This document shows, in pieces, positions 1 to 41,438 of a stretch of 41,438 nt of DNA; the first letter of the stretch is position 1, and each line of letters starts with the position of its first letter. The stretch lies in the NCBI GenBank assembly GCA_026125665.1, contig JAHCKS010000040.1, positions 1 through 41,438 on the forward strand, given 5' to 3'. The DNA comes from Rubrivivax sp. GTDB taxonomy: Bacteria > Pseudomonadota > Gammaproteobacteria > Burkholderiales > Burkholderiaceae_C. Both the position numbers and the translations under genes were made by a program. The notes under the pieces were generated by a model. The model had not been told where the DNA came from and searched no databases. It saw nothing but the letters and a program-made list of their open reading frames with translations.

Positions 1-72
1 GGGCCGCCGAAAGAGGACATTCGCGGAGCAGGGCACCCCGTCGGCCCGATCGCGCCACCACCTGCACCGGTC
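1..72. other. Left-edge segment downstream of the formate dehydrogenase beta gene
   Basis: This short stretch follows the stop codon of the formate dehydrogenase beta subunit gene on the minus strand. In this gene order the catalytic alpha subunit would be expected further left. An ATG on the minus strand at 18-20 opens a frame to the edge, but it has no visible ribosome binding site and only six codons, so it cannot be assigned. Confidence 0.3.
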
Positions 73-1776
73 TCACTTCAGTTCCTCCGGGAAGTACTTG
101 ATCACGCAGTCCACCGGGTTCGGCGCCGCCTGGCCCAGGCCGCAGATCGACGCATCGCGCATCACCTGCGAGAGATCGGCCAGCAGCTCGACGTCCCACT
201 TCTCGCCCTCGATCAGCGCCGAGGCCTTGGCCGTGCCGTTGCGGCACGGCGTGCACTGGCCGCACGACTCGTGGTGGAAGAAGCGCATCAGGTTGCGCGC
301 CGCATCGACCGCGCGGTCCTTGTCGGACAGCACGATCACGGCTGCCGAGCCGATGAAGCAGCCGTAGGGCTGCAGCGTGTCGAAGTCGAGCGGGATGTCG
401 CCGAGCGACGCCGGCAGGATGCCGCCCGAGGCGCCCCCCGGCAAGTACCCGTAGAAGACGTGCCCTTCGGCCATGCCGCCGCAGAACTCGTCGATCAGCT
501 CACGGATCGTGATGCCCGCCGGCGCCAGCTTGACGCCCGGCTCCTTCACGCGCCCCGACACCGAGAACGAACGCAGCCCCTTGCGGCCATGCCGCCCTTG
601 CGAGGCGAACCACGCCGCCCCGTTCTCGAGGATGTCGCGCACCCAGTGCAGCGTCTCGAAGTTGTGCTCCAGCGTCGGCCGGCCGAACAGGCCCACCTGC
701 GCCACGTACGGCGGGCGCAGCCGCGGCATGCCGCGTTTGCCTTCGATCGATTCGATCATCGCCGACTCTTCGCCGCAGATGTAGGCGCCGGCACCGCGGC
801 GCAGCTCGATCTCGGGCATGCCCGGGAACGGCGGCAACGCGCGCAGCTTCGCCAGCTCGCCTTCGAGCATCGCGCGGCAGCCGTGGTACTCGTCGCGCAG
901 GTAGATGTAGATCTTCTGGATGCCCACCGCCCACGCGGCGATCAGCATGCCTTCGATGAAGCGGTGCGGGTCTCGCTCGAGGTAGACGCGGTCCTTGAAG
1001 GTGCCGGGCTCGCCCTCGTCGATGTTCACCGCCATCAGCCGCGGCGCCGGCTCGTTGCGCACGATGCGCCACTTGCGCCCGGCCGGGAACCCCGCGCCGC
1101 CGAGGCCGCGCAGGCCCGAATCCTCGAGCGCCTTGATGACCTGCTCGACCTCGATCTCGCCGGCGATGCACGTCTTGAGCAGCGCGTAGCCGCCATCGGC
1201 CTTGTAGGCCTCCAGGTCGACGAAGCCCAGCGGCTCGTGCCGTGTGCGGCCGGCCTTCACGGCCGCATGCACCGCAGCCGTGGTGGCGTTGGCGATCGGG
1301 TGCTGGCCACAGGCCACGGCCGGCGCCTGTTCGCAGCGGCCGATGCAGGGCGCGGCGATGACGCGCACCTCGGCGCCCAGGAGCGCCGGCAGCTTTGCCA
1401 GCAGCTCGCGTGCGCCGGCCATCTCGCACGCGAGGCCGTCGCACACGCGCACCGTCAGGCGAGGCGGCGCCGTGTCGCCTTCCTTCACGATGTCGAAGTG
1501 GTGGTAGAAGGTTGCGACCTCGTAGACCTCGGTCTGCGCGAGCCCCATCTCCTGCGCCAGCGCGGCGAGGTGGCGCGCGCTCAGGTGGCCGAAGTGGTCC
1601 TGCAGCCGGTGCAGGTGCTCGATGAGCAGGTCGCGCGCGCGCGAGGCCGGGCCCAGCAGTTGCTGCACCTCGGCCCGCGCCTGCGGGTCGACGCGGCGAC
1701 CCTTCGGCGCCTCGCGCCGGCGTTGGCGGGTCGGCGCTTCGGCGCTCGCGGCGATGGGGATGACGGGGCGGCTCAT
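73..1776 (-). CDS. fdsB: NAD-dependent formate dehydrogenase, beta (diaphorase) subunit, NuoE-NuoF fusion
   Basis: The 567-residue protein joins a NuoE-like [2Fe-2S] domain to a NuoF-like FMN/NAD/[4Fe-4S] domain, as in the beta subunit of soluble NAD-linked formate dehydrogenases. The [2Fe-2S] ligands are visible as C112, C117, C144 and C148. The FMN/NADH-binding glycine-rich stretch GLGGAGFPAGRKW lies near 225-237. The [4Fe-4S] motif SCGQCTPC supplies C505, C508 and C511, with C545 as the likely fourth ligand. Its role would be to pass electrons from formate to NAD+ in the cytoplasm. It is the last complete gene of the oxalate operon, 87 bp after the acyl-CoA synthetase gene, which fits formate release from formyl-CoA. 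The molybdenum-containing alpha subunit is not in the window. Fusions of this kind also occur in NAD-reducing hydrogenases, but the oxc/frc context favours formate. The first 30 residues are basic and poorly conserved in character. Confidence 0.85.
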   Translation of the reverse strand: MSRPVIPIAASAEAPTRQRRREAPKGRRVDPQARAEVQQLLGPASRARDLLIEHLHRLQDHFGHLSARHLAALAQEMGLAQTEVYEVATFYHHFDIVKEGDTAPPRLTVRVCDGLACEMAGARELLAKLPALLGAEVRVIAAPCIGRCEQAPAVACGQHPIANATTAAVHAAVKAGRTRHEPLGFVDLEAYKADGGYALLKTCIAGEIEVEQVIKALEDSGLRGLGGAGFPAGRKWRIVRNEPAPRLMAVNIDEGEPGTFKDRVYLERDPHRFIEGMLIAAWAVGIQKIYIYLRDEYHGCRAMLEGELAKLRALPPFPGMPEIELRRGAGAYICGEESAMIESIEGKRGMPRLRPPYVAQVGLFGRPTLEHNFETLHWVRDILENGAAWFASQGRHGRKGLRSFSVSGRVKEPGVKLAPAGITIRELIDEFCGGMAEGHVFYGYLPGGASGGILPASLGDIPLDFDTLQPYGCFIGSAAVIVLSDKDRAVDAARNLMRFFHHESCGQCTPCRNGTAKASALIEGEKWDVELLADLSQVMRDASICGLGQAAPNPVDCVIKYFPEELK

Positions 1777-1820
1777 CTGCGGATCAGTCGGCGGCGGCGG
1801 GAAACCGTGGGTCTCGGGTT

Positions 1821-1848
1821 GCCGGCAGGGTCGCCCACCCCTGCCGGC
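1821..1848 (-). terminator. Hairpin between the acyl-CoA synthetase and formate dehydrogenase genes
   Basis: A perfect 10-bp inverted repeat (GCCGGCAGGG / CCCTGCCGGC) with an 8-nt loop sits just after the stop codon of the acyl-CoA synthetase gene. No T-run follows on the minus strand, so it is not a classical intrinsic terminator. It may act as an attenuator or an mRNA-stability element that separates fdsB from the upstream genes. Confidence 0.35.
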
Positions 1849-1863
1849 TCGTCCGTGCCGGGC

Positions 1864-3996
1864 CTACAGCAGCCCCGCGGCGCGCGCCCACTGGTACTTG
1901 GCACCCAGGATCTCCACCGGGATCTCGGTCGAGTAGGCGTAGGCCGGGATGCCGTGCTCGTAGAGGTACTGTGCGGCTTCCTCGACCTCCACGTCACCGG
2001 CCAGCGAAGCCACCACCGGCTTGACCAGGCCCCGGGCCTTCATCTCGTCGATCACCTGCACCATGTTGCGCGCAAACACCATCGGCGGTGTCACGATGGT
2101 GTGCCAGTAGCCGAGGATGAGCGCGTGGATGCGCTCGTCTTCCAGGCCCAGGCGCACCGTGTTCATGTAGGTGATGGGCGGCTCGCCGCCGGTGATGTCC
2201 ACCGGGTTGCCGGCCGCGCCGAACGGCGGGATGAACTTGCGGAACGCGGCGTCCAGGTCCTCGGGCATGGGCTTGAGCAGCTTCAGGCCGTTGTCGACGC
2301 AGGCGTCCGACAGCAGCACGCCAGAGCCGCCGGCGCCGGTGATGATGACCACGTTCTCGCCCTTGGGCGTGGGCAGGATCGGCACGCCGCGCGCGAAGTC
2401 GAGCATCTGGCGCAGGCTCTTCGCGCGGATCACGCCCGACTGGCGCAGCACGTCGTCGTAGATCTTGTCGTTGCCGGCGAGCGCCCCGGTGTGCGAGCTG
2501 GCGGCCGCCGCACCGGCCGACGTGCGGCCGGCCTTGAGCACGATGACCGGCTTCTTCTTCGACACGCGCTTGGCCACCTCGGCGAAGGCGCGGCCGTCCT
2601 TCAGGTCCTCGCAGTGCTGCGCGATCACCTTCGTGTTGTCGTCTTGCTCGAAGTACAGCAGCAGGTCGTCCTCGTCGATGTCGCTCTTGTTGCCGAGGCC
2701 GACGATGGCCGACACGCCCATCTTCGCCGAGCGCGAGAAGCCGATGATGGCCATGCCGATGCCGCCGGATTGCGACGACAGCGCGGTGGAGCCCTTCACG
2801 TCGTAGGCGGTGCAGAAGGTGGCGCAGAGGTTGGCCGGCGTGTAGTAGAAGCCGTAGATGTTCGGCCCCATCATGCGGATGTTGTACTTGCGCCCGATCT
2901 CGACGAGCTCCTGCTGCCCCTCGTGGTTGCCGGTCTCGGCGAAGCCCGAAGGGATGAGCACGGCGCCGGCGATGCCCTTCTCGCCGCACTCGGTGAGCGC
3001 GCCGGCCACGAGCTTGGCCGGAATGGCAAAGACCGCGGTGTCGATCTCGCCCGGCACGTCCTTCACGCTCTTGTAGGCCTTGTGGCCCATGATCTCGGGC
3101 GACTTCGGGTGGATCGGGTAGATCTGCCCCTTGTAGCCGCCGTTGATGAGGTTCTTCATCACCGAGTTGCCGATCTTGCCGGTCTCGTCCGAAGCGCCGA
3201 TCACCGCCACCGCCTTGGGCTTCATGATGCGGTTCATCGACTTGACGATGTCGGCCTCGGCCGGCCGGTGGCGCGCCGGCTTCGGGTTGAAGTTGCACAG
3301 GATGCGCACGTCGGCGGCGACGGCGCCGCTCTTGCTGGCGAAGATGGGGTTGAGGTCCATCTCGGCGATCTCGGGGAAGTCGCTCACGAGCTCGCTGACG
3401 CGCACGATGATGTCTGCGAGCGCCTCGCGGTTGACCGCGTCGCCGCCGCGCACGCCCTTCAGCATCTCGGCGGCCTGGATGCCGTCGAGCATCGAGAGCG
3501 CATCGGCGCGCGTGGCCGGCGCGAGGCGGAAGGTGATGTCCTTCAGCACCTCGACGAGCACGCCGCCGAGCCCGAAGGCCACCATCTTGCCGAAGCTGCC
3601 GTCGGTGACCGCGCCGACGATCACCTCCTGGCCGCCCTGGATCATCTGCTGCACCTGCACGCCGTCGAGCTTCGCGTCGGCCTTGTAGCGCTTGGCGTTG
3701 GCGACGATCGTGTCGTAGGCTCTGGCGGCCTCGTCGGCGCTCTTGATGCCGACGATGACGCCGCCGGCCTCGGTCTTGTGCAGGATGTCGGGGCTGACGA
3801 TCTTCATCACCACCGGCAAGCCCATGCCGGCGGCGAGCTTGGAGGCCTCGGCAGCACTCTTGGCGAGGCCTTCGCCCGGCACCGTGATGCCGTAGGCGTC
3901 GCACACCTGCTTGCCCTCGGGGGCCGTGAGCGAATCGCGGCCGCTGGCACGCAGCGCGTCCAGGATCTGGCGAACCTTGGCCTTGTCCTTGTTCAT
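1864..3996 (-). CDS. ADP-forming acyl-CoA synthetase-like protein with permuted domain order
   Basis: This 710-residue protein belongs to the NDP-forming acetate-CoA ligase/succinyl-CoA synthetase superfamily. An ATP-grasp domain comes first (about 1-225, with H73 in SPDILHKT). It is followed by a CoA-binding Rossmann domain (about 255-380, starting KAVAVIGAS) and a ligase domain containing SSHTGALAG, whose H502 matches the phosphohistidine site of the family. Most single-chain members have the opposite order, CoA-binding first and ATP-grasp last. The gene lies 32 bp downstream of frc. In this setting it could activate oxalate or formate with CoA and ATP, priming the Frc cycle, or recover ATP from formyl-CoA. 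The substrate is inference. The start at 3996 gives a full ATP-grasp domain. Confidence 0.8.
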   Translation of the reverse strand: MNKDKAKVRQILDALRASGRDSLTAPEGKQVCDAYGITVPGEGLAKSAAEASKLAAGMGLPVVMKIVSPDILHKTEAGGVIVGIKSADEAARAYDTIVANAKRYKADAKLDGVQVQQMIQGGQEVIVGAVTDGSFGKMVAFGLGGVLVEVLKDITFRLAPATRADALSMLDGIQAAEMLKGVRGGDAVNREALADIIVRVSELVSDFPEIAEMDLNPIFASKSGAVAADVRILCNFNPKPARHRPAEADIVKSMNRIMKPKAVAVIGASDETGKIGNSVMKNLINGGYKGQIYPIHPKSPEIMGHKAYKSVKDVPGEIDTAVFAIPAKLVAGALTECGEKGIAGAVLIPSGFAETGNHEGQQELVEIGRKYNIRMMGPNIYGFYYTPANLCATFCTAYDVKGSTALSSQSGGIGMAIIGFSRSAKMGVSAIVGLGNKSDIDEDDLLLYFEQDDNTKVIAQHCEDLKDGRAFAEVAKRVSKKKPVIVLKAGRTSAGAAAASSHTGALAGNDKIYDDVLRQSGVIRAKSLRQMLDFARGVPILPTPKGENVVIITGAGGSGVLLSDACVDNGLKLLKPMPEDLDAAFRKFIPPFGAAGNPVDITGGEPPITYMNTVRLGLEDERIHALILGYWHTIVTPPMVFARNMVQVIDEMKARGLVKPVVASLAGDVEVEEAAQYLYEHGIPAYAYSTEIPVEILGAKYQWARAAGLL

Positions 3997-4028
3997 CGTG
4001 GTCCTCTACTCGTGATGCGCTCTTGCGC

Positions 4029-5276
4029 TCAGACGATCTTGGTCTCGCGCAGCGCCGCGATGTCCGCGGCGCCGTAGCCGAGCTCGGCCAGCACTTCGTC
4101 GGTGTGCTCGCCCAACAGCGGCGAGCGCTTCACCTCGGTCGGGCTGTCGGAGAGCTTGATCGGGTTGCCCACCGAGAGGTACTTGCCGCGTGTCGGGTGG
4201 TCCACCTCGACCACGGTGCCGGTGGCACGCAGCGCCGGCTCGTAGGCGATCTCCTTCATCGAGAGAATCGGCCCGCAGGGGATGTCGTACTTGTTCAGGA
4301 TGTCCATGGCCTCGAACTTCGTCTTGGTCATGGTCCACTGCTCGATGCGCTCGAAGATGCGCTTCAGGTGCGGCAGGCGCGCCTGCGGCGTGGCGAAGGC
4401 CTCGTCGGTGATCCAGTCTTCCTGGCCGATGACCTTGCAGATCGCCGCCCACACCGGCGCCTGCGTGATGAAGTAGATGTAGGCGTTGGGGTCGGTCTCC
4501 CAGCCCTTGCACTTCAGGATCCAGCCCGGCTGCCCGCCACCGGAGGCGTTGCCGGCACGCGGCACGGCGTCGCCGAACTCACCGTCGGGGTACTGCGGGT
4601 ATTCGGTGAGCTTGTGCGTGCGCTCCAGGCGCTGCTGGTCGCGCAGCTTGACGCGGCACAGGTTCAGCACGCCGTCCTGCATCGCCGCCAGCACCTTCTG
4701 GCCGCGCCCGGTGGTGTTGCGCTGGTACAGCGCCGCGACGATGCCCAGCGCCAGGTGCAGCCCGGTGCCGGAGTCGCCGATCTGCGCGCCGGTGACGAGC
4801 GGCGGGCCGTCGTCGAAACCGGTGGTCGAGGCGGCGCCGCCGGCGCACTGCGCGACGTTCTCGTAGACCTTGCAGTCCTCGTAGGGCCCGGGACCGAAGC
4901 CCTTCACCGAGGCCATGATCATGCGCGGATTGAGCTCCTGCACGCGCTCCCAGGTGAAACCCATGCGGTCGAGCGCACCCGGCGCGAAGTTCTCGACCAG
5001 CACGTCGCAGGTCCTGATCAGGCGCTCGACGATCTCCTTGCCCTTGGGGTCCTTGGTGTTGACGGTGATCGAGCGCTTGTTGTGGTTCAGCATCGTGAAG
5101 TAGAGGCTGTCCACGCCGGGGATGTCGCGCAGCTGGCCGCGCGTCGCGTCGCCCTCGCCGGCCTTCTCCAGCTTGATGACGTCGGCGCCCAGCCAGGCCA
5201 ACAGCTGCGTGCAGGTGGGCCCCGACTGCACGTGCGTGAAGTCGAGGATGCGCACGCCGTCGAGCGCTTTGCTCAT
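4029..5276 (-). CDS. frc: Formyl-CoA:oxalate CoA-transferase (class III CoA-transferase)
   Basis: The protein (415 residues) matches the length of Frc enzymes (about 420-430). It transfers CoA from formyl-CoA to oxalate, making oxalyl-CoA for the decarboxylase encoded just upstream. The catalytic aspartate of class III CoA-transferases is visible as D168 in the motif [11 protein letters not shown], close to Asp169 of the Oxalobacter enzyme. The flexible glycine loop of Frc is seen as GGGQPGW at 246-252. The N-terminus ([16 protein letters not shown]) is typical of CaiB/BaiF proteins. Frc rather than a generic CaiB member is supported by the glycine loop and by its position 46 bp after oxc. 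It acts in the cytoplasm as an interlocked dimer, known from the family. Confidence 0.93.
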
Positions 5277-5322
5277 TGAAGATGCTCCTATCGGGTTCCG
5301 GGATGCCAGGGTGATCGGAAAG

Positions 5323-7104
5323 TCAGTTCGAGGCCGCCGCGGCCTTCTTGGCCAGCGTCGGGTTCAGGCTCGTGATGCGCCCGCTCTCGGTGCCGGCCGT
5401 CTCGTCGATGATGGCGTTGACGAGTGTCGGGCGGCGCGAGCGGATCGCTTCTTCCATGCCCTGTCGCAGCTGCGCCGGCGTGGTGGCGTAGACACCGACG
5501 CCGCCGAAGGCCTCCATCAGCTTCTCGTAGCGCGCGTCCTTCACGAACTGCGTCGGCGCGGCGTCGGTGCCGCCGGAGAGGTTCTTGTCGGTGCCGCGGT
5601 AGACGCCGTTGTTGTTGAAGATCACCACGCACACCGGCAGGTCGTAGCGGCAGATCGTCTCGACCTCCATGCCGCTGAAGCCGAACGCGCTGTCGCCCTC
5701 GATGGCGATGACCGGCTGCCCGGTCTCGACGGCGGCGGCCACCGCGAAGCCCATGCCGATGCCCATCACGCCCCAGGTGCCGACGTCCACCCGCTTGCGC
5801 GGCTTCATCATGTCGACGATCGAGCGCGTGAAGTCGAGTGCGTTGGCTCCCTCGTTGACGAGCATCGCGTCGGGGTTGGCCTTGACGATGTCGCGCACCA
5901 CGGCGAGCGCGCTGTGGAAGTTCATCGGCCGCGGGTCCTTGGCCAGCGTCTCGGCCATCTTGGCGACGTTCTTGTTCTTGCGCTCGGCCACGGCGTTCAG
6001 CCACTCCGCGGGCGGCTTGGGCCAGCTGCCGCCCATGCCCGCGAGCAGTGCCGAGACGCACGAGCCGATGTCGCCGACCACCGGCGCGTCGATGCGCACG
6101 TTGCTGTCCATCTCGGTGGGCGAGATGTCGATCTGCACGAACTTCTGGCCGCCCCAGTCCTTGGGCGTCTTGCCGCCCCAGGTCTTGCCCTTGCCGTGCG
6201 AGAGCAGCCAGTTCAGCCGCGCGCCGATGAGCACCACCACGTCGGCCTCGGGCAGCACGTAGGAGCGCGCCGCGGCCGCCGACAGCTCGTGCGTGTCGGG
6301 CAGCAGGCCCTTGGCCATCGACATCGGCAGGTACGGGATGCCGCTGCGCTCGACCAGAGCACGCACCTCGGCCTCGGCACGCGCGTAGGCCGCGCCCTTG
6401 CCGAGCACGATGAGCGGCTTCTTCGCGCCCTTCAGCAGCTCGAGCGCGCGCTGCACCGCCTCGGGCGCCGGGATCTGCCTGGGCGCCGGGTCGACGACCT
6501 TGATCAGCGAGGCGGCGCCGGCGGCCGCGTCCATGGTCTGCGCGAAGAGCTTCGCCGGCAGGTCGAGGTAGACGCCACCGGGCCGGCCCGACACGGCGGC
6601 GCGGATGGCGCGTGCGATGCCCACGCCGATGTCCTCGGCGTGCAGCACGCGGTAGGCGGCCTTGGCCAGCGGCTTGGCGATGGCGAGCTGGTCCATCTCC
6701 TCGTAGTCGCCCTGCTGCAGGTCGACGATCTCGCGCTCACTCGAGCCGCTGACGAGGATCATCGGGAAGCAGTTCGTCGTGGCGTTGGCCAGGGCCGTGA
6801 GGCCGTTCAGGAAGCCCGGCGCCGAGACGGTGAGGCACACGCCCGGCACGCCGTTCAGGTAGCCGGCGATGGACGCCGCGTGGCCCGCGTTCTGCTCGTG
6901 GCGGAACGAGATGACGCGCATGCCTTCGCCCTGGGCCATGCGCGTAAGATCCGTGATCGGGATGCCGGGCAGGCCGTAGATCGTCGTGATGCCGTTGAGC
7001 TTGAGGGCTTCGATGACGAGGTGGAAGCCGTCGATCGTGGCCGATGCGGCCGGGCTCGTGGCGGCGGCCGTGGCGGTGGTGGCGGTGGACAGGACTGCCG
7101 ACAT
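5323..7104 (-). CDS. oxc: Oxalyl-CoA decarboxylase (thiamine diphosphate enzyme)
   Basis: A 593-residue ThDP-dependent enzyme that decarboxylates oxalyl-CoA to formyl-CoA and CO2. E70, in [10 protein letters not shown], corresponds to the glutamate that activates the ThDP cofactor. The ThDP/Mg2+-binding motif starts with GDSAFGFSG at 470 and ends with NNN at 497-499. Three domains (PYR, central, PP) fit the length. The first 20 or so residues are an Ala/Thr-rich extension not needed for the fold. A GGAG sequence lies 6 nt upstream of the ATG at 7104. It is the first gene of the operon oxc-frc-synthetase-fdsB, and an FNR-like palindrome is centred about 92 bp upstream of its start. Pyruvate-oxidase-like relatives exist, but pairing with frc makes this call firm. 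Confidence 0.93.
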
Positions 7105-7160
7105 GGCATGCTCCGGTGAAGGCGGTGGATCGGTCGGAGACTCGGCCCGAACCGCCGGTT

Positions 7161-7204
7161 ATGGTAGGAAGCCGCGCGCGGCTTCGCCGTTGACCGCGGT
7201 CAAC
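7161..7204 (-). promoter_or_regulatory. FNR-like operator and candidate oxc promoter
   Basis: GTTGACCGCGGTCAAC at 7189-7204 is a perfect 16-bp palindrome with FNR-type half-sites (TTGAC-N4-GTCAA; FNR consensus TTGAT-N4-ATCAA). On the minus strand a -10-like TACCAT (7166-7161) is centred 33 bp from the operator centre. This is nearly the spacing of class II FNR/CRP-activated promoters, where the site at -41.5 takes the place of the -35 box. The same operator occurs upstream of tctC. It also lies 55 bp upstream of the regulator's own start, so autoregulation is possible. Binding is inferred from sequence only. Confidence 0.65.
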
Positions 7205-7251
7205 TTTCGAGAAACACCTGCAGCGGCGGCGCACGGCGGCGCCGCTCGACG

Positions 7252-7860
7252 ATGACGCTCCTCGTACAACATCCCGAACGCCTCGTCATCCGCGTGCAGC
7301 TGCGCCAGAACATCGTGCTGCAGGGGCTGAGCGACGACGAGTGGCACGAGCTCGAGGACATGCTCGAGGTCGTCGACTGCGCCAAGGGCGACTTCCTGCT
7401 GCACCAGGGCGTGCACGAGATGGAGCAGTACTTCGTCATCGACGGCCTGCTCAAGCGAGTCGTCTCCAACGCCGAGGCCAAGGAGATGATCCTGCGCTTC
7501 GCGGCCGAGCGCGAGATCGAGACCAGCTACGCCGCCTGGCGCCTGAACACGCCGACGCCCTACGCCATCGCCTGCGTGACGAAGGCGCGCGTGGTCAAGC
7601 TGCCGATGCCCTGGTGGGTGGGCTACCTCGAGCGGCACCCCAAGCTGAAGGCCGACTTCGAGTACCAGGTCATGCGCCTGATGAGCGACGTGCTCGCGCA
7701 CACGATCACGCTGCACCTGCTCGACGCACCCGGCCGCGTGCACCGCTTCATGCGCAAGCATCCGGAGCTCACCGAGCGCATTCCCAAGCGCGACCTGGCG
7801 ACCTACCTCAACCTCTCGGCCGAGACCTTGTCCCGGCTGAAGCAACGGGGAAAGATCTGA
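7252..7860 (+). CDS. Crp/Fnr-family transcriptional regulator, probable regulator of oxalate genes
   Basis: A 202-residue protein with a cyclic-nucleotide-binding-type beta-barrel (about 20-120), a dimerisation helix (about 135-160) and a C-terminal helix-turn-helix. The recognition helix reads SAETLSRLKQRG. E191, S194 and R195 match the E..SR residues by which E. coli FNR reads TTGA half-sites. The four cysteines that hold the FNR iron-sulfur cluster are absent (only C43 and C108), so it is probably not an oxygen sensor. The protein stops right after the recognition helix and lacks the usual wing. It is divergent from oxc and an FNR-like palindrome lies between them, which makes it the best candidate to control oxc-frc and tctCBA. 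The inducer is unknown. No clear Shine-Dalgarno precedes the chosen ATG. Confidence 0.85.
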   Translation: MTLLVQHPERLVIRVQLRQNIVLQGLSDDEWHELEDMLEVVDCAKGDFLLHQGVHEMEQYFVIDGLLKRVVSNAEAKEMILRFAAEREIETSYAAWRLNTPTPYAIACVTKARVVKLPMPWWVGYLERHPKLKADFEYQVMRLMSDVLAHTITLHLLDAPGRVHRFMRKHPELTERIPKRDLATYLNLSAETLSRLKQRGKI

Positions 7861-7885
7861 GGGCACGTCACGCCGCCCCTGGGGT

Positions 7886-8719
7886 TCAGTACTTGGCCGA
7901 CGGGAACAGGCGCGACTTGGCCATGACGCGCAGCTGGTTGTCCACGCCGGCCACGCCCGGCACGGCGGCGCTCACGCGCCCGGCCGCCTCGCGCTCCTCG
8001 GCCGTCACGACGATGCCGCGCAGCGTCACCGCGCCTGCGGCGGCCTCGATGGCCACGTCAACCTCGGCGGTCGCCTCGTCGCTGCGCAGCGCCGAGCGCA
8101 CGCGCGCGGCGAGCGCCATGCCCTGAAGCATCGCGCGCGAGGCCTCGGTCTCGGCGAACTCCGGCCGCGCCAGCAGGGCCTTGATCTGCTGCACGCAGGT
8201 GTCCACCGACAGGCGGTCGGTGTTCAGCACCATGTCGAACAGCGCCGGCTCGCCCCACTCGACGCCGAACTGCTCCTGCATGCGCGTGGCGTTGGAGTGG
8301 TCGCTGCGCCGGATCTCCTGCTCGGCGAGCTCGCGGTCGTCCGTCTCGAGCTGCGCCATCAGCCACTCGACGCGCTTGTCGAACGGCCGCATGATGCGGA
8401 TGCAGGGCACGTGCGGCACGGGGCGCAGCAGCAGCGTCGCGCCCCAGCCGCGCAGCACGACGTTGCCGCGCGCCGCCGTCTCCAGCACCTCCTCGGCGGT
8501 GTAGACGGCGATGCTGGCGCGGTCGGCGGTGAGGCGCTCGATCGGGCCGGCCTTGCCGGCCCGCAGGCGGCTGATCAGGCTCTTGGGCACGTGCATCTTC
8601 GCCGCCACCCGGTCGGCCACCTCGTGCTGCAACGTGGCCAGCTTCAGCTCGTCGGCCAGCTGCTCGGCCACATCCTGGGCCAGCGAGCCCATGCCTTGGG
8701 TCAATGCGACGACGGGCAT
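7886..8719 (-). CDS. Cytidylate-kinase-like protein with C-terminal BON domain
   Basis: The 277-residue protein has two parts. Residues 1-200 resemble the cytidylate kinase-like family (AAA-type nucleoside kinase fold). The P-loop is degenerate (TQGMGSLAQDVAEQL in place of a canonical GxxGxGK[ST]), but an arginine-rich lid region (about 110-150) is present. Residues about 205-270 look like a BON domain (EVDVAIEAAAGAVTLRGIV ... PGVAGVDNQL), a module usually found in envelope or osmotically induced proteins that bind lipid or polymer. No signal peptide or membrane segment is visible, so it is likely cytoplasmic. It starts 19 nt after tctA ends, with a good AAGGAG 6 nt before the ATG, and so is the last gene of the tctCBA operon. 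A regulatory or phosphotransfer role for the transporter is possible but unproven. Confidence 0.7.
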   Translation of the reverse strand: MPVVALTQGMGSLAQDVAEQLADELKLATLQHEVADRVAAKMHVPKSLISRLRAGKAGPIERLTADRASIAVYTAEEVLETAARGNVVLRGWGATLLLRPVPHVPCIRIMRPFDKRVEWLMAQLETDDRELAEQEIRRSDHSNATRMQEQFGVEWGEPALFDMVLNTDRLSVDTCVQQIKALLARPEFAETEASRAMLQGMALAARVRSALRSDEATAEVDVAIEAAAGAVTLRGIVVTAEEREAAGRVSAAVPGVAGVDNQLRVMAKSRLFPSAKY

Positions 8720-8738
8720 CCCATGCTCCTTGCGCTGT

Positions 8739-10265
8739 TCAGGTCGGGCCGTCGGCGAGCGCCGCCTTGTCCTTGCCGCGGCGCAGCCGGGCCAGCGCCA
8801 TGCCGATCACCGGCCAGAACAGCATCACCAGCGCCAGCGTCGTGATCGAGCCGACGAGCGGGTTCGACCACATGATGGCCAGGTCGCCCTGCGACACCAG
8901 CATCGCCTGGCGGAACGAGTCCTCGGCCTTGTCGCCCAGCACCAGCGCCAGCACCAGCGGCGCCAGCGGGTAGTCGAGCTTCTTGAACACGTAGCCGGCG
9001 ACGCCGAACATCAGCATGAACCAGATGTCCAGCATCGCGTTGTGCACGGTGTAGGCGCCGATGGCGCAGATGACGATGATCACCGGCGCGATGATGGAAA
9101 ACGGGATGCGCAGGATCGACGCGAACAGCGGCACGGTCGAGAGCACGACGATGAGCCCGACGATGTTGCCCAGGTACATCGAGGCGATGAGGCCCCAGAC
9201 GAACTCCTTCTGCTCGACGAACAGCAGCGGCCCGGGCTGCAGGCCCCAGATCAGCAGGCCGCCGAGCAGCACTGCCGCCGTGGGCGAGCCGGGGATGCCG
9301 AGCGCCAGCATCGGCAGCAGCGCGCTCGTGCCGGCTGCGTGCGCGGCCGTCTCGGGCGCGACGACGCCTTCGATCTCGCCGGTGCCGAACTTCGGGCCGG
9401 TGCGGCTCATCTTCTTCGCCAGGCCGTAGCTCATGAACGACGCGGGGGTCGCGCCGCCGGGGGTGATGCCCATCCACATGCCGACGACCGAGCTGCGCAG
9501 CGACGTGACCCAGTAGCGCGGCAGCTCCTTCCACGTCTGCCACACCACCTTCGGATTCAGGCGCGCCGACTTGCCGGAGAACTCGAGCCCCTCCTCCATC
9601 GACAGCAGGATCTCGCCGATGCCGAACAGGCCGATGACGGCGATGAGGAAGTCGAAGCCGCGCATCAGCTCGGTCGAGCCGAAGGTCAGGCGCAGCTGGC
9701 CGGTCATCGTGTCCAGGCCCACGGCCGCCAGCGCGAAGCCCAGACACATCGCCACCAGGATCTTGAACGGGCTGCCCTTGCCCATGCCGACGAAGCTGCA
9801 GAAGGTCAGCAGGTAGACCGAGAAGAACTCGGGCGCGCCGAACTTCAGCGCGAACCTCGCCACCAGCGGCGCGAGGAAGGTGATCATCAGCACGGCGATC
9901 AGCGCGCCGACGAACGACGAGGTGAACGCGGCGGTCAGCGCCTCGCCGGCGCGCCCCTTCTGCGCCAGCGGATAGCCGTCGAAGGTGGTGGCCACCGACC
10001 ATGGCTCGCCGGGGATGTTGAACAGCACCGACGTGATGGCGCCGCCGAACAGCGCGCCCCAGTAGATGCACGACAGCATGACGATGGCCGAGGTCGGCGA
10101 CATCGTGAAGGTCAGCGGCAGCAGGATGGCCACGCCGTTGGCCCCGCCCAGGCCGGGCAGCACGCCGATGAGCACGCCGAGGATGATGCCGACGAACATC
10201 AGGCCGAGGTTCAGCGGCGTGAGCACGACGGCGAACCCGTGCATCAGGGAGCCGATTTCTTCCAT
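8739..10265 (-). CDS. tctA: Tripartite tricarboxylate transporter, large membrane subunit
   Basis: A 508-residue, very hydrophobic protein of the TctA family, the permease component of tripartite tricarboxylate transporters in the inner membrane, with about 12 predicted segments. The conserved family stretch GVLPGLGGANGVAILLPL lies at about 34-52, followed by the second conserved block SCIYWGALFGGAITSVLFN. Length is normal for the family. The start at 10265 gives the usual N-terminus with MHGFAVVLTPLN soon after the start. It follows tctB after 57 bp and precedes the kinase-like/BON gene. The substrate cannot be read from TctA; characterised systems take citrate, terephthalate and other carboxylic acids. 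The shared operator with oxc suggests oxalate or a related acid. Confidence 0.93.
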   Translation of the reverse strand: MEEIGSLMHGFAVVLTPLNLGLMFVGIILGVLIGVLPGLGGANGVAILLPLTFTMSPTSAIVMLSCIYWGALFGGAITSVLFNIPGEPWSVATTFDGYPLAQKGRAGEALTAAFTSSFVGALIAVLMITFLAPLVARFALKFGAPEFFSVYLLTFCSFVGMGKGSPFKILVAMCLGFALAAVGLDTMTGQLRLTFGSTELMRGFDFLIAVIGLFGIGEILLSMEEGLEFSGKSARLNPKVVWQTWKELPRYWVTSLRSSVVGMWMGITPGGATPASFMSYGLAKKMSRTGPKFGTGEIEGVVAPETAAHAAGTSALLPMLALGIPGSPTAAVLLGGLLIWGLQPGPLLFVEQKEFVWGLIASMYLGNIVGLIVVLSTVPLFASILRIPFSIIAPVIIVICAIGAYTVHNAMLDIWFMLMFGVAGYVFKKLDYPLAPLVLALVLGDKAEDSFRQAMLVSQGDLAIMWSNPLVGSITTLALVMLFWPVIGMALARLRRGKDKAALADGPT

Positions 10266-10322
10266 GAAGGGTTCGCCCGCGGTGGTCGGTGGTGGAAAGG
10301 CCGGACGGCGGCTGCGGTCGGC

Positions 10323-10847
10323 TCAGTAGCCGAGGAAGTCGAGCGGTTTCAGGGCGCCCTTGAACAGCGGCACCTTGAACCACACCTCGAACATCAGGAA
10401 GAACAGCGCGTTGATCGAGACGCCGACGAGCGCGCTGCGCAGCACCGTGTAGCGGCCGAGCACGATCATGAACAGCGCGATGAACAGGGCCGAGGCGACG
10501 TACACGCCGAGCACCATGATCGCCGCGACATACAACGCCGACGGCCCGAGCACCAAGAACACGCGCCGCATCTGCACGCTGTCGACGAAGGTGCTGCTGT
10601 CGGACTTCCGCGCCACGAGCGCCTGCACGAAGATGGCGACGCTGCTGACCAGCAGGATGAGGCCGATGTAGAAGGGGAAGTAGCCCGCCCCCGGGCCGTC
10701 GCTCTGCCAGGTGGCGCCGAGCCGGCGTGCCTCGACGATGACGACGGTGGCGATCGCCGCCAGGATCACGGCCACGACCATGTCGACCGTGGTGTTGCGG
10801 GCCAGCGGGCGGCCGCCCTCGGCGGCGGAGGTGTCTGGATGCGCCAT
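10323..10847 (-). CDS. tctB: Tripartite tricarboxylate transporter, small membrane subunit
   Basis: This 174-residue protein has four hydrophobic segments (from about 22, 60, 97 and 132), as expected for TctB, the small membrane partner of TctA. The start at 10847 was chosen because AGGAG lies 6 nt upstream; the frame stays open another 20 codons but without a ribosome binding site. A hydrophilic stretch with KSDSSTFVDS separates segments two and three. It lies between tctC (175 bp upstream) and tctA (57 bp downstream) in the same direction. TctB proteins vary greatly in sequence, so the assignment rests on size, topology and position. Confidence 0.88.
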   Translation of the reverse strand: MAHPDTSAAEGGRPLARNTTVDMVVAVILAAIATVVIVEARRLGATWQSDGPGAGYFPFYIGLILLVSSVAIFVQALVARKSDSSTFVDSVQMRRVFLVLGPSALYVAAIMVLGVYVASALFIALFMIVLGRYTVLRSALVGVSINALFFLMFEVWFKVPLFKGALKPLDFLGY

Positions 10848-10990
10848 CGCGGTCTCCTGCAGCGGGGTGGAAGGGTGGGACGCCGAACCGGGATGCGAAG
10901 GGCGCACGCGGCCCGGCCCCGCAGCGATCGCTTCGCTGGCGTTGCCCGGACGGGTCGCGCCCCGCGGGTCGGAGTGATCGGGCCGGCGCG

Positions 10991-11012
10991 CGGCGGGCGC
11001 GGGCGCCCGCCG
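10991..11012 (-). terminator. Hairpin between tctC and tctB
   Basis: A perfect 9-bp stem (CGGCGGGCG / CGCCCGCCG) with a 4-nt loop lies 10 bp after the tctC stop codon. There is no T-run. Hairpins at this place are common after genes for periplasmic binding proteins, where they protect the upstream message or cut down read-through so that the binding protein is made in excess over the membrane subunits. That function is inference here. Confidence 0.4.
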
Positions 11013-11022
11013 CCTGCAGCCG

Positions 11023-12063
11023 CTACTTGGCGAGGAAGCCCGCCTCGGTCATCAGCGTCTTGTGGTTCGCCTCGGCGTTCGTCAGCCACTTGACGTAGTC
11101 CGCCCCCTTCAACGCCGTCTGGTTGAAGGCGCCCTTCTCCATGAACTCCTTCCACTCGGGCGTGGCGCGCACCTTGTCGAGCAGGTCGACGTAGAACTTG
11201 ACCTGCTCGGGCGTGACGCCCGGCGCCATGAAGATGCCGCGCAGCATGACGTAGTCGGTCTTGACGCCGGACTCGCCGCAGGTCGGGATGTCGTTCCACG
11301 ACATCGTGTCGGTGACCTTGTCCTTGTACGGCATGCGCTGGTCGTCGAAGACGCACAGCGGGCGCAGCTTGCCGGCGCGCCACTGCGCCACCGCCTCGAT
11401 CGGGTTGTTCACCGTCGAGTCGACGTGCTTGCCGACGAGCTGCACGGCGACCTCGCCGCCGCCCTTGAACGGCACGTAGATGAACTTCGTGCCGGTGGCC
11501 TTCTCGAGGCCGACGGTGATGATCTGGTCCTCCTGCTTGGAGCCGGTGCCGCCCATCTTCATCTTCGCCGGGCCGGCCGCCTTCACCGCGGCGACGTACT
11601 CGCCGGCGGTCTTGTAGGGCGTCTCGGCATTCACCCACAGCACGAACTGGTCCAGCGCCAGCATCGACACCGGGGTCAGCTCCTTCCAGTTGAACGGCAC
11701 GCCGGTGGCCAGCGGCGTCGTGAACAGGTTGGACAGCGTGATGATGATCTTGTGCGGGTCGCCCTTCGCTTCCTTGACCGACAGGAAGCCCTCGGCGCCC
11801 GCGCCGCCGCTCTTGTTGACGACGACCATCGACTCCTTCATCAGCTTGTGCTTGACGACGATGCCCTGGATCAGCCGGGCCATCTGGTCGGCACCGCCGC
11901 CGGTGCCGGCAGGGATCACGAACTCGACCGGCTTGGTCGGCTCCCAGGCCAGGGCCGCTCCGGCCAGCGAGAGCCCGGCGGCCGCGACCGCGGCCAGGCG
12001 GCCCTTCCGGCGCGCCAGCTTCGGCGCGAAACGCGAACGGGGGATCGGGGTGGTGAGCATCAT
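11023..12063 (-). CDS. tctC: Bug/TctC-type periplasmic solute-binding protein
   Basis: The 346-residue protein is the extracytoplasmic binding component of the tripartite transporter. It begins with a basic n-region (RSRFAPKLARRKGR) and a hydrophobic core ending AGAALA, a likely signal peptidase site before WEPTKPVEFVIP. The next stretch, PAGTGGGADQMAR, is the family's ligand-loop signature. The start at 12063 was chosen for its AGGAG 8 nt upstream; the frame is open further but that extension overlaps the operator. Bug proteins bind carboxylic acids through two water molecules and loops rather than a fixed motif, so the ligand cannot be read from sequence. The FNR-like operator 70 bp upstream is the same as that before oxc, hence oxalate or a related acid is the leading guess. 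Confidence 0.92.
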   Translation of the reverse strand: MMLTTPIPRSRFAPKLARRKGRLAAVAAAGLSLAGAALAWEPTKPVEFVIPAGTGGGADQMARLIQGIVVKHKLMKESMVVVNKSGGAGAEGFLSVKEAKGDPHKIIITLSNLFTTPLATGVPFNWKELTPVSMLALDQFVLWVNAETPYKTAGEYVAAVKAAGPAKMKMGGTGSKQEDQIITVGLEKATGTKFIYVPFKGGGEVAVQLVGKHVDSTVNNPIEAVAQWRAGKLRPLCVFDDQRMPYKDKVTDTMSWNDIPTCGESGVKTDYVMLRGIFMAPGVTPEQVKFYVDLLDKVRATPEWKEFMEKGAFNQTALKGADYVKWLTNAEANHKTLMTEAGFLAK

Positions 12064-12096
12064 CGCGTGTCTCCTGTTCGTCGATGAACAGGCGCG

Positions 12097-12139
12097 ATGC
12101 TCGGACAAGCCCGCGCGGCGACCCATTGACCGCAGTCAA
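12097..12139 (-). promoter_or_regulatory. FNR-like operator upstream of tctC
   Basis: TTGACCGCAGTCAA at 12126-12139 has the same half-sites and nearly the same core as the oxc operator (13 of 14 bases identical). It is centred about 70 bp upstream of the tctC start codon. On the minus strand a weak -10-like GAGCAT (12102-12097) lies at the same 33-bp distance as TACCAT does in the oxc promoter. A third GTCAA half-site occurs at 12149-12153 without a partner. The 254-bp region between tctC and the HDAC-like gene holds no other clear signal. Confidence 0.6.
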
Positions 12140-12317
12140 CGGCGCCGGGTCAACGACCCCCGTACAAGTACCGATGAGGCTCGCGCCGGGCGGACGGCCT
12201 TGCCAGTCGGGCTGGAGGTCACCGCCGGGCGAATGACGAGGGTTTTCCCGGCACCCCGCCACCTGCCGCGGGCGGCCGAAGCACACTGCTCGCCCTTTCG
12301 ACGATGCGAGCACCACG

Positions 12318-13250
12318 ATGGCCACGTTCATCTTCACGCACGACGACTGCCTGCAGCACGACACCGGCCCCGGGCACCCCGAGTCGCGGCAGCGCCTGGA
12401 CGCGGTTCTCGCGGCGTTGCGGGCGCCCGAGTTCGGCGCGCTGCGCTGGGAGGAGGCGCCGCTCGGCAGCATGGAGCAGGTGCAGCGCGTGCACGACGCG
12501 TCGTATGTCGAGGCGGTACGGCGCACCTCGCCGCGCGACGGCTACCGGCTGCTCGACGCAGGCGACACGGTGATGTCGCCCGGCACCTGGAACGCCGTGA
12601 TGCGCTGCGTGGGGGCGGCCTGCGCCGCCGTCGACGCGGTCGTGCTGGGCGACGCCGGCAATGCCTTCTGCGCCACGCGCCCCTGCGGCCACCACGCGGA
12701 ATCCGACCGCGCGATGGGCTTCTGCGTCTTCAACCAGGCGGCCATCGCCGCGCTGCACGCGCGCCACGTGCACGGCCTGAAGCGCATCGCGGTGGTCGAC
12801 TTCGACGTGCACCACGGCAACGGCACCCAGCACTGCTTCGAAGGCGACGCGGACCTCTTCTTCGGCTCCAGCCACCAGTCGCCCTTCTACCCGGGCACCG
12901 GCGCGCGCGCCGAGCGCGGCGTGGCCGGCAACGTGGTCAACATCCCGCTGCCGCGCGGCACCGGCTCGGCGACGTTCCGCCAGCTGATGCGCGACGAGAT
13001 GCTGCCGGCGCTGCGCCGCTTCGCGCCCGAGCTGCTGATCATCTCGGCCGGCTTCGACGCGCACGAGCTCGACCCGCTCGGCGGCCTCGCGTTCACCGAC
13101 GACGACTACGCCTGGATCACGCGCGAGCTGCTTGCCCTGGCGCGCGAGCACGCCGGCGCGCGCGTCGTCTCGACGCTCGAGGGCGGCTACAGCGCCCAGG
13201 GGCTGGCCGGCGGCACCACGGCCCACGTGCGGGCCCTGATGCAGGGCTGA
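12318..13250 (+). CDS. Histone deacetylase-like amidohydrolase (class II HDAC / acetylpolyamine hydrolase family)
   Basis: A 310-residue zinc hydrolase of the arginase-deacetylase fold. The HDAC signatures are all present: the tandem histidines H125-H126 in RPCGHHAE, the zinc ligands D163 and H165 in DFDVHHGNGT and D247 in SAGFDAHELDP, and a tyrosine in the C-terminal EGGYSAQG that can serve as the transition-state residue. Bacterial members remove acyl groups from polyamines, acetoin-related or small amide substrates rather than histones. It is divergent from tctC, with 254 bp between them, and the cupin gene follows. HDAC-like genes beside Bug/Tct genes are frequent in Burkholderiales, but a direct link is not shown. 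No clear ribosome binding site precedes the ATG. Confidence 0.9.
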   Translation: MATFIFTHDDCLQHDTGPGHPESRQRLDAVLAALRAPEFGALRWEEAPLGSMEQVQRVHDASYVEAVRRTSPRDGYRLLDAGDTVMSPGTWNAVMRCVGAACAAVDAVVLGDAGNAFCATRPCGHHAESDRAMGFCVFNQAAIAALHARHVHGLKRIAVVDFDVHHGNGTQHCFEGDADLFFGSSHQSPFYPGTGARAERGVAGNVVNIPLPRGTGSATFRQLMRDEMLPALRRFAPELLIISAGFDAHELDPLGGLAFTDDDYAWITRELLALAREHAGARVVSTLEGGYSAQGLAGGTTAHVRALMQG

Positions 13251-13341
13251 GCCGCCCGGCACGACCCGGCCGACCCCAGACGGTGGAACGCCGGTTGCAT
13301 GCCTTCGCGCGCGGGCGCCAGCGCCCGAGGAGGATCGTCCC

Positions 13342-13764
13342 ATGTTGGACCGCACCGGCACGAAGTTCTCGCACGTGAAGCCCGGCGACACGCCATGGAA
13401 GGGCGGCGGCCTGCGCGACTTCTTCCTGTACCGCGACCTCGGCGTCGCCGACGCCACGCACGGGCGTGTCATCGCGCACCTCGTCAAGGCGAACGAGGCA
13501 CCGGTGAAGGGCACCGGCTGGCACCGCCATGAAGCGCAGTTCCAGATCGTCTACATGACCAAGGGCTGGGCGAAGTTCATGTACGAGGACCAGGTGACGC
13601 TGGTCGAGGCCGGGGACTGCGTGCACCAGCGGCCGGGCATCGTGCACTACCTGTACGACTACTCGCCGGACATGGAGTACCTGGAGGTCGTCGGCCCGGC
13701 GGACTTCGGCACCATCGACGTCGAAGGGCCCTGCGAGGTGCCCGTGCCGGCCGCCTGGAAGTGA
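13342..13764 (+). CDS. Small single-domain cupin protein
   Basis: The 140-residue protein is a one-domain cupin. Motif 1 is seen as GWHRHEAQFQIVYMTKG (about 59-75) with two histidines and a glutamate; motif 2 as AGDCVHQRPGIVHYLYDY (about 92-109) with a histidine. These would bind one metal ion. A strong GAGGAGG lies 8 nt before the ATG. It follows the HDAC-like gene after 91 bp in the same direction and may share its transcript. Function is unknown: such proteins range from small dioxygenases and isomerases to metabolite sensors. Confidence 0.8.
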   Translation: MLDRTGTKFSHVKPGDTPWKGGGLRDFFLYRDLGVADATHGRVIAHLVKANEAPVKGTGWHRHEAQFQIVYMTKGWAKFMYEDQVTLVEAGDCVHQRPGIVHYLYDYSPDMEYLEVVGPADFGTIDVEGPCEVPVPAAWK

Positions 13765-13852
13765 AGCGCCGGCCGCGCCGGCCGGACCAACCGCGCGCCG
13801 CAAGCACCCACGCGGCAGCTCGACGACGCCGCACCCGGCGCTGGCGCCGCGG

Positions 13853-14602
13853 CTAGAAGTCCATGTCCAGTTCCTGGATGTCCTCCGGCTCCTGCTTCGC
13901 GGCGGCGATCCACTCGCGCATCTCCGGCATCGCCAGGATGGTGTCGGCGAACTTCGCGCAGGGCGCCGGCAGCTTCACGTCGTAGGTGCGAAAGCGCGTG
14001 ACCACGGGCGCGAACAGCGCGTCGGCCATGCCGCGCCGCCCGCCGAAGAGGAACGGCCCGCCATGGCTGGCCAGGCACTCGGCCCAGATCTCGACGATGC
14101 GCTCGATGTCCGGCTGTGCGCCGGTCCACACCTTGTAGCCCGGGTGGTGCGCCTTCAGGTTCATCGGCAGCGCCGAGCGCAGGTTGGCGAAGCCCGAGTT
14201 CATCTCGCCGCACACCGCCAGGCAGTGCGCACGCGCCAGCCGGTCGGCCGGCAGCAGCCCGGCCTGCGGGAACTGCTCGTGCAGGTAGATGCCGATGGCG
14301 AAGGTGTTCCACACCGTCGCGCCTTCGTGCCGCAGGCAGGGCACGCGGATCGAAGGCGCCAGCAGCAGCAGCTCGCGGCGTGCGCCGGCATCGTCCGGCG
14401 GCACCATCACCTCGTCGAACTCGAGGCCGGCAAAGCGCGCCAGCAGCCAGCCGCGCAGCGACCACGACGAGTAGTTCCTGCTCGACAGCGTCAGCGAGGC
14501 GCGCGCCGCCACGGCCGGCGCCGGCCGGCTGCGCGCGGCGGCCGCGACCGGCTTGCCGCCCCGGGGCTTCGCGGCCGCCTTGGCGGCGGTGATGACGGCC
14601 AT
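13853..14602 (-). CDS. Glutathione S-transferase family protein
   Basis: The 249-residue protein has a thioredoxin-like N-terminal domain starting TLSSRNYSSWSLRGW (about 37-51), with serines suited to activate glutathione, then SIRVPCLRHEGATVWNT with the cis-proline, and an all-helical C-terminal domain. About 35 residues rich in Ala, Lys, Pro and Arg precede the domain and look disordered. The start at 14602 has GAGGAG upstream; the frame is open much further but that stretch overlaps the divergent depolymerase gene and carries no recognisable protein. The C-terminus ends in an acidic tail (EDIQELDMDF). Substrate unknown. Confidence 0.82.
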   Translation of the reverse strand: MAVITAAKAAAKPRGGKPVAAAARSRPAPAVAARASLTLSSRNYSSWSLRGWLLARFAGLEFDEVMVPPDDAGARRELLLLAPSIRVPCLRHEGATVWNTFAIGIYLHEQFPQAGLLPADRLARAHCLAVCGEMNSGFANLRSALPMNLKAHHPGYKVWTGAQPDIERIVEIWAECLASHGGPFLFGGRRGMADALFAPVVTRFRTYDVKLPAPCAKFADTILAMPEMREWIAAAKQEPEDIQELDMDF

Positions 14603-14758
14603 CTCGGGCTCTCCTCGGTCCTCGGTGGATGCGCGCCGAACGGTGCAAGTCGCATGCCATTGCCGCGGGAGGACGGATGCGGCGCGCGGCCGCTGCGACG
14701 GCGGGAGCTGGCGCGGGAGTTGCTGCACCCGGACTGCCGACAACAACACCCCACGCCG

Positions 14759-15973
14759 ATGTACCCCGCCTACCAAGCGATGTCGGACTGGCTGTGGCCG
14801 ATGCGCACGATGGCCAGGCTCTCGATCCCGCTGCTCGACGACCCGCATGTCGCCCGCCGTGGCGGCCGGGCGGCGCGCCAGGCGAGCGCTGCCTGCCGCC
14901 TGATCGAGCTCGCGGAGGTCACGCACCGGCGCCCGCCATGGCGCATCGACACGGTCGACGTGGGTGGCGAAGCCGTTCCGGTGCTCGACGAGGCGGTGAT
15001 GTCCACACCCTTCGCCACGCTGCGACGCTTCCGCCGCGTGGCCGCCGCCGCCCTGCCGCGCGTGCTGCTCGTGGCGCCGATGTCCGGCCACTTCGCGACG
15101 CTGCTGCGCGACACGGTGCGCACGCTGCTCGCCGACCACGAGGTCTTCGTGACCGACTGGCACAACATGCGCGACGTGCCGCTGGCCGCCGGCCGCTTCG
15201 GCCTGGACGAGTACACGCAGCACCTGATCGACTTCCTCGCACATCTGGGCGTCGGCGTGCATGTCGTCGCCGTGTGCCAGCCTTGCGTGGCCGCGCTCGC
15301 CGCGGTGGCGCTGATGGCCGAGGACGGCCACCGGGCCACGCCGGCGAGCCTGGCGCTGATGGCCGGGCCGATCGACTGCCGCATCAGCCCGACCGAGGTG
15401 AACCGGCTGGCCACCTCGCGCCCCATCCGCTGGTTCGAGGACAACCTGGTCAGCCACGTGCCGATGCGCTACCGCGGCGCCGGGCGGCGGGTCTACCCCG
15501 GCTTCATGCAGCTCGCCGCCTTCATGAGCATGAACCGCGAGCGGCACCTGAACGCCTTTGCCGACTACTACCACCACCTCGTCGACGAGGCGTTCGACAA
15601 GGCCGAGCCGACCCGCGTGTTCTACGAGGAGTACATGGCGGTGGCCGACCTGCCGGCCGAGTTCTACCTGGAGACGGTGCGGCTGGTGTTCCAGGAGTTC
15701 GCGCTGGCCCGCGGCGAGCTGCACGTGCGCGGGCGCCGCGTCGACCCGGCCGCCATCCGCCGCACGGCACTGGTGACGATCGAGGGCGAGCGCGACGACA
15801 TCTGCTCGGTCGGGCAGACGCTCGCGGCGCAGGACCTGACGCCCGGCCTGCGGCCCTGGATGCGCACGCACTACGTGCAGGCTGGCGTCGGCCACTACGG
15901 CGTGTTCAGCGGCCGGCGCTGGCAATCGCAGATCTACCCCGTGCTGCGCAACGTCATCCACGTTTCGGGCTGA
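14759..15973 (+). CDS. phaZ: Intracellular polyhydroxyalkanoate depolymerase
   Basis: The 404-residue alpha/beta hydrolase matches the intracellular PHB depolymerases of Ralstonia type, which mobilise stored polyhydroxybutyrate granules. These use a cysteine nucleophile in place of serine; the box-like VCQPCVAAL (171-179) contains C176 as the probable nucleophile. An aspartate in GERDDICSVGQ and a histidine in GVGHYGVFSG complete the likely triad. The conserved block VFVTDWHNMRDVP (129-141) is typical. No signal peptide is seen, in keeping with a cytoplasmic, granule-bound enzyme. The start at 14759 gives the usual N-terminus (MYPAYQAMSD) but has only a weak ribosome binding site. The gene is divergent from the GST gene across 156 bp, where no clear promoter could be read. 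Confidence 0.92.
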   Translation: MYPAYQAMSDWLWPMRTMARLSIPLLDDPHVARRGGRAARQASAACRLIELAEVTHRRPPWRIDTVDVGGEAVPVLDEAVMSTPFATLRRFRRVAAAALPRVLLVAPMSGHFATLLRDTVRTLLADHEVFVTDWHNMRDVPLAAGRFGLDEYTQHLIDFLAHLGVGVHVVAVCQPCVAALAAVALMAEDGHRATPASLALMAGPIDCRISPTEVNRLATSRPIRWFEDNLVSHVPMRYRGAGRRVYPGFMQLAAFMSMNRERHLNAFADYYHHLVDEAFDKAEPTRVFYEEYMAVADLPAEFYLETVRLVFQEFALARGELHVRGRRVDPAAIRRTALVTIEGERDDICSVGQTLAAQDLTPGLRPWMRTHYVQAGVGHYGVFSGRRWQSQIYPVLRNVIHVSG

Positions 15974-15988
15974 GGCACACCGGGGCAT

Positions 15989-16007
15989 CAGGCGCTGCAA
16001 GCGCCTG
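15989..16007 (+). terminator. Hairpin after the depolymerase gene
   Basis: A perfect 8-bp stem (CAGGCGCT / AGCGCCTG) with a GCA loop lies 15 bp after the phaZ stop codon. No T-run follows, so termination is possible but not certain. The remaining 100 bp before the next gene show no other clear element. Confidence 0.4.
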
Positions 16008-16107
16008 CCGGGGCGGCCGTCCAACCCCCTTCGCGCGTGAGGGACCGCGCGGTATTTGGCGCCGCGTGGCACCTCGGTGCCCGAGGGGCTGCACTATCCT
16101 CGCGCGC

Positions 16108-17826
16108 ATGCCAGCGAAGGAGGGAGTCGCGGTGGCCGCCACCGCGGTGGCGGTGGCCGCGCCGCTGCTGCTCGGGCACTGGGGCAGCGCCGGGCATGCC
16201 GTCTTCGCACAGACGCTGGCCGCGGGGCTGTGGGGCGTGGCGCTGGCCGGGTGGGCCTCGCTGCCGGCGCTTCCGGCCGTGCCCTGGAGGGCGCTGGCGC
16301 CGTTGTTGCTGGCCCTCGGCGGCGTTGCGGTCGGTGTCGCGGGGCACGCCGCCGTGCGGCAGCCGCCGGGCGGCATCTGGCTCGGCACGCTCGGGGTGCT
16401 GGCGGCCGCCGCGCTGGCAGCGATCGGCGGTGCACGGGCCGCGCGACACCGTCCCGAGTCGACTTCGCGCGCGCTGATGTGGGGGCTCGTCGTCGCCGCC
16501 TTCGCCTCGCTGCTGGTGGCGGCGCTGCAGCTGGCCGCGCCGGGCTGGGCTCCGTCGCTGTGGGTGGCACCGGCGCGCACACCCGGCCGGGCCAACGCGA
16601 ACCTCGACGACCCGAACCAGCTCGCGATGCTGCTGCTGTGGGCCTGGCTGGCCATCGCGGCGTGGACAGCCCGCGCACCGCTCGACCCCGCGGTCGGGCC
16701 GACGACGACGGCCTCGTCGCAGCCGCCGGTGATGCCGGGCGGCGGCTCGTTCATGCTGGCCATGCTGCTGCAGGTGGGCGTGGTGGCCACGGCCTCGCGC
16801 GCCGGCCTGCTGGCGAGCATGGCCGTGGGGCTGTGGTCGGCGCTCGACCGGCGCCTGCCGCGGCCGACGGCGTGGCTGCTGTGGATCACCGCGCTCGCCG
16901 GGCTGGCGATGACGCTCGGCCGCGCCATCGTCACGCCGGCGACCTCGCTCGGCGTGGGCGCCTCGCTCGTGCGGCCGGGCGCCCGCGGCGGCGTGTTCAT
17001 GGACACGCTGGAACTGATCCGCGGCGCCCCGCTCACCGGCGTGGGGTGGATGGAGTTCCAGCTCGCATGGACGCTCTCGCCCCTGGGGGACCGAGGGCCC
17101 CGCTACTACGACCACCCGCACAACATCGTGCTCGGCCTCGTCGTCGAGCTCGGCCTGCCGCTCGGCCTGGCCATCTGCGCCTGCCTGATCTGGGGTGCGC
17201 TGCGCCTGCTCGCTCGACTGCGCCGCACGCCGCCACACTGGCAACCGCGTGCACGCATGCTGGCGGCCCTCCTCGGGGTCGTCGGGCTGCACAGCCTGTT
17301 CGACGCGCCGTTCTGGTACGCCTACCTGCTGCTCCCGGCCGCCTGGGCCTGGGGTTGCCTCGTCGGGTTGCAGGCCGGCCCCCCGGCGCCCCCGCGCACG
17401 GCGCCCGGGGCAACGGCGCGCGCCCATCCCGCACTGCTGGCCGGCGGTCTGGCGCTGGCCGCCGGCGCGCTGGTGGCCGCGAACGATCTTCGCCACGCCC
17501 TGATGCCCTCGGCATCCGCGCCGAGCCGCCTGTTCGGCTACCTCGCGGACCACCACCGGGCCCTCGTCGCGCCGGATGCATCGCCCGAGCTCTTCGCCAG
17601 CGCCCGCTGGGGCACGCTCGACACGCGGCTGCTCGCGGCGTGGATCGCCGCCCTCGAGCGCGCCGGCCGGCAGGACCAGGCGCGTTTCCTGATGCAGCGC
17701 GCGCTGGAGTTCCGCGACCCGGCCTTCTCCGAGTGGCTCGGCGCGTGCCGCGGCTTCGAGGGGGCGGAAGCGCCGTCGCGGTGCCGCCCGCCCGAGCGCC
17801 CGCTGCACTGGCGCGAGCTCCGCTAG
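16108..17826 (+). CDS. PglL/Wzy-type O-antigen ligase-polymerase family membrane protein
   Basis: A 572-residue integral membrane protein with about twelve hydrophobic segments and a soluble C-terminal tail (from about 470). It resembles the Wzy_C/PglL family that transfers lipid-linked oligosaccharides to protein or lipid A on the periplasmic side. Two family stretches are visible: GRANANLDDPNQLAMLL (about 162-178), and YYDHPHNIVLGLVVELGLP in the large periplasmic loop, with the conserved histidine. The start at 16108 was chosen because the hydrophobic region begins there; the frame upstream overlaps phaZ. No glycan genes are next to it, so whether it is an O-glycosyltransferase (PglL), a polymerase (Wzy) or a ligase (WaaL) stays open. 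Confidence 0.75.
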   Translation: MPAKEGVAVAATAVAVAAPLLLGHWGSAGHAVFAQTLAAGLWGVALAGWASLPALPAVPWRALAPLLLALGGVAVGVAGHAAVRQPPGGIWLGTLGVLAAAALAAIGGARAARHRPESTSRALMWGLVVAAFASLLVAALQLAAPGWAPSLWVAPARTPGRANANLDDPNQLAMLLLWAWLAIAAWTARAPLDPAVGPTTTASSQPPVMPGGGSFMLAMLLQVGVVATASRAGLLASMAVGLWSALDRRLPRPTAWLLWITALAGLAMTLGRAIVTPATSLGVGASLVRPGARGGVFMDTLELIRGAPLTGVGWMEFQLAWTLSPLGDRGPRYYDHPHNIVLGLVVELGLPLGLAICACLIWGALRLLARLRRTPPHWQPRARMLAALLGVVGLHSLFDAPFWYAYLLLPAAWAWGCLVGLQAGPPAPPRTAPGATARAHPALLAGGLALAAGALVAANDLRHALMPSASAPSRLFGYLADHHRALVAPDASPELFASARWGTLDTRLLAAWIAALERAGRQDQARFLMQRALEFRDPAFSEWLGACRGFEGAEAPSRCRPPERPLHWRELR

Positions 17827-17901
17827 ACCCGCCGCGCCCAGGCCCGGGCACGGCGGACTGCACCCGACGCAGCGCCTGCGCCGCGCGCCCGGCCCGACGC
17901 G

Positions 17902-20900
17902 TCAGTCGGCCGCGCCCTCGGCCAGCTCGGGCGTGCGGATCTCGCCCGGCACACCTCTGCGCGCGAACAGCGTGTAGACGGTGGGCACGACGAACACCGT
18001 CAGCACGGTGCCCAGCGTCATGCCGCCGACGATGACCCAGCCGATCTGCTGCCGGCTCTCGGCCCCGGCGCCGGAAGCCAGTGCCAGCGGCAAGGCACCG
18101 AGCACCATCGCGCCGGTGGTCATCAGGATCGGCCGCAGGCGCAGGCTCGCCGCCTCGACCACCGCCTCCGTCACCGTGCGGCCCTGCTGGCGCAACTGGT
18201 TCGAGAACTCGACGATCAGGATGCCGTGTTTGGTGATGAGGCCCACCAGCGTGATGAGGCCGATCTGCGAGAACACGTTCAGCGTGCCGCCCGTCAGCCG
18301 CATGGCCAGCAGCGCGCCCACCATCGACAACGGCACCGACAGCAGGATGACGAACGGGTCGACGAAGCTCTCGAACTGCGCCGACAGCACGAGGAAGATG
18401 AAGGCCAGCGCGAGCACGAACACAAGGCCGAGCGAGCCCGACGAGGCGCGGAACTCGCGGCTGACGCCGTTCAGCTCCGTCGCGTAGCCCACCGGAAGCA
18501 CCCTTGCCGCGGCCGCGTCCATGAACTGCAGCGCCTCGCCGAGCGAGTAGGTCGGCGCCAGGTTCGCCGTGATCGTGACCGAGCGCCGCTGGTTGAAGTG
18601 ATTCAGCTCGCGCGGGCTGACCGCCTCGCGCACCCTGACCAGCGAGGACAACGGCACCATCGTGTCGTTGCGCCCCCGCACGAAGATGCGCTCGATGTCC
18701 TCGGGCGTCACGCGGCCCTGCGCGCCCGTCTGCACCATCACGTCGTACTGCTCGGCGTCGCGCTTGTAGCGCGTCACGACGCGGCTGCCGAGCATCGTCT
18801 CGACCGTGCGCGCCACGGCCTCGACCGACACGCCCATGTCGGCGGCGCGCGCACGATCGACCTCCATGAAGATCTCGGGCTTGTTCAGCTGCAGGTCGAT
18901 GTCGGGCTGCACGATGCCGGGGTTGCCGCGCATCTCGGCCAGCATCTGCTGCGCCACGCGCGCCATGTTCTCGTAGCTGTCGCTGCTGACGAGCACCACG
19001 TTCAGGGGCTGCGAGCGGAAGCTCTGGCCCAGGCTCGGCGGCAGGCTCGGGAAGACGCTGACGCCGGGCAGCGACATCACCTCGGGCAGCAGCTTCTGCT
19101 GCAGGTCGCGTGTCGTCAGCTTGCGCTCCTCCCAGTCGACGGTGCGCAGCACGCTGAAGGCCTGCGAGACCTGGCCGCCGCCGATGAACATGAAGCGGCG
19201 ATCGAACTCGGGGTACTTCGACGCGATCGCGTCCAGCGCGTCGAGGTAGCGCGCCGTGTACTGCAGCGTCGCGCCGTCCGGGGCGCGCACCGGCATCGCG
19301 ATGACGCCGCGGTCCTCGTACGGCGCGAGCTCGCTCTTCGTCGTGCTGAACAGCCACCAGCTCGCGCCGCCGGCGGCGAGCATCACGCCGACGACGAGCC
19401 AGCGACGAGACAACGACCAGACGAGCGCGCGGCGGTAGCCGGCGGTCAGCGCGACGAGCAGCCGCTCCATGCCGCGGTCGAAGGTGCTCGGCCTGGGGTT
19501 GTGGCGCAGCAGCTTGCTGCACATCATCGGCGTCAGCGTCAGCGCGACGAAGCCGGAGACGAGCACGGCCCCGGCCAGCGTCAGCGCGAACTCGCTGAAC
19601 AGCCGCCCCGTGCGACCCGGCGTGAACGCAAGCGGCGCGAACACCGCCGCCAGCGTCAAGGTCATGGCCACGACCGCGAAGCTGATCTCGCGCACGCCCT
19701 TCAGCGCCGCCTGGAACGGCGTCATCCCCTCCTCGATGTGCCTGAAGATGTTCTCCAGCACGACGATGGCGTCGTCGACGACGAGCCCGATGGCCAGCAC
19801 CAGGGCCAGCAGCGTCAGCGTGTTGACGGTGAAGCCGGCCAGCGCGATGAGCGCGAACGCGCCGATCAGGCTGACGGGAATCGTGACCAGCGGGATGATC
19901 GAGGCGCGCAGCGTGCGCAGGAACACGAACACCACGAGCGCTACCAGCACGATGGCCTCGAGCACCGTCGTGAACACGGCCTTGATCGAGCGGTCGATGA
20001 ACACCGACAGGTCGTTCGCCTGCACGACCGTCACCGACGGCGGCAGGTCGCGCTGGATCAGCGGCATCACGGCGCGCACGCCGTCGGCCACCTCCACCGG
20101 GTTGGCCGTGGCGTTGCGGATGATGCCGGTACTGATCGACGGCACGCCGTTCAGGCGCACGCGGCTGCGCTCGTTGGCCGCCGCCTCCTCGACCCGCGCC
20201 ACGTCGCGCAGGCGCACGGTGTAGCCGTTCACCGTCTTCAGCGCGATGTCGTTGAACTGCGCCACAGTGTTGAGGTCGGTGCGCGCCGTGACGCTGAACT
20301 CGCGCTGCTGGCTCTCGATGCGGCCGGCCGGCACCTCGAGGTTCTGACGCCTCAGCGCGTCCTCGACGTCCTGCACCGTCAGGCGGTAGGCGGCGAGGCG
20401 GTCGGGGTCGAGCCAGATGCGCATCGCGTAGCGGCGGTCGCCGCCGACCTGCACGTCGGCGACGCCGGGCACCGTCTGCAGCCGCGGCTTGACGACGCGG
20501 TTGATGATGTCGGTGAGCTCGAGCGTGCTCATCGTCTCGCTCGTGTAGGCGAGCCAGATGGTCGGCGTGGCATCGGCCTCGACCTTGGCGATGACCGGCT
20601 CGTCCACCGCGTCGGGCAGGCGGCCGCGCACGCGCGACACGCGGTCGCGCACCTCGGCCGCGGCCGTGTCGGGGTCCTTGCTCAGGCGGAAGCGCACCGT
20701 GATCTGGCTCTGCTCGGTGCGCGAGATCGAGGTCATGATGTCCACGCCGTCGATGCCGGCGATGGAGTCCTCGAGCGGCTTGGTCACCTGCGACTCGATG
20801 ACCTCCGAGCTCGCACCCAGAAGGCGCGTGCTGACGTTGACCAGCGGCTCGTCGATGCGCGGGTACTCGCGCACCGACAGCTGCTTGAACGACACCAGCC

Positions 20901-20973
20901 CGACCAGCACCAGCAGCAGCGACATCACGGTGGCCAGCACCGGACGGCGGATCGACGTTTCCGACAGTCTCAT
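17902..20973 (-). CDS. RND-family efflux pump, inner-membrane subunit (HAE-1 type)
   Basis: The 1023-residue protein has the AcrB/MexB layout: an N-terminal transmembrane helix, two large periplasmic domains and two six-helix bundles. The proton-relay aspartates of helix 4 are D400 and D401 in GLVVDDAIVVLEN. The N-terminus (SETSIRRPVLATVMS) and REYPRIDEP are typical of the subgroup that includes MexK/OqxB-like and VexF-like pumps. It should drive drugs or other toxic compounds out with a periplasmic adaptor, encoded 33 bp upstream, and a TolC-like outer membrane channel that is not in the window. No local TetR- or MarR-type regulator is seen. Heavy-metal pumps (CusA type) are excluded by the absence of their methionine motifs at the expected places; this was judged by eye. 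Confidence 0.93.
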   Translation of the reverse strand: MRLSETSIRRPVLATVMSLLLVLVGLVSFKQLSVREYPRIDEPLVNVSTRLLGASSEVIESQVTKPLEDSIAGIDGVDIMTSISRTEQSQITVRFRLSKDPDTAAAEVRDRVSRVRGRLPDAVDEPVIAKVEADATPTIWLAYTSETMSTLELTDIINRVVKPRLQTVPGVADVQVGGDRRYAMRIWLDPDRLAAYRLTVQDVEDALRRQNLEVPAGRIESQQREFSVTARTDLNTVAQFNDIALKTVNGYTVRLRDVARVEEAAANERSRVRLNGVPSISTGIIRNATANPVEVADGVRAVMPLIQRDLPPSVTVVQANDLSVFIDRSIKAVFTTVLEAIVLVALVVFVFLRTLRASIIPLVTIPVSLIGAFALIALAGFTVNTLTLLALVLAIGLVVDDAIVVLENIFRHIEEGMTPFQAALKGVREISFAVVAMTLTLAAVFAPLAFTPGRTGRLFSEFALTLAGAVLVSGFVALTLTPMMCSKLLRHNPRPSTFDRGMERLLVALTAGYRRALVWSLSRRWLVVGVMLAAGGASWWLFSTTKSELAPYEDRGVIAMPVRAPDGATLQYTARYLDALDAIASKYPEFDRRFMFIGGGQVSQAFSVLRTVDWEERKLTTRDLQQKLLPEVMSLPGVSVFPSLPPSLGQSFRSQPLNVVLVSSDSYENMARVAQQMLAEMRGNPGIVQPDIDLQLNKPEIFMEVDRARAADMGVSVEAVARTVETMLGSRVVTRYKRDAEQYDVMVQTGAQGRVTPEDIERIFVRGRNDTMVPLSSLVRVREAVSPRELNHFNQRRSVTITANLAPTYSLGEALQFMDAAAARVLPVGYATELNGVSREFRASSGSLGLVFVLALAFIFLVLSAQFESFVDPFVILLSVPLSMVGALLAMRLTGGTLNVFSQIGLITLVGLITKHGILIVEFSNQLRQQGRTVTEAVVEAASLRLRPILMTTGAMVLGALPLALASGAGAESRQQIGWVIVGGMTLGTVLTVFVVPTVYTLFARRGVPGEIRTPELAEGAAD

Positions 20974-21006
20974 CGTGCCTCCTGCGGCAACGCCCGGCCG
21001 GGCCGG

Positions 21007-22281
21007 TCAGGGCTGTGCGCGGCCGCTGGAGGCCGCCGACGCGGCGCCGGCGCGCCCGCCGCCGGTGCCGCCCCCGGCACCACTCGCATTGCCCGGCGCG
21101 GCGCGCCCGACCTGCGCGAGGTCGATCACGCGCACCGGCGTGGCCTCCGAGCGCATGAGGCGCGCCTGGCCGGCGGTGACGACCATCTCGCCGGGCTGCA
21201 GGCCCTCGAGGATCTCGACCTTGCCCGGAACGCGCAGGCCGATGCGTGCCTCCAGCCGCTGCGCCGTACGGCGGCCCTCGGCGCCTTCGACCACCTTGAA
21301 CAGGAACTGCCGTGCGCCCAGGGGCACCAGCGCCTCCTCCGGCACGGCGACCGCACCCTCGCGCACGGCAAAGATGACGCGCGGGCGAGCGAACATCCCC
21401 GGCCTGAGCACCGCGCCCGGGTTCTGCACGCGTGCACGCACGGTGAGCGCGCGCCCGTTGGCGTCGACCTGCGAGTCCAGCGCCACGACCTGCCCCTTGA
21501 ACACCTGGCCGGGCATCGCGTCGAGCGTCAGCTCCATCGGCAGGCCGGCCCGTGTGCGCGCCACGTAGCGCTCGGGCAGCGCGAACTCGACCTCGAGCGC
21601 GGACAGATCCTCGATCTTCACGATGTCGGCACCGTCCTTGACGTAGTCGCCGACATCGACGACACGCAGACCGGCCACGCCGTCGAACGGCGCCAGCACG
21701 CGCATGCGCGCGAGCTGCGCCTCGGCCAAGGCGACCTGCGCCTCGGCCACTTGCAGCGCCGCGGCGTTCTGGTCCACCGCGCTCTGGCTGACGAAGCCCT
21801 GGCCGAGCAGCTCGCGGCTGCGCTGCAGGTTCGTGCGCGCGATGCGGGCCTGCGCGCGCGACTGCTCCAGCTGCGCGCGCTGCAGCGTGTCGTCGAGCTG
21901 CACCAGCAGCTGCCCGGCACGCACGGCCTGGCCGTCGGCGAAGCCGAGGCGGGCGATGCGCCCGCTGACCTCGGGCCGCAGCATGACGCCCTGGCGGGCC
22001 TTCAGCGAGCCGACGGCCTGCACGTCATCGACGATGGTCAGGGCCTCGGCCCGCGCCACCTCCACGGGGGCGGGCCCGCCTGCGCCGCCCGGCCCGCCCG
22101 GCGCACCGAGGCCAGCGGTCGCACCGCCGGCGCTGCTCGCCCCCGGCCGCGCCGCCGCATCCGCACGCGGCGTGGCGGCCACCGACGACGACGTCGAAGC
22201 CCCCGGCCGCTGGAACCACCAGGCCGCCGTGGCGACGAGGGTGATGCCAATGACGGCGACGCCTGTGTAAAGTTTCTTCAA
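21007..22281 (-). CDS. RND efflux periplasmic adaptor (membrane fusion protein)
   Basis: A 424-residue protein of the HlyD/AcrA family. It starts with a membrane anchor or uncleaved signal (MKKLYTGVAVIGITLVATAAWW), then an Ala/Gly-rich linker (about 27-75). A split lipoyl domain follows (about 90-125 and 195-225: GRIARLGFADGQAVRAGQLL and LAPFDGVAGLRVVDVGDYV), separated by an alpha-helical hairpin of about 70 residues, and then beta-barrel and membrane-proximal domains. No lipobox is visible. It bridges the RND pump encoded 33 bp downstream to an outer-membrane channel. The C-terminus is again rich in Gly and Ala. It is 87 bp downstream of rnhA on the same strand. Confidence 0.9.
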   Translation of the reverse strand: MKKLYTGVAVIGITLVATAAWWFQRPGASTSSSVAATPRADAAARPGASSAGGATAGLGAPGGPGGAGGPAPVEVARAEALTIVDDVQAVGSLKARQGVMLRPEVSGRIARLGFADGQAVRAGQLLVQLDDTLQRAQLEQSRAQARIARTNLQRSRELLGQGFVSQSAVDQNAAALQVAEAQVALAEAQLARMRVLAPFDGVAGLRVVDVGDYVKDGADIVKIEDLSALEVEFALPERYVARTRAGLPMELTLDAMPGQVFKGQVVALDSQVDANGRALTVRARVQNPGAVLRPGMFARPRVIFAVREGAVAVPEEALVPLGARQFLFKVVEGAEGRRTAQRLEARIGLRVPGKVEILEGLQPGEMVVTAGQARLMRSEATPVRVIDLAQVGRAAPGNASGAGGGTGGGRAGAASAASSGRAQP

Positions 22282-22368
22282 GAGGTTGTTCCGGCGCGGG
22301 CGAATCCGGCAACTCTATCGCCCTGTGCATGTCCGCGCTCGCGCGGGTTCGGGCGCAGTCGCCCGTGA

Positions 22369-22854
22369 TCAGCCTCGGCGGTGGCGGCTGCCGCCCGAGC
22401 CGGCGATGGCTTCGTCGACTCCGCGGTTCGCCAGTGCGTCCGCGCGCTCGTTGCCGGCATTGCCGGCGTGGCCCTTGACCCAGCGCCAGTGCACGTCGTG
22501 GCCGGCATTGAGCTGGTCGAGGCGCGCCCACAACTCGGCGTTCTTCACCGGCTTGCCGTCGGCAGTGCGCCAGCCGCGCAGCTTCCACTGGTGGATCCAG
22601 CTCGTGATGCCGTTCTTCACGTACTGGCTGTCGGTGTGGATGGTGACGCGGCAGCGCCGCTTCAGCGACGCGAGCGCCTCGATCACCGCGGTGAGCTCCA
22701 TGCGGTTGTTGGTCGTCTGCGGCGCGCCGCCCCACAACTCCTTCTCGTGCGAGCCGCTCGTGAGCCACACGCCCCAGCCGCCAGGCCCCGGATTGCCGCG
22801 GCAGGCGCCGTCGGCGTACACCACCACTTCGGCGTGGCCGCCCGCGGCGCTCAC
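22369..22854 (-). CDS. rnhA: Ribonuclease HI
   Basis: A 161-residue RNase HI that cuts the RNA strand of RNA-DNA hybrids. The DEDD catalytic carboxylates are all present: D15 ([11 protein letters not shown]), E53 (NNRMELTAV), D75 (HTDSQYV) and D139 (NERADALA). The conserved WRWVKGHAG carries the histidine that assists catalysis. The gene begins with GTG at 22854, whose last bases form a GTGA overlap with the stop codon of the methyltransferase gene, which implies translational coupling. The methyltransferase-rnhA pair is common in Betaproteobacteria, where dnaQ usually follows; here an RND adaptor gene follows instead. The C-terminal [10 protein letters not shown] is a short basic tail. Confidence 0.95.
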
Positions 22855-23714
22855 GCTTCGCGGTGCGGCGCCGCGCGCGCCGCCGTCGCGCTGCCCTGGC
22901 GAGGCGCGACCGCAGCCGGCGCGGTGCGTGCCTTGACGCGCCGTTCCTGGCGCAGCAGCCCGACCAGCCGCATGCCGCGCACGCGCTTGACGGCACAGAT
23001 CAGGTACACCGCACCGAGCACGGGCCACCAGCGGTCGCCGAAGCGGTCCATCCAGGCGAAGCGCTGCAGCCAGCGCTCGCTGGCCAGCGGCGGCCGCCAG
23101 CAGCCGAAGCCGCCGGCCTCGACCTCGAAGCCGAGCAGGCGCAGCCAGTCGCGCGCCCGCCAGTAGCCGATGAAATCACCCGCCCGCGGCAGGAAGAGAC
23201 CACGCTCGCGTGCCAGGCCCATGCCGCGCCGCACATGCCCCAGGCGCTGCCGCAGGCCCCACAGGCTCGTCGGGTTGAAACCGACGATGACGACGCGCCC
23301 CTCCGGCACGAGCACACGCTCGACTTCGCGCAACGCCAGGTGCGGGTCGCGGGCCAGCTCCAGCGAGTGGGGCAGCACGACAAGGTCGATCGACGCGTCG
23401 GGAAAGGGCAGCGCCTCGAACTCGCAGTTCAGCGCCGGCAGCGGCGGCGCCGGCCGTTGCAGCAAGGCCTCGTCGACCGGCGGAGGCACCGGCAGCGGCT
23501 GGGGGACGTACAGCGTGTCGCTGGCCAGCCAGCGGTGCGGCATGCGGTTGGCGCGCAGGCCGTCGAGCTCGGGCAGCCCGAGCTGCAGGGCGTGGAAGCC
23601 GAACGCGTCGGCCACCGCCTGGTCCAGCCGCGCCTGCTCCCACGCGAGCAGGTACCGGCCGGGCGCGGTCTTCAGCCAGGCGGCCAACTCTATACTCGAC
23701 TCGTCGCGCGTCAT
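22851..23714 (-). CDS. SAM-dependent methyltransferase-like protein with degenerate motif I
   Basis: A 287-residue class I (type 11) methyltransferase-like protein. The middle of the fold is recognisable: [42 protein letters not shown] contains motifs II to IV in pieces, and [11 protein letters not shown] follows. The SAM-binding glycine motif, normally DxGxGxG, is replaced by [10 protein letters not shown] (about 44-53), so SAM binding may be altered or lost. This is a trait of the group found beside rnhA in beta- and gammaproteobacteria. The last 40 residues are rich in Ala and Arg. It overlaps rnhA by 4 nt (GTGA) and is divergent from the MltD gene. Substrate unknown. Confidence 0.8.
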
Positions 23715-23768
23715 GCTGTCGTGGGCTGCATCCTCGGCATCGAGCCGTCCGGCGCCACATGTGGAAGC

Positions 23769-23800
23769 GAACGGATGAACGGATCAACGGTTGGACGGAT
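23769..23800. repeat. Four imperfect tandem octamers
   Basis: Four octamers follow each other without spacing: GAACGGAT, GAACGGAT, CAACGGTT, GGACGGAT. They lie in the 182-bp region between the divergent methyltransferase and MltD genes. On the minus strand, TAGAAT (23804-23799) right beside them resembles a -10 box for the methyltransferase gene, without a good -35. The array may bind a protein or may be a simple slippage product. Confidence 0.6.
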
Positions 23801-23896
23801 TCTAGTGAGCCACCCTCCCGCACCCCGGCAGCCACATCTGCACCACATGTCGCAGGCCTTGCACGGCGCGCCACCCGGGCCGTCGAAACGATTCCG

Positions 23897-25639
23897 ATGA
23901 CGAGCGGCAGAGAGTGGCGCGGCCACCGTCGGCCGCCAACGACGGTGCCGCGCGGCTTGCTGCTGGTGCTGTGCTGCGTGGCCGGATGCGCGCAGTTGCC
24001 GCAAGGGGAGCGGCCGGCAGAACCGAGCCCGGCCGGCACGCCCATGGAAGCGAGGGTCGACGGCTCCGCCCTGCTGACCGAGGGCCAGGCAGTTCCCGCG
24101 GCCGCACCGACGACGACCTCGCAAGCATCCCGGTCGGCGCCGCCGCCCCCGACCGGCTCGGCGCCAGGCTCGAACGGCGGGGCGCCCGAGGCTGTGGTGG
24201 GCTCGCAGGTAGCCGCGTCCGGCGACGCTGCTCCCGCAGCGCGTGAGGCACCCCTGACCGTGGCGCCGGCGCCCGAGCCGCTTCCGCCCGCACCCCGCGT
24301 CCGGCTGGACCCGGAGCAGGACGCCGAACGGGCCGACCTCTGGCAGCGCATTCGAGACGGTCTCGTCATCCCCGACCTCGACAACGAACTGGTGCGCCGC
24401 TGGGAGAAGCACTACGCCGGCCAGCCCGACTACGTGCAGCGCATGGTCGAGCGCGGCGGGCGCTACCTGTTCCACATCGTCGAGGAGATCGAGCGCCGCG
24501 GCATGCCGATGGACCTGGCGCTGCTTCCGTTCATCGAAAGCGCGTTCGATCCGCAGGCGCTGTCGCGTGCCCGTGCGGCCGGGATGTGGCAGTTCATGCC
24601 AGGAACCGGGCGCCAGTTCGAGCTGACGCAGAACGTCTTCCGCGACGACCGGCGCGACGTGCTGGCCTCGACCCGTGCAGCGCTCGACTTCCTCGCCCGC
24701 CTGCACGAGCGCTTCGGCGACTGGCACCTGGCGCTGGCCGCCTACAACTGGGGCCCGGGCAACGTGGCGCGCGCCGTCGAGCGCAACCGGCGCGCACGCA
24801 AGCCTGCCGACCTCTCGTCGCTGGGCCGCATGCCGGCCGAGACGCGCAACTACGTTCCCAAGCTGCAGGCGGTGAAGAACATCGTCGCGCGGCCGCAGGA
24901 CTTCGGCCTCACGCTTGCGAAGCTCGAGAACCACCCGTACTTCCTCAGCGTGGCGATCGAGCGTGACATCGACATCGAGCTCGCCGCCCGGCTGTCCGGC
25001 CTGACCCTCGAGGAGTTCCAGCAGCTCAATCCGCAGCACAACCGGGCCGTCATCCTCTCGGCCGGAACACCACACGTGCTGCTGCCCTACGACAACGCGA
25101 ACCAGTTCGTGCGCGCGCTGGCCGATCACGACGGGCCGCTCGCCACCTGGACGGCGTGGGTGGCCCCGCGCACGCTGCGCACCGCCGAGGCGGCGCGCCT
25201 GGTCGGCATCGCCGAGGCGCGACTGGCCGAGGTCAACCGCATTCCCCCGCGCATGCTGGTGAGGGCCGGTTCGACGCTCATCGTGCCGCGCGGCGAGAAG
25301 ATGGCGGACGACGTGTCCGAGGAACTCGCCGACTCGGCGATGCTCGTGCTCGCCCCGGAGGGGCCCGGCGGCCGCACGACGACGCTGCGCGCCGGGCCCA
25401 AGGGCGACACGGTGCGTGCGGTGGCACGCCGCCATGGCCTGGCGGCCGCGCAGGTGGCGCAGTGGAACCGGGTGCCCATCGATGCCGTGTTCGCGCCCGG
25501 GCAGCGCATCGTGGTGACGCTGCCCACGCGCACCAAGGTCGTCGTCGCCGCGACGGGAGCACCGCGGGGCCCCGCCCGCTCGGCCCCGTCGCACGGCAAG
25601 GCCGCGCCGGCGATGCGCGAGAAGGTGGCTGCGCGCTGA
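23897..25639 (+). CDS. mltD: Membrane-bound lytic murein transglycosylase D-type lipoprotein
   Basis: A 580-residue lipoprotein. The signal sequence ends in LLVLCCVAGC with C31 as the probable lipidated residue. A Pro/Ala-rich linker (about 35-135) leads to a lytic transglycosylase domain (about 165-330), with E214 in LPFIESAFDP as catalytic acid and the family motifs AAGMWQFMPGTGR and AAYNWGPGNV. Two degenerate LysM-like repeats follow near the C-terminus (GIAEARLAEVNRIPPRMLV and RRHGLAAAQVAQWNRV). It would cleave peptidoglycan glycan chains at the outer membrane. The ATG at 23897 was preferred because it gives a proper lipoprotein signal; an upstream in-frame ATG at 23759 would bury it. In many relatives gloB lies between mltD and the methyltransferase gene; it is missing here. 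Confidence 0.9.
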   Translation: MTSGREWRGHRRPPTTVPRGLLLVLCCVAGCAQLPQGERPAEPSPAGTPMEARVDGSALLTEGQAVPAAAPTTTSQASRSAPPPPTGSAPGSNGGAPEAVVGSQVAASGDAAPAAREAPLTVAPAPEPLPPAPRVRLDPEQDAERADLWQRIRDGLVIPDLDNELVRRWEKHYAGQPDYVQRMVERGGRYLFHIVEEIERRGMPMDLALLPFIESAFDPQALSRARAAGMWQFMPGTGRQFELTQNVFRDDRRDVLASTRAALDFLARLHERFGDWHLALAAYNWGPGNVARAVERNRRARKPADLSSLGRMPAETRNYVPKLQAVKNIVARPQDFGLTLAKLENHPYFLSVAIERDIDIELAARLSGLTLEEFQQLNPQHNRAVILSAGTPHVLLPYDNANQFVRALADHDGPLATWTAWVAPRTLRTAEAARLVGIAEARLAEVNRIPPRMLVRAGSTLIVPRGEKMADDVSEELADSAMLVLAPEGPGGRTTTLRAGPKGDTVRAVARRHGLAAAQVAQWNRVPIDAVFAPGQRIVVTLPTRTKVVVAATGAPRGPARSAPSHGKAAPAMREKVAAR

Positions 25640-25751
25640 CTGGGCGAAGCCGACGGGTCCCGGAGCCACCGCAGGCGAAGAGCCCCTGGCCAAGGCGACA
25701 GCCGGGCCGCAGCGACACTGCCGCGCCCAGGCGACGCCCGGTCGAATAGCG

Positions 25752-26261
25752 TCAGGTGTTGCCCAGATAGTCGCGCTTGCCGAGTTCCACACCGGCATGG
25801 CGCAACAGGGCATAGGCCGTGGTCAGGTGGAAGAACAGGTTGGGCAGCACGTAGTGCTTCAGGTACGCCTCGCCATCGAAGCGCAACGGATCCCCCTGGC
25901 GCACCGGCAGCACGACCTCGCGGCTCTCGGCGCCGGCCAGTTGCTCGGGGGTTACCGACTGCACGAAGTCGATCGTGCGCTGCAAGCGGGCCCGCAGGTC
26001 GGCCAGGTTCGCCTCGCTGTCCTCCCACTTCGGCACCTCCTGGCCCGCCAGGCGCGCCACGCAGCCCTTCGCGGTGTCGCTGGCGATCTGGATCTGACGC
26101 GAGAAGGGCAGCATGTCCGGCGCCAAGCGCAGGCCGAGGTAGTTGCTCGGGTCGAACCTGCGCGCCGCGGCGTGCTCCTCGGCCTTCGTCAGCCACTTCT
26201 GGGCGTTGCCAAGCATGCGCACGAAGACCGGCACGCTGGCGCTGTACATCGAGAGACTCAC
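25752..26261 (-). CDS. DUF1993 family protein
   Basis: The 169-residue protein matches the DUF1993 family, which has a DinB-like four-helix look. Typical features are the start MSLSMYSASVPVFVRMLGN and the central RFDPSNYLGLRLAPDMLPFSRQ, then LPNLFFHLTTAYALLRHAG near the end with a histidine that could bind metal. It starts with GTG at 26261, preceded by AGGAG 8 nt upstream. No signal peptide. It stands alone: convergent with mltD (112 bp without a clear terminator) and divergent from the PEP-CTERM gene. Function unknown. Confidence 0.85.
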   Translation of the reverse strand: MSLSMYSASVPVFVRMLGNAQKWLTKAEEHAAARRFDPSNYLGLRLAPDMLPFSRQIQIASDTAKGCVARLAGQEVPKWEDSEANLADLRARLQRTIDFVQSVTPEQLAGAESREVVLPVRQGDPLRFDGEAYLKHYVLPNLFFHLTTAYALLRHAGVELGKRDYLGNT

Positions 26262-26420
26262 TGACCTTCTCCTGGAGGGTGGACATACGGACCGCCCCGT
26301 GGCTGAATGCGGCCGACGGCGGCAGCCCGGCGAGGATGGTGGCCGGCATCCATTGCCCGCGCTTGGTGCATGGATGCGGCGCTTACATCTTGCGATGGAC
26401 CCAGATGTCGACGTTTCTTA

Positions 26421-26436
26421 CACAGCCTGTCCTGTG
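26421..26436. promoter_or_regulatory. Inverted repeat, candidate enhancer site for the sigma-54 promoter
   Basis: CACAG-N6-CTGTG lies about 50-65 bp upstream of the -24 element of the sigma-54 promoter. Activators of sigma-54 promoters bind such inverted repeats at a distance. The link is inferred from position only; the arms are just 5 bp long. Confidence 0.25.
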
Positions 26437-26485
26437 GTGCGCCAGTCCTCCAATAAGCACCTGATTCCAGAACCAAATCGATCCG

Positions 26486-26500
26486 AGGCACGAGCCTTGC
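26486..26500 (+). promoter_or_regulatory. Sigma-54 (RpoN) promoter of the PEP-CTERM gene
   Basis: AGGCACGAGCCTTGC matches the -24/-12 consensus TGGCACG-N4-TTGC at every position but the first, with correct spacing between GG and GC. Transcription would begin near 26511, leaving a leader of about 30 nt before the ATG at 26541. PEP-CTERM genes are known to be under RpoN and the PrsK/PrsR two-component system in several bacteria, so the site fits the gene it precedes. Confidence 0.75.
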
Positions 26501-26540
26501 GTTCCAGAGGACAATCGCTGCAACACTTCCAAGTTCCGGG

Positions 26541-27377
26541 ATGAACCCAATGAACTTTGCCCTCAAGAAGCTGTATGCGGTGGCGTTCGCCGCCGCCGCG
26601 ATGACGAGTCAGGCCGCGGTCGTTCCGATCGATGCGGCCGACTTCGTCGCCAACGCCGGGCAGATCACCTTCAGCGAGTTCGCGATCGGCACGAGCAACC
26701 CCTCGTACACGGCGGCCCAGTACGGCGGGTCCGGCACGGCGCCCGACGTGTCCTTCGGTTCGTTCTTCGTCGGACAGGATCTGGGGGTGGTCGGGACCGA
26801 TTGCGCCGCGGGTGTCGCTGCCGGCGGGTGCGTGATCGGTTCGCCGACGGGGACGCTGGCCCTGGACCTTGTCGGCGGCCTTGGTGCATTCATCGGCACC
26901 GACACCAACCACACGGGCTCGCCGGTGCTCAGTGGCTCGCCGTTCCTGAACGGTTCGATCGCGATGCTCTTCAGCACCGACCAGGCGGCCGTGTCCTTCG
27001 ATGGCGGCTTCTTCAACGCCATCGGCACCACCCGCGTGACCGCCTATGGCCGCGACGGCACCGTCCTCGGTTCGATCCTCAACACCGCCACCGGCATCGA
27101 GACCCTGCTGCTCGGCACGGACGACGGCACGTCGCAGATCGCCGGCCTGCTCATCAGCCTCGTCGCCCCGGAGGACGCGGGCTTCACGATCGACAGCATC
27201 CGCTTCGGCACGGTTCAGACGTCCGGCGGCGGCAACGGGGGCGGTGGCAACGGCGGCACGACCACCCCCCCCACCCAGCCGCCGCCCACCGGCGAAACGC
27301 CGGAGCCGGCGACCTTGGCTCTGGTCGGGCTGGCCCTTCTGGGCCTGGGCGCCGCGCGGCGTCGCAGGACGTCCTAG
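26541..27377 (+). CDS. PEP-CTERM sorting domain protein, exported
   Basis: A 278-residue exported protein. It starts with a signal peptide (about 1-26, ending TSQA before AVVPIDAAD). The body is low in charge, rich in Gly, Thr and Ser and probably beta-sandwich. A linker of Gly/Asn and Thr/Pro (about 230-253) leads to the sorting signal: PEPATLALVGLALLGLGAA, then RRRR. Such tails are cut by an exosortase in organisms that make exopolysaccharide. No exosortase gene is in the window. ATGs at 26541 and 26550 are both possible; neither has a strong ribosome binding site. A sigma-54 promoter lies upstream and an intrinsic terminator downstream, so it is a single-gene unit. The body is not recognised further. 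Confidence 0.9.
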   Translation: MNPMNFALKKLYAVAFAAAAMTSQAAVVPIDAADFVANAGQITFSEFAIGTSNPSYTAAQYGGSGTAPDVSFGSFFVGQDLGVVGTDCAAGVAAGGCVIGSPTGTLALDLVGGLGAFIGTDTNHTGSPVLSGSPFLNGSIAMLFSTDQAAVSFDGGFFNAIGTTRVTAYGRDGTVLGSILNTATGIETLLLGTDDGTSQIAGLLISLVAPEDAGFTIDSIRFGTVQTSGGGNGGGGNGGTTTPPTQPPPTGETPEPATLALVGLALLGLGAARRRRTS

Positions 27378-27405
27378 GTCCCGCTCCCGTCCGTTCTCAG
27401 CCATC

Positions 27406-27430
27406 GAAGGCGGCCCGAAGGGCCGCCTTC
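27406..27430 (+). terminator. Rho-independent terminator of the PEP-CTERM gene
   Basis: A perfect 11-bp stem (GAAGGCGGCCC / GGGCCGCCTTC) with a GAA loop lies 28 bp after the stop codon and is followed by CTGCTTTCC, a short pyrimidine-rich tail. This is the most convincing terminator in the window. Confidence 0.8.
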
Positions 27431-27543
27431 CTGCTTTCCGGCTCGCCGCGCCCCGGGGCCGGCGATCCCTGTCGCGCTGCGGGCAGAATCTCAGCCGCCA
27501 CGGGGCGGCGATCACCCCGGCTGGCCGCACGCCGCGCGGGCCC

Positions 27544-28551
27544 ATGAACATCATCATCCTCGACGACTACCAGGACGCGGTGCGCAAGCTGAAGTGCGCC
27601 GCGATGCTGGAGCCGTACAGCGCCAAGGTCTTCACCAACACGGTCAAGGGCATCGGCCAGCTCTCGGTGCGGCTGCGCGACGCGGACGTGCTGGTGACGA
27701 TCCGCGAGCGCACGCACTTCCCACGCGCGCTGCTGGAGAAGCTGCCGCGGCTGAAGCTGATCTCGCAGACCGGGCGCGTCGGCCCGCACATCGACCTGGA
27801 GGCGTGCACGCGGCTGGGCATCGCGGTGGCCGAGGGGGTCGGCTCGCCGGTGGCTCCGGCCGAGCTGACCTGGGCGCTCATCATGGCGTCGATGCGCCGC
27901 CTGCCGCAGTACATCGGCAACCTCAAGCACGGTGCGTGGCAGCAGTCGGGGCTGAAGGCCGCGGCGATGCCGCCCAACTTCGCCCTCGGGATGGTGCTGC
28001 GCGGCCGCACGCTCGGCATCTGGGGCTACGGCAAGATCGGCCGCCTCGTCGCCGGTTACGGCCGCGCCTTCGGCATGCGGGTGCTGGTGTGGGGCAGCGA
28101 GGTCTCGCGCGACCGCGCCATCACCGACGGCCACGAGGCGGCCTCCAGCAGCGACGAGCTCTTCGGCGACAGTGACGTGCTGTCGCTGCACCTGCGCCTC
28201 ACAGACAGCACGCGTGGCATCGTCCGCTTCGACGATCTGGCGCAGATGAAGCCCACGTCGCTGCTCGTCAACACGTCGCGCGCCGAGCTCATTGCCGACA
28301 ACGCGCTCGTCGCTGCGCTCAACCGCGGCCGCCCCGGCATGGCCGCGATCGACGTGTTCGACAGCGAGCCCATCCTCCAGGGCCACCCGCTGCTGCGCCT
28401 CGAGAACGCCATCTGCACGCCGCACCTGGGCTACGTCGAGCTCGACAGCTACGAGCTCTACTTCGGCGCCGCGTTCGAGAACGTCGTCAACTTCATCCGC
28501 AACACGCCCACCCACCTCGTCAACCCCGAGGCGCTGAAGGTGCTGCGTTGA
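27544..28551 (+). CDS. D-2-hydroxyacid dehydrogenase family protein
   Basis: A 335-residue NAD-dependent D-2-hydroxyacid dehydrogenase. The nucleotide-binding GYGKIG lies at 161-166 within a Rossmann domain. The catalytic residues are R246 (VNTSRAELI), E275 (VFDSEP) and H294 (CTPHLGYVE). The catalytic domain is split around it as usual. The start at 27544 (MNIIILDDYQDAV) is typical of the group annotated as D-2-hydroxyacid dehydrogenase or phosphoglycerate dehydrogenase-like. No ACT domain is present, so serine synthesis is less likely. It is the first gene of a tightly overlapping plus-strand chain with an MFS transporter, whose TTG start overlaps its stop. Confidence 0.88.
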   Translation: MNIIILDDYQDAVRKLKCAAMLEPYSAKVFTNTVKGIGQLSVRLRDADVLVTIRERTHFPRALLEKLPRLKLISQTGRVGPHIDLEACTRLGIAVAEGVGSPVAPAELTWALIMASMRRLPQYIGNLKHGAWQQSGLKAAAMPPNFALGMVLRGRTLGIWGYGKIGRLVAGYGRAFGMRVLVWGSEVSRDRAITDGHEAASSSDELFGDSDVLSLHLRLTDSTRGIVRFDDLAQMKPTSLLVNTSRAELIADNALVAALNRGRPGMAAIDVFDSEPILQGHPLLRLENAICTPHLGYVELDSYELYFGAAFENVVNFIRNTPTHLVNPEALKVLR

Positions 28552-29753
28552 CCGCACCGGCTGCCGCCGCGCGGGACGGCGGTGCCGTGCGCGGCACGCG
28601 CTGGTCGCTGCTGGGCGGCAACTTCGCCATCGGCTGCGGCGTGATGGTGGTGCCCGGCGCGCTGAACGACCTGGCGCACGGCCTCGCCGTGCCCGTGCCG
28701 GTGGCCGGGCAGCTGGTGACGGTCGCCGCCTGGGCGATGGCGCTGGCGGCGCCCGTGCTGGCGGCCGTGCTCTCGGGTTTCGACCGGCGCGCGCTGCTGG
28801 CCTGCTCGCTCGCGTGGTATGCGGCCGGGCACGCGCTGTCGGCGGCCATGCCGGACCTCGCCACGCTGTTGCCGGTGCGCGCCGCCACGGTGCTCGCGGC
28901 GGCCGTCTTCACCCCGGCCGCCGCGGCGGTCGTCGGTGCACTCGCCGCGCCCGAGCGCCGCGGCGAAGCCATCACCTTCATCTTCCTCGGCTGGTCGCTG
29001 GCCTCGGTGCTCGGCATGCCGATCGCCAGCTACATCGCCGGCACGGTCGGCTGGCGCACCGCCTTCATGTTCGTGGCCGGGCTGTCCGCGCTGGCGGCGT
29101 TCGCTGCCTGGCGAAGCACACCGGCGGGCCTGCGCCTTCCGGTGCTCACCCTGCGCGACCTCGGCGGCGTGCTCACGCAGCCGGCGCTGATGGTCATCGT
29201 CGCCGTCACGGCGCTCAGCGCGTCCGGCCAGTTTGCCCTCTTCGGCTACATGGCGCCCTACTTCCACCACGTGCTGGGCGCCAGCGTGGCCGAGACGAGC
29301 GCGCTCTTCCTCTGGTTCGGCGTCTTCGGCTTCGTCGGCAGCGTGCTGGTGACGCGCTGGATCGACCGCCTCGGCGCCGGCCGCGCCGCAACGCTCGGCC
29401 TGGCGGCGATGGCCGCGGCCGTGCTCGCCTGGCCGCTGGCCGCCGGTCCGCTCGCGATGGCGTTCGTGCTCACGCCCTGGGCCCTGGGCTGCTTCTCGTC
29501 GAACTCGGCGCAGCAGGCGCGGCTCGCCGCCGCTGCGCCGGCGCTCGCCGCGGTGCTGGTGTCACTCAACACGTCGGCGATGTACCTCGGGCAGGGTCTC
29601 GGCTCGGCGAGCGGCGGCATGCTGCTCGGGCTCTTCGGCTATCGGGCGCTGGCACCGGCGGCCGCCGTCGGCCTGATGCTCGCCACGTTGCTCTCCGCCG
29701 TCCTCGCGCAGCGCGAGCAGGCGTCGCGAACAGCGGCGACGGGGGCACGCTGA
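28548..29753 (+). CDS. Major facilitator superfamily transporter
   Basis: A 401-residue membrane protein with twelve hydrophobic segments, most like the DHA1-type MFS exporters (AraJ/NepI-like). The loop after segment two holds GFDRRALLACSLAWYAAG and the middle contains FLGWSLASVLGMPIASYIAG, similar to motif C of drug:H+ antiporters. It starts with TTG at 28548 in a TTGA overlap with the stop of the dehydrogenase gene, so its translation is probably coupled. The next gene starts inside its stop codon (TGATG). Substrate unknown; efflux is more likely than uptake. Confidence 0.85.
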   Translation: MTAPAAAARDGGAVRGTRWSLLGGNFAIGCGVMVVPGALNDLAHGLAVPVPVAGQLVTVAAWAMALAAPVLAAVLSGFDRRALLACSLAWYAAGHALSAAMPDLATLLPVRAATVLAAAVFTPAAAAVVGALAAPERRGEAITFIFLGWSLASVLGMPIASYIAGTVGWRTAFMFVAGLSALAAFAAWRSTPAGLRLPVLTLRDLGGVLTQPALMVIVAVTALSASGQFALFGYMAPYFHHVLGASVAETSALFLWFGVFGFVGSVLVTRWIDRLGAGRAATLGLAAMAAAVLAWPLAAGPLAMAFVLTPWALGCFSSNSAQQARLAAAAPALAAVLVSLNTSAMYLGQGLGSASGGMLLGLFGYRALAPAAAVGLMLATLLSAVLAQREQASRTAATGAR

Positions 29754-30403
29754 TGGGTCGCGGTCCCGAGCTGCCTCGCCGGCCGACCCCCACAGCGCCG
29801 GTGCAGGCGCCAGTGCTCGACGCGACGGCTCGGCCGGCGTCCTGCTTCGCCCTCTTCGCGGCCTTCACCCGGCTCGCCCTGCAGGGCTTCGGTGGTGTGC
29901 TGCCGGTCGCGCAGCGCGAGCTGGTCGATCGGCTGCACTGGCTGACGCGCGCGCAGTTCCTCGAGATGCTCGCGCTGTCGCAGGTGCTGCCCGGGCCGAA
30001 CGTCGTGAACCTGTCGCTGATGGTCGGGCAGCGCTTCTTCGGCCACCGTGGCGCGTTTGCCGCGATGGCCGGCATGCTGGCCGCCCCGTCGCTGCTCGTG
30101 CTCGTGCTGGCCGTGCTGGCCGTGCGCTGGCAGGGCGTCGCCGAGGTGGCGGGCGCGCTGCGCGGCATGGGCATCGTCGCCGCAGGCCTGGTGGTGGCCA
30201 CGGCGCTGAAGCTCGCCGCGCCGCTGGCCCGCAGCCCGCTCACCCTGGCGGGGGCCGCCGCCGTGGTGGCCGCCACGTTCGTCGCCATCGGCCTGCTGCG
30301 CTGGCCGCTGGTGGCCGTGGTGCTTGGGCTCGGCCTTGGCGCATGGGCGGCCGCAGCGTGGCGGCTGCATGCCGCGGCGCGGCGGGAGCGCGGCGGTGGC
30401 TGA
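29753..30403 (+). CDS. chrA1: Chromate transporter half-subunit (CHR family, first of a pair)
   Basis: A 216-residue membrane protein of the short-chain CHR family. The signature of the N-type half is clear: FTRLALQGFGGVLPVAQRELV, then ALSQVLPGPNVVNLSLMVGQRFFG, followed by hydrophobic helices. Short CHR proteins work in pairs with opposite topology and can expel chromate, though many have other or unknown anion substrates. The ATG at 29753 overlaps the MFS stop codon (TGATG). The first 30 residues are Pro-rich and hydrophilic. Confidence 0.88.
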   Translation: MGRGPELPRRPTPTAPVQAPVLDATARPASCFALFAAFTRLALQGFGGVLPVAQRELVDRLHWLTRAQFLEMLALSQVLPGPNVVNLSLMVGQRFFGHRGAFAAMAGMLAAPSLLVLVLAVLAVRWQGVAEVAGALRGMGIVAAGLVVATALKLAAPLARSPLTLAGAAAVVAATFVAIGLLRWPLVAVVLGLGLGAWAAAAWRLHAAARRERGGG

Positions 30404-30977
30404 CTGCGCCGGCACGCTGCGCGCCGTGCTCATCGGCTGCGCCGGCCTGATGCCGGCCGACTGGGCGGCGCTCTTCGGCCACTTCCTGATGCTGTCGCTG
30501 CTTGCCGTGGGCGGGGCCATCACCACGGCGCCGGACATGCAGCGCGTCGTCGTCGGCGAACGCGCCTGGCTCACCGAGCTGCAGTTCAACGCCGGCATCG
30601 CGCTGGCCCAGGCGGCGCCCGGGCCGAACGTGCTGTTCGTCGCCGTCATCGGCTACGGCATCGGCGGCCTGGCCGGCGCGCTGGCGACGATGGTCGGCAC
30701 GCTGCTGCCGTCGTCGCTGCTGGCACTGCGCGCCAGCCGCTGGAACGCGCAGTACGCACAGGTGCCGGCCGTGCGCGCGCTGCACGCCGGGCTCGCCCCC
30801 CTCACCATCGGCCTGCTGCTGGCCACCGGCTGGATCCTGCTCGAGCCGGCCGCACGCGACTGGCGCGCCGGCGCGCTGGCCGCCGCGACGCTGGCCCTCA
30901 TGCTGCGCACGAAGCTCAGCCCGCTGGTGCCCATCGCGGCCGGCGCGCTCGCCGGCGGGATGGGCTGGCTCGGCTGA
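30396..30977 (+). CDS. chrA2: Chromate transporter half-subunit (CHR family, second of a pair)
   Basis: A 193-residue membrane protein, the partner of the preceding gene. It has the C-type signature: FLMLSLLAVGGAITTAPDMQRVVV and NAGIALAQAAPGPNVLFVAVIGY. GTG at 30396 is taken as start because GGGAG lies 8 nt upstream and it overlaps the previous stop by 8 nt; an internal ATG at 30450 would still keep the first helix. It ends 13 bp from the convergent rlmB gene, with no room for a separate terminator. Confidence 0.85.
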   Translation: MADCAGTLRAVLIGCAGLMPADWAALFGHFLMLSLLAVGGAITTAPDMQRVVVGERAWLTELQFNAGIALAQAAPGPNVLFVAVIGYGIGGLAGALATMVGTLLPSSLLALRASRWNAQYAQVPAVRALHAGLAPLTIGLLLATGWILLEPAARDWRAGALAAATLALMLRTKLSPLVPIAAGALAGGMGWLG

Positions 30978-30990
30978 CCTCGGCGCCGGC

Positions 30991-31833
30991 CTACGGGGGG
31001 GCTGCCGCCGCGGCCGCCATGCGCTGCCGCCGCGCCTCGAACAGGCAGACGCCGGCCGCCACCGAGACGTTGAGGCTCTCCACCGCGCCGGCCATCGGGA
31101 TGCGCACGAGCTCGTCGCAGGTGCGGCGCGTCAGCTGCCGCAGGCCCGGCCCCTCGGCGCCGAGCACCAGCGCCAGCGGGCCGCGCAGGTCGGCCTCGTA
31201 GAGCGAACGCGGTGCGTCGTCGCCGGTGCCGACGATGCGGATGTCGCGCTCCTTCAGCTCGCCGAGCGTGCGCGCGAGGTTCACCACCATCAGGTACGGC
31301 ACCGTCTCGGCGGCGCCGCTGGCCACCTTGGCCACCGTGGCGTTCAGGCCGACGGCGTGGTCGCGCGGCGCCACCACGGCGTGCGCGCCGGCGCCGTCGG
31401 CGACGCGCAGGCAGGCGCCGAGGTTGTGCGGGTCGGTCACGCCGTCGAGCACGAGCACGAGCGGCGGCCCCTGCACGGCATCGAGCACGTCGTCGAGCGA
31501 GACGCGCGGCGGCAGCGGCAGCACGCGCGCCACGACGCCCTGGTGGCGCGCCGTGCCGGCCAGCCGCGCCAGCCGTGCGTCGTCGCTCTCGACGATGCGC
31601 ACGCCGGCGGCGGCCACGCGTTCGGCGAACTGGCGCATTCGCGCGTCGCGCCGCGTCGCGTCCACCTGCACCTCCAGCACCGACTCCGGCGCCGTCTTCA
31701 CGCGCACGGTGACGGCGTGGAAGCCGAACAGCACCTTCGTCGGCGGACCCGGCCGGGACGGGTGCCCGCCCGGCTCGGCCGGCCGCGCCGCGGGCTTCGG
31801 GGCCGGCCGCTGCCGCCGGTCGGGTGGCGTCAC
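30991..31833 (-). CDS. rlmB: 23S rRNA (guanosine-2'-O)-methyltransferase RlmB
   Basis: A 280-residue SPOUT-class (TrmH family) methyltransferase that methylates the ribose of G2251 in 23S rRNA. An N-terminal substrate-binding domain begins at [14 protein letters not shown] (about 33-46). The knot motifs follow: [16 protein letters not shown] (motif 1), [13 protein letters not shown] (motif 2) and [16 protein letters not shown] (motif 3). About 30 Pro/Arg-rich residues precede the domain. It starts with GTG at 31833, in a GTGA overlap with the stop of the nitrile hydratase accessory gene. In most proteobacteria rlmB follows rnr; here it is at the end of a nitrile hydratase operon, an unusual place for an rRNA modification gene. 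Confidence 0.92.
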
Positions 31834-32201
31834 GGCCCGGCCGCCTTCGGCCGCGCAGCGAAGTCGGCGGGCCTGAGCTCGATGGGCTTGCCGTGCGGCG
31901 TGCGCGCGGCCGCTTGCGCCCAGGCGTCGCGCGTGCGCGCGAGATCGCCAGGCGCAATGCCTCCCTTCTGCGCAACGATGCGCTCCAGCGCCGCGAGCCA
32001 GTGCCGGTAGTAGGTGTCGCCGAGGTCCGCGTCGCCCGCGGCCTGCGCTTCGCCGATGCAGCGCGCCAGCATCGCAGCCCACTCGAGCCAGGTGAACAGG
32101 CCGGCCTGGTGCAGCGAAAGCGTCATCGCGAAGGCATGTGCCTCCCACGGCTCGCGGAACACCGGCTCCTCGCCCTCCGCCGGCAGGCCGGGCACGTTCA
32201 C
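31830..32201 (-). CDS. Nitrile hydratase accessory protein
   Basis: The 123-residue protein resembles the small accessory proteins of nitrile hydratase operons, which are related to the N-terminal part of the beta subunit and help insert the metal into the alpha subunit. Typical is the stretch [20 protein letters not shown] (about 13-32) and [19 protein letters not shown], then [17 protein letters not shown]. It starts with GTG at 32201 in a GTGA overlap with the nthB stop codon and ends with a GTGA overlap with rlmB. For cobalt enzymes the corresponding protein swaps alpha subunits with the immature enzyme; the same role is inferred here. Confidence 0.85.
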
Positions 32202-32944
32202 GCCGGCTCCAGGTACGGTTCCCACGCGTCGATCGAGACGCGCAGCGCCTCGGCCCCGGGCTCGGCGGCACCCCACAGCTCGACGCCGTCGAACGCCACG
32301 GTGTACAGCCAGGCCGGCTGCTCGCCATGGCCCTGCGCGTGTTCGTCTGCGAAGACATGGTGGCCACGCAGGGCCTGCACCGTGCCGGCCTTGCCGCGGG
32401 CGTAGCCTGGCAGGCGCGTGTGGTGCGGCACGGCATCGGCCCGCGTGCGCACCCGCTCGCCGGTGGCGAACCGCGGCGCACTGCCCGGCGCGGCCGGGCG
32501 CTCGGTCGGGCTGCCGCGCGCCAGCGCAGCGGCCACGTCGGCCGCCAGCAGCTTGCGCGGCACGGCGCGTGGTGCCTGCAACGCGTGGCCCGCCGCCAGC
32601 TCGTCGGCCGAGACCAGACCATGCGCCACCAGCAGCTTCTCCAGCGCCAGCGTCCAGATCTCGTAGTACGTCAGGTGCGCGTAGTCGGGCAGCGTCTCGC
32701 GCGCGGCGCGGCTCATGTCGATGTTCCACACGCCGGTGCCGCCGGCCGCCAGCGTCACGGCCAGCGCCCGCGGCTCCCAGGGCGCGTGCCAGTGCACGCC
32801 CTCGGGCTCGGGCTGCACGCGGCCGAAGCCCGGCGCACCGCCGAGGTCGGCCTGCGTCGGCCAGGGTGTCGCCGCGGCGTTCGCCGGAGTACCTTCGCGC
32901 TGCGCGCTCCGGCATGAGCCCTTCGGGCGGCCGGGCGGGCTCAT
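32198..32944 (-). CDS. nthB: Nitrile hydratase, beta subunit
   Basis: A 248-residue beta subunit of nitrile hydratase, which hydrates nitriles to amides together with the alpha subunit. The family's N-terminal DLGGAPGFG (about 33-41) is followed by [18 protein letters not shown]. The C-terminal SH3-like barrel contains [20 protein letters not shown] and [10 protein letters not shown]. The first 21 or so residues (MSPPGRPKG...QREGTP) are foreign to the family. They are encoded by a two-stem palindromic element at 32883-32944, and no other start codon exists between that element and the conserved domain. The ATG overlaps the nthA stop (ATGA). The accessory gene follows with a GTGA overlap. Confidence 0.9.
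32883..32944. repeat. Two-stem REP-like palindromic element spanning the nthA/nthB junction
   Basis: Two adjoining stem-loops of 31 nt each, with no spacer, lie here. Reading the minus strand, the first has arms ATGAGCCC and GGGCTCAT (32944-32914); the second has arms GCCGGAG and CTCCGGC (32913-32883), with an inner CGCG-CAG-CGCG. The first arm contains both the start codon of nthB and the stop codon of nthA. The layout is that of REP/BIME-type elements. No second copy was seen in the window. Confidence 0.65.
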
Positions 32945-33612
32945 GGGCCTTGCGGCGGACGCGGCAGGCCGGTGCCGATCATCGAGTCGCGTGTCACCCA
33001 GGCAGCGAGCGCCTCCTCGTCGAGCCCCTCGGTGCCGGGCGGCCGTTCGGGCAGCACGAGGTAGCGCACCTCGGCGGTCGAGTCCCAGACGCGGATCGCG
33101 GTGCCCGCCGGCAGCTCCAGGCCGAACTCGGCGAGCACGGCGCGCGGTTCGCGCACGACGCGCGCGCGGTACGGCGCGCTCTTGTACCAGGTGGGCGGCA
33201 GCCCCAGCACGGGCCACGGGTAGCAGCTGCACAGGGTGCAGACGACGACGTTGTGCTCACGGGCCGTGTTCGGCACCGCGACCATGTGCTCGCCCTGCCG
33301 CCCGCTGTAGCCGAGCGAGGCGATGGCGGCGGTGGCGTCCTCCAGCAGCCAGCGGCGAAAGGACCCGTCGATCCACGCGCGTGCGACGACCCGCGCGCCG
33401 TTGCGCGGACCGATGCGCTTCTCGTAGGTCTCGATCAGCGCATCGAGTGCCGCCGGGTCGATGTAGCCCTTCTCGGCGAGCACGGTCTCGAGCGCACGCA
33501 CACGCAGGTCCATCAGGCCGAGCTCGCCGTGCTCGTGCTCCTGCTCGTGCGCGTGGTGGCCGTGCGGGTGCTCGTGCTCGTCGTCGCCGTGCCGATGGTC
33601 TCCGTGTCCCAT
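32941..33612 (-). CDS. nthA: Cobalt-type nitrile hydratase, alpha subunit, with histidine-rich N-terminus
   Basis: The 223-residue alpha subunit carries the metal site [11 protein letters not shown], with C125, C128 and C130 and S129 between them. Thr after the first Cys and Tyr after the last are the marks of the cobalt type; iron enzymes have VCSLCSCTNWP. In the mature enzyme C128 and C130 are oxidised to sulfinic and sulfenic acids (known from the family). Residues 1-30 hold eleven histidines and many acidic residues ([19 protein letters not shown]...), likely a metal-binding tail that could help load cobalt. The gene starts 23 nt after the DUF1624 gene, with AGGA upstream, and its stop overlaps nthB. 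No amidase or cobalt transporter gene is adjacent. Confidence 0.93.
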
Positions 33613-33635
33613 GCGCGCATCCTACCGCCGTGCCC

Positions 33636-34406
33636 TCACCACGCGCCGAGCCATCGGCCGCCGAGGATCGCGCCCAGGAACACCGGCTGGTGCAACATGT
33701 AGAAGGTGAGCGGCCAGCGCCCGAGCAGCGCCAGCGGCGTGGCAGCGCGCGGCACGCCGCCGGCGAGCCACTCGCGCCGGTTCGCCAGCAGCCACTGCCC
33801 GGCAGCCAGCCCCCACAGCATCACGCCCAGCCACGGCAGCACGGGCACCCAGTCCTCGGTCACCGGCTTCCTCGTCACGAGGCCGGTCCAGTGGGCGAAG
33901 GGCTGGTTGAAGAACGGATGCTGCACGAGCTTCGGCAGGGCCCAAGCCACGGCCCCCAGCGGCCACAGCCAGGCCCCCAGCGGTGCGGCGAACCGCAGCA
34001 GGATCAGCATGACGGCGATGCCGTGCAGCACGCCGAAGCTGATCCAGCTTCGCGGGAACATCAGCGCCGAGCCGAGGCTCACGAGCACGGCGCAGCCGGC
34101 CACCTGCGCCCAGCGGCGCCAGAAGCGCCGCGTGAAGCGGTCCGCCAGCCGCGGCGCGCCCATCGGCGTGCCCGCCTCGGCCTGCAGCGCCACCGCCTGC
34201 GCGAGGCCGGCGCAGAAGAGGAAGAGGCTGACGATGGCGGTGCGCTGGTGCAGCCAGAACGGGTCGCGGTAGAAGTTCTGCGGCGGCATCAGCCCGTAGA
34301 GGTTGAGGTCGAAGCAGAGATGGAAGCCGGCCATCCAGACGATGGCCACGGCGCGCAGCACGTCGAGGCGCTCGAAGCGGGCGCCGCCGGCCACGCTGCC
34401 GCTCAT
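33636..34406 (-). CDS. DUF1624 / heparan-alpha-glucosaminide N-acetyltransferase-like membrane protein
   Basis: A 256-residue membrane protein with about seven hydrophobic segments. It begins with RFERLDVLRAVAIVWMAGFHLCFDLN (about 10-35), the hallmark of the DUF1624/HGSNAT catalytic family, with the conserved histidine in the first helix. The C-terminal RWPLTFYMLHQPVFLG is also typical. Members are thought to move acyl groups across the membrane onto sugars or other acceptors, but few are characterised. The ATG at 34406 is taken; a GTG at 34421 would add five residues. It lies between the RES toxin gene (27 nt upstream) and nthA (23 nt downstream), all in the same direction. Confidence 0.8.
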   Translation of the reverse strand: MSGSVAGGARFERLDVLRAVAIVWMAGFHLCFDLNLYGLMPPQNFYRDPFWLHQRTAIVSLFLFCAGLAQAVALQAEAGTPMGAPRLADRFTRRFWRRWAQVAGCAVLVSLGSALMFPRSWISFGVLHGIAVMLILLRFAAPLGAWLWPLGAVAWALPKLVQHPFFNQPFAHWTGLVTRKPVTEDWVPVLPWLGVMLWGLAAGQWLLANRREWLAGGVPRAATPLALLGRWPLTFYMLHQPVFLGAILGGRWLGAW

Positions 34407-34433
34407 CGCCGGCCCCGGCACGGGCCGGCGCAG

Positions 34434-35171
34434 TCAGTCGGTCTTCTCGTACACATCGGTGAAGCGTTCGCCGTCCCAGGCGTAGAGCAGGATCGCCGCG
34501 TGCAGGCAGCGGCTCGCCGGCCACGGGCGGAAGAGACCGACACACTGGCCGCGCGCATGGCGCACGCTGCGATAGCTGACACCGGCCGAACCGAGGGCAC
34601 GCAGCGCCACGCCGAGCCGGCGCGAAGCGGCATAGTCGTCGCGGTCGAACACGGCGGGCGGCACGGCACCGGGCGGCCTGAGGTCGTGCAGCCGCCCGTC
34701 GATGGCCACGTGGTACAGGCGCATCGGCAGGTGCATCGGCCGCTCGCGCGTGGCGGCGAGGAAACGCGCGTGGTGGTAGCGCGTCTCGGCCATCGCCGTG
34801 GCGCGCTCGCGCGCGGCATAGAACATGCCGAAGCTGCCGTCGGAGAAGCGGCTGCCAAGCGTGTTGACATGCGTGAACGCGGCCATGATCGGCCCGCTGC
34901 CGGGCCCGAACTGGCGCTCGGCGCGCGGCACGCGCTCGATCTCGCCGAGTTCGTCGCGCATGCGCTCGTTGGTCATCGCCTCCAGCGCGTAGAGGGCGTC
35001 GAAGTCGGCTTCGCCGGCGACGCGTTCGAACAGGTTCACCGCCGGGTGGCGCGTGGGCACGATGCGGCATGCCGCGCTCCAGCGCACGCGCCGCTGTTCC
35101 ACGCCGGGCGGCACCGCTTCGCCGCCCGGCGGCGCCCCGCCGGCCGCCGCCGGCCCCGTCGCCCCGCTCAA
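34434..35171 (-). CDS. RES-domain toxin (NAD+-degrading family)
   Basis: The 245-residue protein contains a RES domain (about 35-200). Visible blocks are RVRWSAACRIVPTRHPAVNLFERV near the start and LGSRFSDGSFGMFYAARERATAMAETRYHHARFL in the middle. The arginine, aromatic and glutamate residues here match those that line the NAD+ site in ParT/MbcT-type toxins. Such toxins phosphorolyse or modify NAD+ or a metabolic enzyme. The likely start is TTG at 35171, in a TTGA overlap with the antitoxin stop; GTG codons about 25 residues further in are alternatives. The start choice is uncertain because no ribosome binding site decides it. Confidence 0.82.
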   Translation of the reverse strand: MSGATGPAAAGGAPPGGEAVPPGVEQRRVRWSAACRIVPTRHPAVNLFERVAGEADFDALYALEAMTNERMRDELGEIERVPRAERQFGPGSGPIMAAFTHVNTLGSRFSDGSFGMFYAARERATAMAETRYHHARFLAATRERPMHLPMRLYHVAIDGRLHDLRPPGAVPPAVFDRDDYAASRRLGVALRALGSAGVSYRSVRHARGQCVGLFRPWPASRCLHAAILLYAWDGERFTDVYEKTD

Positions 35172-35587
35172 GACCAGCCGCCGCCGCGCACGCCGTCGAG
35201 GTAGGTGCGCACCGCGTGCAGGTCGCTCACGTTGCCGGCCAGCATGCGGGCGAGCGCACTGCGGCCGCCGAAGGCGGGCGCCGCGTTCGGCTGGCGCACC
35301 CAGGCGTCGGCAGCGCCCGCGTCGGGCAGCAGGATCTGCAGGCTCTTCCAGATGCCGAGCAGGTACGACAGCCGCTCCAGCGTGTCGCGCGGCAGGCTCG
35401 CGCGCTCCGGGTGCTTGCGCCAGGCGAAGAAGGTGCTGCGCGGCGGCTGGCCGAGCAGCCGCAGCTGCTCGTCCACGCTGAGCTGCCAGGCCTCGGCCAT
35501 GCGCGCGAAGGCGCGCAACCCGGCCGCGGCGAGCTCCTCGGTCGCGAACGCACGGCCGGCGGGCAAGGGGGCGAGGACGGCGCTCAT
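35168..35587 (-). CDS. Xre/MbcA/ParS-type antitoxin
   Basis: The 139-residue protein is the antitoxin partner of the RES toxin. An N-terminal helix-turn-helix-like part (about 20-60: WQLSVDEQLRLLGQPPRSTFFAW) is followed by the C-terminal toxin-binding domain (DUF2384; LPRDTLERLSYLLGIWKSLQIL and GGRSALARMLAGNVSDLHAVRTYLDG). The ATG at 35587 is preferred; an in-frame ATG at 35608 would fall on the predicted transcription start. Antitoxin before toxin with overlap is the standard order. The pair heads a long minus-strand chain that leads into the nitrile hydratase genes. Confidence 0.82.
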   Translation of the reverse strand: MSAVLAPLPAGRAFATEELAAAGLRAFARMAEAWQLSVDEQLRLLGQPPRSTFFAWRKHPERASLPRDTLERLSYLLGIWKSLQILLPDAGAADAWVRQPNAAPAFGGRSALARMLAGNVSDLHAVRTYLDGVRGGGWS

Positions 35588-35606
35588 CGCTGATCCACTG
35601 CTGTAC

Positions 35607-35644
35607 ATTGCTCGAATAATAGTCCATCACAGGACTTCGGCCAA
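35607..35644 (-). promoter_or_regulatory. Promoter and putative operator of the antitoxin-toxin pair
   Basis: On the minus strand TTGGCC (35644-35639) and TATTAT (35621-35616) are 17 bp apart and resemble a sigma-70 promoter. An imperfect palindrome ATTNNTCGANNAAT (35607-35620) overlaps the -10 box and start site, where an autorepressing antitoxin-toxin complex would bind. This AT-rich patch stands out from its GC-rich surroundings. Confidence 0.55.
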
Positions 35645-35697
35645 GCCCACGGACCCGCCGCGACGCCTCCCCCGCGCCGCAGCGCCGCGCGCGGCCT

Positions 35698-36468
35698 TCA
35701 GCCGAGCAGCGCGGGCAGCGTCGTCGCCGCGGTACCGCGGAGCACGACATGCGCCTCGGCATCGATCTCGCTCTCGTGCGGGTTGACGATGACGACTCGA
35801 GCACCGCTGCGCCGTGCCAGGCTCGCCAGCCCCGCCGCCGGCCACACCGCGCCGGAGGTGCCGACGACGAGCAAGACCTGGCACTCCGCCGCCGCCTCCT
35901 GCGCCCGCTGCAGCGCCGCGGCGGGCAGCATCTCGCCGAACCACACCACGGCCGGGCGCACCAGGTTGCCGCACTGCGCGCAGCGCGGCGGCCGGCCCGC
36001 GGCGGCACTGGCCGCATCGCAGCGCGGCCGCTCGCGGCAGGCGGCGCCGTCGAGCCAGCGGTCGGCGAGGATGTCGCCGTGCAGCCGCACGACCTCGGGC
36101 TGGCCGGCGCGCTGGTGAAGGTCGTCGACGTTCTGCGTGACCACGCACAGGCGCCCGGGCCGCGCGCGCCCCCAGGCGGCCAGCGCCTCGTGGCCGGCGT
36201 TGGGCCGGGCACGGCGAACGCCGTCGCGGCGCTGCGCGTACCAGTCCCACACGCGGGCGGGGTCGGCGCGGAAGCCCTGCTCGCTCGCCAGGTCCTCGGG
36301 GTCGAACCTCGACCACAGACCCGTCAGCGCGTCGCGGAAGGTGGGGATGCCGCTTTCGGCACTCATGCCGGCACCGGTGAGCACGGCCACGCGCTGCGCC
36401 TCCTCGAGGGCGCGGCGCACGGCCGCCAGTGCTTGCGGGTCGACCACGGGGAGATCCTGCGAAGGCAT
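35698..36468 (-). CDS. Sirtuin (NAD-dependent protein deacylase), class III type
   Basis: A 256-residue Sir2 protein. The NAD-binding GAGMSAESGIPTFRD (32-46), TQNVDDLH (111-118) and catalytic H130 (RLHG) are present. The zinc site is C144, C150, C163 and C166. Y77 and R80 (WYAQRR) match the Tyr-x-x-Arg pair that lets SIRT5 and CobB accept succinyl and malonyl groups, so desuccinylase/demalonylase activity is likely besides deacetylation. The ATG at 36468 is chosen because the conserved domain begins soon after it. It is divergent from the small secreted protein gene and follows the antitoxin promoter region. Confidence 0.9.
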   Translation of the reverse strand: MPSQDLPVVDPQALAAVRRALEEAQRVAVLTGAGMSAESGIPTFRDALTGLWSRFDPEDLASEQGFRADPARVWDWYAQRRDGVRRARPNAGHEALAAWGRARPGRLCVVTQNVDDLHQRAGQPEVVRLHGDILADRWLDGAACRERPRCDAASAAAGRPPRCAQCGNLVRPAVVWFGEMLPAAALQRAQEAAAECQVLLVVGTSGAVWPAAGLASLARRSGARVVIVNPHESEIDAEAHVVLRGTAATTLPALLG

Positions 36469-36526
36469 GCATCCAGCATAGCGCCGCGCGCAGGCGCGGC
36501 ATCCGGCGCGCCGCCGGTCAGGAATC

Positions 36527-36557
36527 TTCAAGACCGTGCGTTCGCGATTCGCATAAT
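36527..36557 (+). promoter_or_regulatory. Candidate sigma-70 promoter for the small secreted protein gene
   Basis: CATAAT (36552-36557) is one base from the -10 consensus. A weak TTCAAG lies 19 bp upstream, which is long spacing. The AT content rises here within the 137-bp region between the sirtuin and secreted protein genes. The call is tentative. Confidence 0.35.
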
Positions 36558-36605
36558 CGGTTCGACCACAGGACGCCTCGGCGGCTCGCCGCCCCGACTC
36601 GACAC

Positions 36606-37154
36606 ATGAACCGAACGCGCCGCTTGACCCTGAACCTCGTGGCCCTGGGCTCGGCGGCCGCCGCGGCCGGGATGCCCGCACTCGCGGTCGCGCAGGCCGC
36701 GCCCGCGGCGCCCCCTGCCCACCCGCTGGCGCCCATCGCCCATTGGGTCGGCGGCGAGTGGGTCGGCCAGTTCGAGCTGCCAGGCGGCCGCAGGCTCACG
36801 CTCGTGCGCACCTACGAGTGGTCGTTCGACCAGCGCCTGCTCGTCGGCCGCAGCTTCGGCGAGGTGGACGGCCGCCGCCGCCAGTCGCGCGAGACGCACT
36901 TCTTCTGGAACCCGGCCGCGCAGCGCATCGAGTTCCACGACTTCCTCGACCAGGGCGGCGGTTACGGCGCCGGCGTCGTGGAAGTGCGCGACGGCGCCAT
37001 CCTGATGAACGCGAAGATCGTCGGCAACGCCGGCCATCCGGACTGGCGCGCGCGCATCACCGAGAACGGCGACGACCAGGTCATCGACGTCGAGGCCGTG
37101 AAGGACGGGCAATGGGGCCCGTTCGGCAAGTACGCGTACAAGCGAAGGCGCTGA
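36606..37154 (+). CDS. Small exported protein of unknown function
   Basis: A 182-residue protein with an N-terminal signal (RRLTLNLVALGSAAAAAG, cleavage probably after AVAQA at about 30) and therefore a periplasmic or secreted body of about 150 residues. The body is rich in aromatic and charged residues: WVGGEWVGQFELPGG, RTYEWSFDQRLLVGRSF, THFFWNPAAQRIEFHDF, WGPFGKYAYKRRR. It looks like an all-beta, lipocalin- or DUF1579-like barrel, but no family was recognised with confidence. It is convergent with the AraC-type regulator gene, with 57 bp between them. Confidence 0.7.
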   Translation: MNRTRRLTLNLVALGSAAAAAGMPALAVAQAAPAAPPAHPLAPIAHWVGGEWVGQFELPGGRRLTLVRTYEWSFDQRLLVGRSFGEVDGRRRQSRETHFFWNPAAQRIEFHDFLDQGGGYGAGVVEVRDGAILMNAKIVGNAGHPDWRARITENGDDQVIDVEAVKDGQWGPFGKYAYKRRR

Positions 37155-37211
37155 GGCAGGGGCGCACGGCGCGCCGCGGGGGGCATCGACGCGGCCGACC
37201 GGCGCGCGCAT

Positions 37212-38039
37212 TCAGCCGAGGATCACGCTCTCGGCGTCGGCCCCTCGGCGCGCGACGAACTCACCGGGCGTCACGCCGGCCAGCCGCCGGAACTCGTTGC
37301 CCATGTGCGCCTGGTCGGCGAAGCCGAGCCGCGCGGCGAGGTCGGCCGGCGCCGCGCCTGCCGCAAGCCCGGCCAGCGTCGCGTGGAAGCGGCGCACGCG
37401 CGCATAGGTCTTCGGCGCCAGCCCGACATGCCGGCGGAACAGCGCGATCAGGTGCCGGTTCGACACCCCCAGCCGCTCGCAGGTCTCGTGCACGCTCGCG
37501 CCGGGCAGCGGGTCGGCCAGCGCGGCCACGGCGCGCTGCACGAGGCCGTGCCCCGGCTCGCGCGGCGCGAGGCGCGCCAGCAGCCACGCCTCGGCGGCCA
37601 GGGCCTGCGCAGCGCGGTCCCCGGCACCGCCGACGCGCTCGTGCAGCTCGGCCAGGTCGCGCGGCATCCAGCCCTCGGCGGCCACCACGTCGTGCGTCAG
37701 CGCATCGAGCGGCCCGCCGCGGAAGAAGGCGTGTGCCCCGCCGGGCCTGAAGCGGACCGCGAAGATGTCGGTGAAGTCAGGCGCCTCGATCTCCAGCGGC
37801 AGCTCCTGCAGGCCCGCGACCCAGGCGCCGTCGAACTCGCGCTGCGCGGCGCGCCCGGCGCAGCGCAGCAGCCGGTGCGCAGCGCCGAAGTTCAGCATCA
37901 GCTGCACGGCGCCGTTGGGCAGCACGGCCGCCCGGCGGTACGGCGCCGCCCCGCGCACGGCCCAGATCAGCTCGACGAACGCGTCCAGCGGCGCCCGTGG
38001 CCGCACCGCGAAGAACTCGATCGCCGCCGCGTCGCCCAT
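37212..38039 (-). CDS. AraC-family transcriptional regulator
   Basis: The 275-residue protein has a C-terminal AraC-type double helix-turn-helix (about 160-260), with VHETCERLGVSNRHLIALFRRHVGLAPKTYARVRRF and the second helix pair LAARLGFADQAHMGNEFRRLAGVTPGEF. The N-terminal part (about 1-145) fits the DUF6597 sensor type (PRAPLDAFVELIWAVRG ... VLPNGAVQLMLNFG). It lies 79 bp downstream of the beta-oxidation genes on the same strand. The inducer and targets are unknown. Confidence 0.88.
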   Translation of the reverse strand: MGDAAAIEFFAVRPRAPLDAFVELIWAVRGAAPYRRAAVLPNGAVQLMLNFGAAHRLLRCAGRAAQREFDGAWVAGLQELPLEIEAPDFTDIFAVRFRPGGAHAFFRGGPLDALTHDVVAAEGWMPRDLAELHERVGGAGDRAAQALAAEAWLLARLAPREPGHGLVQRAVAALADPLPGASVHETCERLGVSNRHLIALFRRHVGLAPKTYARVRRFHATLAGLAAGAAPADLAARLGFADQAHMGNEFRRLAGVTPGEFVARRGADAESVILG

Positions 38040-38118
38040 GGTGCCGGCGCATCATGCCCGATGCGGCCGCAAGCCGCGCGGGCCCGCGCCCCCAGCGGCG
38101 GGGCGGCGCGGCCGGCGC

Positions 38119-40269
38119 TCAGCCGGCGTCGCGGAACGAGCCGCCCGCCTCGGCCATCGTCACGACCACCGCCGCCGGCTCGAAGCGCGGGCCGAACTTC
38201 GCGGCCAGCTCGCGTGCGCGCGCCACGAAGGCCTTCGCCCCCATCGCGTTGATGAACTGCAGCGCCCCGCCGTGGAACGGCGCGAAGCCCCAGCCGAAGA
38301 TGCTGCCGATGTTGGCGTCGGCCACCGAGCGCAGCACCTTCTCCTCGTAGCACCGCGCCGCCTCGTTGGCCTGGGCGAACATCAGGCGGTCGATCAGCTC
38401 ACGCTGCTCTGGCTGCTGCGCCGCGGTCGGGTAGAGCTTCGTCAGCTCGGGCCACAGGCTCTTGCCGTCCTCGCTGTAGTCGTAGAAGCCCTTGCCCGCC
38501 TTCTTGCCGATGCGGCCGATCTCGCACAGCTGCCGGATGACGCCCATGCCCGGATGCTCGGGCACGCTCTTGCCTTCCGCGGCGAGGTCCTTCTTCGTCT
38601 GGTCGGCCACATGCATCGAAAGGCTCAGACTCACCTCGTCCTGCAGCGCCAGAGGCGGCATCGGCATGCCGGCCTGCAGGCCGGCCACCTCGATGCTGCG
38701 CGGATGCACGCCCTCCTTCAGCATCGCGATGCCTTCCATCACGTAGGTCGCGAAGACGCGGCTCGTGTAGAAGCCGCGGCTGTCGTTGACGACGATCGGC
38801 GTCTTGCCGATCTGCAGCACGTAGTCGAAACCCTTGGCCAGCGTCTCGTCGCTCGTCTGCTGGCCGACGATGATCTCCACCAGCGGCATCTTGTCCACGG
38901 GGCTGAAGAAGTGCAGGCCGATGAAGTTCGCCGGCCGCGCGCTCGCCTTCGCCAGGCCGGTGATCGGCAGCGTGCTCGTGTTGGAGGCGAACACCTTGTC
39001 GGCGGCGAGCACGGCCTCGGCCTTCTTCGTCACGTCGGCCTTGATGGCGCGGTCCTCGAACACCGCTTCGATGACGAGGTCGCAGCCGGCGAGGTCGTCG
39101 AAGCTCGTCGTCGCCTGGATCTTCGCCAGCAGCGCGTCGCGCTTCTCCGGCGTGCTGCGCCCCTTCTTCACCGCCTTGTCGAGCAGGCCCTGCGAGTAGG
39201 CCTTGCCTTTGTCGGCCAGCGCCTGCGTCGTGTCGAGCAGCACCACGTCGATGCCCGCCTTCGCCGACACGTATGCGATGCCGCCACCCATCATGCCGGC
39301 GCCGAGGATGCCGAGCTTCTTCACCTTCGAGGCCGGCACTCCGGCCGGCCCGATCTGTGGACGTGAGGCGCCCTTCTTGATGGCGTTCAGCTGGTACCAC
39401 AGCGTGTTGATCATGTTCTTCGAAGCCTGCGACATCACGCAGGCGGCGAAGTACCGGCTCTCCACCACGCACGCGGCTTCGAAGTCGAGCAGCCCGCCCT
39501 CGAAGATGCTGCTCATGATGTGCTGCACCGCCGGGTAGTTGCCCCAGGTCTTCTGGCTGGCAATCGAAGGCGCGATGGCCCACATCTGCACGACGGCCGG
39601 CGAGCGGCTGTCGCCACCCGGGAACCTGAACTTCGGCTGGTCCCAGGGCTGCTTCGCCTTCGGGTTCGCGGCGATCCAGGCGCGCGCCTTGGCCATCAGC
39701 TCGTCGCGGTCCTTCGCGACGTCGGTGATCAGGCCCATCTCCCTGGCCTTCGCCGGCGCGATGTCGTTGCCTTCGCCACAGATCTGCAACGCCGTCTGGA
39801 TGCCCACGAGGCGCGGGATGCGAACCGTGCCGCCCCCACCCGGCAGCAGGCCGAGCTTCACCTCCGGCTGCCCGAGCTTGAGCTTCGGGTCGTCGATCGC
39901 AATGCGCGCGTGGCAGGCGAGCGCAATCTCCAGCCCGCCGCCGAGCACGTGGCCGTTGATGGCGGCCACCACCGGCTTGCCTTGCAGCTCGAGCTGCCTG
40001 AGCACCTTCTTCATCGCCATGCTGGCTTCGAAGGGTTCCTCGGGCGTCGTCCACTTGCTCATGCGGTCGAGGTCGCCGCCGGCGCAGAAGTCGGCCTTGC
40101 CGCTGGTGAGGATCATGCCCTTCACGGCCGGCTCGGCGAGCTTGGCCGTCGCCGCGGCAATGCCTTCCATCAGCGTGTCGCCGACCACGTTCATCGGCCG
40201 GCCGGGCAGGTTCATCGTCGCGACGAGGATGCCGTCGCCGCCCACTTCGAGAGACACAGCGGTGCTCAT
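38119..40269 (-). CDS. fadB: Bifunctional enoyl-CoA hydratase / 3-hydroxyacyl-CoA dehydrogenase
   Basis: The 716-residue multifunctional beta-oxidation protein carries out hydration and NAD-dependent oxidation of acyl-CoAs. The N-terminal crotonase domain has both catalytic glutamates, E114 (GGGLEIALACHARIA) and E136 (GQPEVKLGLLPGGGG). The dehydrogenase domain has the NAD motif LGAGMMGGGIAYVSA (322-336) and catalytic H453 (GLHFFSPVDKMPLVEI). It starts 2 nt after the thiolase stop codon, with GAGAGG upstream of the ATG at 40269. FadB and FadJ cannot be told apart by eye; the pairing with a thiolase is the typical fadAB arrangement, with the order thiolase first. Confidence 0.92.
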   Translation of the reverse strand: MSTAVSLEVGGDGILVATMNLPGRPMNVVGDTLMEGIAAATAKLAEPAVKGMILTSGKADFCAGGDLDRMSKWTTPEEPFEASMAMKKVLRQLELQGKPVVAAINGHVLGGGLEIALACHARIAIDDPKLKLGQPEVKLGLLPGGGGTVRIPRLVGIQTALQICGEGNDIAPAKAREMGLITDVAKDRDELMAKARAWIAANPKAKQPWDQPKFRFPGGDSRSPAVVQMWAIAPSIASQKTWGNYPAVQHIMSSIFEGGLLDFEAACVVESRYFAACVMSQASKNMINTLWYQLNAIKKGASRPQIGPAGVPASKVKKLGILGAGMMGGGIAYVSAKAGIDVVLLDTTQALADKGKAYSQGLLDKAVKKGRSTPEKRDALLAKIQATTSFDDLAGCDLVIEAVFEDRAIKADVTKKAEAVLAADKVFASNTSTLPITGLAKASARPANFIGLHFFSPVDKMPLVEIIVGQQTSDETLAKGFDYVLQIGKTPIVVNDSRGFYTSRVFATYVMEGIAMLKEGVHPRSIEVAGLQAGMPMPPLALQDEVSLSLSMHVADQTKKDLAAEGKSVPEHPGMGVIRQLCEIGRIGKKAGKGFYDYSEDGKSLWPELTKLYPTAAQQPEQRELIDRLMFAQANEAARCYEEKVLRSVADANIGSIFGWGFAPFHGGALQFINAMGAKAFVARARELAAKFGPRFEPAAVVVTMAEAGGSFRDAG

Positions 40270-40271
40270 GC

Positions 40272-41438
40272 TCAAACCCTCTCGATGATGGTGGCGATGC
40301 CCATACCGCCGCCGACGCACAGCGTGGCCAGGCCCGTCGCCAGGTCGCGGCGCTCGAGCTCGTCGAGCAGCGTGCCGAGGATGATGCAGCCGGTGGCGCC
40401 GAGCGGGTGGCCCATCGCGATCGAGCCACCGTTGACGTTGACGCGGTCCACGTCCACGCCGAGGTCGCGCGCCGCCTTCATCGGCACCACGGCAAAGGCC
40501 TCGTTCACCTCCCACAAGTCGATGTCTTTCGGCTGCATGCCGGCCTTGGCCAAGGCCTTGCGGCACGCAGGCGTCGGGCCGGTGAGCATGATCGTCGGCT
40601 CGCTGCCGATGACCGCCGCCGCCTTGATGCGCGCGCGCGGCTTGAGCCCGGCCTTCTTCCCCGCCTCGGCGTTGCCGACGAGCATCAGCGCCGCGCCGTC
40701 GACGATGCCGCTGGAGTTGCCGGCATGGTGCACGTGCTCGATGCGCTCCACCGTCGTGTACTTGCGCAGCGCCGTGGCGTCGAAACCCATCTGGCCGATC
40801 ATCGCGAAGCTCGGCTCGAGCCTGGCCATCGCTTCCATGCTCGCGTTGTCACGGATCGTCTCGTCGCGGTCGAGCATCATGAGGCCGGCGATGTCGTGCA
40901 CCGGCACCAGGCTCTTCGCGAACCGGCCCTCGGCGCGCGCCTTCGCTGCACGCTGATGCGAGCGCAGCGCGAAGGCGTCCACGTCCGCGCGGCCCCAGCC
41001 TTCGAGCGTGCCGATGAGATCGGCGCCGATGCCCTGCGGCACGAAGCCCGTCTTCTGGTTGATGCGCGGGTCCATCACCCACGCGCCGCCGTCGCTGCCC
41101 ATCGTCCAGCGGCTCATGCTCTCGACGCCGCCGGCAACGACGAGGTCCTCGAAGCCGCTCTTCACCTTCGCGGCGGCGAGGTTCACGCTCTCCAGGCCGC
41201 TGGCGCAGAAGCGGCTTTGCGTCACGCCGGCCACCGTCTGCGCCCACTCCGCGTCCAGAACCGCGGTGCGGGCGATGTCGGCGCCCTGCTCGCCGATCGG
41301 CGTCACGCAGCCGAGCACCACGTCGTCGACGAGCGACGTGTCCAGCCGATTGCGCTGCTGCATCGCCACGAGCAGCGTGCGCAGCAGCCACACCGGCGTG
41401 GCCTGGTGCAGGCTGCCGTCCTTCTTGCCCTTGCCGCG
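40272..41438 (-). CDS. fadA: Acetyl-CoA acyltransferase (thiolase), 5' end cut by the window
   Basis: The frame runs to the right edge without a start, so the first 30 to 40 residues are missing; 388 residues are seen. This is a degradative thiolase that splits 3-ketoacyl-CoA. The nucleophilic cysteine is in QSRFCASGLESVN, the first catalytic histidine in GGSIAMGHPLGATG, and the second cysteine in LCVGGGMG. NEAFAVVP is also typical. The gene is followed directly by the fadB-like gene, with which it forms the fatty-acid beta-oxidation complex. The 5' end, with its promoter, is outside the window. Confidence 0.93.
   Translation of the reverse strand, partial: RGKGKKDGSLHQATPVWLLRTLLVAMQQRNRLDTSLVDDVVLGCVTPIGEQGADIARTAVLDAEWAQTVAGVTQSRFCASGLESVNLAAAKVKSGFEDLVVAGGVESMSRWTMGSDGGAWVMDPRINQKTGFVPQGIGADLIGTLEGWGRADVDAFALRSHQRAAKARAEGRFAKSLVPVHDIAGLMMLDRDETIRDNASMEAMARLEPSFAMIGQMGFDATALRKYTTVERIEHVHHAGNSSGIVDGAALMLVGNAEAGKKAGLKPRARIKAAAVIGSEPTIMLTGPTPACRKALAKAGMQPKDIDLWEVNEAFAVVPMKAARDLGVDVDRVNVNGGSIAMGHPLGATGCIILGTLLDELERRDLATGLATLCVGGGMGIATIIERV

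Follow-up and report, generated by a model that had tools for sequence, protein, structure and literature searches.

A local CRP/FNR-type regulator and a shared DNA signal appear to activate oxalate breakdown together with either of two unrelated transport systems in many soil and water bacteria

Members of the CRP/FNR family such as FNR, DNR, CRP, and GlxR share their fold, the E..SR pattern of the recognition helix, a palindromic site of the TTGA type, and class II promoter spacing with the system described here. FNR reads TTGA with residues equivalent to E191, S194, and R195 of the regulator analysed below, and FNR in the strict sense has four cysteines for a [4Fe-4S] cluster. In class II activation the site is centred near -41.5, which places its centre some 29.5 nt away from the -10 hexamer.

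OxlT (TIGR04259), the oxalate/formate antiporter, is a one-protein MFS antiporter belonging to the same pathway as oxc and frc. It is generally taken to be the transporter of oxalate, and no other is listed in the available part of an oxalate gene catalogue from 2026 (PMC12927642). Tripartite tricarboxylate transporters (TTT) such as TctCBA, BctCBA, and the systems with Bug receptors are alike in having three subunits by Pfam, but the TctCBA described here is, unlike the known TTT systems, tied to oxalate catabolism. The available part of a 2018 TTT review does not mention oxalate (PMC5812351), and in the accessible text of a 2010 paper oxalate is listed as a possible ligand of TTT-type receptors (PMC2864759). 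Apart from this listing, the statement of the original prediction that no tripartite transporter has been described for oxalate holds for the literature searched by word. A putative oxalate operon has been reported for Cupriavidus oxalaticus without naming these parts (PMC9476978), and no description of an oxalate regulon with a local CRP/FNR-type activator and TctCBA or OxlT was found in the same search.

The window, which is the whole analysed stretch of 41,438 nucleotides from Rubrivivax sp., encodes CoA-dependent oxalate catabolism, with both equivalogs, oxc and frc, above the TIGRFAM cut-off, and also all three subunits of a tripartite tricarboxylate transporter together (Table 1). The fused NuoE/NuoF-like subunit is probably the beta/gamma part of an NAD+-linked formate dehydrogenase; its gene is the final one ahead of the contig end and adjoins frc/oxc in many relatives. 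The product of acs is a candidate for the source of the first oxalyl-CoA. A longer tctC reading frame from 12126 was rejected because AGGAGA precedes 12063, and from this start there are 62 bases to the nearer edge of site B.

Table 1. Genes and predicted regulatory elements of the oxalate locus in the window
Feature	Position	Strand	Remark
NuoE/NuoF-like fused subunit	73..1776	-	Pfam 2Fe-2S_thioredx, Complex1_51K, NADH_4Fe-4S
acs, NDP-forming acyl-CoA synthetase	1864..3996	-	Pfam ATP-grasp_5, CoA_binding, Succ_CoA_lig, Ligase_CoA_2
frc, formyl-CoA transferase	4029..5276	-	TIGR03253, 729.8 bits (cut-off 504.2)
oxc, oxalyl-CoA decarboxylase	5323..7104	-	TIGR03254, 971.9 bits (cut-off 739.4)
Predicted -10 hexamer of oxc, TACCAT	7161..7166	-	30.5 nt to centre of site A
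Operator A (predicted), GTTGACCGCGGTCAAC	7189-7204	none	Between oxc and regulator; core TTGACCGCGGTCAA at 7190..7203
CRP/FNR-type regulator, 202 aa	7252..7860	+	E191/S194/R195 in recognition helix
Cytidylate-kinase-like and BON domain protein	7886..8719	-	Pfam Cytidylate_kin2, BON; last in the tct gene group
tctA, large membrane subunit	8739..10265	-	Pfam TctA, 3.1e-151
tctB, small membrane subunit	10323..10907	-	Pfam TctB
tctC, periplasmic receptor	11023..12063	-	Pfam TctC; start 12063
Predicted -10 hexamer of tctC, GAGCAT	12097..12102	-	30.5 nt to centre of site B
Operator B (predicted), TTGACCGCAGTCAA	12126..12139	none	Ahead of tctC

The AlphaFold model of the regulator (mean pLDDT 88.9) has the cNMP-like beta-barrel, the long dimer helix, and the C-terminal winged helix of the CRP/FNR family, and Foldseek matches it to GlxR, CRP, DNR, and FNR with E-values of 1e-11 to 1e-13. 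It differs from these family members in its cNMP_binding domain, which scores 21.6 bits and thus less than the Pfam cut-off of 27.5, in the missing FNR-type cysteine set (102 of 104 regulators have fewer than four cysteines and two have four, with a range of 0-4), and in a regulon that would be local to one pathway. The three residues predicted to read the DNA are present and have been kept in all 35 orthologues and all 104 loci. Orthologues are 65-92% identical to the regulator of the window and were found in 35 of 200 genomes, only among the 37 with oxc. The plasmid records contain no orthologue, only matches of 25-33% in four records.

Both palindromes lie where they had been claimed, between oxc and the regulator gene and before tctC, and agree in 13 of 14 bases. 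They are the only exact TTGAC-N4-GTCAA in the window; allowing one mismatch there are three matches compared to 0.31 expected, and three were reached by one of 100 shuffles. The whole genome contains nine such palindromes versus four for the reversed control pattern, so chance palindromes do occur. It is unlikely, however, that chance placed two of them within 5 kb of each other, one before each of these operons, and we rejected chance on the counts in the window and the conservation across loci. Three of the seven other palindromes in the genome are TTGACG-NN-CGTCAA and three have TTGACG on one side only. Four have a -10-like hexamer at offset 35, and no obvious oxalate genes mark the neighbourhood of the seven, the neighbours having been read as ORFs only.

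Across related genomes 115 loci with the regulator were collected, from which 11 were dropped as duplicates of the regulator gene, leaving 104 distinct loci. Site A is exact in 89 of the 95 gaps between oxc and the regulator that could be read and has one mismatch in five more, compared to 3 of 95 for the next best of 1024 half-sites. Nine of the 104 loci, which show no oxc match in the 1 kb next to the regulator, were left out of this count; in eight of them an exact palindrome stands 63-78 bases upstream of the regulator, and the sequence of the ninth begins within the gene. In L057, one of the 95 counted loci, the place of oxc is taken by a distantly related TPP enzyme (27%), and the oxc belonging to it is in L193. 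Site B, counted within 300 bases before tctC where at least 150 bases of upstream sequence were present, is exact in 39 of 64 cases and has one mismatch in 19 (58 of 64 together), two mismatches in three, and three or more in another three. Where oxlT stands in the place of a tctCBA absent from the locus, the site is exact in 4 of 22 cases and has one mismatch in 16 (20 of 22 together) and three or more in two. The oxalate sites prefer TTGACC-NN-GGTCAA, the inner bases reaching 93% and 96% in the sites next to oxc. The original prediction, which had been staked on TTGAC-N4-GTCAA being conserved before the oxc and tctC orthologues of relatives, survives this comparison. The conserved palindromes likewise support the single regulon for uptake and breakdown that it proposed, in which the regulator would bind both sites, both operons would respond together, and oxalate would be the transported compound.

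The sites are followed by a -10-like hexamer at a nearly fixed distance. On the oxc side 99% of 94 sites have NANNNT at offset 36 or 37, as do 98% of 58 on the tctC side, and on the oxlT side 70% of 20 have it at offset 36/37 and 80% at 35/36; the sites counted are also those from which the offset was selected. This spacing matches that expected for class II activation. The -10 element of tctC is weak by its TATAAT count, and weak -10 elements at class II spacing accompany the sites of oxc, tctC, and oxlT and are absent from the regulator side.

When tctCBA is absent from the locus, OxlT is often found in its place under the same site, and one locus, L047, carries OxlT genes. Curvibacter delicatus and Oxalicibacterium solurbis are examples of the other arrangement, with tctCBA in the locus and oxlT absent from it. 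The genome of the window (88.6% complete) instead has tctCBA and shows no OxlT/TIGR04259 match at E 1e-90 or better, with 8 of 21 first-look candidates scored. With this E-value as the threshold for OxlT and 82% identity for TctA, set after the gap to 80% was seen, 21 of the 37 oxc genomes of one family have a close relative of the window's TctA and no OxlT match, 13 have OxlT only, two have both, and one has neither. This near-exclusion is significant by Fisher's test (p 3.8e-7), although the p-value ignores shared ancestry. On the oxc tree the transporter type changes 11 times, and eight of these changes are forced by well-supported branches.

We consider it likely that the regulator locally activates an oxalate regulon and that TctCBA and OxlT can stand in for each other within it. 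A dimer of the regulator would read palindromes resembling TTGACC-NN-GGTCAA, with centres at about -41.5 to -42.5, and recruit RNA polymerase to the weak -10 promoters of oxc-frc-acs-formate dehydrogenase and of tctCBA in the class II manner, presumably in response to an oxalate-derived effector. TctCBA would import oxalate, Frc and Acs would convert it to oxalyl-CoA, Oxc would decarboxylate the latter, and the formate would then be oxidised. In relatives the same operator would drive OxlT in place of TctCBA, and because it seems to drive either, the two can be regarded as functional substitutes. With somewhat less assurance, but still on balance, we favour the more specific reading that in this clade TctCBA imports oxalate by means of its binding protein and represents, next to OxlT, a second type of oxalate uptake in bacteria. 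In this reading the two have repeatedly replaced each other, the oxc tree supporting at least eight such changes, while remaining under a single conserved activator that senses oxalate or its CoA ester.

The substrate of TctCBA we infer from context to be oxalate. TTT substrates are not readable from sequence, the nearest TctA paralogues (75-80% identity) have no known substrate, and one genome (G107) has tctCBA with frc while oxc and the regulator were not found, so that TctCBA could belong to the regulon and transport a different small dicarboxylate or a product, for instance formate. However, TctCBA occupies, behind the same operator, the place of OxlT, whose family takes its name from oxalate, genomes with oxc seldom carry both, and in G197 a single palindrome is followed by tctC-B-A-oxc-frc in one direction, which leaves another substrate a small chance only. 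It is somewhat less probable still that the regulator is a repressor relieved by oxalate or a CoA ester. Repression would be compatible with everything measured here, and as the gene of the regulator is likewise preceded by the site (median distance to the gene start 60.5 bases) the protein could repress itself, but the weak -10 elements at activator spacing on all sides except that of the regulator argue for activation. That the sites are conserved merely through close kinship of the loci has hardly any probability left. The regulators are rather similar, and the named loci are the best 80 of 511, of which the 61 with a family name come from four related families. However, the sites persist in intergenic DNA whose remaining columns vary, and they stand before non-homologous transporters through repeated transporter exchange. 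In addition, two genomes with the regulator and no adjacent transporter, G029 and G155, each have an unlinked TTT or OxlT (OxlT in G155) with an exact site. Descent alone was rejected on the unlinked sites and the repeated exchange. Genomes with the regulator contain four OxlT genes that are unlinked or additional, and of these only the one in G155 has the site; none precedes those of G097 and G168, and before the unlinked OxlT of G099 there is only a canonical FNR-like TTGATCGCGATCAA.

This last site could also point to a global FNR/ANR/DNR-type regulator, responding to oxygen or nitric oxide, that reads the palindromes while the adjacent gene has another role. The half-sites are FNR-like, and the seven further palindromes in the genome, of which four come with a -10-like hexamer, may mean that similar sites are read by another FNR-type protein. 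G052 has the palindromes while the regulator was not found, its contig ending at oxc. However, the site tracks the local regulator, being present in nearly all loci with it. No palindrome was found within 1.1 kb before oxc in eight loci without the regulator beside oxc (L194, L216, and L220-L225; the whole-genome regulator search covered the genome of L194 only). Because a class-wide search of 369 genomes yielded one oxc match above 70% outside the family, regulator-less oxc loci were taken from plasmid records (6 of 29 examined). The clusters on Azospirillum, Skermanella, and Paracoccus plasmids resemble the window in that oxc neighbours frc, acs, or formate dehydrogenase, and differ in that a GntR gene precedes oxc and the palindrome is absent from the 1.1 kb examined. 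Of 20 stretches with close tctC paralogues one (L214) was dropped because it has no readable upstream sequence. The site is absent in 18 of 18 from genomes in which the regulator was not found, all of which also lack oxc, and present in the one outside oxalate loci from a genome with the regulator. The oxalate sites also favour inner bases different from the mostly TTGACG-type sites elsewhere in the genome. A global regulator is therefore rather unlikely, and we keep to the local activator.

The tripartite transporter would thus be a possible route of oxalate uptake, as suggested by the shared signal. If TctCBA imports oxalate, uptake surveys that use OxlT as marker would miss more than half of these 37 genomes, and growth on oxalate would not have to be coupled to the exchange of formate. 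The regulator could serve as a genomic marker and is a candidate oxalate sensor. The Cytidylate_kin2/BON gene beside tctA is retained in many, but not all, relatives, and in one locus (L068) acs is preceded by an exact palindrome of its own.

Reading the window sequence confirmed the two palindromes of the original prediction (TTGAC-N4-GTCAA), one in the gap between oxc and the regulator gene and one before tctC, and the search of relatives that it proposed shows that both are conserved. The loci compared comprise the best 80 of 511 relatives retained from a named-genome scan with the regulator alignment, 34 earlier loci and the window (115, of which 104 are distinct). Counting the 95 loci with a neighbour gene in the oxc place, the oxc-regulator gap contains the exact palindrome in 89 cases, a version with one mismatch in five and with two mismatches in one. 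Shuffled gaps contain the exact palindrome in 0.02%, and when all 1024 five-base half-sites were tested on the gaps the runner-up was found in 3 of 95. The 64 readable tctC upstream regions (150-300 bases each) have 39 exact palindromes, 19 with one mismatch, three with two and three with more; in these last three loci (L083, L087, L126) an exact palindrome lies further away, 1.0-1.8 kb upstream, and was left out of the count.

The regulator is predicted to adopt the CRP/FNR fold, and an FNR-type cysteine set is absent from it. The residues E191, S194 and R195 are present as proposed and invariant across the orthologues compared. E90, T91 and Y93-W96 are also invariant and may be part of an effector site, for which oxalate or an oxalate CoA ester would be our guess. 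A search of 200 genomes of the family revealed 35 orthologues with at least 65% identity, including the window's own, while the next-best matches reach at most 43%. Oxc is encoded in 37 of the genomes, and all 35 regulator genomes are among these. In a few genomes a more distant second regulator adjoins a second OxlT, the one-protein oxalate:formate antiporter, or a palindrome (see table).

The conserved site is not restricted to one type of transporter. A tctCBA match is missing from the locus in 12 of the 34 first relatives, and in the 11 of these that were read, six genes, five of them intact and one cut, satisfy the OxlT model TIGR04259. The 104 loci divide into 70 with tct, 23 with oxlT, two with both, and nine with neither or cut. 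The palindrome before oxlT (n = 22) is exact in four cases, has one mismatch in 16 and three or more in two. In a quickly built tree of 86 Oxc proteins (62 tct, 16 oxlT, 8 not counted) the transporter type switches 11 times, of which well-supported branches force eight. The 37 oxc genomes encode only the tripartite transporter (TctA at least 82% identical) in 21 cases, only OxlT in 13, both in two and neither in one, an exclusion with a Fisher p of 3.8e-7, uncorrected for kinship.

The link between site and regulator was put to tests that could have contradicted it. As controls, 20 tctA paralogues with 75-80% identity outside oxalate loci were taken, 19 of which have a readable tctC upstream region. 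In 18 of these, from genomes in which neither regulator nor oxc was found, there is no exact and no one-mismatch palindrome, and one with two mismatches. The 19th genome, G029, encodes the regulator and oxc without an adjoining transporter, and its distant tctCBA bears an exact site. In G155, of the same genus, OxlT is encoded elsewhere in the genome and an exact site precedes it by 120 bases. OxlT genes of genomes in which no regulator was found have no site (two in G032, one in G049). The 1.1 kb upstream of oxc genes that have no regulator beside them (G049, G551 and six plasmid records, with the whole-genome regulator search covering G049 only) is free of the palindrome; a GntR regulator is annotated before oxc in three of the plasmid records. 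However, three OxlT genes in regulator-bearing genomes, the second ones of G097 and G168 and that of G099, also lack the site and weigh against a site that follows the regulator. The G168 gene adjoins a regulator paralogue of 43% identity, and the G099 gene has TTGATCGCGATCAA in place of the palindrome. G052 has palindromes but no regulator was found, its contig ending at oxc. In G197 a palindrome is followed by tctC-B-A-oxc-frc in the same direction.

Counting towards the gene from the palindrome start, a hexamer carrying A at -11 and T at -7 lies at 36 or 37 bases at 99% of 94 oxc sites, 98% of 58 tctC sites and 70% of 20 oxlT sites (80% at 35/36), against a median of 6-10% across all offsets; because the offset was first noticed on the same sites, these numbers are descriptive only. 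It repeats before three non-homologous genes, and there is no hexamer peak at the corresponding place on the regulator side. The hexamer is 29.5-30.5 nt from the palindrome centre, which puts the centre at about -41.5 or -42.5. CRP and FNR use sites centred there for class II activation, and the predicted spacing is thus that of this mode. In the window, oxc has the predicted -10 hexamer TACCAT and tctC has GAGCAT; both promoters are weak and would depend on an activator.

Across the 104 loci (1.70 Mb) there are 46 further exact palindromes, whereas 12 control half-sites gave 0-4 each. They include sites before the regulator at loci without oxc, before a second frc, before oxlT, and before acs (L068), a NuoE-like gene (L050) and a porin-like gene (L039, a weak NCBIfam match). 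Judging from these sites, the regulon may extend all the way from outer-membrane functions to the oxidation of formate. Frc and Oxc of the window exceed the curated NCBIfam cut-offs, and acs could supply the first oxalyl-CoA. It adjoins the sole frc in L038, L057, L058, L060 and L063, and many other relatives instead carry frc twice. The cmk/BON gene is retained beside tctA in many relatives, its role not being obvious.

Location of features in the window and in compared loci (L) and genomes (G)
Feature	Location	Strand	Remark
oxc-frc-acs-formate dehydrogenase subunit	window	minus	
acs, NDP-forming acyl-CoA synthetase	window 1864-3996		
CRP/FNR-type regulator	window		202 residues; divergent from oxc group
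cmk/BON	window 7886-8719		cytidylate-kinase-like and BON domain protein
tctA, tctB, tctC	window	minus	tctC first; beyond regulator, after cmk/BON
Second regulator	L056:13813-14415; L069:9001-9591; L065 (second copy)		34-43% identical
tctCBA, cmk/BON, frc, dehydrogenase gene	L192:1-7177 (G107)		one direction; contig starts at tctC
TctC/TctB/TctA, distant	L225:14847-17662		marine Paracoccaceae plasmid; ~5 kb after oxc
Other palindromes, window's own genome	L070:93; L071:4971; L072:5014; L074:4465; L075:5062		L072, L074, L075 read TTGACG-NN-CGTCAA

CRP/FNR regulators, tripartite transporters, OxlT and the oxc-frc pathway are each already known. New in the literature searched, mostly without subscription papers, is their combination, with a local CRP/FNR regulator predicted to control oxalate genes and a tripartite transporter tied to oxalate catabolism. 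Oxalate is listed among possible receptor ligands of such transporters in a 2010 Cupriavidus genome paper (PMC2864759), and a word search finds no "oxalate" in the text of a review of the family (PMC5812351). In G107 neither oxc nor the regulator was found. The distant transporter set on the Paracoccaceae plasmid perhaps represents an independent link between such transporters and oxalate. The palindromes elsewhere in the window's own genome, together with the -10-like hexamer that accompanies four of them (L070, L071, L072, L074) at offset 35, suggest another FNR-type regulator whose site differs slightly.
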